Shown piece after piece: positions 1 through 64,000 of a stretch of DNA of 64,000 bases. The DNA is from Rodentibacter heidelbergensis (GTDB taxonomy: Bacteria; Pseudomonadota; Gammaproteobacteria; Enterobacterales; Pasteurellaceae), in the NCBI RefSeq assembly GCF_002000125.1, contig NZ_MLHH01000023.1, forward strand, positions 1 to 64,000. The letters are read 5' to 3'. The position numbers and the translations under genes were made by a program. The first letter of the stretch is position 1. Each line of letters opens with the position of its first letter. Under the pieces are notes generated by a model. It saw only the letters and a program-made list of their open reading frames with translations. It did not search any database and had not been told where the DNA came from.

Positions 1-19
1 GTTGCGTTGCGTTGCGTTG
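1..19. repeat. GTTGC pentanucleotide repeat at window edge
   Basis: Three full GTTGC units followed by GTTG start the window, so the true repeat number is unknown because it may continue to the left. Pasteurellaceae use short tandem repeats as phase-variation tracts, but no gene can be tied to this one here. It lies just past the 3' end of the XRE repressor gene. Confidence 0.6.
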
Positions 20-60
20 AACATTTTTGCGATCCTTATATTAGTGTGTCAAGTAAATAA

Positions 61-393
61 TCATTGTTTTTCAGAAATTTCTTTGAAAGAAATTGAGAAA
101 GCCTCTTTTAGGTTTTCGGGCATTGAGCGGTAATCTGAAAGTAATTTTTCTTCTTGCTCTGATATGGCTGTTTCTTGCTCTACGTTCTGAAACATTTCCC
201 CTTCACCGCTCACAAGCCAATTTAAATTCACTCCAGCTTTAGCGATACCAGTCATTCCCTCTGCATTTGGTTCACGTTCGCCACCGATATAGCCTTGCAA
301 GGTGCGGTAAGCGATTCCTGTTTGCTCGGCAAAATCTTTTATTTTCCAATTCTTAGCTTCACAAACCTGTTTTAATCTTTCTGATATGCACAT
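61..393 (-). CDS. XRE-family phage-type repressor
   Basis: This encodes a 110-residue DNA-binding protein. Residues about 5-60 form an XRE helix-turn-helix, with the recognition region around KDFAEQTGIAYRTLQGYIGG. The following NLNWLVSGEGEMF motif is typical of small repressors from Mu-like and lambdoid prophages. The ATG at 393 is preferred because AAAGGAAC sits at good spacing upstream; a longer TTG start at 411 would overlap that ribosome-binding site. The gene diverges from the IS1595 transposase across a 141-bp region with repeated GAGCGT boxes, so it may repress itself and the transposase. It could equally be a prophage remnant next to which the IS landed. The target is unknown. Confidence 0.75.
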   Translation of the reverse strand: MCISERLKQVCEAKNWKIKDFAEQTGIAYRTLQGYIGGEREPNAEGMTGIAKAGVNLNWLVSGEGEMFQNVEQETAISEQEEKLLSDYRSMPENLKEAFSISFKEISEKQ

Positions 394-534
394 TTGAGCG
401 TTCCTTTTCAATTTAAAATTGACAAATACCGCAAATGAGCGTATATTTGATATTAATTAGAACGTATTTTATCACGTTTGAGCGTATATTGAATATCCTG
501 TAAACAGATTTTAGACTATTTAAAGAACAACTAT
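394..534. promoter_or_regulatory. Divergent promoter region with repeated operator-like boxes
   Basis: The core GAGCGTATATT occurs twice in direct orientation (437-447 and 480-490), and a third GAGCGT lies at 396-401 at the start of the repressor gene. Between them, AACGT (461-465) and ACGTT (474-478) form an inverted pair. A possible rightward promoter is TTGAGC (478-483), 17 bases, then TAAACA (501-506), which would overlap the second box. The layout fits binding sites for the adjacent XRE repressor, but this is inferred from position only. Confidence 0.5.
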
Positions 535-1572
535 ATGGCCCAACATTTCCTCCTCTCAAGCAAAGCCCGCACGCTTTCGTCCTATGAGATTGCTCAACTC
601 TCGGACGAACAGGCGTTTGATTTGCTTTGCGAACTTCGATGGGGAAGTAAAGAGAATGTGGTTTGTCCGAAGTGCGGTGTTCAACACGTGGCGTATCGAA
701 TCTCCACCCGTAACCAATGGCGTTGCCGTCACTGTAATCATACTTTTAGCGTAACGTCCGGCACAATTTTTGCCAATCGTAAGAAACCGATTAAAGTCTA
801 TCTTTTTGCCTTGATGGAGTGGGTCAATGCCGTGAAAGGTTTATCTTCGCTCCAATTGGCGCGTAACGCCAAATTAAACCCTCGCACTGCCTTTGTGTTA
901 TCCCATAAATTCCGTAAAGCGCTACTTGAAAGCCGTGATATGCAGCCGCTTTCCGGTGAAATTGATATGGACGGGACTTACGTTCATCCTTCACCCCGCA
1001 AAGCAAATAAAAAATCCGACCGTATCGACTACCGTTTAAAAGAAAATCAAAATCCAAATAAGCGTTGTGTGATGGTCGCTCGTGAGCATTATTCGGCGGA
1101 TGAGAAAGCCAACAATGTTTTACATTGTGGTGCAAAACGTTCGCACGTCTTTGTCGCTCATACGGAATCCCAATCCGTAGTAAAAAATTTTGCTGATAAA
1201 TTCATTAAACCTAATGCGCGAATCAATACCGATGAAAGCAATGCCTATGATATTTTACTGCCGTATTATGATTTACGCACCGTCAACCATAAAGAGGAAT
1301 ATCGCAGTGATTTAGGCGTAACGAATAATCAGGCGGAAAGCCTATTCAGCCGGTTCAAACGAATGTACTACGGGCAAGTTCACCGCATCAGTAATGAATA
1401 CTTGCTCAACTATGCCAATGAAATTGCTTATCGTGAGGATAATCGCCGTCAATCCAATAAAACCCAATTTATTGATGTACTCAGTCGATGTTTAAAAACC
1501 ACCAACGATAACAACGAATGGTGCGGGTACTGGCAACGCAAAATTGTTCATCAAGAGGTCATCTGGCAATAA
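535..1572 (+). mobile_element. IS1595-family transposase
   Basis: This 345-residue protein has the IS1595 layout. An N-terminal zinc ribbon (C44, C47, C64, C67) comes first, then a helical linker, then an ISXO2-like DDE-type catalytic domain. Likely acidic residues are D144 in EIDMDG and D233 in NTDES; NNQAE (264-268) followed by SLFSRFKR fits the family's N/E catalytic block. The reading frame is intact. The start has only a weak ribosome-binding site. A small coiled-coil/winged-helix gene begins 2 bases after its stop, so the two are probably co-translated. No terminal inverted repeat was found to the left in the window; a candidate right end lies at 2597-2623. Confidence 0.85.
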
Positions 1573-1574
1573 GT

Positions 1575-1997
1575 ATGGCATACAATTTAGAAAAGAAGAT
1601 TAAAGAATTTGAGTTTGAGCGTAAACAGGTTTTACACCATTTAGCCTTGCTTGATGCCAATATTGCAACACTCAAACGCGCCATTGATTTAATGCAGCAG
1701 GAAAGCGATATTACGCTTTACAACACCCAAAACTTTGTTTATCGCCGTAAATTTAAGTTATTCAAAGGCAAAATCCGCAAATACCTTGTTCAAATCCTAC
1801 GCAATGAACCCAACAAAGGCTTTACCATCGCCGACCTCACCCAACGAATTTTTGAGATTGAACAAAATCAAGATACGCCCACCGAAAAACATCTAGATTC
1901 CGTCCGTAAACAACTCAATGAATTTTATCAAAGAGATTGGATTACCCGAACGCAAATCAGCCGCAAAGAAGTGCTTTGGCAATGGAAACTAAAATAG
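1575..1997 (+). CDS. Coiled-coil/winged-helix protein behind transposase
   Basis: No known family is recognised. The 140-residue protein starts at an ATG two bases after the transposase stop; an upstream in-frame start at 1518 would lie inside the transposase. Residues about 3-45 are charged and heptad-like, consistent with a coiled coil. The C-terminal half, from FKGKIRKYLVQIL to the end, looks like a winged helix with a basic recognition segment and a final LWQWKLK. The convergent 171-residue protein shows the same order and similar spaced residues. Possible roles are an IS accessory or targeting factor, or a passenger regulator. Function unknown. Confidence 0.6.
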   Translation: MAYNLEKKIKEFEFERKQVLHHLALLDANIATLKRAIDLMQQESDITLYNTQNFVYRRKFKLFKGKIRKYLVQILRNEPNKGFTIADLTQRIFEIEQNQDTPTEKHLDSVRKQLNEFYQRDWITRTQISRKEVLWQWKLK

Positions 1998-2015
1998 CGG
2001 TATTTCTACCGCTAT
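1994..2015. terminator. Bidirectional hairpin between convergent ORFs
   Basis: A perfect 9-bp stem (ATAGCGGTA / TACCGCTAT) with a TTTC loop overlaps the stop codon of the plus-strand ORF and lies 3 bases past the stop of the minus-strand ORF. There is no long T-run, so termination may be weak. Confidence 0.5.
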
Positions 2016-2018
2016 CAA

Positions 2019-2534
2019 CTATTCTTCACTCTCTATCGGCTTTAACCGCCATTCGGATGTATCAAACATTCCTCTTTTCTTGATTTTGTAATGCAAGTAT
2101 TTTTCTTTCCGTTCAATAATGCCTTGTTTATATAGTTTACGCAATGCGTTTCCGATAGCACATTGATGCTGTATTGTGACTTCTGGATAAGATGTAGGTA
2201 ATAGGTCCTTATCTATTTTAATCGCGTAAGATGTAATTAAGTGTAAATCCAACCAACAATTATACTGCTTAAAGACTTGAGAAATCAGATAGGATAAATT
2301 CTTATTAAACGGCTTCTGACGAAGTAACTTCGCCGCATCATAGTCTTTTTTAATCGTCCTAACGTCAAAATTCGGATCGATATAACCCAAAGATTCCGTA
2401 AAGCTACTAATCTGTGCCTTTAAACATTTTTCTTGCTCGGCAAGCTCTTTTAATTTATAAGAAATAATCGCTTTTTCTTTATAACATTTCTCTAGTAACT
2501 TTACCATTTGCGAAACAAGGTAGGTTTCTGACAT
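2019..2534 (-). CDS. Coiled-coil/winged-helix protein, unknown function
   Basis: This encodes 171 residues from the ATG at 2534, which has GGGGA at good spacing. A longer TTG start at 2564 is less likely. Residues about 5-50 form a predicted coiled coil rich in K, E and L. The C-terminal part (from about 85) resembles a winged helix: NLSYLISQVF, then a long insertion, then IGNALRKLYKQGIIERK, ending in WRLK plus an acidic tail. It is a likely distant relative of the convergent 140-residue protein. Its ribosome-binding site lies inside a 14-bp hairpin (2538-2574). No family name can be given. Confidence 0.6.
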   Translation of the reverse strand: MSETYLVSQMVKLLEKCYKEKAIISYKLKELAEQEKCLKAQISSFTESLGYIDPNFDVRTIKKDYDAAKLLRQKPFNKNLSYLISQVFKQYNCWLDLHLITSYAIKIDKDLLPTSYPEVTIQHQCAIGNALRKLYKQGIIERKEKYLHYKIKKRGMFDTSEWRLKPIESEE

Positions 2535-2537
2535 AAT

Positions 2538-2574
2538 AAAATCCCCATTGAGTTTAAATTTCAATGGGGATTTT
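2538..2574 (-). promoter_or_regulatory. Hairpin enclosing the ribosome-binding site
   Basis: Perfect 14-bp arms (2538-2551 and 2561-2574) flank a 9-base loop. Read on the minus strand, the 3' arm contains the GGGGA that serves the ATG at 2534. If transcription starts upstream of 2574, the hairpin would hide that site. Read the other way it could act as a weak terminator. Confidence 0.6.
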
Positions 2575-2596
2575 AAGGCTTTTAATCGGTTAAATC

Positions 2597-2623
2597 TTTG
2601 TGCAACTGCTACATAATACCGGT
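2597..2623. repeat. Repeat end shared with MITE-like elements
   Basis: The reverse complement contains ATTATGTAGCAGTTGCACA. Near-identical sequence occurs at both ends of the element at 33991-34161 and at the ends of the element at 12629-12770. Here it is solo and marks the junction between the IS1595 block and the opp locus, so it may be the right terminal repeat of the mobile block. An uptake signal follows at 2630. Confidence 0.6.
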
Positions 2624-2713
2624 TTTTTTGACCGCACTTTTATTTTTATCAAATCCTTGCCTCACAAAGCAGAAAAGAAAATATCGCCGTGATATTTTAG
2701 GGTTGGAGTAACC

Positions 2714-3634
2714 ATGTTCAAATTTATCCTTAAACGGGTGTTGGAAGCCATTCCCACGTTGTTTATTTTAATTACCTTTTCGTTTTTTCTGATGCGCTTA
2801 GCACCGGGCAGCCCTTTCACCTCAGAACGGGCTTATCCACCTGAAGTGATGGCGAATATCGAAGCGAAATACCACCTCAATGAACCCTTACACAAACAGT
2901 ATCTATTGTATTTAGAAAATCTTTCCAAAGGGGATTTTGGCCCTTCCTTTAAATATAAAGATCAATCGGTGAATGATTTAATCGGTGCGGCTTTTCCTGT
3001 TTCGCTCAAATTAGGCTGCATTGCTTTTTTGTTTGCCCTCACCCTGGGCATTTCTGCCGGTACTCTTGCCGCATTAAAACAAAATAGTCGATGGGATTAT
3101 ATTTTAATGAGTATGTCGATGACAGGGGTAATCATGCCAAGCTTTGTCTTTGCGCCACTTCTTGTTTTATTTTTTGCCATTTGGTTAGGGTGGTTACCTG
3201 CCGGGGGTTGGAATGAGGGGGCATTACCTTATTTAATTTTACCGGTCGCTTCACTCACTATTGGCTATGTAGCAGGCATTGCACGGATTATGCGGGGTTC
3301 AATGATTGAAGTACTTCATTCCAATTTTATTCGCACGGCGAAAGCCAAAGGGCTTTCTACCCACCGAATTATTTTAAAGCACGCCCTTCGCCCGGCGCTT
3401 TTGCCTGTCATCACCTACCTTGGCCCGGCTTTCGTGGGCATTATCACCGGCTCCATGGTCATTGAAAGTGTATTCGGCTTACCCGGTATGGGGAAATTAT
3501 TTGTCAATGGCGCGCTAAACCGTGATTATTCTTTAGTATTAAGTTTAACCATTCTTGTGGGCACGCTCACCATTTTATTTAATATGATTGTAGATATTTT
3601 ATATGCGGTCATTGACCCGAAAATTCGTTATTAG
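2714..3634 (+). CDS. oppB: Oligopeptide ABC transporter permease OppB
   Basis: This inner-membrane permease forms the peptide channel with OppC. The 306-residue protein starts with a long N-terminal helix, continues with about six membrane segments, and carries the EAA loop near residues 195-225 (FIRTAKAKGLSTHRIILKHA). The close match to E. coli OppB, including the ending YAVIDPKIRY, separates it from DppB and SapB. GGAGTAACC precedes the ATG. It opens an oppBCDF operon, but oppA, normally just upstream, is absent; the IS1595 block ends about 90 bp before this gene. Expression may therefore depend on a new promoter. Confidence 0.95.
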   Translation: MFKFILKRVLEAIPTLFILITFSFFLMRLAPGSPFTSERAYPPEVMANIEAKYHLNEPLHKQYLLYLENLSKGDFGPSFKYKDQSVNDLIGAAFPVSLKLGCIAFLFALTLGISAGTLAALKQNSRWDYILMSMSMTGVIMPSFVFAPLLVLFFAIWLGWLPAGGWNEGALPYLILPVASLTIGYVAGIARIMRGSMIEVLHSNFIRTAKAKGLSTHRIILKHALRPALLPVITYLGPAFVGIITGSMVIESVFGLPGMGKLFVNGALNRDYSLVLSLTILVGTLTILFNMIVDILYAVIDPKIRY

Positions 3635-3643
3635 GAGTGCGCA

Positions 3644-4567
3644 ATGACCCAACCGATTAATCAAAAAAATACTGAATTTGTGGAACAACTCGCCGAACGA
3701 ATGGAGGAAATGCAACTTGAGGGACGCAGCCTCTGGCAAGATGCAAAACGGCGTTTCTTCCGCAACAAAGCCGCTGTCGTCAGTTTAATTTTATTACTGA
3801 TGATTGTGCTATTTATTACCTTTGCTCCCTTCTTCTTTCCCTTTACTTATGAAGATACGGATTGGAATATGATGGGCGTTGCCCCAACTTCCGAGGGATT
3901 GCATTTCTTTGGCACAGATTCCTCAGGACGGGATTTGCTTGTTCGGGTGGCGATTGGCGGGCGAATTTCGCTTATGGTCGGCATTGCCGGTGCCTTAATT
4001 TCAGTGATGATTGGCACCATTTATGGCGCAATTTCCGGTTATTTCGGCGGTAAAGTGGATATGGTGATGATGCGTTTCTTAGAAATTCTCAGCTCCTTTC
4101 CTTTTATGTTTTTTGTCATTTTGCTGGTTACCCTTTTCGGACAAAACATTTTCCTTATTTTTGTGGCAATCGGTGCCATTGCCTGGTTAGGCTTAGCACG
4201 GATTGTGCGGGGTCAAACCCTCAGCCTCAAAAACAAAGAATTTGTGGAAGCCGCGATTGTTTGCGGTGTGCCACGCCGTCAAATCATCCTCAAACACATC
4301 ATTCCCAATGTATTGGGCTTAGTGGCCGTTTATGCCTCTCTAGAAGTGCCGGGATTGATTTTATTTGAATCCTTTTTAAGTTTTTTAGGACTGGGCACAC
4401 AAGAACCCATGAGCAGTTGGGGCGCATTACTCAGCGATGGTGCTGCCCAAATGGAAGTCGCACCTTGGCTTTTAATTTTTCCGGCTTTCTTCCTTTGTTT
4501 AACCCTATTTTGTTTTAACTTTATCGGCGATGGCTTGCGTGATGCCCTCGATCCGAAAGATCGCTAG
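3644..4567 (+). CDS. oppC: Oligopeptide ABC transporter permease OppC
   Basis: This is the second membrane subunit of the peptide importer. It has 307 residues: a cytoplasmic N-terminal tail containing EGRSLWQDAKRRF, one early membrane helix (about 45-65), a periplasmic stretch with FGTDSSGRDLL, then five further helices with the EAA loop near residues 195-220. It ends in GDGLRDALDPKDR, the characteristic OppC tail. It lies 9 bp after oppB and 9 bp before oppD, consistent with one transcript. Confidence 0.95.
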   Translation: MTQPINQKNTEFVEQLAERMEEMQLEGRSLWQDAKRRFFRNKAAVVSLILLLMIVLFITFAPFFFPFTYEDTDWNMMGVAPTSEGLHFFGTDSSGRDLLVRVAIGGRISLMVGIAGALISVMIGTIYGAISGYFGGKVDMVMMRFLEILSSFPFMFFVILLVTLFGQNIFLIFVAIGAIAWLGLARIVRGQTLSLKNKEFVEAAIVCGVPRRQIILKHIIPNVLGLVAVYASLEVPGLILFESFLSFLGLGTQEPMSSWGALLSDGAAQMEVAPWLLIFPAFFLCLTLFCFNFIGDGLRDALDPKDR

Positions 4568-4576
4568 GAGCGGTTT

Positions 4577-5578
4577 ATGGAAAAACACCCCAAAAATCAA
4601 CCGCACTTATTAGACGTGCAAAACCTCTATGTCAATTTCCACACGCCCGATGGTATTGTGACTGCCGTCAATGATCTGAATTTTACCTTAGATGCAGGGC
4701 AAACCCTCGGCATTGTGGGTGAATCCGGTTCCGGTAAATCCCAAACTGCTTTTGCTTTAATGGGCTTACTTGCACCGAATGGCAAGGTTTCCGGCTCTGC
4801 CATATTTAACGGTACGCAATTAGTCAATTTACCCACCGCACAACTGAACAACATCCGTGCAGAACAAATCGCGATGATTTTCCAAGACCCGATGACCTCA
4901 TTAAATCCCTATATGAAAATTGGTGAGCAATTAATGGAAGTATTGATGTTGCACAAAGGTTATGACAAAAAAACGGCATTTGATGAATCGGTGAAAATGT
5001 TAGATGCGGTAAAAATGCCCGAAGCCAAAAAACGCATGGGAATGTACCCTCACGAATTTTCAGGTGGGATGCGGCAACGTGTAATGATTGCTATGGCATT
5101 GCTTTGTCGCCCGAAATTACTCATTGCCGATGAACCCACCACCGCCCTTGATGTCACCGTTCAAGCACAAATTATGACCTTATTGAACGAACTCAAACAG
5201 GAATTTAATACTGCAATTATTATGATCACCCATGATCTTGGGGTGGTTGCAGGCATTTGCGATCAGGTTCTGGTGATGTATGCCGGTCGCACTATGGAAT
5301 ATGGCACGGCAGAACAAATTTTCTATCACCCCACCCATCCTTATTCCCTCGGATTAATGGAGGCGATCCCTCGTCTTGACGGCAAACATGACAGCCTCAT
5401 CACCATACCGGGAAATCCGCCTAACCTGCTCCATTTACCGGCAGGCTGTCCGTTTTCACCCCGTTGCCGTTATGCCGCTGAACAATGTAAAACAGCGCCA
5501 AAATTGACCGCACTTTCCGAAGGGCATTTGCGAAATTGCTGGCTTCCTGCCACACAGTTTGAGGGACGAACCCTATGA
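4577..5578 (+). CDS. oppD: Oligopeptide ABC transporter ATPase OppD
   Basis: This cytoplasmic ATPase powers the Opp importer as a heterodimer with OppF. In the 333-residue protein the Walker A motif is GESGSGKSQ (48-56), the signature is FSGGMRQR, and Walker B is LLIADEPT, followed by the switch histidine in MITHDLG. A C-terminal cysteine-rich region ([14 protein letters not shown]) is typical of the OppD/DppD group and may hold an iron-sulfur cluster. Its stop overlaps the oppF start (ATGA), indicating translational coupling. Confidence 0.95.
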
Positions 5579-6564
5579 TGAAAGCGAAAAATTTATTATT
5601 AGAGGTAAAAAATCTGGGTGTATCCTTCAAAATCAAAAATGATAAAGCCCTATTTTTTGCCAAACCGCAAACCTTAAAAGCGGTGAACAATGTGTCTTTT
5701 CAACTTTATGCCGGTGAAACCCTAGGCGTGGTGGGCGAATCAGGCTGTGGGAAATCCACCCTTGCCCGTGCCATTATTGGTTTAGTGGAAGCCAATGAAG
5801 GAGAAATTATTTGGTTAGGTAAAGATTTACGAAACCAATCACCAAAACAATGGCGTGATACGCGTAAAGACATTCAAATGATTTTCCAAGATCCCCTCGC
5901 CTCGCTCAACCCTCGGATGAATATCGGGGAAATTATTGCAGAACCGCTTAAAATTTATCAACCTCACTTGAACGCAGAACAGGTGAAAGAAAAAGTGCAG
6001 GCGATGATGTTAAAAGTCGGCTTATTGCCCAATTTGATCAATCGCTATCCCCATGAGTTCTCCGGTGGACAATGCCAACGTATCGGTATTGCCCGTGCAT
6101 TAATTATTGAGCCTAAAATGATTATTTGTGATGAACCGGTTTCCGCACTGGATGTGTCTATTCAAGCCCAAGTGGTAAATTTATTGAAATCTTTACAAGC
6201 AGAAATGGGCCTATCACTCATTTTTATTGCCCATGATCTTGCCGTGGTAAAACATATTTCCGACCGGGTGTTGGTGATGTATTTAGGCAACGCCATGGAA
6301 TTAGGCAGCGATGATGAGGTGTATCATCACACCAAGCACCCTTACACCAAAGCGCTGATGTCTGCTGTGCCCATTCCTGATCCTAAATTGGAACGAAATA
6401 AAAACATCCAGCTCTTAGAGGGGGATCTCCCTTCCCCGATAAACCCGCCGTCCGGCTGCGTTTTCCGCACAAGATGCCCTCTTGCCGATGGGGACTGTGG
6501 CACTCAAAAACCCACATTCCATACCGACAATGGCACGCATTTTGTAGCCTGTTTGAAAGCGTAG
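5575..6564 (+). CDS. oppF: Oligopeptide ABC transporter ATPase OppF
   Basis: This is the partner ATPase of OppD, 329 residues. It has Walker A GESGCGKST near residue 50, signature FSGGQCQR, Walker B MIICDEPVSALD and switch histidine IAHDLAVV. The C-terminal tail repeats the cysteine motif (CVFRTRCPLADGDC). Two adjacent ATG codons allow a start at 5575 or 5578; the first overlaps the oppD stop. It is the last opp gene; a 188-bp gap separates it from the binding-lipoprotein gene, and no strong terminator was seen in that gap. Confidence 0.95.
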   Translation: MMKAKNLLLEVKNLGVSFKIKNDKALFFAKPQTLKAVNNVSFQLYAGETLGVVGESGCGKSTLARAIIGLVEANEGEIIWLGKDLRNQSPKQWRDTRKDIQMIFQDPLASLNPRMNIGEIIAEPLKIYQPHLNAEQVKEKVQAMMLKVGLLPNLINRYPHEFSGGQCQRIGIARALIIEPKMIICDEPVSALDVSIQAQVVNLLKSLQAEMGLSLIFIAHDLAVVKHISDRVLVMYLGNAMELGSDDEVYHHTKHPYTKALMSAVPIPDPKLERNKNIQLLEGDLPSPINPPSGCVFRTRCPLADGDCGTQKPTFHTDNGTHFVACLKA

Positions 6565-6752
6565 AAACGGCAATGTGAAGTAACGATAAAATTTAATAGG
6601 ATTAACAGGTGATGAAAACACTTCAAGGATGAAATGCGAGTGTAATAGTTGATAAATTTTTTTCTATCGGTAAACTCAAATCTCCTCCTTTCAATTTTTC
6701 ATTGAAAACGGATCATCTCTATCGGTTTTTATTTCAATTTAGAGGATATATT

Positions 6753-8396
6753 ATGAAACTAAAAACAACCTTAACACTTGTGGCCACCTCTTTATTTTTG
6801 GCAGCCTGTGATCAATCAGGTACTTCGGATAAAAATGCACAAGCGGCAAATCATTCCGGCTCATCAAATAATACGTTTGTGTATTGTACAGCGAAAGCCC
6901 CTTTAGGTTTTAGCCCGGCACTGGTGATGGAGGGAACCTCTTACAATGCCAGTTCACAACAAGTCTATAACCGATTAGTCGAGTTTAAAAAAGGTTCAAC
7001 CGATATTGAGCCGGCGTTAGCGGAAAGTTGGGAGATTAGCGAAGACGGTTTAACCTATACTTTCCATCTCCGCAAAGGCGTGAAATTCCATACCACGAAA
7101 GAATTTACCCCAACTCGTGATTTCAACGCTGATGATGTGCTTTTCTCATTCCAACGTCAGTTAGATCCAAATCATCCTTATCACAATGTATCAAAAGGGA
7201 CTTACCCTTATTTCAAAGCAATGAAATTTCCTGATTTATTAAAATCTGTGGAAAAAGTTGATGATAATACGGTTCGTATCACTTTAAATAAAAAAGATGC
7301 CACCTTCTTGGCGAGCTTAGGTATGGACTTTATTTCTATTTATTCTGCGGAATATGCCGATGCGATGCTAAAAGCAGGCAAACCGGAAACCATTGATAAT
7401 CGCCCTGTGGGAACCGGCCCGTTTATTTTTGTTGATTATAAAATCGATCAAGCCGCACAATATGTCGCCAATGAAAATTACTGGAAAGGCCGCACGCCAC
7501 TTGATCGCTTAGTGATTAGCATTGTGCCGGATGCCACTACCCGTTATGCCAAATTACAAGCCGGAACCTGTGATTTAATCTTATTCCCAAATGTGGCGGA
7601 CTTAGCCAAAATGAAAACCGATCCTAAAGTTCAACTGTTAGAACAAAAAGGGTTAAACGTGGCTTATATTGCCTTTAACACGGAAAAAGCGCCTTTTGAT
7701 AATGTGAAAGTTCGCCAAGCGTTAAATTATGCGGTGGATAAAAAAGCCATTATCGATGCGGTTTATCAAGGTGCCGGTACAGCGGCGAAAAATCCATTAC
7801 CGCCAACAATTTGGAGCTATAACGATGAGGTTCAAGACTATCCTTACGATCCGGAAAAAGCGAAACAGCTTTTAGCTGAAGCGGGTTATCCGAACGGTTT
7901 TGAAACAGATTTCTGGATTCAACCGGTGGTGCGTGCCTCCAACCCAAATCCAAAACGGATGGCAGAACTTGTAATGGCCGATTGGGCGAAAATCGGCGTG
8001 AAAGCCAACCCGGTAACCTATGAATGGGCGGATTATCAAAAACGGGCAAAAGCCGGCGAATTAACGGCAGGTATTTTTGGCTGGTCTGGCGATAATGGCG
8101 ATCCGGATAACTTCCTCTCTCCATTATTATCCAGTGCTAATGCAGGCAATTCAAACTTTGCCCGTTTTAAAAACGCTGAATTTGATGCCTTATTGGATAA
8201 AGCTATCGGATTAACCAATAAAGAAGATCGTGCTGCCCTCTATAAACAAGCACAAGTGATTGCGCATGAGCAAGCCCCTTGGATCCCAGTGGCCCACTCT
8301 GTTGGTTTTGCACCACTTAGTCCTCGTGTAAAAGGCTATGTTCAAAGCCCATTTGGTTATGATGCGTTCTACGGCGTGAGCGTGGACGGTAAATAA
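6753..8396 (+). CDS. hbpA: HbpA/DppA-type substrate-binding lipoprotein
   Basis: This is a periplasmic solute-binding lipoprotein of the peptide/nickel family (SBP family 5), 547 residues. The signal sequence MKLKTTLTLVATSLFLAAC ends in a lipobox with Cys at about 19, so it is probably lipid-anchored. The mature protein follows the DppA/HbpA fold, for example the SWEISEDGLTYTFHLRKGVKFH segment in the N-terminal lobe (seen in part here). In H. influenzae the HbpA/GbpA homologue binds haem and glutathione and works with DppBCDF. The ATG at 6753 has AGAGGAT upstream; an extension to 6702 would spoil the signal peptide. Its place behind oppF suggests it might supply this permease. The ligand is not certain. 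Confidence 0.8.
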   Translation: MKLKTTLTLVATSLFLAACDQSGTSDKNAQAANHSGSSNNTFVYCTAKAPLGFSPALVMEGTSYNASSQQVYNRLVEFKKGSTDIEPALAESWEISEDGLTYTFHLRKGVKFHTTKEFTPTRDFNADDVLFSFQRQLDPNHPYHNVSKGTYPYFKAMKFPDLLKSVEKVDDNTVRITLNKKDATFLASLGMDFISIYSAEYADAMLKAGKPETIDNRPVGTGPFIFVDYKIDQAAQYVANENYWKGRTPLDRLVISIVPDATTRYAKLQAGTCDLILFPNVADLAKMKTDPKVQLLEQKGLNVAYIAFNTEKAPFDNVKVRQALNYAVDKKAIIDAVYQGAGTAAKNPLPPTIWSYNDEVQDYPYDPEKAKQLLAEAGYPNGFETDFWIQPVVRASNPNPKRMAELVMADWAKIGVKANPVTYEWADYQKRAKAGELTAGIFGWSGDNGDPDNFLSPLLSSANAGNSNFARFKNAEFDALLDKAIGLTNKEDRAALYKQAQVIAHEQAPWIPVAHSVGFAPLSPRVKGYVQSPFGYDAFYGVSVDGK

Positions 8397-8417
8397 TCAA
8401 TCCCTTCAATATACTCT

Positions 8418-8446
8418 AGCCCTTATTTCATATAAGGGCTTTTTTT
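8418..8446 (+). terminator. Rho-independent terminator after hbpA
   Basis: A 9-bp stem (AGCCCTTAT / ATAAGGGCT) with a 5-base loop is followed by a run of T, 22 bp after the stop codon. Confidence 0.9.
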
Positions 8447-8506
8447 ATGAGTTGAAAAGCGGATATTGTGACTCCCCTTTCATTTTCCCTTCATCTTAAA
8501 TTTCCG

Positions 8507-8512
8507 TATAAT
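8507..8512 (+). promoter_or_regulatory. Likely -10 box for dnaE
   Basis: A perfect TATAAT lies about 50 bases upstream of the dnaE ATG. No convincing -35 box was seen at 16-18 bases. Confidence 0.5.
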
Positions 8513-8560
8513 ACAGCCCCATAAAAATATTCAAATCAACTGCATCTTCAAGGATTTCAA

Positions 8561-11500
8561 ATGACACAACCCCGCTTTGTTCACCTTCGCATACACAGTG
8601 ATTTTTCGATGATTGACGGTATCGCTAAAGTGAAACCTTTAGTCAAAACCTGTGTGGCAAATAATATGGTGGCGATGGCACTGACGGATTTCACCAATTT
8701 TTGTGGTGTCGTGCGTTTTTATGGGGAAGCCTTGTCTTCCGGCATCAAACCGATCATTGGGGCAGACGTGCGGGTACGCAGCAATCTATGCGGTGATGAA
8801 TTATTTGAACTCACTTTATTGGCAAAAAATAATACCGGCTATAAAAATATCACCCTACTATTGTCAAAAGCTTACCAGCGAGGCTATGACGACCTACCTT
8901 ATATCGATCAAGATTGGTTGATCGAACACCGTGAGGGGATAATTATTTTATCCGGCGGTACAAAAGGTGATGTCGGGAAAAAATTGCTAAAAGAAAATGC
9001 CGCCGAAATACAAAGTGCGGTCAAATTTTACCAAGAATTTTTTCCTGATCATTTTTATTTGGCATTAACCCGAACCGGTAAGCCTGATGAAGAACGCTAT
9101 ATTAAAGCCGCCTGTGCCTTGGCTGAAGCGCAACATCTCCCCCTAGTGGCGACCAATGATGTGGTCTTTTTAAAATCCGATGATGCGGAAGCCCATGAAA
9201 TTCGGGTTGCTATTCATGATGGCTACACCTTAGACGATCCCAAACGTCCTAAACTTTACACCGCACAACAATATTTCCGCACAGAAGAGGAAATGTGTGC
9301 CCTCTTTGCCGATATTCCCTCTGCCTTGGAAAATACCCTATTAATTGCTCAGCGTTGTAGTGTGACATTGCGTCTTGGGCAATATTTCTTACCGCAATTC
9401 CCAACAGGGGATCTGAGTACAGAAGATTATTTGGTGATGAAATCGAAAGAGGGCTTAGAAGAACGCTTGGCATTTTTGTTTCCCGATGAAAAAGTGCGGT
9501 CGGAAAAACGGGCAGAATATGATGAACGTTTGCAAGTTGAACTTGATGTGATCAACCAAATGGGCTTCCCCGGTTATTTCTTGATCGTGATGGAATTTAT
9601 TCAATGGTCGAAAGATAATGACATTCCCGTGGGGCCGGGACGGGGTTCAGGTGCGGGATCACTGGTGGCCTATGCGTTAAAAATTACCGATCTCGACCCA
9701 CTGGAATTCGATTTGCTTTTCGAGCGTTTCCTCAACCCTGAACGTGTGTCTATGCCCGATTTTGACGTGGATTTCTGTATGGACGGACGAGATCGGGTGA
9801 TCGAACATGTGGCGGAAACCTACGGACGCGGTGCGGTGTCGCAAATTATTACCTTCGGTACAATGGCAGCAAAAGCGGTTATCCGTGATGTGGGGCGGGT
9901 GCTGGGGCATCCCTATGGTTTTGTGGATCGCATTTCTAAATTAATTCCACCCGATCCGGGGATGACCCTTGCCAAAGCCTTTGAAGCCGAACCGCAATTA
10001 CAGGCTGCCTATGACAGTGATGAGGAAGTGCAAGCGCTGATTGATATGGCACGCAAACTGGAGGGGGTGACCCGAAACGCAGGAAAACACGCCGGTGGTG
10101 TGGTAATTTCCCCTACACTCATTACCGATTTCTCCCCCCTTTATTGCGACAGTGAAGGGCTTCATCCCGTTACCCATTTCGATAAAAATGATGTGGAATA
10201 TGCCGGTTTGGTTAAATTTGACTTCTTAGGGTTACGCACACTCACTATCATCAAATGGGCATTGGATATGGTAAACAGCCGTATGGCACGGGAAGGGAAA
10301 CCCTTAGTGGATATTGCCTCCATTCCTTTGGATGATCCACAATCTTTTGAATTACTCAAACGGGCTGAAACGACCGCCGTGTTCCAATTGGAATCGCGGG
10401 GTATGAAAGATTTAATTAAACGCTTACAACCGGACTGCTTTGAGGATATCATCGCTTTGGTGGCGCTCTTCCGTCCCGGCCCGTTGCAATCCGGCATGGT
10501 AGATAACTTTATCGACCGTAAACATGGGCGTGAAGAAGTTTCCTACCCTGATGCCAATTACCAGCACGAAAGCCTCAAACCCATTTTAGAACCCACCTAC
10601 GGCATTATTTTATATCAAGAGCAAGTGATGCAAATTGCTCAGGTTTTAGCCGGTTATACTTTAGGTGGTGCGGATTTATTACGCCGTGCAATGGGTAAGA
10701 AAAAACCGGAAGAAATGGCAAAACAGCGTTCCGTCTTTGAGGCAGGGGCGATTAAAAATGGCGTTGACGGTGAACTTTCTATGAAGATTTTTGACTTGGT
10801 AGAAAAATTTGCCGGTTATGGCTTTAATAAATCCCACTCGGCGGCCTATGCTTTGGTTTCTTACCAAACCCTTTGGTTGAAAACCCATTTCCCGGCAGAA
10901 TTTATGGCAGCAGTGATGACATCGGAAATGGACAATACGGATAAAATTGTCGGTTTGTACGATGAGTGCTTGCGGATGGGATTAAAAGTCACCCCACCGG
11001 ATATTAATGTGGGCAAACATCATTTTAGTGTGAATGAAAACGGTGAAATTGTCTATGGAATCGGGGCTATCAAAGGGGTGGGCGAAGGCCCTATTGAAGC
11101 CTTAGTAAAAGCGCGTAACGAGGGGGGATTTTTCAAGGATTTATTTGATCTCTGTGCTCGTGTGGATTTGAAAAAAATCAACCGCCGTACCTTTGAAAGC
11201 CTGATTATGTCTGGGGCATTTGACAAACTCGGGCCACATCGTGCTGCACTGTCTAAAAATTTAGAAGATGCCTTAAAAGCCTCCGATCAACATGCAAAAG
11301 ACGAAGCTATGGGGCAATCGGATATGTTCGGTGTATTAACCGAAACCCATGAAGAAGTGGAAAACGCCTATGCCAATACCCCACCTTATACAGAAAAACA
11401 AATTTTAGACGGCGAGCGTGAAACCCTAGGGCTTTATTTAAGCAGTCATCCTGTTAGCCGTTATTTGAAAGAACTTTCTCATTATAGCTCAACACGATTA

Positions 11501-12037
11501 AAAGAGCTCACACCCAACCGTCGAGGGCAAATGAGTACCGCTGCCGGATTAATTGTGTCATCACGCATTGCTATCACCAAAAAGGGAAATCGACTGGGCA
11601 TTGCCACATTAGATGATCGCTCCGGGCGTTTAGATATCACCTTATTTGGCGAAAGTCTGGAACAATTTGGCGAAAAATTGCAAAAAGACACCGTCGTCGT
11701 GGTATCCGGTCAGGTGAGCATGGATGATTTTTCCGGCGGGTTAAAAATGACCGTACGGGAAATGATGACCTTAGATGAAGCCCGTTCACGCTATGCTAAA
11801 TCCCTTGCTATTAGTCTTTCCGATGAACAGATAACGCCGATGTTGATTAAGCAACTCAAACAAATACTTGAACCGGCCAGCGGTGGCGCATTGCCAATTA
11901 ACGTTTATTACCAAAGCCCGCAAGGCAGAGCGTTACTACGGCTGGGTATTCAATGGTCGATTACCCCTACCGATGAAATTTTGACGGAATTAGTCAATAT
12001 GTTGGGTGAAAATGCCGTTGAATTGGAATTTGGATAA
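8561..12037 (+). CDS. dnaE: DNA polymerase III alpha subunit
   Basis: This is the replicative polymerase catalytic subunit, acting in the DNA polymerase III core. The 1158-residue length is normal for gamma-proteobacteria. It starts with the PHP domain ([13 protein letters not shown]), continues with the palm carrying the catalytic aspartates in PDFDVDF (about residue 400), then the fingers, tandem helix-hairpin-helix region, the OB fold ([18 protein letters not shown], about 1000) and the C-terminal tau-binding region. The gene stands alone, with a terminator before it and a TATAAT box upstream. No anomalies seen. Confidence 0.97.
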
Positions 12038-12115
12038 TGTACCTAAATTTAGGACAGCGTAAGCTTCCTGTGCTACAATCACGCACCAATTACCCTGAGA
12101 AAAATAAGAGAAATT

Positions 12116-12625
12116 ATGGCTGTACTTGATGTATTAATTTACCCCGAAGAACATTTAAAAATCGTCTGTGATCCTGTTTCTGAAGTCAATGATGATATTC
12201 GTAAAATTGTTGATGATATGTTTGATACCATGTACCAACAAGAAGGCATTGGTTTAGCCGCCCCACAGGTGGATATTTTACAACGCATTATCACCATTGA
12301 TATTGAGGGCGACAAACAAAATCAATTGGTTTTGATTAATCCTGAGATTTTAGCCTCAGAAGGTGAAACCGGTATCGAAGAAGGCTGCTTATCCATACCG
12401 GGTTTTCGTGCTTTAGTGCCACGCAAAGAAAAAGTGACCGTAAAAGCGCTTGATCGTCATGGCAAAGAATTCACGCTCAATGCCGACGGCTTACTCGCCA
12501 TTTGTATTCAGCATGAAATTGATCACCTCAACGGTGTTTTATTTGTGGACTATCTTTCACCACTCAAACGCCAACGTATTAAAGAAAAATTGATTAAATA
12601 TAAAAAACAGATAGCAAAACAATAA
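12116..12625 (+). CDS. def: Peptide deformylase
   Basis: This enzyme removes the formyl group from the N-terminal methionine of new proteins, using Fe2+. The 169-residue protein carries all three active-site motifs: GIGLAAPQ (about 44-51), EEGCLSIPG with the metal-binding Cys (about 90), and QHEIDHLNG with two metal-binding His (about 135). It begins the conserved order def-fmt-rsmB-trkA-mscL, but here a 227-bp gap containing a mobile repeat separates it from fmt, so fmt may have its own promoter or depend on read-through. Confidence 0.97.
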
Positions 12626-12628
12626 CCG

Positions 12629-12770
12629 ACATTATGTAGTCCATGTACAACACAGGGATTTCAAAGAAACGTAGGGACACACTGCGTGTGTCCACTTGTA
12701 ATATATTGAAATTTGATTTTATAACGGACACACGCAGTGTGTCCCTACCCCTGTGCAACAAAGACATCAT
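12629..12770. repeat. MITE-like palindromic element, copy 1
   Basis: The outer left arm (12629-12650) contains CATTATGTAGTCCATGTACA. The diverged right arm (12752-12770) matches its inverse at 14 of 19 positions when compared with the common end. Inside lies a 78-bp unit (12671-12748) with 23-bp inverted ends running from GTAGGGACACAC to GTGTGTCCCTAC, each itself palindromic (GGACACAC TGC GTGTGTCC). A second copy is at 33991-34161. The element is inserted between def and fmt. Translation of it is meaningless. Confidence 0.75.
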
Positions 12771-12775
12771 CACGA

Positions 12776-12803
12776 AAAGTGCGGTTAATTTTGACCGCAT
12801 TTT
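12776..12803. terminator. Inverted uptake-signal pair
   Basis: AAAAGTGCGGT and ACCGCATTTT face each other across 8 bases and are followed by GTTTTC. Paired uptake signals commonly double as terminators in this family. Its right copy has one mismatch to the core. It lies between def and fmt. Confidence 0.55.
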
Positions 12804-12851
12804 GTTTTCTCTTTATAACGATCTGTAACATTATTCAACATAACGTAGAAC

Positions 12852-13829
12852 ATGATGAAACCACTCAATATTATTTTTGCCGGCACGCCGGATTTTGCGG
12901 CACAGCATTTGCAAGCCCTACTCCACTCCCAACATAAGGTCATTGCGGTTTATACCCAACCGGATAAACCGGCGGGGCGTGGTAAAAAATTACAAGCCAG
13001 CCCGGTGAAACAATTAGCATTACAGCATCACATTCCGGTTTACCAACCTAAATCCTTACGCAACGCTGAGGCACAAGCAGAGTTACAAGCGCTGAATGCC
13101 GATGTGATGGTGGTGGTGGCTTATGGCCTCATTCTCCCTAAAGCGGTTTTAGATACCCCTCGTTTGGGCTGTTTGAATGTGCATGGTTCTATTTTGCCTC
13201 GTTGGCGTGGTGCAGCACCTATTCAACGTGCGATTTGGGCAGGGGATGAGCAAACAGGCGTCACGATTATGCAAATGGATGAGGGCTTAGATACCGGGGA
13301 TATGTTACACAAAGTCTATTGTGATATTTTGTCCACAGAAACCGCAGCCAGCCTTTATGATAAATTGGCTCAACTGGCCCCTCCTGCACTCATTGAAGTG
13401 CTTGACCAACTGGAAAGCGGAAAATTTATCGCCGAGAAACAAGAGGATAGTCAAAGCAACTATACCGATAAACTTTCTTATGCAGATAAACTTTCTAAAG
13501 AGGAAGCCAAATTAGATTGGTCGCTTTCAAGCACACAACTTGAACGGAATATTCGGGCATTCAACCCTTGGCCGATGGCTTATTTCAGCACGGAAGATAA
13601 AGAAGGTAATCTACAGACCTTAAAAGTCTATCAAGCAGAAGTATTGCCTCATCAAGATAAACCGGCAGGGACAATTTTGCGTGCGGATAAAACCGGTCTT
13701 CAAATTGCCACGGCTGAGGGGGTATTAAATATTCTACAACTGCAACCGGCAGGGAAAAAGCCCATGTCGGTTCAAGATTTGCTCAATGGACGGGCAGACT
13801 GGTTTCCTCTAGGTAAGGTGTTAGCTTAA
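12852..13829 (+). CDS. fmt: Methionyl-tRNA formyltransferase
   Basis: It formylates Met-tRNA(fMet) with 10-formyl-tetrahydrofolate, making the initiator tRNA. The 325-residue protein has the N-terminal Rossmann-like catalytic domain with [17 protein letters not shown] (about 108-124, containing the catalytic His) and a C-terminal OB-type tRNA-binding domain (about 210 on). Two adjacent ATGs (12852, 12855) are possible starts. Its stop overlaps the rsmB start by one base (TAATG), so the two are translationally coupled. It opposes def functionally: one adds formyl groups, the other removes them. Confidence 0.97.
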
Positions 13830-15211
13830 TGAAACATACCCCCTCACAACCCCAAGCGGGCAAAGCTAAACCAATGAAAAAAACAGCGAAAAAATCTACC
13901 GCACTTTCCACCAGAGCCTTGGCGGCACAGATCGTTTTGCAGGTGCTTGATGAGGGAAAATCCCTTTCAAGCTTAATTCCTTCTGTTCAAGCCTCCCTAA
14001 AAACACAGGATTTACCGTTACTCCAAGAAATTTGTTTTGGCATCTGTCGAGTGCTGCCTCGTTTAGAACAGATTATCCAACACCTTGTGGATAAACCGCT
14101 TAAAGGCAAAACCCGCATTGTGCATTGTTTATTGTTGGTCGGGCTGTATCAATTGCTTTATATGCGAATTCCGCCCCACGCAGCGGTGGATGAAGTGGTG
14201 AATGCCACAAAAGCCTTGAAATCTGACAGTTTCCGTGGGTTAGTCAATGGCGTATTACGCCGTTTTCTGCGTGAACAGGAAAGCATTTTGGCGCAAGTGG
14301 ATAAACATTGGCAAACCTTGCATCCCGAATGGTTTGTAAACAAATTGAAAAAAGCTTATCCCAATTGGCGTGATATCATTCATGCGAATAACCAAAAACC
14401 GCCGATGTGGCTACGGGTTAATGCACAAAAAAATAGCCCAGAAACTTACCGCACTTTATTAGAAAAAGCGGACATTTTGGCAGAAAGTGGCCCCCACCCT
14501 CAGGCATTGCGGTTGCGCTTCGCCACAGCGGTAGAAAAATTACCCCATTTTGCGGAAGGGGAAGTGACGGTACAGGATTTGAGCGCCCAATGGGCGGCAG
14601 TCTTGTTAGCGCCACAAAATGACGAATGGATTTTAGATGCTTGTGCCGCCCCCGGGGGGAAAACCACCCATATTTTAGAACTCGCCCCACAAGCCAAAGT
14701 GATCGCCTTGGATATTGAAGCCCAGCGTTTGAAACGGGTGGAAGAAAATCTGACACGTTTAAATCAGCAGGCAACAGTGGTTTGTGGTGATGCCACACAA
14801 CCCGACGAATGGCTGGCTGAAATCGGGCAAAGTGCGGTGCAATTTGACCGTATTTTATTAGATGCCCCTTGCTCTGCCACCGGTGTTATTCGCCGTCATC
14901 CCGATATAAAATGGCTACGCCAAGAAACGGATATAGCCCAACTTACCGCATTACAAAACAATATTTTGAAGGCACTTTGGGCAAAATTGAAGCCCAACGG
15001 TATTTTATTGTATGCCACCTGCTCCGTATTACCGGAAGAAAATCATGAACAAATTCGCACTTTTTTATCTGAACAACCTGATGCGGAATTATTACCTCTC
15101 CCCTTTAAAGAAGCCGTAAGTGGTGATAAAAGTGCGGTCGGTTTTCAGTTTATTCCGCAAGAAAAAGGCGGAGATGGGTTCTACTATGCCAAATTGCGTA
15201 AGCGTGTCTAG
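13829..15211 (+). CDS. rsmB: 16S rRNA m5C967 methyltransferase RsmB
   Basis: It methylates C967 of 16S rRNA using S-adenosylmethionine. The protein has 460 residues, slightly long because of a basic N-terminal extension ([10 protein letters not shown]). An NusB-like RNA-binding domain (about 28-165) comes first, then the Rossmann methyltransferase with [12 protein letters not shown] (about 271-282), the motif IV cysteine in DAPCSATGV, and the catalytic cysteine in [11 protein letters not shown]. It is coupled to fmt and followed after 15 bp by a glycosyltransferase gene not usually found in this operon. Confidence 0.95.
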
Positions 15212-15226
15212 CCAAAGGAGACAAAG

Positions 15227-16033
15227 ATGTTCCCCCCTATTGACGTGATTATTCCCTGCTATAATGCCGAAAAAACCTTGAACCGAGCAGTAGAATCAGC
15301 GTTACATCAACCTTGTTTGGGCAAAATTTGGCTGATTGATGATGCCTCTAAAGATAATACCTTCTCCTTAGCACAAAAATGGGCAAAAGATTATCCCGAT
15401 AGAATTCGGGTAGAAAAAATGCCAACCAATAGCGGTGTGGCAAAAACGAGAAATTGGGGCGCATTACAATCCAGCAACGAATTTATCGCTTTTTTAGATG
15501 CTGACGATGCCTATGAGGCGGGTGCATTGGAAGTGGCTGCCGCCACCTTTCATTTTCAACCGGACACCTCGGTGGTACGTTTAGCCTTAAAACCCATAGG
15601 GTTAGCAAAGTGCTATGCGGATCATCCTAATTTTGATTTTGCTTGGCAGCACATGAGAATGACCTGCGGTGGCAATGTAGTATTTCGCCGTGCTTTTTTC
15701 CTAGCCTGTGGCGGTTTTCCTCAAGATGCCTTATTCCGAGAGCTGGGCGGTGAGGACGGCGCTTTAGGCATTGCGACAACAAGAATTGGGAAAGTAACGA
15801 CCTTATTTGATGAGGTAGGGGTGTTACATTATTGTCGAGAAGGCATGCACGCCGAACGATTATTAGAGGCAATTTTGTTTCAAAAAAAACCTGAAGGGGT
15901 CACAGAAGAAAAAATGGCTCAGGCCAATGCTGTAACGGATGAAATCTGTCGCCAAATGGACGCCTTAAAGTGCGGTCTAAATTCGCCGCAAATGGGGATT
16001 TTCCCTCTGATCTTAACAAGGAGTGACACATGA
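15227..16033 (+). CDS. Family 2 glycosyltransferase
   Basis: This 268-residue GT-A enzyme is of the GT2 type: [19 protein letters not shown] at the N-terminus, [10 protein letters not shown] (nucleotide binding, about 37-46) and the metal-binding FLDADDAYE (about 85-93). No membrane segment is evident, so it is probably cytoplasmic. AAAGGAGACAAAG precedes the ATG. Its TGA overlaps the trkA ATG (ATGA). It therefore sits, tightly coupled, inside a housekeeping operon that in E. coli and H. influenzae runs rsmB directly into trkA. The acceptor is unknown; lipooligosaccharide is a reasonable guess. Confidence 0.85.
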
Positions 16034-17406
16034 AAATAATGATCCTTGGTGCTGGGCAAGTCGGCACAACATTAGCGGAAAATCTGCTGAGTGAAGATAA
16101 CGATATTACGCTCGTAGATAATGAATCACCACGACTTCAGGCCTTACAAGAAAAACATGATTTAAGAGTAGTGCAAGGCTCTCCCTCCTCCCCTAAAGTA
16201 TTGCGTGATGCCGGTGCGGCAGATGCCGATTTAATGGTGGCGGTCACCTCATCAGATGAAATCAATATGGTGGCCTGCCAAATGGGTTACACTTTATTTA
16301 ATACGCCAACCCGCATCGCGCGTATTCGCAATTCGGAATATTTGCGTGAAAAAGACAAACTGTTTAATGATGAAAATATCCCCATCGATCACCTTATTTC
16401 ACCGGAAAATTTAGTCACCGATGAGATCACTCGCCTTATCGCCTACCCGGGTGCATTACAGGTGGCACATTTTGCTAAAAATCGTATCAGTGTCGTGGTG
16501 GTAAAAGCCTATTATGGTGGGGCATTAGTCGGCCATGCTTTATCCGCTTTTAAAGAGCATATGCCCCATATTGCCTGCCGTATTGTGTCTATTTTACGTC
16601 ATGATAAAAGTATTCGTCCGCAAGGTTCGACCATTATTGAAGCCGGTGATGAAATCACCTTTGTTTGTGCAACAGAACATATCAAAGCCGTTATCAGTGA
16701 ATTACAACGTCTTGAAAAACCCTATAAACGGGTGATGATTACCGGAGGCGGCAACATTGCAGTGGGAGTTGCCAAACAGTTGGAAGATCATTGCATTGTT
16801 AAACTCATTGAACGAGATACCGAACGCGCTCAAATTTTGGCAGAAAAACTCTCAAAAACCTTGGTTTTTCATGGCGATGCATCAGATCAAAATTTATTGT
16901 TTGAAGAACATATCGAAAATGTGGATGTGTTTCTTTCCTTAAGCGGTGATGATGAAACCAATATTATGTCTGCCCTATTGGCAAAACGCTTGGGAGCGAA
17001 AAAAGCCATGGTGTTAATTCAACGCATGGCCTATATCAATCTTATCCAAGGCGGTACGATTGATATTGCCGTTTCCCCTCAGCAGGCCACCATATCGGCT
17101 TTGTTAGGCTATGTGAGGAAAGGTGATGTCAAAAATGTGGCAAGTTTACATCACGGCACGGCAGAAGCCATTGAAATTGTGGCTCACGGTGATGTTAATT
17201 CTTCCAATATTATTGGGCGCAGAATACGGGATATTCGCTTACCCACAGGTTGTATCATCGGGGCAATTTTACGCCATAATGAGGTGATCATTGGCCATAA
17301 GAACACGGAGATTCAAGATGGCGATCAGGTGGTCGTCTATCTCAGCGATAAAAAAGCCGTGTCTGAAATTGAAAAATTGTTCCAACCGAGTGCATTCTTT
17401 ATTTAA
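16030..17406 (+). CDS. trkA: Trk potassium uptake NAD-binding regulator
   Basis: TrkA is the peripheral cytoplasmic regulator of Trk K+ channels. Its 458 residues contain two RCK units in tandem. The first nucleotide-binding fold starts [19 protein letters not shown] and the second at about 236 ([19 protein letters not shown]). Each is followed by a TrkA-C domain (about 140-220 and 370-458). The start overlaps the GT2 gene stop, so its translation probably depends on that gene. mscL follows at a 69-bp gap, pairing K+ uptake with an osmotic release valve. Confidence 0.97.
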
Positions 17407-17475
17407 TTGTTTACTTTTTAGCTAAAGCTCATATAGAATACAGCCCCATTTATTCATTTATCAAAAGGAAAATTT

Positions 17476-17865
17476 ATGAGCTTTATAAAAGAATTTCGCG
17501 AATTTGCGATGCGTGGTAATGTTGTCGATATGGCAGTGGGTGTCATTATCGGTGGTGCATTCGGTAAAATTGTCAGTTCACTGGTCGGTGATGTGGTCAT
17601 GCCGGTATTAGGTCTCTTAACCGGTGGTGTGGACTTCAAAGATTTAAAATATATTTTAGAACCGGCAAACGGTGACATTCCGGCCGTCACATTAAACTAC
17701 GGGATGTTTATTCAAAACATCTTTGACTTCGTGATTATTGCATTTGCCATTTTCTTGATGGTGAGAAGCATTAATAAATTGAAAAAACCGGAAGAAAAAC
17801 CGGCTGATGAGCCTTCTAACGAAGAAAAATTACTTACTGAAATTCGTGATTTATTGAAAAAATAA
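17476..17865 (+). CDS. mscL: Large-conductance mechanosensitive channel
   Basis: MscL is a homopentameric inner-membrane channel that opens under membrane tension on hypo-osmotic shock. The 129-residue protein begins with [22 protein letters not shown], of which the amphipathic N-terminal helix and the start of TM1 are typical (shown only in part as [10 protein letters not shown]). A periplasmic loop (about 45-70), TM2 (about 72-95) and a charged C-terminal helix follow. AAAAGGAAAA precedes the ATG. A possible -10 box lies in the gap after trkA, so it may have its own promoter. Confidence 0.97.
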
Positions 17866-17890
17866 TTTCCGCTAAATCAATCGACATTGC

Positions 17891-17953
17891 AATGAGTGTT
17901 TCCCTTTATCGGCATATCGCTATGCCTAAATAAAAAGGAAACACTCATTTTTT
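17891..17953. terminator. Nested hairpin between mscL and murB
   Basis: Perfect 13-bp outer arms (17891-17903 and 17937-17949, AATGAGTGTTTCC and its complement) enclose a second perfect stem, GGCATA-TCGC-TATGCC (17911-17926). Six T follow on the plus strand. It most likely terminates both convergent genes. The two-storey shape is more elaborate than usual. Confidence 0.75.
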
Positions 17954-17962
17954 ATGTAAAAA

Positions 17963-18988
17963 TCAAGCAATGGCTTTCTCACTGTCTACTTCGCCATTGG
18001 CACCGATAAAGCGCACTTCAGGTTGTAAGAATACGCCAAATTTTTCCGCCACGGTTTTACGCACATGTCGGGCTAATTGCACAACATCGCCTCCACTGGC
18101 ATTCGTTTTATTGATCAACACCAAAGCTTGCTTTTCATGAACCGCCGCCCCGCCGATTTGGTAACCTTTGAGATGACATTGATCAATCAACCAGCCCGCC
18201 GCCAATTTCACCGAACCATCCGCCTGGGGAAAGTGCGGTATATTTTCCGCCTGTTTTTGAATTGTTGCGAATTGTGCTGCACTCACGACAGGGTTTTTGA
18301 AGAAACTCCCCGCATTCCCCCATTCATCCGGGTTAGGTAACTTACTTTGGCGAATTTGACAAACTTCATCAAAAATTTGTTTTGCTGTAATCCTTTGTGG
18401 ATCAAAATTTACCAGCGAGCCATATTTCAATACAGGTTGCCAATTTTTAGCGAGTTTTAATCCAATCGCCGTAATCACATAACCCTTTTGATAGCGATGC
18501 TTAAAAATACTTTCACGGTAACCAAACTCACATTCTGCCGAATTTAAACGAAATAATTCACCGCTTTCCAAATTCAATACATCCACATAATGACAGAAAT
18601 CTTTAAATTCCACCCCATAAGCACCAATGTTTTGAATCGGTGCAGAACCGGCACAGCCCGGGATCAGCGCAAGGTTTTCTAGTCCGTTCATTCCTTGTTC
18701 AAGGCTCCATGCCACCAATTGATGCCAATTTTCCCCTCCATTAACATGGAGATAATGAAAAAGATCATCTTCCTCATGAGTGATGCCAAGCAAACGATTA
18801 ATCAGCACCACGCCATTGAAATCCTCTAAAAACAGCATATTGCTACCTTGCCCAAGAAAAAGCACCGGCCGATTTTGAGCCTTCGCCTCTGCCCAAGCTT
18901 GTTTTAACTGATCGAGTGTATTGATTTCAATAATTTCATGGGCATTCACCGGAATATGGAAGGTATGAAAAGGTTGTAAGCTTTGCAT
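17963..18988 (-). CDS. murB: UDP-N-acetylenolpyruvoylglucosamine reductase
   Basis: MurB is a cytoplasmic FAD enzyme that reduces UDP-GlcNAc-enolpyruvate to UDP-MurNAc with NADPH in peptidoglycan synthesis. The 341 residues match type I MurB. The FAD site includes [10 protein letters not shown] (about 45-54) and [21 protein letters not shown] (about 104-124), and the catalytic Ser is in [10 protein letters not shown] (about 228-237). It starts 8 bp after narQ, in the same order as H. influenzae murB-narQ. Confidence 0.96.
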
Positions 18989-18996
18989 GGTTTTCC

Positions 18997-20700
18997 TTAA
19001 AATAATGTCTGTGGCAGGGTAATTTTCACCTGCGTACCGCCCTGTGGACGGCGATTAATGGTTAATTCAGCATTCAATTGACGACTACGTTCTGCCATAA
19101 TATTTAAACCGTAATGGCCATCGGGTTCATCCAAACTAGGAATCCCTACCCCATCATCTTCAATTAATATTTCATATTCCCCTTCTGCATTCGTTTGGGC
19201 ATTAATCTCAATCAATTGCCCTTTTGAATGTTTAATCGCATTCAATGCAGCCTCTCTTACAATTTGTAATACATGGATAAGTTGCTGTGGATTTAAACTT
19301 TGTGAGGGCAATTGGCTATTCACGCTCATCTTCATGCTGGTTTGCGGACGTAGGGAATCAATAACTTGTTCTAAAGCCAATTGTAAATTCGCTTCCTGCA
19401 CCGTTAATCGGAAAGTTGCCAATAATTCCCGTAATTGGGCATAGCCACTGGAAAGCGCTTGTTCAAAATCCGTAATAATCGCTAGGCTTTTTTGTTTTGC
19501 CGATTCATCTTCTTTTTTCAAATTATGTTTCAACAGTGTCAGTTGAATTTGTAAAAATGACAACACTTGAGCCAAAGAGTCATGCAATTCCCGAGCAATG
19601 ATGGATCGCTCTTCCATTAATAACAAATGCTCTTGTTGTCTTTGGCTTTTGTGGAAGAAAAGCGTACGGGCCAACATTTGCGCTAAATTTTGCATCATAC
19701 GGGGATCAGGGCAAGGCAAGCCTGCCTGCCAAGAAAGCACGCCGAGCGTGTCATTTTCAATTTTCAATTCTTCTACTTGTAAACTTTGATGAGCTTGTTT
19801 TTCTCCAAATGCAATATCCCAATGCTCTGCCCCCAATACTTCTAATTCGATATAACGTAAATGTTCACTGACACGGATATGATTGAGCAATTGGCTCAGA
19901 ATGGCATCATTAATCGCATTAACAGTGAGTAATTGGGAGCTGTGATAAAGGGTTGTTAGAGAACGATTGGTTTGGCGAAGTTTCTGAGTTTGTTCGTTCA
20001 CCGCATCTTCAAGGCGGGAATAAAGTTTGCCAAGCTCGGCAGACATTTGTGTAAACACCCTTGCTAATGTGCCAAGTTCATTGTTATTTCCGGTATCAAG
20101 AGGAATATGGTTAAACTGCCGCATTTGCACCTGCATACTGGCTCTCGTGAGTAATTTTAAGGGTTTCACCACTTCACGCTGCGTAAACCAAATGACATAA
20201 GACACCATTCCCACAATCAACAGCATCGAAAAACACAGCACGGATAAGGCAAAAAGCCATTTTTGTTCACTAAAACGTTGCAATTCAAAGACAAAATAAT
20301 CCACTTCACTCACGTAATCCGTGAGATTTTGGCTATATTGCAAAGGATTATTTTGACGGGCGTAATTTTCCATCACCGCCCAGTGTTCAAGAATTGTCTG
20401 GTAAGATTGTTTCACCACATCCGGAGTAAAAAGCTGATGCTGAATCTCCACCAAACTCGGCGCATGAAGACTTTCTTCATAAAAACGTAAATTTTGTTCA
20501 ACCACTTCCGGTTGCTTTTCCATTAAATAGAGCAGGCGATAACTTTGCATCCGCAAAGATCCGGAAACATTAATGGCTTCCGCATCGGATTTATTGCTGG
20601 TAATAATAGCCAAACTCAAGGCACTGATGATCCCTGTAACAACAATAATCAGGAAAAGATATTTCGCAATACGCAAAGAAACAGAATGGGTCGTTTGCAC
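18997..20700 (-). CDS. narQ: Nitrate/nitrite sensor histidine kinase NarQ
   Basis: This membrane sensor kinase detects nitrate and nitrite and phosphorylates NarP-type regulators. Its 567 residues show two membrane helices (about 14-35 and 147-170) flanking a periplasmic domain that contains the ligand-binding P-box [10 protein letters not shown] (about 46-55). A HAMP domain and a central GAF-like region come next, then the HisKA_3 block with the phosphorylated His in [13 protein letters not shown] (about 368-380). The HATPase domain holds EDDGVGI and [11 protein letters not shown]. The partner regulator gene is not in this window. It is followed directly by murB. Confidence 0.95.
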
Positions 20701-20777
20701 AGCAATGCCTTGTTCAGAAAAAGTTCAGAAAAAAATTGGCGTTAGTTTACCACGAAAGTGTTGGAGATTTTAAATAC

Positions 20778-20807
20778 AAATCCACCTCATAAGATGAAGG
20801 TGGATTT
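20778..20807 (-). terminator. Hairpin after the MFS gene
   Basis: Perfect 10-bp arms (AAATCCACCT / AGGTGGATTT) with a 10-base loop lie between the MFS gene and narQ. On the minus strand it is followed by an AT-rich stretch. It probably ends MFS transcription and leaves narQ on its own promoter. Confidence 0.6.
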
Positions 20808-20831
20808 CACAAAACAGGGGGGAAATTATCC

Positions 20832-20853
20832 ATAAATCACTCAAGTGATTTAT
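20832..20853. promoter_or_regulatory. 22-bp near-perfect palindrome
   Basis: ATAAATCACT and AGTGATTTAT flank a 2-base centre. The tiny centre favours a dimer-binding operator over an RNA hairpin, although a shortened stem with a larger loop is possible. It lies about 130 bp upstream of narQ and 60 bp downstream of the MFS gene. Confidence 0.35.
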
Positions 20854-20912
20854 TCCCCTTGATACGGTTAGCAAAGCCAATGTCCCAAAACGTTGTTTTT
20901 TCTGACCGCACT

Positions 20913-22130
20913 TTACTGTAACGCTTTGCCTTTTAGTTCAGGTATCAAGAAAAGGGTGGCAACCATATCAATCACATAAATAATGGCCAAGAATGCAATG
21001 GCAAGGCTAAATGAATAGGCAGAAACAATCGCCCCCACCACAACGGGGCCGAAACCACCCACGGCACGTCCTAAATTGAACAACACATTTTGTGCGGTCG
21101 CACGGGCTTGTGTCGGATAGGCTTCTGCCATTAATGCGCCGTAACCGCCCATCATCCCATTCACAAACATACCTAAAAAAGCGCCGGCAATGAGCATGAT
21201 CGTTGGGTCAGTAAGTTGTGAGTAAGCCACAATACTCACGACTGCGCCCAATTGGAATAATAGGAAACTTGGTTTGCGCCCGATTTTATCTGCCAGCCAA
21301 CCAAAAATCCAAATCCCCACCATCATTCCGCATACGGTAACCGCTGTCCAAATACCGGATTTCGTTAAGCTAAAGCCTAGTTGTTTGGAAAGGAAATTAG
21401 GCATCCAAATCATAATGCCGTAGTAACCAAAATTTTGCACAGAGGTGAGCACCACCACGCCAAGGCTCACCTTAGCAGTGGCTTTATCTTTTACTAACAG
21501 TTTGAAGGATTCCAATTTTGATGTTTTTTGGCTAGAAAGTGCGGTCTGTTTTTGGGTAAAAATTTCAGGTTCATGTAAGCGGGAACGTAAATACCAAGCG
21601 ACAAACGCCGGAAAGATCCCAAGAATAAACATACCACGCCAACCGATATGAGGCAGCAACAGCGGTGTTAATAATGCGGCCCCTAACACGCCCACTTGCC
21701 AACCTAATGCCACATAAGAGGCCGCTCTGGCACGATGACGGGCCGGCCAAGCTTCAATCGCAAGTGCCATACCGATACCAAATTCACCGCCTAAACCGAT
21801 ACCGGCAATAGTACGATAAATGAGTAAATCCCAATAGCCTTGGGCAAGTGCGCATAACCCGGTGAACACGGCAAATAATACGATCGTCCAAGTTAGCACC
21901 CGTACACGACCATATTTATCACTTAATGCACCGAACACAATACCGCCGAATACCGCACCGACTAATGTCCAAGTCACCAACGAACCTGACTGAGCGGGGG
22001 TAAGATTAAGATCGGCGGAAATCGCACTGAGCATAAAACCAAGAATGAGTAAATCAAAACCGTCCATTGCGTAGCCGACGGCAGAGCCAAGCAAGGCTTT
22101 CCAGCCATATTGATTGACGTTATGAGTCAT
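20913..22130 (-). CDS. MFS metabolite transporter
   Basis: This 405-residue inner-membrane protein has 12 predicted helices. Family signatures are present: the loop 2-3 motif GALSDKYGRVRV (about 67-78), YRTIAGIGLGGEFGIGM in helices 4-5 (about 110-126), and the second-half repeat GWLADKIGRKPS. It resembles the sugar/aromatic-acid/metabolite porter group. The substrate cannot be told from sequence. AAAAGGACATCA precedes the ATG. It sits between glmS and narQ, each separated by a terminator-like hairpin, so it is probably a single-gene unit. Confidence 0.85.
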   Translation of the reverse strand: MTHNVNQYGWKALLGSAVGYAMDGFDLLILGFMLSAISADLNLTPAQSGSLVTWTLVGAVFGGIVFGALSDKYGRVRVLTWTIVLFAVFTGLCALAQGYWDLLIYRTIAGIGLGGEFGIGMALAIEAWPARHRARAASYVALGWQVGVLGAALLTPLLLPHIGWRGMFILGIFPAFVAWYLRSRLHEPEIFTQKQTALSSQKTSKLESFKLLVKDKATAKVSLGVVVLTSVQNFGYYGIMIWMPNFLSKQLGFSLTKSGIWTAVTVCGMMVGIWIFGWLADKIGRKPSFLLFQLGAVVSIVAYSQLTDPTIMLIAGAFLGMFVNGMMGGYGALMAEAYPTQARATAQNVLFNLGRAVGGFGPVVVGAIVSAYSFSLAIAFLAIIYVIDMVATLFLIPELKGKALQ

Positions 22131-22249
22131 ATTGATGTCCTTTTACTACTCACAGGTAGTGTTTAAAGTGAAGAGAGGATTGATAAACCTCAAATAACGA
22201 GGTTAAAAATCGGGCGTAGTGTAAATAATCTTTTTCTTTTAGGCAATAA

Positions 22250-22281
22250 AAAAGCACGGAATTTACTTATTCCGTGCTTTT
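22250..22281 (-). terminator. Terminator after glmS
   Basis: Perfect 13-bp arms (AAAAGCACGGAAT and its complement) with a 6-base loop, followed on the minus strand by a T-rich run. Confidence 0.9.
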
Positions 22282-22307
22282 AAAAACGTAGCTCAAATTA
22301 ACCGCAC

Positions 22308-24140
22308 TTATTCAACAGTCACCGCTTTTGCCAGATTACGAGGTTGATCCACATCGGTTCCTTTAATTAACGCCACATGGTAAGACAACAATTGCATCGG
22401 CACGGTATAGAAAATCGGTGCAATGATTTCATTCACTTTTGGCATGGTGATAATTTTCATGCCTTCCGTTTCACTAAACCCTGCCTCTTTATCCGCAAAG
22501 ACATATAATTGACCGCCACGGGCACGCACTTCTTCAATATTGGATTTCACTTTTTCTAATAAATCATTGGTCGGTGCGACTACGATCACCGGCATATCTG
22601 CATCAATCAGCGCCAATGGGCCGTGTTTTAATTCCCCTGCAGCATAGGCTTCTGCGTGGATATAGGAAATTTCTTTTAATTTCAACGAGGCTTCCATTGC
22701 AATCGGGTAATATTCGCCACGACCTAAGAATAATGCATGATGTTTTTCAGCAAAATCTTCTGCAAGCAGTTCAATGTCTTTATCAAAGGCTAAAGCTTTT
22801 TCAATATCTGCCGGAAGAGAATTCAATGCCTTCACAATTTCTTTCTCTTTTTCATCAGAAATCTGACCGTTCAGTTTGCCCATTGCGGTAACCAACATCA
22901 GCATTGCCGCAAGTTGGGTTGTGAAAGCTTTTGTTGAGGCCACACCAATTTCTACCCCTGCCCTTGTCATAAAGGCAAGATCCGATTCACGCACAAGAGA
23001 AGAGCCTGCGACATTACAAATGGTCATTGCAGCCATATAGCCTTTTTCTTTCGCTAAACGAAGGGCAGCGAGGGTATCGGCAGTTTCGCCGGATTGAGAA
23101 AGAGTGAGCAATAGGCTATTTGGACGAGTAACAAATTTGCGATAACGGAATTCAGAAGCAATTTCCACATCACAACTGACGCCGGCAAGGGCTTCAAACC
23201 AATAGCGTGCCACCATACCTGCATTGTAAGAAGTACCACAAGCCACAATTTGTACATGTTGGACGTTCTCTAAAATCGCTTTTGCCCCATTGCCAATAGC
23301 TTCCACAATCACATTGTTGTGATTGATACGCCCTTCCATCGTATTAATCAAAGCTGTCGGTTGTTCAAAAATTTCCTTTTGCATAAAGTGACGGAATTTG
23401 CCTTTCTCTGCCGCATCATTTTCAAGGTTAGATTCATGGATTTCACGCGCCACTTTATTCCCTTGAACATCATAAATATCCACAGTACGACGTGTGATCT
23501 CGGCAATATCCCCCTCTTCCAAGAAAATAAAACGGCGGGTAACACTCAATAAAGCTAACTGGTCTGATGCCAAGAAATTCTCGCCAATCCCCAAACCAAT
23601 AACAAGAGGGCTACCGGAACGGGCGGCGACTAAATGTGCCGGCTTGCGGCGATCCATTACCACCATACCGTAAGCACCGGTCAGCTGTTTCACCACATTT
23701 CTGACCGCTTCGAGTAAAGAATCCGTACTGCGCATTTCCCATTCCACGAGATGAGCAATCACTTCGGTATCTGTTTGGGAAAGGAACACATAACCACGAG
23801 ATTTTAATAATTCACGCAATTCTTCGTGGTTTTCGATAATGCCATTATGAACCACTGCAAAATTGCCGGAAACATGTGGGTGTGCATTGGCTTCTGAAGG
23901 TTCACCATGGGTTGCCCAACGTGTATGTGCAATACCGGTTCCGCCAATTAACGGTTTCACCGCAACCGCTTCATCCAAAGCTTTCACTTTGCCTAAACAA
24001 CGTACCCGTTGTAATTCATGTTGTTCGTTGACCACTGCCACACCGGCTGAGTCATAACCACGATACTCTAAACGATGTAATCCATTGATTAAAATTTCTG
24101 CTACATCACGTTGCGCAACCGCACCGACAATACCACACAT
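22308..24140 (-). CDS. glmS: Glucosamine-6-phosphate synthase
   Basis: GlmS makes glucosamine-6-phosphate from fructose-6-phosphate and glutamine, the first step to UDP-GlcNAc for peptidoglycan and lipid A. The 610-residue protein has the N-terminal glutaminase with catalytic Cys2 ([10 protein letters not shown]), a linker, and two SIS sugar-isomerase domains (about 285-425 and 455-600). It ends in the conserved AKAVTVE tail. A DeoR-type regulator gene ends 54 bp upstream on the same strand, which suggests a regulator-enzyme unit for amino-sugar control. An uptake signal lies in the gap. Confidence 0.97.
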
Positions 24141-24194
24141 AAGTTTTCCTTATTTGATTAACACGTTAAAAATAATGATAATTTTGACCGCACT

Positions 24195-24968
24195 TTATAC
24201 GCAGATGACCTCTACGCCTTGGGCCAAAATCGCCTGTTTATCTTGTTCTGACAGTCCACCATCCGTAATCAATACATTAATTTGCTGCCAAGTTAATTCT
24301 ACATTGGGCATTTTTCTGCCAATTTTCTGAGATTCCACCATCACAATCACTTCTCGTGACACCTCGGCCATCACTTGGCTTAACCCCACTAATTCATTAA
24401 AGGTCGTAGTTCCCCGTTCTAAATCGATGCCATCGGCACCAATAAAAAGCTGATCGAAATCATAAGAACGCAACACCTGCTCCGCCACTTTACCTTGGAA
24501 AGATTCTGAGCGGGTATCCCATGTTCCCCCGGTCATCAGTAATGTTGGTTCATTTTCTAAAGCCCGTAGTTCTGTTGCCACCGAAAGGGAATTGGTCATC
24601 ACAATCAATCCTTGTTTTCGATTAAGCTGCTTAATTAACGCCGCCGTTGTGCTACCAGTATCGACAATAATCCGATTATGATCACGAATTCGCTCTGCCG
24701 CCGCCTTGGCTATGACAAGCTTTCGTTTCGAAAGTTCTTCATTTTCGTTTTCATCAATCATTTCCTTCGGCATTAAAATTGCACCACCATATTTACGCAA
24801 TAAAAAACCGCTACTTTCCAATGCGGTTAAATCTTTACGAATCGTCACCTCTGAGGTATCGAACAATTGAACCAGCTTTTCTACACTCACTTCACCTTGC
24901 TGTTGTAAAAGTTGCATAATGGCATGTCGGCGTTGCTGTGTATTGCGTGGCTGGCTATTTCGTTTCAT
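24195..24968 (-). CDS. DeoR-family transcriptional regulator upstream of glmS
   Basis: This 257-residue regulator has an N-terminal DeoR winged helix (RRHAIMQLLQQQGEVSVEKL, then TSEVTIRKDLTALESSG, about 12-60). The C-terminal sugar-phosphate sensor domain contains IVDTGSTTAALIKQL and GADGIDLERG. The ATG at 24968 is preferred; the in-frame extension to 25064 overlaps the hupA terminator. By family, the ligand is probably a phosphorylated sugar. Its position in front of glmS suggests control of amino-sugar genes (GlmR/AgaR-like), which is an inference. It starts 6 bp after the hupA terminator hairpin loop region, so it probably has its own promoter in 24969-25050. Confidence 0.85.
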   Translation of the reverse strand: MKRNSQPRNTQQRRHAIMQLLQQQGEVSVEKLVQLFDTSEVTIRKDLTALESSGFLLRKYGGAILMPKEMIDENENEELSKRKLVIAKAAAERIRDHNRIIVDTGSTTAALIKQLNRKQGLIVMTNSLSVATELRALENEPTLLMTGGTWDTRSESFQGKVAEQVLRSYDFDQLFIGADGIDLERGTTTFNELVGLSQVMAEVSREVIVMVESQKIGRKMPNVELTWQQINVLITDGGLSEQDKQAILAQGVEVICV

Positions 24969-25050
24969 TTTGGTGCTCTTATCAGGACTTAAATTTCGGT
25001 TCGGAAGTTTATAGAAGGGGTATCGCTTTGTAAAGTAAATTTTAGCCAAT

Positions 25051-25074
25051 AAAAAACCCTGCATAAAAGCAGGG
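25051..25074 (-). terminator. Terminator after hupA
   Basis: CCCTGC and GCAGGG pair across a 6-base loop, followed on the minus strand by six T. It lies 20 bp after the hupA stop. Confidence 0.85.
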
Positions 25075-25095
25075 CTAATATCGTTCTTACTTTAA

Positions 25096-25368
25096 TTATT
25101 TGATTGCATCTTTTAATGCTTTACCAGATACGAATGCTGGTACTTTAGATGCTGCAATTTTAATTTCTGCACCGGTTTGTGGGTTACGACCAGTACGAGC
25201 AGCACGTTGGTTTACTTTAAATGTACCGAAACCGATTAATTGTACCGGCTCACCTTTTTTGAGGCTTGCAGTGATCGCATCTAAAGTTGCTTCTAATGCA
25301 GCTTTGGCTTGTTTTTTATTTAACTCTGCTGCACTTGCAATTGCATCAATTAAATCTGTTTTGTTCAT
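25096..25368 (-). CDS. hupA: DNA-binding protein HU
   Basis: This nucleoid protein bends and compacts DNA as a dimer. It has the usual 90 residues. The helical dimer core ([20 protein letters not shown] at the N-terminus) is followed by the beta arm with [15 protein letters not shown] (about 55-69), which includes the DNA-intercalating proline. Codon use looks like a highly expressed gene. It lies downstream of the DUF416 gene, the same order as E. coli hemE-nfi-yjaG-hupA but without nfi. Confidence 0.97.
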
Positions 25369-25514
25369 AATTTTTACCTTTTGTTAATTTACTTTGTTTA
25401 TTTAATAAAGCGCGCTACTAAGCATAAAGCGAAGCAACAACAGCTGTGCGAAAGGATAATCTAACTTTTAAAGAAATAAAAGCGAGATTTTCAAAAATTG
25501 TGATAAATCTCACG

Positions 25515-26117
25515 TTATTGGTTAAATTCTATACCGATATTGGAAATCCCCTCCGTTCTGATCTCTTGTTTTAACGCCAATATCAACTCAACATCACGTT
25601 TTTCACAATCTTTTAACAGGCGATAAATTTGCCATTGAATATCCAATTCCCGTTGAATATCTTCATTTTCTTTTAATTCTTGTGCTGAGAAATCACGCCC
25701 CTGTTCAGTTTCCAATAATGAGCTGATCGTCCCCAAAGAAATTTGGCTAAGTTCAATGGCTTTTTCTAAGGTTTCCCCTGCAATAATGGCATGTAAAACC
25801 TCCGCTAACGCTTCTGCAGCATCTAAAGCGGCCACCACGCCAAAATTATCATAATCATTCACATCGGGAATAATGCCTTCTAGCTTTTCAAGCTGATTTT
25901 CAAAATTAATTTTGATGTCTTTGATGGTTAAATATTCCCAAACCAGATTGAGAATATTTTGATAGATTTTGCCTTCCCGCTCGTGATGATGCATTTGACA
26001 AAACAATTTGAAATTAGGCGCCATACGTTCACACAATGCCGCCATAAAGGTCAAATGCTGCCAGCTTTCAAGGTTTTCCAAACGTTTATGAATAGGATTT
26101 CTCAGCGCTCTTTGCAT
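25515..26117 (-). CDS. DUF416 family protein (YjaG-like)
   Basis: A 200-residue predicted cytoplasmic protein of the YjaG family, function unknown. It is rich in helices, with PIHKRLENLESWQHLTFMAAL near the start (the segment around residues 8-27), a central DNFGVVAALDAAEALAEVL and an acidic C-terminal third. AGGAAAGAGCG precedes the ATG. It lies 9 bp after hemE and 146 bp before hupA, matching the conserved E. coli neighbourhood. The neighbourhood gives no functional clue beyond likely co-transcription with hemE. Confidence 0.85.
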   Translation of the reverse strand: MQRALRNPIHKRLENLESWQHLTFMAALCERMAPNFKLFCQMHHHEREGKIYQNILNLVWEYLTIKDIKINFENQLEKLEGIIPDVNDYDNFGVVAALDAAEALAEVLHAIIAGETLEKAIELSQISLGTISSLLETEQGRDFSAQELKENEDIQRELDIQWQIYRLLKDCEKRDVELILALKQEIRTEGISNIGIEFNQ

Positions 26118-26126
26118 CGCTCTTTC

Positions 26127-27191
26127 CTATTTATGGTAGGCTTTGGAATAATCATGAACCGCATCCACAAACACTTTTGGAGCACTTTCCGGTACATCTT
26201 GATGAATACCATGTCCTAAATTAAAGACATGACCGCTTCCCTCACCAAAATCCGCTAAAATTGACCGCACTTCTTGTTCAATACGGGCAGCCGGTGCATA
26301 AAGCACACTTGGGTCCATATTGCCTTGTAACGCCACTTGATGCCCAACCCGGGCTTTGGCTTCGGCAAGGTTCACCGTCCAATCCAAACCAATGGCATCG
26401 CAACCGGTGTTCGCAATAGCTTCAAGCCATAGTCCTCCCCCTTTGGTGAAAAGGGTAACCGGGACAACCCGACCTTCATTTTCACGCACTAACCCTTCCA
26501 CAATTTTGTGCATATATTGCAGTGAAAAATCCACATATTCACGATGCCCCAATACGCCGCCCCAAGTGTCAAATACCATCACAGATTGTGCACCCGCTTT
26601 GATTTGGGCATTCAGGTAAAGGGTGACAGCCTTGGCTAATTTATCTAACAGCAAATGTAATGTTTGCGGTTCGGCATACATCATTTTTTTGATTTTACTG
26701 AAGGTTTTGCTGCTGCCACCTTCTACCATATAAGTAGCCAATGTCCATGGGCTGCCTGAAAAACCGATAAGCGGCACTTCCCCTTTTAGCTCACGGCGAA
26801 TGGTACGCACCGCATTCATCACATATTGCAATTCTTGTTCAGGATCAGGAATAGGAAGATTTTCAACCGCACTTTTACTTTCAATCGGTCTGGCAAATTT
26901 CGGCCCTTCCCCTGCACCAAAGCTTAACCCTAAGCCCATCGCATCGGGAATGGTTAAAATATCAGAGAATAAAATGGCCGCATCTAACTCATAACGGCGA
27001 AGTGGCTGCAAAGTCACTTCACAAGCCAACTCTGCATTGCGACAAAGAGACATAAAATCCCCGGCTTGCGCACGGGTGGCTTTATATTCAGGTAAATAAC
27101 GCCCGGCTTGGCGCATCATCCATACCGGTGTGCAATCCACCGGTTGGCGTAGTAGGGCTTTTAAGTAACGATCATTTTTGAGTGCTGACAT
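26127..27191 (-). CDS. hemE: Uroporphyrinogen decarboxylase
   Basis: HemE removes four carboxyl groups from uroporphyrinogen III to give coproporphyrinogen III in haem synthesis. The 354-residue protein has the two family signatures, [15 protein letters not shown] (about 22-36) and [13 protein letters not shown] (about 142-154). It starts directly after nudC, with its ribosome-binding site AAAGGAAAG inside the nudC 3' end. Having hemE is notable because H. influenzae itself lacks most early haem genes; this organism therefore appears to make haem, or at least to keep this step. Confidence 0.95.
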
Positions 27192-27992
27192 TTAACTTTC
27201 CTTTTTTTGATCTGCTGCTTGACAAAGTTCAAGGGTAGCATGAATTAATTTTCGTGCGATAGTACCTGTTGGTGGTAATTCTGGCAAGGGCTGATGATAA
27301 GAAAACCATTGTGCATCATGAATTTCCGTTTCCTGTAAAACAATCTCGCCCCCCTCGTAATCGGCTAAAAATCCCACCATTTGTGAATTGGGAAAGGCCC
27401 AAGGTTGGCTACCGAAATAACGAATATTTTTGATTTTAATCCCCGTTTCTTCCCATACTTCACGCATAACCGCCTGTTCAAAGGTTTCCCCTGCTTCCAC
27501 AAAACCGGCAAGGGTGGTGTACATTCCACCATTTGGTTGATAATGACGTTTGTGATTGGCCAGTAAAATCTGCGTGCCACGGCGTACCGCGACAATAATA
27601 GAGGGGTGAATAACCGGGTAAGTGCGATAACCACAATGGCAACATTGCATCGCCAGTTCATCTTCCGTTTGGCTATTTCTATGGCCGCACCGACCACAAA
27701 ATTGGTGGGTTTTCAGAAAATGATTAATTTCTACACCACGGCTTAACAAATAAAATTTTTCTTCGGGCAGAAAAAGTAACGTCCGTAAATTCACATAATC
27801 TTTCGTTTCATCATGCTGTTCTTCAAGAAGCCATAAAGGTTCGTTATCCCACTCGCCTATTCTCATTCCCTTCAAGTGATCGAAACCCAGTGATGAAGCC
27901 TTGCCATAAGGCAATTTTCCCTGAATTAAATACAATTGGCTCCCCTGTGTGAGGAGCCAATAACCGTCATCTTTCGGCTGAATAGCGTGCAT
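27192..27992 (-). CDS. nudC: NAD(H) pyrophosphatase / RNA decapping hydrolase
   Basis: NudC hydrolyses NADH and removes NAD caps from RNA. The 266-residue protein has a four-cysteine zinc site (CGRCGHRN, then CCHCG, about 99-122) followed by the Nudix box GFVEAGETFEQAVMREVWEETGI (about 160-182; the catalytic glutamates lie in REVWEE). The SQPWAFPNSQM motif (about 192-202) is the NADH-pyrophosphatase signature. It is adjacent to hemE as in E. coli, with no gap, indicating one operon. Confidence 0.95.
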   Translation of the reverse strand: MHAIQPKDDGYWLLTQGSQLYLIQGKLPYGKASSLGFDHLKGMRIGEWDNEPLWLLEEQHDETKDYVNLRTLLFLPEEKFYLLSRGVEINHFLKTHQFCGRCGHRNSQTEDELAMQCCHCGYRTYPVIHPSIIVAVRRGTQILLANHKRHYQPNGGMYTTLAGFVEAGETFEQAVMREVWEETGIKIKNIRYFGSQPWAFPNSQMVGFLADYEGGEIVLQETEIHDAQWFSYHQPLPELPPTGTIARKLIHATLELCQAADQKKES

Positions 27993-28072
27993 AAAATCTT
28001 TTCCTAAAATAACCGCACTTTGCGTATTGAAGATTCATCTTATCATAGAGAAAAAATGAAATGTTGTCCTCT

Positions 28073-28840
28073 CTAAATATAATAATCTAAATCGATGTTC
28101 ATTTTCGCTTGTAATAAAAACTGTTTGGTGCGCTCTTTTTGCGGATTGGAAAAAAACCGTGCGGCACAATTTTGCTCGATAATTTGCCCCTCTGCCATCA
28201 ACACCACTCGATCCGCCACTTCTTTCGCAAAATGTAATTCATGGGTAACAATAATCATCGTCCAGCCTTCTTTTGCCAATAATTTTAAGGTTTGTAACAC
28301 TTCCCCCACTAATTCGGGATCAAGGGCAGAAGTCGGTTCATCCAATAAAATAAGATCAGGTTGGACCGCAAGCGCACGAGCAATACCCACCCGCTGTTGT
28401 TGACCGCCGGAAAGTTGTGAAGGAAAAAGCATCGCTTTGTCTTTCAATCCCACCTTTTCTAACAAAGCCAAGGCTTTTTCATGCGCCTGCGCTTTGGGTT
28501 GTTTTTGAACCACCACCATTCCTTCCATCACATTTTCAAGGGCGGTACGATGAGGGAAAAGGTTATATTGCTGAAACACCATGGAAGAACGACAACGTAA
28601 TTTTAATTCATCGGATTTGCTGATTTTTCGGCTGAAATCAATGTTTAAAGGGTCATCGCTAAAGGTTAAGTTTCCTTGTTCCGGTCGTTCTAATAAATTT
28701 AAACAACGTAAAAACGTGGTTTTTCCTGAACCGGAAGGCCCTAAAATAGCCACCACTTCCCCTTTGTTGATTTCGAAATCAATGCCTTTTAATACTTGAT
28801 TGCCATTAAAATTTTTCTGAATATTGCTCACTTTTAACAT
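28073..28840 (-). CDS. Polar amino-acid ABC transporter ATPase
   Basis: The ATPase of a cystine/polar amino-acid importer, 255 residues. It has Walker A GPSGSGKTTF (about 34-43), signature LSGGQQQRVG, Walker B LILLDEPTSALDP and the switch His in IVTHELHFAKEV. It corresponds to H. influenzae HI1078, last gene of a three-gene unit (binding protein, permease, ATPase). It lies 9 bp after the permease gene. Closest functional guess is cystine uptake (TcyN/TcyC type). Confidence 0.9.
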   Translation of the reverse strand: MLKVSNIQKNFNGNQVLKGIDFEINKGEVVAILGPSGSGKTTFLRCLNLLERPEQGNLTFSDDPLNIDFSRKISKSDELKLRCRSSMVFQQYNLFPHRTALENVMEGMVVVQKQPKAQAHEKALALLEKVGLKDKAMLFPSQLSGGQQQRVGIARALAVQPDLILLDEPTSALDPELVGEVLQTLKLLAKEGWTMIIVTHELHFAKEVADRVVLMAEGQIIEQNCAARFFSNPQKERTKQFLLQAKMNIDLDYYI

Positions 28841-28849
28841 AACAATTCC

Positions 28850-29566
28850 CTATAAATGGCGTGATAGACGCTTTTCTAAACGCATTTGCCCCATAGCAAG
28901 AAGGAAACAGAAGATCCAATAGATCAAGGCCGCTTCACTATAAATCAGAATAAATTCATAGTTTTCAGCGGTGATATTTTGCGCCACCCGAAATAACTCG
29001 GCGATCCAAACCAATGAGGCAAGGGAGGTGTCTTTTACCGTACTGATAAAAGTATTGGATAAAGATGGAACAGAAATGCGTAAGGCTTGTGGCATGATGG
29101 TGCGGATAAAGGCTTGCCAATAATTCATTCCAATGGCATAAGAGGCCTCCCATTGCCCTTTAGGAATGGCTGAAATCGCCGCTCTCACCGTTTCTGCCGC
29201 ATAGGCCCCGATATTGATAGAAAAAGCAATAATGGCCGTTGGGAAAGGATCAAGCGTGATGCCCACCTCAGGCAAACCATAGAAAATAATAAAAATTTGC
29301 ACCAACATGGGCGTACCACGAATAATCGAAATATACACCCGACAAAGGCTTTGCAAAATTTTGGTGAGAACATTGGGCTGGGGTAAGGTGCAAATCACCG
29401 CCACCATCACCGCAATCACTAATCCCAAGGAAAAAGCGATCACAGCCAGAGGAATTGTATATAAAATGGCAGCTTCCAACATAGGCCAAAACGAGCTGAT
29501 CACATAATCAGCCCGTTCTGTCGTCATAAATGGAAGGTTTGCCAATAAATTATTGAGTAATGTCAT
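28850..29566 (-). CDS. Polar amino-acid ABC transporter permease
   Basis: This inner-membrane permease belongs to the HisM/GlnP group, about 238 residues and five predicted helices. The EAA loop is at about 150-175 ([20 protein letters not shown]). The ATG at 29566 is preferred over a TTG at 29572. Its start overlaps the end of the binding-protein gene, so translation is coupled. It is the counterpart of H. influenzae HI1079. Confidence 0.9.
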
Positions 29567-30323
29567 CACCAAACCATTTTATTGAAAGTTGTTTTAATGT
29601 GCCTTCTTGGCGAAGTTCCTCAAGGGCTTGATTGACCTTGGCAATTAATGCTTCTTCGCCTTTCAGAAAAGCAAATCCTGTTGGGATTTTTTTATCACTT
29701 TCTACGGCAATTTTTAAACCGGAATTCGGTTGTTTTTTGAGATAGTCCAATACTGCTAATTTATCGTTCACCGTCGCATCAACACGCCCTTGTTTTACCG
29801 CCTCAAGGTTTTGTGCAAGGCTATCAACGGTCACAATTATTGCCCCTTGTTCGCGGGCATCTTTACTCCAATTGCTGGTAGCAGATTGTGCGGATTTTTT
29901 CCCTTTTAGATCCGCAAAGGTTTTAATACTGTCATTATCGGCCCGGGTCACAATCACCCCGGCGGAGTAATTATAAGGCGCAGAATAATCGTATTTTTTT
30001 AAACGTTCCGGACTTGGGTTGGTTTGATTGGCAATCACATCAAAGCGTTTTGCATTTAAACCGGCATACATTCCATCCCATGCGGTTTCTTTAAATTCAA
30101 TTTTCCAGCCTAATTTTTGAGCAATTTTCTCAATAATTTCCACATCAAACCCGGTGAGTTTGCCGTCTTTATCATGGAAAGTGAAAGGGGCATAAGTACC
30201 TTCTGTTCCTACTAATAATGTTTTCGTTTTTTCTACACGATCGGCAATTTCACCGGCATTTACCAACGTGGAAAACGCCAATCCTACGGAGAAAAGTGCG
30301 GTGGAAAAAAAGGATGTTTTCAT
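29550..30323 (-). CDS. Cystine/polar amino-acid binding protein
   Basis: This is a periplasmic solute-binding protein of family 3, 257 residues. A signal peptide ([18 protein letters not shown], cleavage near VNA-GE at about 23) precedes the two-lobed domain. The family marker [15 protein letters not shown] is at about 79-93. The mature protein resembles TcyJ/FliY cystine-binding proteins and H. influenzae HI1080. It is the first gene of the three-gene transporter, divergent from the pirin gene across a 261-bp region. Confidence 0.88.
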
Positions 30324-30463
30324 AATCAGTTCCTCTTAACTATTGTGTTTGCAAGGCTAGGATTATAAAAGCCCCATTTAACAAAAAACAAGACGATTTA
30401 TTTATGAGTTAGATGATTTAGTTATAAGAAAATGCTCATCCCCAAATAACCAAACAACCCCCC

Positions 30464-30480
30464 CTATTATTTCATAATAG
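30464..30480. promoter_or_regulatory. Palindrome in divergent promoter region
   Basis: CTATTAT and ATAATAG flank TTC. It lies midway between the divergent amino-acid transporter and pirin genes and upstream of a TATAAT (30529-30534) that suits the pirin gene. It could be an operator; no regulator is identified. Confidence 0.35.
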
Positions 30481-30584
30481 TAAAATATCTTTTAACAAAA
30501 CACCTATTTATTCACTTTCTGCTAAGCGTATAATGCACGCCATCAACAGAACGATAGGTTCTAACACAAATTAAGGAGATAACA

Positions 30585-31466
30585 ATGAAAAAAGTCGCAA
30601 ATGTTTTCAATGCACCAGAAAAACACTGGGTCGGTAATGGTTTCCATGTGGCATCCATGTTTAGTTATAACGACAAAGATAAAAACCTCGATCCATTTCT
30701 TTTAATGGATTACAACCCACCTAAATTTTTCCAAGGTGGCCGTCGTGATAATTCAGAATTTGATTTACGAGGCGTGGAAGAGCATCCACATCGTGGTTTT
30801 GAAACCGTTACTATCGCTTATCAAGGCGAAGTCTCTCACCGTGACTCGCACGGTGGCGGCGGTACTATCGGTACCGGAGATGTGCAATGGATGACCGCAG
30901 GTTCCGGTGTGATGCACGAAGAAATGCACTCAGAAAAATTTGCCAAAGAAGGCGGATTATTTGAAATGGTTCAACTTTGGGTCAATTTACCGGCAAAAGA
31001 TAAAATGACCACACCGAAATATCAAGCCATTAAATCAGCGGATATTCCGGTGGTGACACTCCCAAATAATGCGGGTTCCGTACGGGTCATTGCCGGTGAA
31101 TTATTGGATACAAAAGGTTCAGCTGAAACCTTTAGCCCGATTAATATGTGGGATACCACCATGAATGCGAATGGAACACATACTTTTAGTGTGCCGGAAA
31201 GTCATAATGTGGTGATCCTGGTATTAGAAGGGACAATCCAAGTGGGTGGCGATGCCATTGCACGCCGTGGTGAATTAGTCACTTTCGAGCGTGGCGGTCG
31301 TGATGTCCTGATCGAAGCAAACAATGAAGCCAAATTGTTAATTTTGACCGGAGAGCCACTCAATGAGCCAATTGTGGGTTATGGTCCGTTTGTGATGAAT
31401 ACCCGTGAGCAAATTATTGAAGCATTCAATGATGTGCATGCCGGCAGATTTGGTCGCTTAGACTAA
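30585..31466 (+). CDS. Pirin family protein
   Basis: A 293-residue bicupin of the pirin family. The N-terminal cupin carries the metal-binding block EEHPHRGFETVTIAY (about 65-79), HRDSHGG and GSGVMHEEMH (about 108-117), giving the expected His/Glu ligands. Some bacterial pirins (YhhW) have quercetin dioxygenase activity; others act as regulators or redox sensors, so the role here is open. AAGGAGATAAC precedes the ATG, and a TATAAT lies upstream. A strong terminator follows, so it is monocistronic. Confidence 0.88.
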   Translation: MKKVANVFNAPEKHWVGNGFHVASMFSYNDKDKNLDPFLLMDYNPPKFFQGGRRDNSEFDLRGVEEHPHRGFETVTIAYQGEVSHRDSHGGGGTIGTGDVQWMTAGSGVMHEEMHSEKFAKEGGLFEMVQLWVNLPAKDKMTTPKYQAIKSADIPVVTLPNNAGSVRVIAGELLDTKGSAETFSPINMWDTTMNANGTHTFSVPESHNVVILVLEGTIQVGGDAIARRGELVTFERGGRDVLIEANNEAKLLILTGEPLNEPIVGYGPFVMNTREQIIEAFNDVHAGRFGRLD

Positions 31467-31473
31467 GCCCTCT

Positions 31474-31500
31474 AAAAACCACCCGAAAGGGTGGTTTTTT
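31474..31500 (+). terminator. Terminator after pirin gene
   Basis: AAAAACCACCC, loop GAAA, GGGTGGTTTTTT. This is a textbook strong terminator 8 bp after the stop. Confidence 0.93.
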
Positions 31501-31679
31501 ATATTCCAACCGACATTTATTTTCAATCAATCCATTTCCCCCTCTCAAAAATGGATGAAAAAACATCGATTATTTTTAATGTTCGGCTATCCTCTCCCCC
31601 CTAAATAAAAAATCTGTAAGAAATGGAAAGAGCGCTCGTCTAAACCATATCATTTGATGATTTAAAGGAGAACCTCACA

Positions 31680-32747
31680 ATGAAATTTTCAAAACTTTTT
31701 CTATTAATCGGGGCATTTTGTGCCACAAGCCAATGGATTTGGGCTGTGGAAAAAAACAAACCAACACACAATATGGAGCAAAAAACCATGATGAAATCTC
31801 AACAAAATCTGCGTGAAATTTATTTAGCCGGTGGCTGTTTTTGGGGTGTGGAAGCCTATATGGAACGTATTTATGGCGTGAAAGATGCCAGTTCAGGCTA
31901 TGCCAATGGCAATCGGGATAAAACCAGTTATGCACTGCTTGCTATCACAGATCACGCCGAGGCAGTTAAAGTCACTTATGATGCCAACCAAATTTCACTG
32001 GATAAACTGCTGCAATATTATTTTAAAGTAATCGACCCAACCAGTGTAAACAAGCAAGGAAATGATAGAGGCCGTCAATATCGCACTGGGATTTACTATC
32101 AAGATAGTGCAGATAAACCTGTCATCGACCAAGCGATTGCTACACTACAAACAAAGTACAAAAATAAAATTCAAATTGAAGTAGAACCCCTTAAAAATTA
32201 CACGGAAGCGGAAGAATATCACCAAGATTATTTGAAAAAAAATCCCAATGGCTATTGCCATATCGACATCACACAGGCAGACGAACCCATGATTAATGAA
32301 AAAGACTACCCTAAACCGAGCGATGAAACCCTCAAAGCCACATTAACACCGTTGCAATATTCCGTCACGCAGAAAAAACACACCGAACGTTCTTTCAGCA
32401 ATGAATATTGGGATAACTTCCGGCCGGGAATTTATGTGGATGTCACCACCGGTGAACCCTTGTTTTCCTCTAATGATAAATTTGAGTCGGGCTGTGGTTG
32501 GCCAAGTTTCACTCACCCTATTGCCAAAGAGGTGGTGCATTATCAAACCGATAATAGCTTTAATATGCAACGCACTGAGGTGCTAAGTCGCAGTGGTCAG
32601 GCTCATTTAGGACATGTTTTTGATGACGGCCCAAAAGACAAAGGCGGTTTACGTTATTGTATCAACAGTGCCTCTATCAAATTTATTCCTTTGGAAGAAA
32701 TGGAAAAAGCCGGATATGGCTATTTAGTGAAAACCATTAAAAAATAA
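31680..32747 (+). CDS. msrAB: Bifunctional peptide methionine sulfoxide reductase MsrAB
   Basis: An exported fusion that repairs both stereoisomers of methionine sulfoxide in envelope proteins. The 355-residue protein starts with a signal peptide (about 1-22). The MsrA domain (about 45-200) has the catalytic GGCFWGVE, and the MsrB domain (about 220-350) has SGCGWPSF and the catalytic Cys in RYCINSASI. It lacks the N-terminal thioredoxin domain of Neisseria PilB; instead a CcdA-like protein and a separate thioredoxin follow in the same operon. AAAGGAGAACC precedes the ATG. H. influenzae HI1455-1453 has the same trio. Confidence 0.95.
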
Positions 32748-32805
32748 CGCAAGTCAGGGGTGTAAATGCCTTACACACCTGACAAAATAGTAGGAAAATC
32801 AAATC

Positions 32806-33447
32806 ATGTTAGACCAACAACTGCTTATCGGAACAGTATTTTTAGCGGGAATTGCCTCTTTTCTTTCCCCCTGTATTTTTCCGATCATCCCGATTTATTT
32901 TGGTATTCTCAGTAAAGGCGGGAAAAAAGTCCTCAATACCTTTTTATTTATATTAGGGCTTTCCCTTACCTTTGTAAGCCTGGGCTTTAGCTTTGGTTTT
33001 CTCGGGAATATTTTATTTAGCGAAACAACCCGTGTCGTTGCCGGGATCATCGTCATTATTCTTGGAATTCATCAACTTGGGATCGTTAAAATCGGCTTAC
33101 TTGAACGCACGAAATTAGTGGAAATCAAAACCTCGGGAAAATCCACCGCACTTGAAGCCTTCGTGCTCGGGCTAACCTTCAGTCTTGGCTGGACACCTTG
33201 CATTGGCCCTATTCTTGCCTCCGTTCTGGCTCTTTCTGGCGAAGAAGGCTCGGCACTTTACGGTGCAGCAATGATGTTAGTTTATGTTTTTGGCTTAGCC
33301 ACCCCTTTTATGCTTTTCTCGTTGTTTTCCGACAGTTTGCTAAAACGAGCAAAAAGCCTGAACCGCCATTTAGAGAAATTCAAAATTGCCGGGGGAATAT
33401 TGATTATTGTGATGGGCTTTTTATTAATCACCAATAATCTTGTGTAA
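32806..33447 (+). CDS. CcdA-type thiol electron transporter
   Basis: This inner-membrane protein passes electrons from cytoplasmic thioredoxin to periplasmic thiol partners. The 213 residues contain about six membrane helices in two halves, each with a key cysteine: SFLSPCIFPIIP (about 21-32) and GWTPCIGPI (about 127-135). It is the short CcdA/DsbD-beta form with no soluble domains. The next gene gives the exported thioredoxin-like partner, and msrAB precedes it, so the electron path CcdA to thioredoxin to MsrAB is likely. Confidence 0.9.
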   Translation: MLDQQLLIGTVFLAGIASFLSPCIFPIIPIYFGILSKGGKKVLNTFLFILGLSLTFVSLGFSFGFLGNILFSETTRVVAGIIVIILGIHQLGIVKIGLLERTKLVEIKTSGKSTALEAFVLGLTFSLGWTPCIGPILASVLALSGEEGSALYGAAMMLVYVFGLATPFMLFSLFSDSLLKRAKSLNRHLEKFKIAGGILIIVMGFLLITNNLV

Positions 33448-33487
33448 TGTACAAAATACCCTTTCACCAATAAAAAGGAAAAAACAA

Positions 33488-33955
33488 ATGAAAAAATTAC
33501 TCTCAATCTTATTCATGACATTCAGCCTTCAAGCTTTCGCCACCAATTTGGCAGATATTCCTCTTAAGGATGTCAACAATCAACCGGTATCCCTTGAGCA
33601 ATACAAAGGCAAACCGGTGTACATCAAAATGTGGGCATCATGGTGCCCTATCTGTTTAGCCGGCTTGGCAGAAATTGATGAGTTAAGTGCTAATCCACCG
33701 CAAAACTTTACCATTATCACGGTGGTTTCACCTTCTCATAAAGGGGAAAAAGCGACCGCAGAATTTATTGAATGGTACAAAGGTTTAGATTACAAAAATA
33801 TCACCCTATTACTGGATGAAAAAGGGGAAATCATTGAGCGTGCCCGTGTGCGTGGTTATCCTTTTAATGTTTTTTTAGACCCTGAGCTGAAGGTGAAAAA
33901 AACCGTACCGGGGCATTTAAATCCAGAGAAAATTCGCCAATTTGCCGAACAATAA
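33488..33955 (+). CDS. Exported TlpA-like thioredoxin
   Basis: A 155-residue periplasmic thioredoxin-fold protein. A signal peptide (MKKLLSILFMTFSLQAFA, cleavage near 18) leads into a TlpA/AhpC-TSA-like domain with the redox motif WASWCPIC (about 47-54). The cis-proline region is VRGYPFNVFL near residue 125. The ATG at 33488, with AAAAAGGAAAAAAC upstream, gives the correct signal peptide; an in-frame start at 33440 does not. As the last gene of the msrAB operon it probably reduces MsrAB in the periplasm. Confidence 0.9.
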   Translation: MKKLLSILFMTFSLQAFATNLADIPLKDVNNQPVSLEQYKGKPVYIKMWASWCPICLAGLAEIDELSANPPQNFTIITVVSPSHKGEKATAEFIEWYKGLDYKNITLLLDEKGEIIERARVRGYPFNVFLDPELKVKKTVPGHLNPEKIRQFAEQ

Positions 33956-33990
33956 GATGAAAGTGTGGCTAAAAAACTCGATGATTTTTC

Positions 33991-34161
33991 GACATTATGC
34001 AGCAGTTGCACAACGTTGTTTTTTGTTATCTTGTAGGGACACACTGCGTGTGTCCGAATTTTAACCTATTGAAATAATTTGATTTTATAACGGACACACG
34101 CAGTGTGTCCCTACGTTTTGGTTAAAATTTCTGTTTTGTGCATTTGCTACATAATACCGGT
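33991..34161. repeat. MITE-like palindromic element, copy 2
   Basis: Outer arms are 33991-34015 (ATTATGCAGCAGTTGCACAA) and 34135-34161 (inverse ATTATGTAGCAAATGCACAA). Inside lies an 82-bp unit (34033-34114) with the same 23-bp palindromic inverted ends as copy 1. Spacer sequences differ between copies but both include TTTGATTTTATAACGG. The element has no coding capacity and lies between the convergent thioredoxin and cysK genes. Confidence 0.8.
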
Positions 34162-34179
34162 CTTTTCTCCCATAAAAAA

Positions 34180-34199
34180 TGCGGCTATTTTTAGCCGCA
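34180..34199 (-). terminator. Terminator after cysK
   Basis: TGCGGCTA and TAGCCGCA pair across a short T-rich loop, about 25 bp past the cysK stop. One arm runs into a partial uptake signal, so it may be a decayed uptake-signal pair. Confidence 0.7.
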
Positions 34200-34224
34200 C
34201 TTTAGTTGATAGATAAAACTTCTA

Positions 34225-35172
34225 TTAGGCCTCAATGCCTTCAAATAACGCTGTACTGAGATAGCGTTCTGAAGCGGATGGAAGCACGACAACGATAAGT
34301 TTATCTTTAAACTCCGGCAATCTTGCGATGCGATCGGCTGCAGCAACCGCCGCACCGGAAGAAATTCCCGCTAAGATCCCCTCTTCAGCCATTAAACGGC
34401 GGGCAGTCGCAATGGCGGTGTCGCTGTCCACTGTTTCTACACGATCGATTAACGATAAATCTAAATTTTTCGGCACAAATCCGGCACCGATGCCTTGAAT
34501 TTTATGCGGGCCCGGTTTGATTTCTTCACCGGCTAAGGTTTGGGTAATCACCGGGGATTCGCTAGGTTCCACCACCACAGAGGTAATCGCCTTGCCAAAG
34601 TCTAATTTAATGGCACGGGAAACCCCTGTAATCGTCCCACCTGTGCCGGCCCCAGCAACCACCACATCTACTTTCCCTTCCGTATCTTTCCAGATTTCAA
34701 CACCAGTGGTTTCACGGTGAATTTGTGGATTCGCCGGGTTTTCAAATTGTTTTAACATGACATAACGATTTGGATTAGAAGCCACAATTTCTTCCGCTTT
34801 GGCAATAGCACCTTTCATGCCTTTTGCCCCTTCGGTAAGCACAAGGTTCACCCCTAAGCCACGCAATAAACGCTTACGTTCTAAACTCATGGTTTCCGGC
34901 ATGGTAAGTGTGATTTTATACCCACGCGCAGCCGCCACATAGGCAAGTGCAATACCGGTATTACCACTGGTGGCATCAACAATTTCTTTGTCTTTGGTGA
35001 GGATCCCGTCTTTTTCTGCTTGCCATACCATATTGGCACCAATGCGGCATTTCACACTAAAACTTGGATTTCGGCCTTCAATTTTTGCCACAATATTACC
35101 CTGGCCAAAATGTTTTAAACGTACCAGCGGTGTGTTGCCAATACTGTAAGAATTATCTGCATAGATTGTCAT
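34225..35172 (-). CDS. cysK: Cysteine synthase A
   Basis: CysK joins sulfide with O-acetylserine to make cysteine, using PLP. The 315-residue protein has the PLP lysine in [11 protein letters not shown] (about 41), the [11 protein letters not shown] loop (about 68-78) and the GTGGTITG phosphate cup (about 177-184). GGAGAGC precedes the ATG. It follows cysZ by 102 bp on the same strand, as in H. influenzae, although a TATAAA-like box in the gap allows independent control. Confidence 0.96.
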
Positions 35173-35274
35173 ATGCTCTCCTTATGAAGATGATTTACGA
35201 TGATTGATGAGGCAGTTATAGCATTGACGATAAAATAAAAAAAATAGTTATTTGATCTATTTTATAACTAAACG

Positions 35275-36123
35275 CTATTTCACAATTTGATGATTGTTTG
35301 TGCGAATATCCGTGCTGTTACTGCGTGTTGCCACTTCTCTAGAAGAATGACCGTGTTGATACTTGAAATTCATATCAAAGCGTAAACGATCACGGTAATT
35401 TTCTACCCACATCACCGTTGCACCACATACAGCAACGGGAATAATCACTAAATTCACGATAGGTAAAAATGTGCAACAAGTGACTAATCCACCAAAAGTA
35501 AGACTTTGTGAACGCTGCTCACCCAAGGCGTTTTTCATCACATTAAAGGAAATTTTGTGATTATCAAAAGGATAGTCACAATATTGAATTGCCATCATCC
35601 AAGCGGTGAATAAAAAGGTTAAAACCGGCACGATGGTCTGCCCAACCACGGGGATAAAGCCTAATAAGAATAAACCGACAATTTTAGGCAAGCTATACCA
35701 CAATTTTTGCCATTCTCGATGTAACATTCGAGGCACATCTTTCATGATATCCAGCCAACTGTCATCATTAATCGGCTCGCCGGTGAGCATTTTTTCCAAT
35801 TTTTCCGATAATAATCCGTTAAAGGGCGCAGCGATAAAACCGGATAATGTGGTGAAAGTGAAGTAAAATAGCAACAAAATCATCCCTGTGGACAACACAA
35901 GCAAAACGACACTCAAAAAACCTAACCAATCAGGAACGAAGCTCATCACCCAGTCGATCATTGTACTAATTTGCGAAATAAATAGCCAAAATAATCCGGA
36001 AAGTAAGACCACATTCAAAACAATAGGCATAATCACAAAACGGCGTAGCCCTTTTTGTGTAATAAAATGCCATCCCATCACAAAATAATGAAAACCGGAT
36101 TTAATTTCTTGTTGATTAATCAT
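35275..36123 (-). CDS. cysZ: Sulfate transporter CysZ
   Basis: CysZ is an inner-membrane sulfate importer that feeds cysteine synthesis. The 282-residue protein has four or more hydrophobic segments (about 25-50, 65-95, 140-175, 205-240) and the family motif region [14 protein letters not shown] near the start. The C-terminal tail after residue 250 is longer and polar ([15 protein letters not shown]). It precedes cysK and diverges from zipA. An uptake-signal inverted pair lies just upstream (36147-36175). Confidence 0.92.
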
Positions 36124-36262
36124 GCTTTTTCCTTTTTAACGCTCACATAAGTGCGGTCAGTTTTGACCGTATTTTTGCCACAAAATTCCCCATTAGCCCT
36201 GTTTTTTCACCTTTTAAAATATGGTAGCATTGACGCAGTTTTATTGCCGATAGGAAGCAAAA

Positions 36263-37213
36263 ATGGATCTGAATACTATCTTGATTATTTTGGGTGTTGT
36301 GGCACTTGTCGCCTTGGTTGCCCACGGATTATGGTCAAATCGCCGTGAGAAATCAAAATATTTTAAAAATGAAACCACATTTAACCGTGCGTTTAACCAA
36401 ACGCAACAAACACCGTCAGAATACACTCCGGAAGCGACTCCGGTGTCGGTATCCCCTCCCTCTTTTACGAATACACCGCAATCTTTTGATTACACCCCAC
36501 CGGTGTCGCAGGTGGATTATCGTGAAACTGAGCGTACCGTCGATGATATTAAAATTTCCATTCCAAACAGTGCGCCTGTGCGTGAGCCGGTTCGTATGGA
36601 ATACAATATGAAACCGACACAACCACAGGCTGTGCCAAATCCTGCGGCAATGACCCTTGAGCAATTGGAAGCACAAAGTGATGAGTTAGAAGGGATTAAT
36701 TCTTCCTCGCCTGAATTGCGTGAACAGCTTTCACAAATGGCTCGAGGTGAGTTAGAGGAAGTCAAAGCCACCGTTCATTTTAATGAAGTACGTCAAGCTG
36801 AGCCTGAAATCCAAAAGCAAACATCGGGCTATATTCAACTCTATGTGATTTCACCGCAACATCGTGAGTTTCATGGCTCTCGCTTAGTTCAATCCCTTGA
36901 AAACTTAGGCTTTATTTTTGGTAAGCATAATATGTATCACCGCCATTTTGATTTAAGCGTGGCAAGCCCTGTCTTATTTAGTGTTGCTAACTTACAAGGG
37001 GAAGGCAACTTTGATCCCTATAATGCGGATTTCCGTACTATCGGTGTCACCCTATTTATGAAATTACCTTCACCGGGTAATGACTTGGCTAATCTTAAAT
37101 TGATGATTCGTGCTGCCAAAACCCTTGCGGAAGATTTAGGCGGCGCTGTACTGACAGAAGATGAACAACTCTTCGATGATTACCAAGAACAACATTACCT
37201 TTCACGGGTATAA
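36263..37213 (+). CDS. zipA: Cell division protein ZipA
   Basis: ZipA tethers FtsZ to the membrane at the division site. The 316-residue protein has an N-terminal membrane anchor (about 3-22, N-out), a short charged stretch, a P/T/Q-rich linker (about 45-165), and a C-terminal FtsZ-binding domain (about 175-316) beginning near GYIQLYVISPQ. It is followed by ligA, as in E. coli and H. influenzae, and diverges from cysZ. A hairpin lies between it and ligA. Confidence 0.94.
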   Translation: MDLNTILIILGVVALVALVAHGLWSNRREKSKYFKNETTFNRAFNQTQQTPSEYTPEATPVSVSPPSFTNTPQSFDYTPPVSQVDYRETERTVDDIKISIPNSAPVREPVRMEYNMKPTQPQAVPNPAAMTLEQLEAQSDELEGINSSSPELREQLSQMARGELEEVKATVHFNEVRQAEPEIQKQTSGYIQLYVISPQHREFHGSRLVQSLENLGFIFGKHNMYHRHFDLSVASPVLFSVANLQGEGNFDPYNADFRTIGVTLFMKLPSPGNDLANLKLMIRAAKTLAEDLGGAVLTEDEQLFDDYQEQHYLSRV

Positions 37214-37246
37214 TCCCTATTTATTTTCAACCACACTTTAGCTTTT

Positions 37247-39328
<2,082 letters not shown>

Positions 39329-39475
39329 ATCACAAAGGAAAACACACTAAGCTAAATGTTTCAAATATCACCATAAACCGATAAAGATATTAGTGGTTAT
39401 TACGATGAAGAGATAACCTCTCTTACTATAATTTAACCCCATATCATTGCGAATATCGTATTTTACCTGTCATAA

Positions 39476-39508
39476 AAAATGCCCGAAGTTATCTTCTTCG
39501 GGCATTTT
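39476..39508. terminator. Terminator between ligA and mltC
   Basis: Perfect 13-bp arms (AAAATGCCCGAAG and its complement) around a 7-base loop, with A-rich and T-rich flanks, so it can serve both convergent genes. The rest of the 195-bp gap holds nothing recognisable. Confidence 0.88.
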
Positions 39509-39523
39509 AATGTCATTTAAACA

Positions 39524-40600
39524 CTATTTCCTTACTCTAAATTTTTTCTGCGCTTGATCAACTTTTAACAAATAATTTCTCGCTTGGGAGGAAGGATGTG
39601 CCGTAGTTAAAATACGATAAACCTGTTCCGGATACATTTGGTTGATTTTGTAAATCGCTTCATCTTTATCGTTATCAAACACCCGTAGCACAGCACCCGC
39701 TCCACTGTTATAAGCAGAAATCATCGCAAAACGTTTAGAGGTTGGGTTCGTAATGCCGTCTAAATACTGATTTTGCAGAATCCATAGATAGGCCACCCCT
39801 GCATCAATATTATTTGCCGGATCATACAAATAACGTGTTGATGGTTGACCGCTTTTTCCTTTCATCGCAAAAATATCACGCCCTGCGGTATGAGGCACTA
39901 CCTGCATTAATCCAATCGCATTGGCATAACTGATGGCATAAGGGTTAAAGCTAGATTCCGTTTGCATAATGCCTAGAATTAAACTTTCATCAATGCCATA
40001 ACGCTGTGCCGCTTTTCTAACCAAAGGCAAATATTTTTGTGCACGCACTTCAACGTGGTTTGCAATCATCGGAATGGTGACAAACTGCACCATATTGCCA
40101 TTTTGCAAACGGCGGGTCTGCAATTTATTTTGAATTAAATAAGTCGCAAAATTGCCTGCAATAAACTGATTTGAAATTTGCTGACCATTATTATCGACCA
40201 CCTGTCCTAAAAGAAAAGGACGTGTACTAATAGGCACATCGCCCGAGGCAAATAAATCAATCCCTTTTGCATCAGACCCCATTAACAATGTATGCACAAT
40301 CGCATTATGTAAACGGTTAAGATCTTGTTGTGTTTCAATGATAATATTCCCTTCATCAAAACTCACATGACTACGGGTATAAAAAGAATCCGTATATTTC
40401 ACATAATCTTTACGGCTCGCCACAAGCAATTCATTCACCCCCCAAATACGATCAATATTATGGGAAAATTGCCCGGTGAGAATATCTAAACCCTGTGTAT
40501 CTTTTGCAAAAACCTCATCATAATTGATACTACGACGGTTAGGCGAATCACTACACGCATAGAGAAGTGGCAACAATGCCAATAACAAATACTTTTTCAT
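39524..40600 (-). CDS. mltC: Membrane-bound lytic transglycosylase C
   Basis: MltC cleaves peptidoglycan glycan strands from the outer membrane. The 358-residue protein has a lipoprotein signal ([16 protein letters not shown], Cys 16), an N-terminal MltC domain (about 40-190) and a C-terminal SLT domain with the catalytic Glu in [17 protein letters not shown] (about 208-224), then [11 protein letters not shown] and [13 protein letters not shown]. It follows yggX by 13 bp; mutY-yggX-mltC matches the E. coli order. Confidence 0.95.
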
Positions 40601-40613
40601 TATTTAATGCCGA

Positions 40614-40886
40614 TTATTGGGATGGGGGAACATAGCCTTCAATATGAACATCTTTTCCTTCAAAGAGGAAACTGACCATTTCTTGTTCAAGTAATTGACG
40701 ATGTTCCAAATTCATCATATTCAGTTTTTTCTCATTCACTAACATCGTTTGTTTTTTTATCCATTCAGCCCAAGCCTGCTTGCTGATTGAATCAAAAATG
40801 CGCTTCCCTAATTCTCCCGGATAAAGCTGGAAATCAAGGCCTTCGGCATCTTTTTTGAGATACTCACAAAACACTGTTCTCGCCAT
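40614..40886 (-). CDS. yggX: Iron-trafficking/oxidative protection protein YggX
   Basis: A 90-residue small cytoplasmic protein that protects iron-sulfur enzymes from oxidative damage in enterics. It starts [20 protein letters not shown], with the conserved Cys7, and retains the family's [18 protein letters not shown] segment (about 23-40). The ATG at 40886 gives the family N-terminus; a start at 40901 adds five residues. It overlaps the end of mutY by 23 bp, so the two are coupled. MutY has an iron-sulfur cluster, a sensible pairing. Confidence 0.94.
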
Positions 40887-42015
40887 AATAATTCCTTGCA
40901 AATTGTGTTAATAAATTTTTTACAGGCTGTGCCAGCCCGATCTGTTCAGAATTTTGCGGATCATACCAATATTTGACCGCACTTGATAGACTTGGTTGAT
41001 ATTCTTTTGGTTTTTCCATCACTTTTCGCCAATCTCGATTTACCCGCTCGACCTGATTATTTCCCAGTTCCGCATAAATCGGATAAATATCCAAATGAAA
41101 ATGGCTGAAAGTATGACGAAAACTCGGCCATGCCTGATAATGGGAAATGCCCTCATTGGCTAAATAAGCCAATAACGCCTCTTTTGATTCAAATTGTGGA
41201 AAACAAAATAAACCGCCCCATAAACCGGAATTTTCCCGTTGTTCCAACCATACTTTGCCATTTTTAGTCAAAATCAAAAAATAGGTTTCTTTTTCCGGTA
41301 GCGGTTTTTTCGTTTTTTTACCGGGGAATTGCGCCCAACTGTCGTTTTTATAAGCCGAACAATCTTTCATCAAAGGACAAAACTCACACTTTGGTTTAGA
41401 ACCTGTGCAAATCATCGCACCAATATCCATCATTCCTTGATTAAAATCCGCCACCCGCTCCACTGGTGTGACTTCTTCTGTTAAATGCCATAAACGGCTT
41501 TCCACCTTATTTTCACCTGGCCACCCTTCTACGGCAAAATAACGTGCCAACACACGTTTCACATTACCATCTAAAATGGGATAAGGTTGGTTTAACACGG
41601 AAGATAAAATCGCCCCGGCGGTAGAACGCCCCACGCCCGGTAATGCCCAAACCTGTTCAAAATCCGTAGGAAAATCACCGTTAAATTCATCCCGAATTTT
41701 TTGTGCGGCCTTATGTAAATTGCGTGCCCTTGCGTAATAGCCCAACCCTGTCCACAAATGCAACACCTCATCTTGCGAGGCATTAGCAAGTGCGGTCAAA
41801 TTTGGAAAAGTTTCAACAAACCGCTCAAAATAAGGGATCACCGTTGCCACTTGGGTTTGTTGAAGCATCACCTCTGAAAGCCAAACCTTATAAAGGGTTT
41901 TATTTTGCTGCCAAGGTAAATGCTTACGCCCCAATTTGTCGTACCATTGCAATACAGATTGGGCAAAAGGCGCATAGGGGGAAGATTTCGCTAACATAAC
42001 TTCGTTCAAATTCAT
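40864..42015 (-). CDS. mutY: Adenine DNA glycosylase MutY
   Basis: MutY removes adenine mispaired with 8-oxoguanine. The 383-residue protein has the helix-hairpin-helix [14 protein letters not shown] (about 123-136) with the catalytic aspartate nearby ([12 protein letters not shown]), and the [4Fe-4S] site C-x6-C-x2-C-x5-C starting [11 protein letters not shown] (about 202-212). A C-terminal Nudix-like domain follows (about 240-370). The ATG at 42015 or an internal one at 41997 could start it. With mutT at 58.8 kb, two of the three 8-oxoguanine defence genes lie in the window. Confidence 0.95.
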
Positions 42016-42084
42016 TCTAAAGTGCGGTTAAAAATAGCGATAATTTTACACCAAAACAGGGCTTGTTTATCTCTATTTTTTCAG

Positions 42085-42186
42085 TATAATCTGCACCCTA
42101 TTTGGTGCCAATTATGGCGTATTATTCACTCACGCGGTGTAAGGAGAAAGTTCTTATAGCGGCGTGGCTTCATTTTGAGGTTTTCT
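42085..42186 (+). promoter_or_regulatory. rpmE promoter and structured leader
   Basis: A TATAAT at 42085-42090 gives an expected transcript start near 42097. The leader holds GCACC/GGTGC (42093-42097 and 42104-42108) and CACGC/GCGTG (42131-42135 and 42162-42166), enclosing an AAGGAG that is not the rpmE ribosome-binding site; that one is GAGG at 42177-42180. Ribosomal-protein L31 leaders are known in gamma-proteobacteria, and this may be one. Confidence 0.45.
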
Positions 42187-42399
42187 ATGAAACAAGGTAT
42201 TCATCCAGAATATAAAGAGATCACAGCAACTTGCTCTTGTGGTAATGTCATCAAAACCCGTTCAACATTAGGCAAAGACATCAACCTTGATGTGTGCGGT
42301 AACTGCCACCCATTCTACACAGGTAAACAACGTGTTGTAGATACCGGTGGTCGTGTTGAACGCTTCAACAGCCGTTTCAAAATTCCAAGCACAAAATAA
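42187..42399 (+). CDS. rpmE: 50S ribosomal protein L31
   Basis: L31 is part of the 50S subunit and bridges to the 30S head. The 70-residue protein is the zinc-binding (C+) form, with the four cysteines at CSCGN and CGNCHPF (about 16, 18, 37, 40). The ATG at 42187, preceded by GAGG, gives [13 protein letters not shown]. An in-frame ATG at 42175 is unlikely. A strong terminator follows, beyond which the glycosyltransferase cassette begins. Confidence 0.97.
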
Positions 42400-42414
42400 T
42401 TTAAATGTGTTTAT

Positions 42415-42445
42415 AACCCCACCGATTGGTGGGGTTTTGTTTTAT
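42415..42445 (+). terminator. Terminator after rpmE
   Basis: AACCCCACC, loop GATT, GGTGGGGTT, then TTGTTTT. It separates rpmE from the glycosyltransferase cassette, which therefore needs its own promoter in 42446-42490 or relies on read-through. Confidence 0.92.
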
Positions 42446-42493
42446 ACCTATTCAAGCTAGAATAGCCAAAAAACAAATCCAATATTACTCATT

Positions 42494-43294
42494 ATGCATA
42501 CTAATTACGTTATCAGCCTTGCTACGGCAACTCATCGACGTGCACACATCAAACAAGAGTTTGGTCGCCATAATATTTCCTTTGAATTTTATGACGCACT
42601 CAGCCCTTCAGAACATCTTAATCAGCTTATTCAAACACATTTACCTAATCTTGCTCATGCTAAACTTTCAGAAGGTGAAAAAGCTTGTTTTATGAGCCAT
42701 TACATGCTTTGGCAAAAGTGTATTGATGAAAATTTACCTTACATTTATATTTTTGAAGACGATGTATTACTTGGTGAAGATGCTTATCAGTTTTTAGAAG
42801 AAGATGATTGGCTGAATGAACGATTTACCAAAAATGATGCTTTTATTTTGCGTTTTGAAACCTTTCTTAATTATTCAAAATGTGCTGAAGCTAATATAAA
42901 ACCTTATTGCCAGCGCCAAATATTAAAATTAGTCGTAGAAAATTGTGGTACAGCTGGTTATGTGATCTCAAATAAAGAGATTATTGAATTAGTGAAATTT
43001 ATTAAGACACTTTCAGCACAAGCATTATGCTCAATTGATCTAATTATGTTTAACCGATTTAATCAAGACACCTACCAATTAGTACCTGCGTTATGTATTC
43101 AAGAAAATCAATATTATCCCAATAATTCAAATCTCAATAGTCAATTACAAAAAGAAAGAGAAGACATTCACAATAAAAAAGAAAAAAGAACAATATCTAG
43201 CTTGCTTATATCTTTAATTAATAAACCTAAGAAAATATATAATAAACTCTATAAGAAGTTGTATATTTCTCGCCATATTGTGCCGTTTAAATAG
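42494..43294 (+). CDS. Family 25 glycosyltransferase (LOS type)
   Basis: This 266-residue enzyme belongs to GT25, the family of Lex2B/LpsA/LgtB-type lipooligosaccharide transferases. It opens with YVISLATATHRRAHIKQEF, has GEKACFMSHYMLWQKCI (about 56-73), and the acidic EDDVLLGEDAY (about 92-102) expected to bind metal and nucleotide-sugar. The last 55 residues are very basic and end in a Lys/Tyr-rich amphipathic segment that may bind membrane. The ribosome-binding site is poor. First gene of an AT-rich four-gene cassette. Confidence 0.88.
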   Translation: MHTNYVISLATATHRRAHIKQEFGRHNISFEFYDALSPSEHLNQLIQTHLPNLAHAKLSEGEKACFMSHYMLWQKCIDENLPYIYIFEDDVLLGEDAYQFLEEDDWLNERFTKNDAFILRFETFLNYSKCAEANIKPYCQRQILKLVVENCGTAGYVISNKEIIELVKFIKTLSAQALCSIDLIMFNRFNQDTYQLVPALCIQENQYYPNNSNLNSQLQKEREDIHNKKEKRTISSLLISLINKPKKIYNKLYKKLYISRHIVPFK

Positions 43295-43304
43295 GTGGTA
43301 TTTC

Positions 43305-44192
43305 ATGAAAAGTAACGCCCAAAGTATAGAAAATAATCAGATTATAATTGTCACTGCTTTTTTCGATATAGGTCGTGGAAACATTCCAAAAGATAAAGGT
43401 TATCCTGAATATTTAAGCAGAACAACAGATACTTATTTCGAATATTTTTCTAATCTAGCTACTCTAGAAAATGAGATGGTGATATTCACTTCTCCTGATC
43501 TCAAAGAAAGAATTAATAAAATCAGAAAAGATAAACCAACAAAAGTAATTACACTAGATATAGATAAAAAATTCAAACACATATTAAATAAAATAAAAGC
43601 CATTCAAGAATTGGATGAATTTAAAAATAAGGTATCACCTAAACAAATTAAGAATATAGAATACTGGTCTAATTACTATACACTTGTCACTAATTTAAAA
43701 ACATTTTTTGTCAATCTTGCAATAAAAAATACTTTAGATAGTGTCGAAATAACTCAACCTCAATTTGCTTGGGTAGATTTTGGTTATGTTAGAAATATGA
43801 AAACACTAGATAATATTTCTAGTTGGTCTTATGAGTTTGAAAAGGATAAAATCAATTTTTTCTCTATACAAGATATTTATAAAATAAGAACGATAGAAGA
43901 TGTTTATCATGCTATCTTCTATAATGAACCTTACATCATAGGTGGCTGTATCATTGGTAATATTAATGCATGGAAAAAATTCAACAGATTAGTTTTTAAC
44001 TGTCAAAAAAATTTTATAAAAAATAATATCATTGATGATGACCAAGGGATCTTCCTTATGTCTTATTTCAATGATAAGACCTTTTTCAAAATAAATGAAT
44101 TAGGTAAAAATAACTGGTTTGGTCTATTCAAAAAATTTAGCAATAAAAAGCCTTCTTTAATAAAAAGAATAATGGATAAACTAAAATGGTAA
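43305..44192 (+). CDS. HtrL/YibB (WlaTC) family glycosyltransferase
   Basis: A 295-residue protein of the HtrL/YibB/WlaTC family, members of which lie in lipopolysaccharide and lipooligosaccharide loci. Family features include IIIVTAFFDIGRG at the start, a central WSNYYTLVTNLKTFFV, FAWVDFGYVR (about 163-172, the putative metal/sugar site), and IGGCIIGN followed by DDDQGIFLM (about 245-253). The C-terminus is basic (KKPSLIKRIMDKLKW). TAGGTGGTATTTC precedes the ATG at 43305. The next gene overlaps its stop, so the genes are coupled. Donor and acceptor unknown. Confidence 0.8.
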   Translation: MKSNAQSIENNQIIIVTAFFDIGRGNIPKDKGYPEYLSRTTDTYFEYFSNLATLENEMVIFTSPDLKERINKIRKDKPTKVITLDIDKKFKHILNKIKAIQELDEFKNKVSPKQIKNIEYWSNYYTLVTNLKTFFVNLAIKNTLDSVEITQPQFAWVDFGYVRNMKTLDNISSWSYEFEKDKINFFSIQDIYKIRTIEDVYHAIFYNEPYIIGGCIIGNINAWKKFNRLVFNCQKNFIKNNIIDDDQGIFLMSYFNDKTFFKINELGKNNWFGLFKKFSNKKPSLIKRIMDKLKW

Positions 44193-45181
44193 AAAGTAAC
44201 TATTTTTCATATTGTAGATGGATAAAAATAGCGACCTTTCTTAGAAGACCTATTATAAAGAATATCTATCGAGGTCTTATCCCAAAACAAGCGAGAAAAA
44301 ATTTCGAATACTTCTCGGATAAAAAACAACAACTTCACACCGGAAAACATTTTCAGCATTTTATTGATCTTTATTTTGATAAAAAGTTAAAAAATTTTAA
44401 ACTAGATCCATTAAAAAAAGATTTGGTTGGCAAAAAGATCATTTGGCAATATTGGGCGCAAGGGATAGAAGATGTTCCTCCTATTGTTAAGGTATGTTTT
44501 ATTTCTGTCGATCATTTCAAAGGTGAATATGAAGTTATTAGACTAGATGATAATAATTTATCTGAATACTTAAAATTACCCGGTTTTATTCTTGAGAAAA
44601 AAAATCTTAACTATAAATTTAAACATGCTTTCTTTGCAGACCTTATTAGGCTTGCTCTGCTTGATGTATATGGTGGTGTATGGCTTGATGCGACAATATT
44701 TCTTACAGGAAATCTCCCTAAAAAACTCTTAAATATGGACTATTTTATGTTTCAAAGGGATTTTAATACACCAAATAAGAAAAAATGGATAGAATATGAC
44801 TCCGCATATTTTGATTGGAATGACGCTCATAAAGTAAACATTCTTAATAGTTTTATTGTTGCTAAAAATAATAATTTTGTTATACATACATTATTTGACT
44901 TACTAATGAATTTCTGGCTTACACAAGAAACACCTCCTCACTATTTCTTTTTTCAGATCATGTATAATGAATTACTCAATAAAAATTTGCAGGATAAATC
45001 TTGTGAAATTATTGATGACACCTTACCCCATCTTCTACATTACAAATTAAATACACCATTTAATGAAGATGAGTTTAATTCAATAAAAGAAAAAATGAAT
45101 ATACACAAATTAAGATCTATCAAAGATAAAGATATAAAAAAAGGTTCGTTTTATGAATATTTAATAAATAAATCATCATAA
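44186..45181 (+). CDS. Capsular-polysaccharide-type glycosyltransferase
   Basis: A 331-residue GT of the Caps_synth/OCH1-like group. The key region is IWQYWAQGIEDVPPIVKVC (about 90-108), then FADLIRLALLDVYGGVWLDATIFLTG, where D-x-D-like YGGVWLDATI (about 163-172) is the expected sugar-nucleotide site. No signal peptide is apparent. It overlaps the HtrL-type gene by 7 bases and is followed after 10 bp by the GT4 gene. Codon use is strongly AT-rich, unlike the flanking housekeeping genes. Confidence 0.8.
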   Translation: MVKSNYFSYCRWIKIATFLRRPIIKNIYRGLIPKQARKNFEYFSDKKQQLHTGKHFQHFIDLYFDKKLKNFKLDPLKKDLVGKKIIWQYWAQGIEDVPPIVKVCFISVDHFKGEYEVIRLDDNNLSEYLKLPGFILEKKNLNYKFKHAFFADLIRLALLDVYGGVWLDATIFLTGNLPKKLLNMDYFMFQRDFNTPNKKKWIEYDSAYFDWNDAHKVNILNSFIVAKNNNFVIHTLFDLLMNFWLTQETPPHYFFFQIMYNELLNKNLQDKSCEIIDDTLPHLLHYKLNTPFNEDEFNSIKEKMNIHKLRSIKDKDIKKGSFYEYLINKSS

Positions 45182-45191
45182 AGGAGTAAAA

Positions 45192-46283
<1,092 letters not shown>

Positions 46284-46306
46284 CCTGTATAAATTGGGGA
46301 AAAAAC

Positions 46307-46621
46307 ATGACTTTTGCAGAAATTTTAGACACACTTCCAACCATTGATCATCTCTCCGGGTTAAATGTAAAACAAGGGGATGAAGTAATTCACCATATTC
46401 CGGCAGTGCCTGGGAAGCTGGGTTCTTTGCGTCTTTACCATGCTTTGGCAGAAAAATTTAACGGAAAATTAGACCGCACTTCCGCACAACAAGGTATCGT
46501 ATGGTTTGCCGAACATGTGGAAGATGCCAAAAACAATCCGGGTAAACATCCAAACATTGATTTGCTTTTTGATGTGATAGAAAATCATCGTCTTTTACAC
46601 CTTGAATTATTAAAAAATTAA
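46307..46621 (+). CDS. Small conserved protein (probable DUF2322)
   Basis: A 104-residue cytoplasmic protein, probably of the DUF2322 family known from Haemophilus and Neisseria; function unknown. It is helical with a conserved-looking DEVIHHIPAVPGKLGSLRLY core (about 24-43) and GIVWFAEHVEDAKNNPGKHP (about 63-82), and four histidines that could bind metal. GGGGAAAAAAC precedes the ATG. It contains an uptake signal and normal base composition, so it marks the return to core chromosome after the cassette. Confidence 0.7.
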   Translation: MTFAEILDTLPTIDHLSGLNVKQGDEVIHHIPAVPGKLGSLRLYHALAEKFNGKLDRTSAQQGIVWFAEHVEDAKNNPGKHPNIDLLFDVIENHRLLHLELLKN

Positions 46622-46745
46622 TCAATTGAATTGAACTTTTAATAGGTAAAACCTGTCTTATAAAGCAAAATGAGTTCAATAAAATCTTTTATTGTGCTAT
46701 AACTGTGTCTTAATTGGTTGATACCAAAGAAAAAGAAGGGAAAAG

Positions 46746-47591
46746 ATGGATAAAGAAACACAAATGATGTTAGTTCCTCAAGGTAGTATTGAAGGCTATA
46801 TTCGTGCAGCAAATGAATACCCGATGTTAACCGCTGAGGAAGAAAAAGCCTTAGCAGAGCGTCTATATTATAACGGTGATATTGAAGCAGCTAAAAAATT
46901 GGTATTGTCCCACCTTCGTTTTGTCATTCACGTTGCACGCGGTTATTCCGGTTATGGTTTACCGCAGGCAGATTTAATTCAAGAAGGTAACATCGGCTTA
47001 ATGAAAGCGGTGAAGCGTTTTAATCCTGAAGTGGGCGTACGCTTAGTTTCCTTTGCTGTCCATTGGATTAAAGCAGAGATTCACGAATATGTTCTGCGCA
47101 ATTGGCGTATCGTGAAAGTGGCCACCACCAAAGCACAGCGTAAATTATTCTTTAATCTACGCAAAACAAAACAACGTTTGGGTTGGTTTAACGAAAACGA
47201 AGTGGATATGGTCGCAAATGAGCTTGGGGTGTCAAAAGAAGATGTGATCGAAATGGAATCACGCATGACCGGGGCGGATGTCGGCTTTGATTTACCAACA
47301 GATGATAGTGAGGCAGAAACCTATTCTCCTTCACTTTACTTGGAAGATAAAAGTTCTAATTTTGCCGCCGAGCTTGAAAATGAAAATTTTGAAAGCCAAG
47401 CCGTAGAGCAATTAAGCGTTGCCTTAAAAAATCTTGATGCGCGTAGTCAGGATATTATTCAAACCCGTTGGTTGGATGATGATAAAGCAACACTACATGA
47501 TTTGGCAGCAAAATATAATGTTTCAGCAGAGCGTATCCGACAATTAGAAGCGAACGCCTTGAAAAAACTGAAAAGTGCGGTCAATTTTTAG
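46746..47591 (+). CDS. rpoH: Heat-shock sigma factor RpoH
   Basis: Sigma-32 directs RNA polymerase to heat-shock promoters. The 281-residue protein contains region 2 ([18 protein letters not shown], about 75-92), the RpoH box [18 protein letters not shown] (about 131-148) between regions 2 and 3, and the region 4 helix-turn-helix ([20 protein letters not shown], about 248-267). GAAGGGAAAAG precedes the ATG. Translation of rpoH is often controlled by temperature-sensitive mRNA folding, but no such structure was worked out here. Confidence 0.96.
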
Positions 47592-47605
47592 AAAATATTT
47601 AAGGA

Positions 47606-47629
47606 AAAACCTGCCAATCGGCAGGTTTT
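47606..47629. terminator. Bidirectional terminator between rpoH and plsY
   Basis: AAAACCTGCC, loop AATC, GGCAGGTTTT, flanked by A and T runs. It lies just past rpoH and overlaps the plsY stop. Confidence 0.9.
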
Positions 47630-48227
47630 ATTTTTTCTTTAATTTTGACCAAATTTTGTCTTCTTGCCCACGCCATAAACGCTGAATATTATCGTGATGA
47701 CGATAAACCAATAAGCAACAAACTAAAGCAACCGGGAACGTAAATTCAGGTTTAAACCACCAAACATAAAAAGGCGCTAACAATGCGGTCACCACAGCGC
47801 TTAAAGAAGAGTAACCGCTGATTAAGAACAAAATCATCCAAGTGCCAAATGTGGTTCCGGCCACTGCCCAAGCAATGGGAGCGATAGCGCCAAATGCGGT
47901 CGCCACCCCTTTCCCTCCCCGAAATTGAAAGAAAATAGGGAAAATATGCCCTAAACAAGCTGCCAGAGCCACCATACCGAGTTCAAATTGTGTTAAACCA
48001 AGGTAGTAGCCCACCCAAACGGGTATCATTCCTTTTAAAATATCAAAAATCAGTACGCCTAAAGCAGCCCATCTTCCCCCAATTCGAAGCACATTTGTCG
48101 CACCGGGATTATGAGAACCATGCTGACGAGGATCAGGCAGACCGGCTATCCGACAAATTAAAATAGCACCGGAAACTGAGCCTAAAAGATAGGCAAAAAT
48201 CATATAAAGCGTGGCAAATAGGCTCAT
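47628..48227 (-). CDS. plsY: Acyl-phosphate glycerol-3-phosphate acyltransferase PlsY
   Basis: PlsY transfers the acyl group from acyl-phosphate to glycerol-3-phosphate, the first step of phospholipid synthesis. The 199-residue inner-membrane protein has about five helices and the family loops [30 protein letters not shown] (residues about 18-47, catalytic Ser/Gly motif GSHNPGATN) and FRGGKGVAT (about 102-110). The ATG at 48227 is preferred to 48281, which would add a non-membrane tail overlapping the divergent promoter. It diverges from folB as in enterics. Confidence 0.94.
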
Positions 48228-48311
48228 TTTTACCTCAAAATGATGAAAGTGGTTCGTTATTCTACCTAAACTTGATAGCATACGCCTACAATAATTTTAG
48301 AGGAAAGAAAT

Positions 48312-48665
48312 ATGGATAAAATTTTTATTGAAGAATTGACCGTATTTGCTCAAATCGGCGTTTATGATTGGGAACAAAAAATTAAGCAAAAACTGGTTTT
48401 TGATTTGGAAATGGCATGGGATGCCCGAAAAGCGGCGGAAACCGATGATGTGCAATATTGCCTAAATTATGCAGAAGTGAGTCAATGTATTCTTGATTAC
48501 GTCCAATCAAAGGCTTTTTTATTGATTGAAAGTGTGGCTTATGAAGTTGCCGATGAGTTACAACAACGTTTTAACATTCCATGGCTACGATTAAAACTCA
48601 GCAAACCTCAGGCAGTTGCACAAGCTCGCAGTGTTGGGATTATGATTGAACGGGGAACGCAATAA
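48312..48665 (+). CDS. folB: Dihydroneopterin aldolase
   Basis: FolB converts dihydroneopterin to 6-hydroxymethyl-dihydropterin in folate synthesis. The 117 residues form the usual T-fold: IEELTVFAQIGVYDWEQK (about 5-22, with catalytic Glu) and the lysine in LKLSKPQAV (about 96-104). It diverges from plsY and converges on zapA, with a small hairpin (48670-48699) between. Confidence 0.94.
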   Translation: MDKIFIEELTVFAQIGVYDWEQKIKQKLVFDLEMAWDARKAAETDDVQYCLNYAEVSQCILDYVQSKAFLLIESVAYEVADELQQRFNIPWLRLKLSKPQAVAQARSVGIMIERGTQ

Positions 48666-48669
48666 ATAA

Positions 48670-48699
48670 GCAAGAGGCAGATAAATCTTACTCTCTTGC
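48670..48699. terminator. Hairpin between folB and zapA
   Basis: GCAAGAG and CTCTTGC pair across 16 bases. The right arm lies in the last codons of zapA. A weak candidate terminator. Confidence 0.4.
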
Positions 48700-48984
48700 G
48701 GTAAGGATACTGCCTAAAGAATGATCCAGTTGCTGAATTCGGGTTTTCAGCACCTCTTCAATTTGCGAATTTTTATTTTTTTCTTGAGTGAGCTCAAAAC
48801 TTAGATTTAACGCCACAATGGAAAGCACACGATCAAGCTGAATTAAACCGGTTTTTTCTTTCATTTCGGAAACCAAACCATCTAAATGGCGTGCTGCCTG
48901 ACGTAATGCGTCCTCCTGCTCTTGTGGCACATTTAAACGTAATACTTGCCCTAATACGACAATTTCAACCAGTTTTAATGACAT
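48688..48984 (-). CDS. zapA: Cell division protein ZapA
   Basis: ZapA stabilises FtsZ filaments at the division ring. The 98-residue protein has an N-terminal ZapA head ([19 protein letters not shown], about 6-24) and a long C-terminal coiled coil (about 45-98). It diverges from polA. The 6S RNA gene, often next to zapA, was not recognised here. Confidence 0.9.
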
Positions 48985-49103
48985 TGTATTTCCCTTATTC
49001 GCATTTTTTGAATGTGCAATATTATGCCATAGGCAAGTTTTTTCGTCATATATTTTACTCTGCCCTTCTCTGCTATCTGTTCACCCCCTTTCGGAATTTA
49101 CGC

Positions 49104-49109
49104 TATAAT
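49104..49109 (+). promoter_or_regulatory. Likely -10 box for polA
   Basis: TATAAT 34 bases before the polA ATG, in the zapA-polA divergent region. Confidence 0.5.
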
Positions 49110-49142
49110 GCCCCCACTTTATTCTATATAAACGAGATTTTT

Positions 49143-51941
49143 ATGGCACAGATCGCAGCAAATCCCCTTGTCTTAGTAGACGGGTCTTCTTATTTATATC
49201 GTGCATTTCACGCCTTTCCTCCCTTCACCAATTCAGCCGGTGAGCCAACGGGGGCAATGTATGGCGTATTAAATATGCTAAAAAGCCTGATTTCTCAGGT
49301 ACAACCAAGCCACATTGCGGTCGTATTTGATGCCAAAGGGAAAACTTTTCGTGATGAATTGTTTGAACAATATAAATCTCACCGCCCTCCAATGCCGGAT
49401 GATCTCAGAAAACAAATCCAACCGCTGCACGATATGATCCGTGCCCTTGGTATTCCGCTTTTAGTGATCGAAGGGGTGGAAGCTGATGATGTCATCGGTA
49501 CGCTTGCCGTGCAAGCCTCCCATGCCGGCAAAAAAGTGCTAATTAGCACAGGGGATAAAGATATGGCACAGTTAGTTGATGAGAATATTATGCTCATCAA
49601 TACCATGAACAACACCTTATTAGACCGTGAAGGGGTCGTTGAAAAATACGGCATCCCACCGGAACGCATTATTGATTACCTCGCACTGATGGGTGATAGT
49701 TCGGATAACATTCCCGGTGTTGCCGGTGTAGGAGAGAAAACTGCACTTGGGCTGCTACAAGGGCTAGGCAGTATGGCTGAAATTTATGCCAATCTCGACA
49801 AAGTGGCTGAACTCCCTATTCGTGGTGCGAAAAAACTCGGCGAGAAATTACTGGCAGAAAAGCAAAATGCGGATTTGTCTTACACCCTCGCTACCATTAA
49901 AACCGATGTGGCGTTAGATATCACGCCTGATGAATTATTACTCGGTGAAAGTGATAATGACCGCCTGATCGAATATTTCGGACGTTATGAATTCAAGCGC
50001 TGGTTAGGTGAAGTGATAAATGGCGCCGATTCTATCACTCAGGCTAACGAACAAGCGGTGAAAATCAATCCTTATCAGGCGACACCGACAGTTTCCGGCG
50101 AAAGTGCGGTGGAAAATCAGCCTGAATTTCACATTGATCGCAGCCAATATGAAACCCTGCTCACAGAAGCCGATTTAACCCGTTGGATTGATAAATTATC
50201 AAAGGCTAATTTATTCGCTCTCGATACAGAAACTGATAGCCTGAATTATATGGCGGCGAACCTTGTCGGGCTTTCTTTCGCACTTGAAAATGGCGAAGCG
50301 GCTTACCTACCGTTGCAATTAGATTATCTCGGTGCACCAAAAACACTGAAAAAAACCACCGCACTTTCCGCCCTCAAACCTATTCTGGAAAATGCTGAGA
50401 TAAAAAAAGTGGGGCAAAATCTCAAATATGATCTTACTATTTTGGCTCGCAATGGTATTGAAGTGCAGGGTATCGCCTTTGATACCATGTTGGAATCCTA
50501 TGTATTGGATAGCACCGGTCGTCACAATATGGACGATCTCGCTAAACGCTACCTCGGGCATCAAACCATCAGTTTTGAAGAAATTGCCGGCAAAGGCAAA
50601 AATCAGCTGACATTTAACCAAATTCCCTTGGAACAAGCCGCCGAATATGCAGCGGAAGATGCGGATATCACCATGAAACTGCAACAAGTTTTATGGAAAA
50701 AATTACAAGCAGAGCCTAGCCTCGCAGCCCTTTTTGAGAATATTGAATTGCCATTACTTAGCGTGCTTTCACACATGGAACGAACCGGGGTATTAATTGA
50801 TAGCGATGCGCTTTTTATCCAATCCAATGAAATCACCACCAGATTGACCGAGCTGGAAACCCGAGCTTATGAACTCGCCGGTCAAACTTTCAATCTCGCC
50901 TCCACCAAACAATTGCAAGAAATTTTGTTTGATAAATTAGGATTACCGGTTTTACAAAAAACACCGAAAGGTGCGCCCTCCACCAACGAGGAAGTGCTGG
51001 AAGAATTGGCTTACAGCCATGAATTACCCAAAGTTTTAGTGGAACATCGAGGCCTGAGCAAATTAAAATCCACCTATACGGATAAATTGCCACAAATGGT
51101 GGATTCGAACACAGGACGTGTCCACACCTCTTACCACCAAGCGGTTACGGCCACCGGGCGATTATCCTCCAGTGATCCTAACTTACAAAATATTCCGATC
51201 CGCAATGAAGAAGGTCGCCGTATTCGCCAAGCATTTATTGCCCGTGAGGGGTATTCTGTGGTGGCGGCTGACTATTCCCAAATCGAATTACGCATTATGG
51301 CGCATTTATCTCAGGATCAAGGGTTGATTAACGCCTTTGCACAAGGGAAAGACATTCACCGCTCTACCGCAGCGGAAATCTTTGGTGTGCCGTTAGATGA
51401 GGTCACAAACGAACAACGCCGCAATGCCAAAGCCATTAACTTTGGGCTGATTTATGGTATGTCCGCCTTTGGGCTTTCTCGTCAGCTCGGTATTCCAAGG
51501 GGCGATGCACAAAAATATATGGATTTATATTTCCAACGTTATCCGGGTGTACAAACCTTTATGCAGGATATCCGAGAAAAAGCCAAAGCACAGGGTTATG
51601 TGGAAACCCTATTCGGTCGCCGTTTATATTTGCCGGATATTAACTCTAGCAACGCCATGCGCCGCAAAGGGGCTGAACGGGTCGCCATTAATGCCCCAAT
51701 GCAAGGTACGGCAGCCGATATTATTAAACGAGCCATGATTAAACTTGATGAGCTGGTTCGCCACGATCCTGATATTGATATGATCATGCAAGTACATGAT
51801 GAATTAGTGTTTGAAGTGCGGTCGGAAAAAGTGGAATTTTTTAGCCAACTTATTAAGCAAAATATGGAAAGTGCCGCTGAATTGGTCGTCCCACTCATTG
51901 TCGATGTGGGCGTGGGGAAAAATTGGGATGAGGCCCATTAA
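49143..51941 (+). CDS. polA: DNA polymerase I
   Basis: PolA fills gaps and removes RNA primers. The 932-residue protein has the 5' nuclease domain (about 1-290, [16 protein letters not shown]), the 3'-5' exonuclease domain with intact DTETD (about 358-362), and the polymerase domain with motif [15 protein letters not shown] (about 706-719), motif [16 protein letters not shown] and motif [10 protein letters not shown]. The ATG at 49143 gives the family N-terminus; the frame stays open back to 48891, but that region overlaps zapA on the other strand and lacks homology. Confidence 0.97.
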
Positions 51942-51974
51942 TATTAAATCATTCATAACGCCATTTTTGAAAAG

Positions 51975-53282
51975 ATGATGAACCAAGAAAGATTACAGCA
52001 AATTGAAACGCCCTTACTACATATTGTCGAACGTGATGTCGTGCCCGCATTAGGTTGCACCGAGCCGATTTCCCTCGCCCTTGCGGCAGCAACGGCGGCA
52101 AAATACTTAGGCAAAACACCCAGCCACATCAAAACTAAAGTTTCCCCTAATTTGATGAAAAATGGTTTAGGTGTCGCCGTACCCGGCACGGGTATGGTGG
52201 GGTTGCCTATTGCGGCCGCAATTGGTGCATTAGGCGGTGATCCTGAGGGGGGGCTGGAAGTCTTAAAATCAATCACGAGAGAACAAGTTTTGGCGGCGAA
52301 AGCCATGCTTGAGCAAAAGCGGGTGAGTGTCGATATTCACCCAACAGAGCATATTCTCTATTCTGAAGCCGTGCTTTTTGCAGAAAATGATTGGGTAAAA
52401 GTCGTCATTCAAGATCAACACACCAATGTTATTTTGATTGAAAAAAATACCGAGGTCCTCTTTGAAAAAACAGAAAATGAATGTGCGGATGCCGATCCCT
52501 ATAAAATCTTCAAACAAGTTTCTGCCCGTGAGATTTTTGAATTTTCCTGCGAAGTGGCCTTAGATAAAATTCGCTTTATCGGGCAAGCGGCTGAACTCAA
52601 TCGGGCTCTTTCCAACGAGGGGTTAAGGGAAGATTACGGTCTACATATCGGGCGAACCCTGCGCAAACAGGTAGGGAGCGGTTTAATTTCAGACGATTTA
52701 CTCAGCAGAATTATGATCGAAACCACGGCCGCTTCCGATGCCCGAATGGGTGGTGCGGCCTTACCCGCCATGAGCAATTCCGGCTCGGGAAATCAAGGGA
52801 TTACCGCCACCATGCCGGTTGTCGTTGTTGCCGATTATTTGAACATTGATAAAGAAAAACGCCTGCGTGCCTTATTTTTATCCCACCTAATGGCGATTTA
52901 TATTCACAGTAAACTGCCTAAATTATCTGCACTTTGTGCTGTTACCACCGCTTCAATGGGAAGCTGTGCCGGCATTGCCTATTTATTAACAGGGAAATTT
53001 GAAACCGCCAGTATGGGCATTTGCAGTATGATCGGCGATATCAGCGGTATCATTTGTGATGGGGCGGCAAACAGTTGTGCAATGAAAGTGTCTACCAGCG
53101 TAGCATCAGGTTATAAAGCAGTACTTATGGCCATGGATGAAACCCATGTAACCGGCAACGAAGGCATCGTTGAACACGATCTCGACCGTACTATCGATAA
53201 CCTCTGTGCCATCGCCTCGAAGAGTATGCCACACATTGATCGCCAAGTGATTGAAATAATGGTGAACAAACCCTGTCCTTAA
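51975..53282 (+). CDS. cyuA: L-cysteine desulfidase (UPF0597/CyuA)
   Basis: The 435-residue protein belongs to the UPF0597/YhaM family, now CyuA in E. coli, which breaks down L-cysteine to pyruvate, ammonia and sulfide. It is related to the alpha chain of L-serine dehydratase. Conserved cysteines for an iron-sulfur cluster appear in PALGCTEP (about 25-32), SMGSCAGIAYL and ICDGAANSCAMK (about 353-364). The first ATG pair (51975 and 51978) gives alternative starts. It lies 33 bp after polA and ends in a strong terminator. Confidence 0.88.
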   Translation: MMNQERLQQIETPLLHIVERDVVPALGCTEPISLALAAATAAKYLGKTPSHIKTKVSPNLMKNGLGVAVPGTGMVGLPIAAAIGALGGDPEGGLEVLKSITREQVLAAKAMLEQKRVSVDIHPTEHILYSEAVLFAENDWVKVVIQDQHTNVILIEKNTEVLFEKTENECADADPYKIFKQVSAREIFEFSCEVALDKIRFIGQAAELNRALSNEGLREDYGLHIGRTLRKQVGSGLISDDLLSRIMIETTAASDARMGGAALPAMSNSGSGNQGITATMPVVVVADYLNIDKEKRLRALFLSHLMAIYIHSKLPKLSALCAVTTASMGSCAGIAYLLTGKFETASMGICSMIGDISGIICDGAANSCAMKVSTSVASGYKAVLMAMDETHVTGNEGIVEHDLDRTIDNLCAIASKSMPHIDRQVIEIMVNKPCP

Positions 53283-53298
53283 TTGGCTATCATTTAAC

Positions 53299-53339
53299 GA
53301 CCTGTATCGCTGCAAAGCCATCGGATACAGGTCTTTTTT
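53299..53339 (+). terminator. Terminator after cyuA
   Basis: GACCTGTATC and GATACAGGTC pair across 15 bases, followed by six T. Confidence 0.9.
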
Positions 53340-53477
53340 ATTCTATGAGAAATCGTTAATAATCCCCGCACTTTCGCCCCCCTCTCCCTACCAATTTGTA
53401 CGGTTTTGCGGTATGCTATCTGCCATTTTATCAGATAAAAAATTCCGCAAAGTGCGGTCAAAATTGAAGGTGATTTT

Positions 53478-56066
53478 ATGCAAGAACAATATCGTCCCGA
53501 TATGATTGAACCGAAAGTTCAGCAGTATTGGGCTGAAAATAAGGTTTTCAAAGCCGTTAAAGATGTCAATAAAGAGAAATATTATTGTCTTTCCATGTTC
53601 CCTTACCCGTCAGGTCGTCTGCATATGGGGCATGTGCGTAACTATACCATCGGTGATGTGGTTTCACGCTATCAACGTATGAACGGTAAAAATGTGTTGC
53701 AACCTATCGGTTGGGATGCTTTTGGTTTGCCAGCAGAAGGGGCAGCCATTAAACACAAAACCGCACCGGCAAAATGGACATACGAAAACATTGAATACAT
53801 GAAAAATCAGCTCAAAATGTTGGGCTTTGGTTACGATTGGGATCGTGAAATTGCGACCTGTAAACCGGAATACTACAAATGGGAGCAATGGTTTTTTACC
53901 GAGCTTTATAAAAAAGGTTTAGTGTATAAAAAAACCTCAACAGTAAACTGGTGTCCGAATGATGAAACCGTACTGGCAAACGAACAGGTGCATGACGGTT
54001 GTTGCTGGCGTTGTGATACGCCGGTGGAACAAAAAGAAATTCCTCAATGGTTTATTAAAATTACCGATTATGCCGAGCAATTATTAGGCGGTTTGGATCA
54101 TCTTCCACAATGGCCGGATATGGTGAAAACCATGCAACGCAACTGGATTGGACGCTCTGAAGGGGTAGAAATCACCTTTGATGTTGCCGATACCAATGAG
54201 AAAGTCGCCGTTTACACCACCCGTCCGGATACCTTCTATGGAGTTAGCTATTTAGGCATTGCCGCCGCTCATCCTTTGGCAAGCCTAGCGGCACAAAACA
54301 ACCCTGAGTTAGCTGCTTTCATTCAAGAAGCGAAAAATGCCAAAGTAGCCGAAGCCGATCTTGCCACCATGGAGAAAAAAGGTATGGCGACAGGCTTGTT
54401 CGCTCTTCATCCCCTAACCGGAGAAAAATTACCGATTTGGGTGGCAAACTTTGTGCTTATGCACTATGGCACAGGCGCAGTAATGGCAGTACCTGCCCAC
54501 GACCAGCGGGACTATGAGTTCGCCCAAAAATATGCCTTGCCATTAAAACAAGTGATCGCGCCGGTTGAGGGGCAAAAAATTGATTTAACCAAAGAGGCTT
54601 TCACTGAACATGGTGTGTTAATCAATTCTGCTGAATTTGATGGCTTAGATTTCGATGGTGCTTTTAACGGTATCGCCGATAAACTTGAGAAATTAGGTGT
54701 GGGTAAACGCCAAGTAAACTACCGCTTGCGTGATTGGGGCGTATCCCGTCAACGTTATTGGGGTGCGCCAATTCCTATGCTCACCCTTGAAAACGGTGAG
54801 GTCGTGCCGGCGCCACTGGAAGATTTACCGATTATTCTCCCTGAAGATGTGGTAATGGATGGGGTGAAAAGCCCGATTAAAGCGGATCCAAATTGGGCGA
54901 AAACCACCTTTAAGGGTGCACCTGCGTTAAAAGAAACGGATACCTTTGATACCTTTATGGAATCGTCTTGGTATTACGCCCGCTACACTTCCCCAACCTT
55001 TGCAGAAGCCATGTTAGATAAAGAGGAAGCCAATTATTGGTTACCTGTAGATCAATATATCGGTGGTATTGAGCATGCCACAATGCACTTGCTCTATTTC
55101 CGCTTCTTCCACAAACTCTTGCGTGATGCCGGTTTTGTGACAAGTGATGAACCAACGGTGAAATTATTATGTCAAGGGATGGTGCTGGCCGATGCCTTCT
55201 ATTATACCAGCCCAACGAACGAGCGGATTTGGGTGAGCCCAACCCAAGTTACCCTTGAGCGTGATGAGAAAGGTCGTATTGTCAAAGCAACCGATCCAGA
55301 GGGACGCGAACTGGTTCATTCCGGTATGACTAAAATGTCGAAATCGAAAAACAACGGTATCGACCCACAGGAAATGGTAGAAAAATACGGTGCAGATACC
55401 GTTCGCTTGTTTATGATGTTTGCCTCCCCTGCGGAAATGACCCTTGAATGGCAAGAATCCGGTGTAGAGGGAGCAAAACGCTTCTTAGGTCGGGTGTGGA
55501 ATCTGGTGTATCAATACCAACAAAACCCGGCAAAAACAACCTTAGAAGTGACCGCACTTTCTGCTGATCAAAAAGCTCTTCGCCGTGAAGTCCATAAAAC
55601 CATTGCGAAGGTCAGCGATGATATTGGCCGCCGTCAAACCTTCAATACGGCTATTGCGGCAATTATGGAATTGATGAACAAACTCACCAAAGCACCATTG
55701 GATAATGAGCAAGATCGTGCCGTTATGGCAGAAGCCTTAAGTGCTGTCGTGCGTATGCTTTATCCGATTACCCCGCATATTTGTTTTGAGCTATGGCATG
55801 CCCTCGGCAATGAAAATAGCATTGACACAGCAGAATGGGTGAAAGCCGATGAAACGGCGATGGTGGAAGATGAAAAACTCATTGTTGTGCAAGTCAATGG
55901 CAAAGTGCGTGGAAAAGTGACCGTTTCAGCCAATGCTACCGAACAGGAAATCAAAGCAATAGCGAAAGCGGATGAAAACGTGGCGAAATTCCTTGACGGC
56001 ATGGAAATTGTCAAAGAAATCTATGTGCCGCTTAAAATGGTCAGTTTTGCAGTAAAACCTGTATAA
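53478..56066 (+). CDS. leuS: Leucyl-tRNA synthetase
   Basis: LeuS charges tRNA(Leu) with leucine. The 862-residue protein has the HIGH-type motif HMGH in [16 protein letters not shown] (about 42-57), the editing CP1 domain (about 225-415, with the [15 protein letters not shown] threonine-rich/Asp site), KMSKS at about 620 ([10 protein letters not shown]), the anticodon-binding helical domain, and a C-terminal domain. AAGGTGATTTT precedes the ATG, just after an uptake signal. In H. influenzae lptE follows directly; here a HEPN-MNT pair intervenes. Confidence 0.97.
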
Positions 56067-56077
56067 AATTAATCTAA

Positions 56078-56098
56078 AAGGCTCGTTTGACGAGCCTT
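56078..56098 (+). terminator. Weak terminator between leuS and HEPN gene
   Basis: AAGGCTCG, loop TTTGA, CGAGCCTT, followed by AATTTTAGG, not a clean T-run, so it is likely leaky. It ends only 18 bases before the next ATG, leaving no space for a promoter after it. Confidence 0.75.
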
Positions 56099-56116
56099 AA
56101 TTTTAGGATAGCGACA

Positions 56117-56530
56117 ATGCAAGATATTCGCTGGCAACAACGCTTTGATAATTACAAAAAAGCAGTACATTATTTGGCTAATGAAGTAGAAAAATATGCA
56201 AATACAGATTTAGATATTATTAAAAAGGGAATTATTCAAAGTTTTGAAATAACGCATGAATTGGCATGGAAACTGCTGCAAGATATCTTAAAATATCAAG
56301 GTGAAGTGGAGCTCTGGGGTTCAAAATCCGCAACACGGTTGGCCTTTAATCGCGGACTTATTCAAAACGGTGAAATATGGTTAGATATGATTGAAAGCCG
56401 TAATATTACCGTCCATACTTATGATGAAAATATTTTAAACAAAGAATTTAATAAAGTAGTGAAAGATTATTTACCTTTATTTATTCAACTAAAAGAGCGT
56501 ATTGAACAATTATGGACGAATTTGGCTTAA
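56117..56530 (+). CDS. HEPN protein of HEPN-MNT pair (HI0074-like)
   Basis: A 137-residue helical protein of the HI0074 type, the HEPN partner of a minimal nucleotidyltransferase. The RX4-6H ribonuclease signature is present as R95-NITV-H100. HEPN-MNT pairs act as toxin-antitoxin systems in which the MNT protein inactivates the HEPN RNase by nucleotidylation; activity of this pair is not shown. The ATG at 56117 has AGGATAG upstream; a start at 56087 lies in the leuS terminator. The MNT gene overlaps its 3' end by 19 bases. Confidence 0.88.
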   Translation: MQDIRWQQRFDNYKKAVHYLANEVEKYANTDLDIIKKGIIQSFEITHELAWKLLQDILKYQGEVELWGSKSATRLAFNRGLIQNGEIWLDMIESRNITVHTYDENILNKEFNKVVKDYLPLFIQLKERIEQLWTNLA

Positions 56531-56823
56531 GTATCAGAGCAACAGAAACAATTCAGAATATTCTAAAAAAGTACCCAGAAGTTGAACAAGCCATTATTTA
56601 TGGTTCAAGAGCAAAAGGGAATTACCGTGAAGGCTCCGATATTGACTTAACCCTCAAAGGTAACCATTTGACCCGTTCAATACTCAGTAAAATTTGGTTA
56701 GATTTAGATGATTCAAATTCGCCTTATCTATTTGATTTGTCTATCTATCATGAACTATCCAATCAGGATTTAGTTGAGCATATTAATCGGGTTGGAAAGA
56801 TGTTTTATCAGCGGATAGCCTAA
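56512..56823 (+). CDS. Minimal nucleotidyltransferase (HI0073-like MntA)
   Basis: A 103-residue MNT protein, antitoxin-type partner of the HEPN gene. It has the full nucleotidyltransferase signature: G31-S32, ten residues, then D43-x-D45 (GSRAKGNYREGSDIDLTL). The third carboxylate probably lies in LFDLSIY (about 81-87). It starts within the HEPN gene, so translation is coupled. The pair lies between leuS and lptE, which are direct neighbours in H. influenzae. Confidence 0.88.
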   Translation: MDEFGLSIRATETIQNILKKYPEVEQAIIYGSRAKGNYREGSDIDLTLKGNHLTRSILSKIWLDLDDSNSPYLFDLSIYHELSNQDLVEHINRVGKMFYQRIA

Positions 56824-56903
56824 AAGAATCGCTTTTGGTGATACAGGGTTTGTGCTAGAGTAGCGAACAATTTTTGTCATTTTCTATAACAAGGAATTTT
56901 AAT

Positions 56904-57395
56904 ATGTTGAAAAAATCCGTGCTATTTTTTGTCCTCTTTTTAAGTGCCTGTGGTTGGCATCTTCAAAATGGCGCATTAATCCCTCAAGAATTACATACCC
57001 TTGCCTTCGAAAGTTCAGATCCTTACAGTGAAATGTCGATGGCAATGCGTCGTCAATTACAAGCCAATAACGTCAATCTGGTGAATGCCGAACAGGGTGT
57101 GCCGGTATTACGCATTAACAAACAAATCACGAATGATGAAGTGTCTTCTATTTTCAAACGTGGACGTGAGGCTGAGAAAACCCTGATGTTAGAAGTGGAA
57201 GCCACCGTGCGTTTGGCCAATGGTCAAAGTTATCCAATCAATGCAAAAGTTAATCGTACTTTCTTTGATAACTCTCGAGCGGCATTGGCTAAAGCTGCAG
57301 AACGTGACGTGATTTGGAATGATATGCGTGAACAAGCGGCTCGTCAGCTCATCACGAAAATGGTGGCATTACAACATCAATTAAAAGAGAAATAA
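56904..57395 (+). CDS. lptE: LPS-assembly lipoprotein LptE
   Basis: LptE plugs the LptD barrel and helps place LPS/LOS in the outer membrane. The 163-residue protein starts with a lipoprotein signal, [16 protein letters not shown] (Cys 16), then [14 protein letters not shown], as in the family. CAAGGAATTTTA precedes the ATG at 56904. Its stop overlaps the holA start (TAATG), and leuS-lptE-holA is the conserved order. Confidence 0.93.
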
Positions 57396-58429
57396 TGAAC
57401 CGCATTTTTCCTGAACAACTGCCTCATCATCTTGCCCAAGGGCTAGCCAAGGTTTATTGCTTGGTCGGGCAAGATCCGCTGTTGCTCAGTGAAACTGAAG
57501 CGCATATTTATCAAGCGGCATTCCAACAAAACTTTGATGAAAAAAATACGGTACAAATTGACAGCCAGACCGATTGGGCTGCATTAATTGAATCCACCCA
57601 ATCAATGGGCTTGTTTTTTAACAAACAAGTGCTTGTGCTCAATTTACCGGAAAATTTGACCGCACTTTTGCAAAAAAAACTGCAAGAATTCATTCCTGTA
57701 TTACATGAAGAAGTGCTATTGGTGCTAACAATGCCCAAACTTGCCAAAGCGACCGAAAAACAAACATGGTTTTTGGCATTGACAGAATATGAACCCAAAG
57801 CGGTTTTGGTGAATTGCCAAACACCCACTGCGGAACAGCTCCCCCGCTGGGTAAAAAATCGCCTTCAAATGATGGGATTGACGGCAGATAACGAAGCCAT
57901 TGCCCAGCTCTGTTACAGTTATGAAAACAATTTACTTGCCCTCAAACAAACCTTACAACTCTTAGATTTACTGTATCCCGAGAGCAAACTGACTTATCAT
58001 CGGGTCGTTTCGGTGGTTGAGCAATCATCCCTCTTCACCCCTTTCCAATGGATTGATGCCTTGCTTGTCGGTAAAGTTAATCGGGCTAAACGTATTTTAG
58101 TGGGCTTACAGGCGGAAGATGTTCAACCCATTATTTTATTGCGAACCTTACAACGTGAGCTACTTACCTTACTTGAGCTGACAAAACCTCAGCAACCTAT
58201 TCGTATCACAGAGGGGTTACCCGTTCAATCTCTTAAAGCGGAATTTGATCGTCTCAAAATTTGGCAAAATCGCCGACCGCTCTTTTTAGCTGCAGTACAA
58301 CGGCTAACCTATCAAAAACTCTATGAGATTATCCAAGAATTGGCAGATATTGAACGCCTTGCCAAACAAGAGTTTAGCGATAATGTATGGGAAAAATTAA
58401 CGGATTTATCGGTGAAAATTTGTTTATAA
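57395..58429 (+). CDS. holA: DNA polymerase III delta subunit
   Basis: Delta opens the beta sliding clamp as part of the clamp loader. The 344-residue length is normal. Domain I resembles AAA+ without a working P-loop (KVYCLVGQDPLLLSETEAH, about 20-38), followed by domain II and the C-terminal collar (about 215-344). It is translationally coupled to lptE. Confidence 0.93.
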   Translation: MNRIFPEQLPHHLAQGLAKVYCLVGQDPLLLSETEAHIYQAAFQQNFDEKNTVQIDSQTDWAALIESTQSMGLFFNKQVLVLNLPENLTALLQKKLQEFIPVLHEEVLLVLTMPKLAKATEKQTWFLALTEYEPKAVLVNCQTPTAEQLPRWVKNRLQMMGLTADNEAIAQLCYSYENNLLALKQTLQLLDLLYPESKLTYHRVVSVVEQSSLFTPFQWIDALLVGKVNRAKRILVGLQAEDVQPIILLRTLQRELLTLLELTKPQQPIRITEGLPVQSLKAEFDRLKIWQNRRPLFLAAVQRLTYQKLYEIIQELADIERLAKQEFSDNVWEKLTDLSVKICL

Positions 58430-58516
58430 TCTATTGTTTTTTTTTTAAGCTAAAATAGTATAATAAGTCGCCTTTTGGCAATAATCTTATTTATTAATTT
58501 TCGTGAGGAAATCACA

Positions 58517-58780
58517 ATGAAAAAAACATTAGTCGCACTTATCTTTATGGGATTTGGTCTTTCCGCTTCTGCCGCAGAATTATCTGATAGTTGTAAAGCC
58601 TATTTTGCAGAGGTTGATTCATATCTTGCTTCTATGCCGGCAGCTCAAGCCAACTCAATGAAAGCACAGTATGAATCCAGTAAACAACAGTTTGCGATGA
58701 TGCCGGTAGCGGCACAAGATCAGGCTTGTGGACAAGCTGTAGAGCAATTGAAACAAATGAAAGCAGCGATGCCAAAATAG
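58517..58780 (+). CDS. Small exported protein (possible DUF5339)
   Basis: An 87-residue protein with a signal peptide (MKKTLVALIFMGFGLSASAA, cleavage near 19). The mature part is helical, rich in Ala, Gln, Met and Ser, with two cysteines (in SCKAYF and QACGQAVEQL) that may form a disulfide. It resembles small periplasmic proteins annotated as DUF5339 in Pasteurellaceae, function unknown. GTGAGGAAATCAC precedes the ATG; TATAAT lies about 58 bases upstream, after a 10-T run. A palindromic terminator follows. Confidence 0.75.
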   Translation: MKKTLVALIFMGFGLSASAAELSDSCKAYFAEVDSYLASMPAAQANSMKAQYESSKQQFAMMPVAAQDQACGQAVEQLKQMKAAMPK

Positions 58781-58816
58781 TTTTAAATGATGTCATAAAT
58801 GGATTTTGATGAAAAT

Positions 58817-58838
58817 AACCCCAGCCTAGGCTGGGGTT
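58817..58838. terminator. Bidirectional palindromic terminator
   Basis: A perfect palindrome with 11-bp halves (AACCCCAGCCT and its complement) lies between the convergent small exported gene and mutT. Confidence 0.85.
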
Positions 58839-58843
58839 CGTAT

Positions 58844-59251
58844 TTATGGAATTTGCACTTCGCTGAGCAATCGGTTGATTAACTTTGCATTGGCGGGTGG
58901 AAATTGTCCGGCATCTAATGCTTTCTGTTCTATCCAAAAACCTTCTTGCCCTTCACGTCCAAAAGGTTCACCAATCCATTCTTCCACGAGATAGAAGAAA
59001 AATGAAATCACCTTGGTGGGATATTCAAATTGAAAGCGTTCATAAAGTTCAGCATTTAAAACGACAATGCCGATTTCCTCTTCCAACTCACGTTTGAGTG
59101 CTTGTTCCGGTGTTTCGTTTTCATCCACTTTCCCCCCGGGGAATTCAAGAGATTGGGCAAAATCCTGACCTTCCAAACGCTGGGTTAAGTAAATTTGTCC
59201 AAACTCATTGCGAATAATACCGGCTGAAACTTGTATGATTGGTTTTTCCAT
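58844..59251 (-). CDS. mutT: 8-oxo-dGTP diphosphatase MutT
   Basis: MutT cleans oxidised GTP/dGTP from the nucleotide pool. The 135-residue protein has the Nudix box beginning GGKVDENETPEQALKRE and completing with LEEEIGI (about 39-61). It follows secA on the same strand, as in E. coli and H. influenzae, but an uptake-signal hairpin lies between the two genes. With mutY it forms part of the oxidised-guanine defence. Confidence 0.95.
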   Translation of the reverse strand: MEKPIIQVSAGIIRNEFGQIYLTQRLEGQDFAQSLEFPGGKVDENETPEQALKRELEEEIGIVVLNAELYERFQFEYPTKVISFFFYLVEEWIGEPFGREGQEGFWIEQKALDAGQFPPANAKLINRLLSEVQIP

Positions 59252-59271
59252 GTTGTTTGATCCAAAATGAA

Positions 59272-59301
59272 AAAAGTGCGGTCAAAAACAACCGCACTTT
59301 T
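59272..59301. terminator. Inverted uptake-signal pair after secA
   Basis: AAAAGTGCGGT (59272-59282) and ACCGCACTTTT (59291-59301) form a perfect 11-bp hairpin 7 bases past the secA stop. It is a clear case of two DNA-uptake signals acting as a terminator. Confidence 0.88.
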
Positions 59302-59307
59302 AGAATA

Positions 59308-62004
59308 TTAATTGTATTTGGCACGGCTACCGTGGCAATGTTTATACTTTTTACCCGAACCACAAGGGCAAGGCTCATTACGGCCGACACGGCGATCAGC
59401 ATAATCCTCTTCCTGTGTTTCGGCGTGATTCTCCCCTATCGGGCGATGGGTTTGGCTTTCTCGCTCTGCCATTTCTTGACGAAGACGTTCTGCCTCTTCA
59501 ATCTCTTCTTGGGTTCTTACTCGAACACGGGTTAATGTTGTGATCACATGGTGTTTTAAAGAATCTAACATTTCCGTAAACATACGGAATGACTCTTTTT
59601 TATACTCTTGTTTCGGATCTTTTTGAGCATAACCACGCAAATGGATCCCTTGACGGAGATAATCCATCGCCGCTAAATGTTCTTTCCAAAGCTCATCAAG
59701 AGTTTGTAGCATCACCCCTTTTTCGAAATGACGCATACTTTCTTCACCCACTAAGGCTTCTTTCTCTTGGTATTCTTTTTCAGCAATATCAATAATGCGT
59801 TCACGCAGATTTTCTTCATGAAGATGATTATCTTCTTCTAACCAATGTTCGATAGGCAATACCATGCCAAACTCTTGTGCCAATCGCTCTTCAAGCCCTT
59901 TGACATCCCATTGTTCCTCTAAGGATTGTGGCGGGATATATTGGTCGATAACATTATTGAACACATCATGGCGAATAGCCTTGACCGTTTCGGAAATATC
60001 GTCGTTATCCAATAAATAATTGCGTTGCTCATAAATCGCATGACGTTGATCGTTGGCGACATCATCATATTCAAGGAGATTTTTACGACCATCAAAATGG
60101 AAAGCTTCCACTTTCGCTTGGGCAGAAGCAATCACTTTTGCCAACATTTTGGATTCCATGGCTTCACCCGGCACGGTGAAGGCTTTACGCATTAAGTTGA
60201 GTTTGCCCTCATTGAGGTAAATTCGCATCAAACCGTCTTCCAAAGACAGGTAGAAACGAGAAGAACCCGGATCCCCTTGACGACCGGAACGACCACGCAA
60301 CTGGTTGTCGATACGGCGTGATTCGTGACGCTCCGTACCAATAATATGTAAACCGCCGGCTTTCATCACGATATCGTGATTTTTCTCCCACTCGGCTTTT
60401 AACGCATCAAGTTGCGCTTGGGTAGGATTGTCTAATTTGGCTGCCTGAGCTTTCCAGTTACCGCCAAGGATAATATCCGTTCCCCGTCCGGCCATATTGG
60501 TGGCAATCGTCACCGCCCCCGGGAAACCCGCTTCTGCAACAATTTCAGCTTCTTGTTGGTGGAATTTTGCATTTAACACATTGTGTTTAATGCCCGCTTT
60601 ATCCAATGCTTTCGACAAAACTTCCGATTTTTCCACCGAAATCGTCCCCACCAATACCGGTTGTTGGCGTGCCACACAATCTTTAATATCATCAATAATC
60701 GCATTGAATTTGTATTCTTCATTTTCAAACATCAAGTCTGTGCGATCATCTCGAATCATTGGGCGGTTTGTCGGAATGACGACCGTTTCTAACCCATAAA
60801 TTTGTTGGAACTCAAAGGCTTCCGTATCTGCCGTCCCCGTCATACCCGCCAATTTTTCATACAAACGGAAGTAATTTTGGTAAGAAATGGAGGCGACAGT
60901 TTGGTTTTCACTTTTAATCTCAACCCCTTCTTTGGCTTCAATCGCTTGGTGTAAACCGTCAGACCAACGGCGTCCTGCCATCGTCCGTCCGGTATGTTCA
61001 TCAACAATGACGATTTCGCCGTCTTTCACAATATAATCCACATCACGCTCAAATAAGGTATGTGCACGCAATGCCGCCATAATATGGTGCAATAAAACAA
61101 TACGGCCCGGTGAATAAAGAGAATCCCCCTCCGGCATTAACCCTTGTTCAATGAGCCAATTTTCCACTTTTTCCTGACCACGTTCGGTTAAGTGAGCTTG
61201 TTTGGATTTGAGATCTAAGGTGAAATCCCCTTCCCCTTGATATTCATCGGAATCTTCTTTTTCTTGCTTAATTAAACTTGGAATGAGTTTATTCACCGCA
61301 ATGTAAAGATCGGAACTATCTTCTGCCTGACCGGAAATAATTAACGGTGTACGGGCCTCATCAATTAAGATGGAATCCACCTCATCCACTAAGGCATAAC
61401 CTAAAGTTCGTTGGAAACGCTCTTCTTTCGAATGAGCTAAATTATCACGCAAATAATCAAAACCCAATTCACTGTTTGTGGCGTAAGTAATATCTGCAGC
61501 GTAAGCGGCACGTTTTGCTTCAGGCGGTAAACCCGGAATGTTCACGCCGACACTTAATCCTAAAAATTCAAATAACGGGCGATTGGTTTCTGCGTCACGA
61601 CGAGCTAAATAGTCGTTCACTGTCACCACATGTACCCCTTTTCCTTCAAGGGCGATTAAATAACAAGGGAGTGTGGCGGTTAAGGTTTTCCCTTCACCGG
61701 TACGCATTTCGGCAATACAGCGGTTAGTCAACACCATTCCCCCAATCAGCTGAACATCAAAATGACGCATGCCTAATACCCGTTTACTCGCTTCACGCAC
61801 GGTGGCAAAGGCTTCAGGTAGGATGTCTTGCAAGGTTTCACCCGCACTCAAACGCTGGCGAAACTCATCGGTTTTCGCGCGAAGCTGTTCATCACTTAAA
61901 GCTTCAAATTCAGGCTCTAATTGATTAATTTTGCTCACTTGTTTTTTAAGTTTGCGTAAAATGCGGTCGTTACGGCTACCAAAAATTTTCGTTAAAATGC
62001 TCAT
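59308..62004 (-). CDS. secA: Preprotein translocase ATPase SecA
   Basis: SecA drives protein export through SecYEG. The 898-residue protein has Walker A in [13 protein letters not shown] (about 102-114), DEAD-box [16 protein letters not shown] (about 209-224), the NBD2 region [12 protein letters not shown], and the C-terminal zinc SecB-binding motif [14 protein letters not shown] (about 882-895). The ATG at 62004 (AGAAAGAGAAATT upstream) gives [14 protein letters not shown]; 62073 would overlap the regulatory leader. Upstream lies a secM-like arrest gene and an alternating-hairpin leader. Confidence 0.97.
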
Positions 62005-62039
62005 AATTTCTCTTTCTAAATCATTTGTTAAAATTAAGG

Positions 62040-62065
62040 AATGAGTGAAATGTTGCTCACTCATT
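62040..62065 (-). promoter_or_regulatory. Hairpin in secA leader
   Basis: AATGAGTGA (62040-62048) and TCACTCATT (62057-62065) form a 9-bp stem between secM and secA, about 36 bases before the secA ATG. Confidence 0.6.
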
Positions 62066-62085
62066 GTCATCATTAATGGTGTGAA

Positions 62086-62131
62086 CCCTTTAATTTCATT
62101 GTGTTAAAGGGACAGCGTCTATGAAATTAAA
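62086..62131 (-). promoter_or_regulatory. Mutually exclusive hairpins at the secM stop codon
   Basis: On the minus strand, TTTAATTTCAT (62131-62121, holding the secM stop codon) can pair with ATGAAATTAAA (62099-62089), an 11-bp stem. The alternative CCCTTTAA (62111-62104) with TTAAAGGG (62093-62086) is an 8-bp stem. The two share bases 62089-62093, so they cannot both form. A ribosome stalled at the RAGP codons would cover the first arm and favour the second hairpin. Confidence 0.6.
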
Positions 62132-62429
62132 TGAGCAAAGGGCCGGCGCGAATAGGGGCTTGACGATTGAATACCGCCACCACAAAGTGCGGTTGAAAAT
62201 CGGGTTGTTTTTTTTCGAAATAGGCTGTCGGAAAAGGTTGGAGGGAAGGTCGTTGCACATGGCAAACCACCTTTGCCCTTTCCAACACCTGTTGGATAGA
62301 AACCTCAGAAGAATAATTTTCTGCCCGGTTATTTTCTAAACTTTGCGTATTAGGCAAAGCAAAAATCGCGATAACACTTAATAGTAATCGCGACCAAAAA
62401 TAAGGGGGGCTTTTGCCTAAAATCATCAT
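62127..62429 (-). CDS. secM: SecM-like secretion monitor with RAGP arrest motif
   Basis: A 100-residue exported arrest peptide. A signal/anchor segment (WSRLLLSVIAIFALP, about 12-26) comes first, then a poorly conserved middle and the C-terminus QAPIRAGPLLI (about 90-100). Arrest motifs of SecM proteins end in (H/Q)xPIR(A/G)xP in Pasteurellaceae and GIRAGP in E. coli, so stalling at Pro97 is expected. The gene lies directly before secA, as secM does. Either of two adjacent ATGs (62429, 62426) may start it; the ribosome-binding site is weak. H. influenzae HI0908 is the likely counterpart. Confidence 0.85.
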   Translation of the reverse strand: MMILGKSPPYFWSRLLLSVIAIFALPNTQSLENNRAENYSSEVSIQQVLERAKVVCHVQRPSLQPFPTAYFEKKQPDFQPHFVVAVFNRQAPIRAGPLLI

Positions 62430-62502
62430 CTCGTTGTTTCTGATAAAAATTGCGTGTATTGTAGCGGAAATCTAAACTGATGTCATTTATTGGGGCTATT
62501 TC

Positions 62503-62832
62503 ATGGAAAACAAGGCAGAACGTTATCAAAAAGCAATGAATATCGTGGAAGTGATGGAGCAATCTTCTTTTTCTCAAATGATGAAAAAAGGCTTAGCCAT
62601 TCACGAGTTAAATCAAAAAATTCACCAGATTTTTCCTCAAGAATTTCAAGGTTTAGTGCGTATCGGTCAGATTAATGGCGAAAAACTTTTTATTGAAGTG
62701 GCTAATGCCATTGTACGACAAGGGATTTTATTTCGTCAGACGGAATTGCTCAGCCTTATCCAACATGAATACCCACAGGTTACAAAATTAGAGGTAAAGA
62801 TTAATCCCGAATTTAAAGGCGTTACGCCTTAA
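62503..62832 (+). CDS. DUF721 (DciA-like) family protein
   Basis: A 109-residue protein of the DUF721 group, like H. influenzae HI0907. DciA-type members load or position the replicative helicase, but short gamma-proteobacterial members are little studied, so the role here is open. The fold is seen in VEVMEQSSFSQMMKKGLAIH (about 15-34), GLVRIGQINGEKLFIEVAN (about 49-67) and LRQ-like IVRQGILFRQTELLSLI. It diverges from secM and its end overlaps the dam end by 11 bases (convergent). Confidence 0.8.
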   Translation: MENKAERYQKAMNIVEVMEQSSFSQMMKKGLAIHELNQKIHQIFPQEFQGLVRIGQINGEKLFIEVANAIVRQGILFRQTELLSLIQHEYPQVTKLEVKINPEFKGVTP

Positions 62833-63673
62833 AAATCGCAATGAGTTCTTTCACTTTTACCCGTTTTGCCGAATTTTGGCTAATGGAACGTTGCACTTTC
62901 ACGGCTTTAAATTTTGCCCCTTTGTAGATTTCACGAGTGAATTTGGTATCGTGATTGGAGATCAACACAGGAATTTGTTTTTCTTTTTGTATTTTTTTTG
63001 CCGCTTCCGCTAAAGTGCGTTGATGGGTCAAGCCAAAATCATTGCCGGCATAACCGGTGAAATTGGTATGTTGATGTAGCGGGGCATAGGGGGGATCACA
63101 ATAAATCACCGAAGTCTGATCAGCCAATTCAAAAGTTTCTTGAAAATCACCACAAAAAAAGACCGCACTTTGTGCCTTATGTGCAAAATAACGCAATTCA
63201 TTTTCCGGAAAATAATGGGTTTTATAAGCCCCAAAAGGCACATTAAATTCATTCTTGCTGTTATAACGGCACAAACCGTTGAAACCAAAGCGGTTGAGAT
63301 ATAAGAAAATCACAGCACGTTCAAAGGGATCGGAGGATTCGTTAAACTGTTGGCGTTTGGCGTAATAATATTCAGGCGTATTGGCATTCGGTGCATCGAA
63401 CAGTGGTTTGCAGGCTTCAATGTAGCCCTCAACATTTTCTTTGACAAGATTAAATAAATTAATTAAGTCAGGGTTAATGTCAGCCAAAATGTAGCGTTCA
63501 AAATGGGTATTTAAAAATACCGCACCTGCCCCAACAAAAGGTTCTACCAAACATTGTTTTTTCTTTGGAAAGGCCTTGTTGATTTCGTCGGTTAAACGAA
63601 ATTTACCACCGGCCCATTTTAAAAATGGGCGGTGTTTGATTTTGGACTTAATTGGCTTTTTCGGACGTGGCAT
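62822..63673 (-). CDS. dam: DNA adenine methyltransferase Dam
   Basis: Dam methylates adenine in GATC, marking strands for mismatch repair and affecting gene switching. The 283-residue protein has the AdoMet motif FLKWAGGKFRLTDEI (about 18-32) and the catalytic DPPY in IYCDPPYAPL (about 191-200). The N-terminus is basic (PRPKKPIKSKIKHR). It starts 1 bp after the aroB stop; aroB-dam is the usual order. Confidence 0.95.
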   Translation of the reverse strand: MPRPKKPIKSKIKHRPFLKWAGGKFRLTDEINKAFPKKKQCLVEPFVGAGAVFLNTHFERYILADINPDLINLFNLVKENVEGYIEACKPLFDAPNANTPEYYYAKRQQFNESSDPFERAVIFLYLNRFGFNGLCRYNSKNEFNVPFGAYKTHYFPENELRYFAHKAQSAVFFCGDFQETFELADQTSVIYCDPPYAPLHQHTNFTGYAGNDFGLTHQRTLAEAAKKIQKEKQIPVLISNHDTKFTREIYKGAKFKAVKVQRSISQNSAKRVKVKELIAIFKA

Positions 63674-63674
63674 T

Positions 63675-64000
<326 letters not shown>

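Follow-up and report, generated by a model that had tools for sequence, protein, structure and literature searches.

Analysis of a 64,000-nt stretch of Rodentibacter heidelbergensis DNA (hereafter the window) suggests that the region between secM and secA is a SecM arrest-peptide leader that most likely controls secA by direct masking, as in E. coli; a probability of about 0.8 was assigned to this reading. The end of secM is predicted to pair with the start of secA in a long-range helix, and the 5' arm of this helix lies where a ribosome stalled on secM would stand. The features considered are as follows.

62127..62429, minus strand: secM, 100 amino acids, SecM_small, C-terminal end APIRAGPLLI-stop
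62139..62150, minus strand: RAGP codons, the arrest site by homology with E. coli SecM
62123..62137, minus strand: predicted masking helix, 5' arm UGCUCAuuUAAUUUC (the end of the secM coding sequence with its stop codon, plus the next 4 nt)
61998..62010, minus strand: predicted masking helix, 3' arm GAAAUUAUGAGCA (spanning the secA start codon, from the 3' edge of the SD into the first codons)
62121-62131 (5' arm) and 62089-62099 (3' arm), minus strand: 11-bp stem TTTAATTTCAT/ATGAAATTAAA, an inverted repeat
62104..62111 and 62086..62093, minus strand: 8-bp stem CCCTTTAA/TTAAAGGG, corresponding to the apparent spacer hairpin CCCUUUAA/UUAAAGGG; predicted probability 0.96
62040..62065, minus strand: third hairpin, 10 bp, AAUGAGUGAG/UUUCACUCAUU, apparently a second spacer hairpin; predicted probability 0.96
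59308..62004, minus strand: secA, conserved start MSILTKIF, ATG at 62004
42131-42181, plus strand: L31-Gammaproteobacteria ribosomal protein leader, 53.7 bits

Profile searches identified both genes. The secM product matched the Pfam profile PF10818 (6e-23; 81.9 bits against a curated cut-off of 26.1) and the NCBIfam profile NF038363 (88.5 bits against a curated cut-off of 45), and its whole-protein match, above both cut-offs, places it in SecM_small. The domains of SecA were complete in the Pfam/NCBIfam profile search. The secM gene is an upstream ORF directly 5' of secA on the same strand, with 122 nt between its stop codon and the secA ATG, and carries the IRAGP arrest motif near its C-terminus. 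Its N-terminus, KSPPYFWSRLLLSVIAIFALP, looked like an export signal by eye. The secA frame is open 5' of the conserved start (62005-62073), and the third hairpin lies inside this open part. A farther-upstream secA start at the in-frame ATGs 62073 or 62064 was rejected as the main start since neither has an SD at proper spacing and since, among the genomes compared, the frame is open only in the window genome and three close relatives (L082, L083 and L085).

Within secM, the coding strand carries ACCGCACTT (62185-62193), the core of a DNA uptake signal sequence, which encodes part of PHF; the encoded Phe is roughly one residue away from where F150 lies in the E. coli arrest motif. Of 140 secM regions from Pasteurellaceae, 75 contain the core. 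Relative to the RAGP codons, 68 matches fall at -50 to -41 nt, and almost all of them share one frame. The other uptake-sequence dialect, ACAAGCGGT, occurs in 33 of the 140 regions at -70 to -61. The published 'coevolution' of SecM and uptake sequences (PMC12616744) may simply reflect the core embedded in secM.

The predicted masking helix comprises 13 bp and a 2-nt bulge (UGCUCA-uu-UAAUUUC with the 3' arm), its arms being about 110 nt apart. It is present in the minimum free energy structure of the leader, and its two halves have probabilities of 0.90 and 0.91 in the free leader ensemble; these absolute values need caution because the same folding method, applied to E. coli as a positive control, did not return the known helix as the minimum free energy structure. 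When the long helix was forbidden, the unpaired probability rose from 0.29 to 0.52 for the ribosome-binding site (RBS) and from 0.04 to 0.39 for the AUG. Taken as a whole, the leader folds more stably than expected by chance: z was -2.93, and 1 shuffle in 200 did as well. The search of the leader against Rfam gave no match at the gathering threshold, nor any at E<=5 beyond chance.

In E. coli SecM the ribosome stalls with Gly in the P-site and Pro in the A-site (PMC7897499, PMC10951299), and its leading edge is then 15-17 nt downstream (PMC7897499). By this rule the leading edge falls at 62129-62127 in the window, and the stalled ribosome would cover the 62137-62130 part of the masking helix. 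In the ensemble model, a leading edge placed at +12 to +16 from the P-site lowered the probabilities of the helix halves to 0.00 and 0.04-0.21 and raised the unpaired probability of the AUG from 0.04 to 0.25-0.33, with a moderate opening of the SD (0.44 to about 0.6). On average in the clade of the window, pairing of the helix begins to fall once the leading edge is at about +10 to +12; thus the helix is within reach of a ribosome at RAGP, but not of one that stands several codons upstream. In 33 of 43 genera, stalling was predicted to make the RBS more accessible (p 0.001), though part of this effect follows from blocking any bases.

The helix, its positions, its conservation in the clade and its predicted opening come from computation; that the ribosome stalls, that export releases it and that SecA synthesis responds is inferred from E. 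coli SecM. Under the masking model, the end of secM, the stop codon and the four bases that follow would pair with the secA start in the resting mRNA, so concealing the AUG as well as the 3' edge of the SD, and GAAAUUAUGAGC would be paired unless a ribosome stalls. The hairpins at 62086-62111 and 62040-62065 would serve as spacers between the arms. Poor Sec export would make the ribosome stall with the Gly of RAGP in the P-site, its leading edge covering GCUCAUU, one half of the 5' arm; the other half, rich in A and U, would be too weak to hold, the secA start would open and SecA would be made.

Comparison with relatives supports this helix in the clade of the window (37 genomes of four genera, g1, g19, g22 and g39) and in some other genera. 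All 140 Pasteurellaceae genomes searched contain secA, each with an upstream ORF with a RAGP-like end. Pairing between the secM end and the secA start was predicted in 37 of 37 clade genomes, with 9.6-15.6 expected pairs; by prediction and clade conservation, a helix over the secA start would have its 5' arm under the stalled ribosome. The spacers of the clade are unrelated in sequence, span 85-153 nt from the Pro codon to the AUG and contain one or two unrelated hairpins. RNAalifold analysis of 16 leaders returned the 13-bp masking helix as the main feature and, besides it, a spacer hairpin showing two-sided changes. By a fixed count, 96.6% of masking-helix cells were paired, against 37-57% when the partner was slid by 1-3 columns. 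Within the masking helix, only one pair changed on both sides, from G-C to A-U in 5-6 rows and without altering either protein; this is probably one event, and column shuffles reached the observed covariation score in 43 of 500 cases. Covariation alone is therefore weak.

A cross-genus permutation of duplexes between the secM end and the secA RBS gave z -2.7. Across 43 Pasteurellaceae genera, no family-wide excess of pairing was found by the synonymous null (p 0.19) or by the chimera test (p 0.89). As the family-wide tests are mixed, the claim of masking is limited to the clade of the window. A direct masking helix is clear in this clade and in, for example, g2, g15 and g37, but not in g3, g23 and g33. 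Given the missing family-wide excess, and given that the E. coli helix is not the minimum free energy structure by this method although duplex folding of its arms shows it, absence in some genera may be real or may be a failure of prediction. If the absence is real, part of the Pasteurellaceae may, though this seems rather unlikely, keep SecM arrest and relay it to secA by a different RNA route.

Variants of the arrest motif were also observed. In one clade genome (L092, G126) SecM has IRASP instead of IRAGP, and its masking helix is the weakest of the clade at 9.6 expected pairs; a joint relaxation of arrest motif and helix is possible. Three genomes of other genera (L128 of g14, L140 of g28 and L148 of g7) lack RAGP and encode RGSP at the same place, a variant that stalls in Mannheimia succiniciproducens (PMC10987492); in their folds the secM end is still paired with the secA start region.

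The earlier note on this DNA had described a secM-secA leader in which a stalled SecM ribosome would switch the structure, and this part stands; the switch it proposed, in which the two stems (11 bp and 8 bp) would alternate and the third hairpin might relay the change to secA, appears very improbable. Both inverted repeats are on the minus strand where it had placed them. The secM stop codon (TAA at 62129-62127) lies within the 11-bp stem, whose 3' arm is also used by the 8-bp stem. The 8-bp stem is about 82 nt from the secA ATG, in line with the distance in the earlier note, and the third hairpin is real, with a predicted probability of 0.96. No perfect stem in the 163-nt leader is longer than 11 bp, a length that exceeds the longest stem of 99% of 300 dinucleotide shuffles (mean 6.5 bp; 11 bp reached in 1%), although the repeat was picked after the fact; a stem of 8 bp was reached in 15% of shuffles. 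By these frequencies, such a composition would rarely give the 11-bp repeat, whereas the 8-bp stem by itself is nothing out of the ordinary. The 11-bp stem rose to 0.25-0.39 when either the masking helix or the 8-bp stem was forbidden. Against such a relay, the probability of the 11-bp stem was about 0.00 in the free ensemble and at most 0.05 at every modelled position of the stalled ribosome, and forbidding it in constrained folding left secA accessibility unchanged. Neither stem touches the secA RBS. A ribosome paused at RAGP, which had been expected to cover the first 5' arm, would cover only about 3-4 of its 11 nt. Conservation of the 11-bp arms did not extend beyond the two closest relatives (L082 and L083), each of which has lost one pair to a mismatch; the stem is absent from the other 12 genomes of the genus and from the other genera compared. 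The 5' arm of this stem overlaps that of the masking helix. In the model, the 11-bp stem looks like an unpopulated repeat and the 8-bp stem and third hairpin look like spacers. How the signal reaches secA, left as a question in the earlier note, is answered by the long helix, which joins the secM end directly to the secA start.

The third hairpin followed by a T-rich tract could alternatively be a terminator between secM and secA, with control by transcription attenuation. The single terminator-like match (62065-62040) fits such a reading, but 0.6 matches were expected by chance, three of the hairpin's pairs are G-C and the T tract is interrupted (CCTTAATTTT), and the hairpin is not a sequence element common to the relatives. 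A terminator alternating with an antiterminator was not found in the leader, the match being at chance level and the alternating stem unpopulated, and this explanation is scarcely probable. It is improbable, to a somewhat lesser degree, that no RNA switch exists, the complementarity being due to chance, the arms being conserved for the LLI-stop coding of secM and the SD and start coding of secA, and the two genes being linked by mere translational coupling. The thin covariation and the missing family-wide excess are in keeping with this, and the conservation of the arms could come partly from coding and SD constraints. However, the noncoding bases just 3' of the secM stop (TTTC/TTTT) are fixed despite the divergence of the spacer that follows; in one genome (L110) a different SD is re-paired by a different secM end (CUCUUAAAA/UUUUAAGAG); and the duplex of the window stood out against synonymous codon recoding with tail shuffling (p 0.01).

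With this helix, the exact pairing by which the RAGP stall would signal to secA on the E. coli principle is now defined. The relatives suggest how such a switch may evolve: the two pairing ends are kept, and the spacer between them is replaced or loses whole hairpins. As SecM is ubiquitous in Pasteurellaceae and the masking helix is not evident everywhere, the result also marks genera for study of the output step. The short SecM class of Pasteurellales has already been described (PMC10987492); a description of a secA-masking RNA for the Pasteurellales SecM_small group was not found in the literature searched.

The earlier note had set this leader apart from that of E. coli, having missed the predicted long-range helix, which is itself the E. 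coli arrangement. As in E. coli secM-secA, an upstream ORF has RAGP a few codons before its stop, and here by prediction a helix joins the secM end to the secA translation start and the stalled ribosome stands over the 5' arm (PMC10987492, PMC7897499). Duplex folding of the E. coli arms (CUCAACGCCUC/GGGGCGUUUGAG) gave -17.7 kcal/mol, in an arrangement that matches the published model (PMC10987492, PMC7897499); the helix of the window is weaker and AU-rich, at -13.5 kcal/mol. SecM has 100 amino acids in the window and 170 in E. coli. In the window the helix has the secA AUG at its centre and takes in secA codons; in E. coli it lies on the SD upstream. The spacer from the Pro codon to the AUG is 137 nt with two hairpins in the window against 79 nt in E. 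coli. The start-codon-centred helix and the two spacer hairpins are most likely local variations on a known regulator. In the VemP-secDF2 and uDF_RQH-secDF2 leaders, likewise, a ribosome stalled on an arrest upstream ORF frees the downstream SD from a stem (PMC10987492); these leaders differ from that of the window in arrest motif and target gene.
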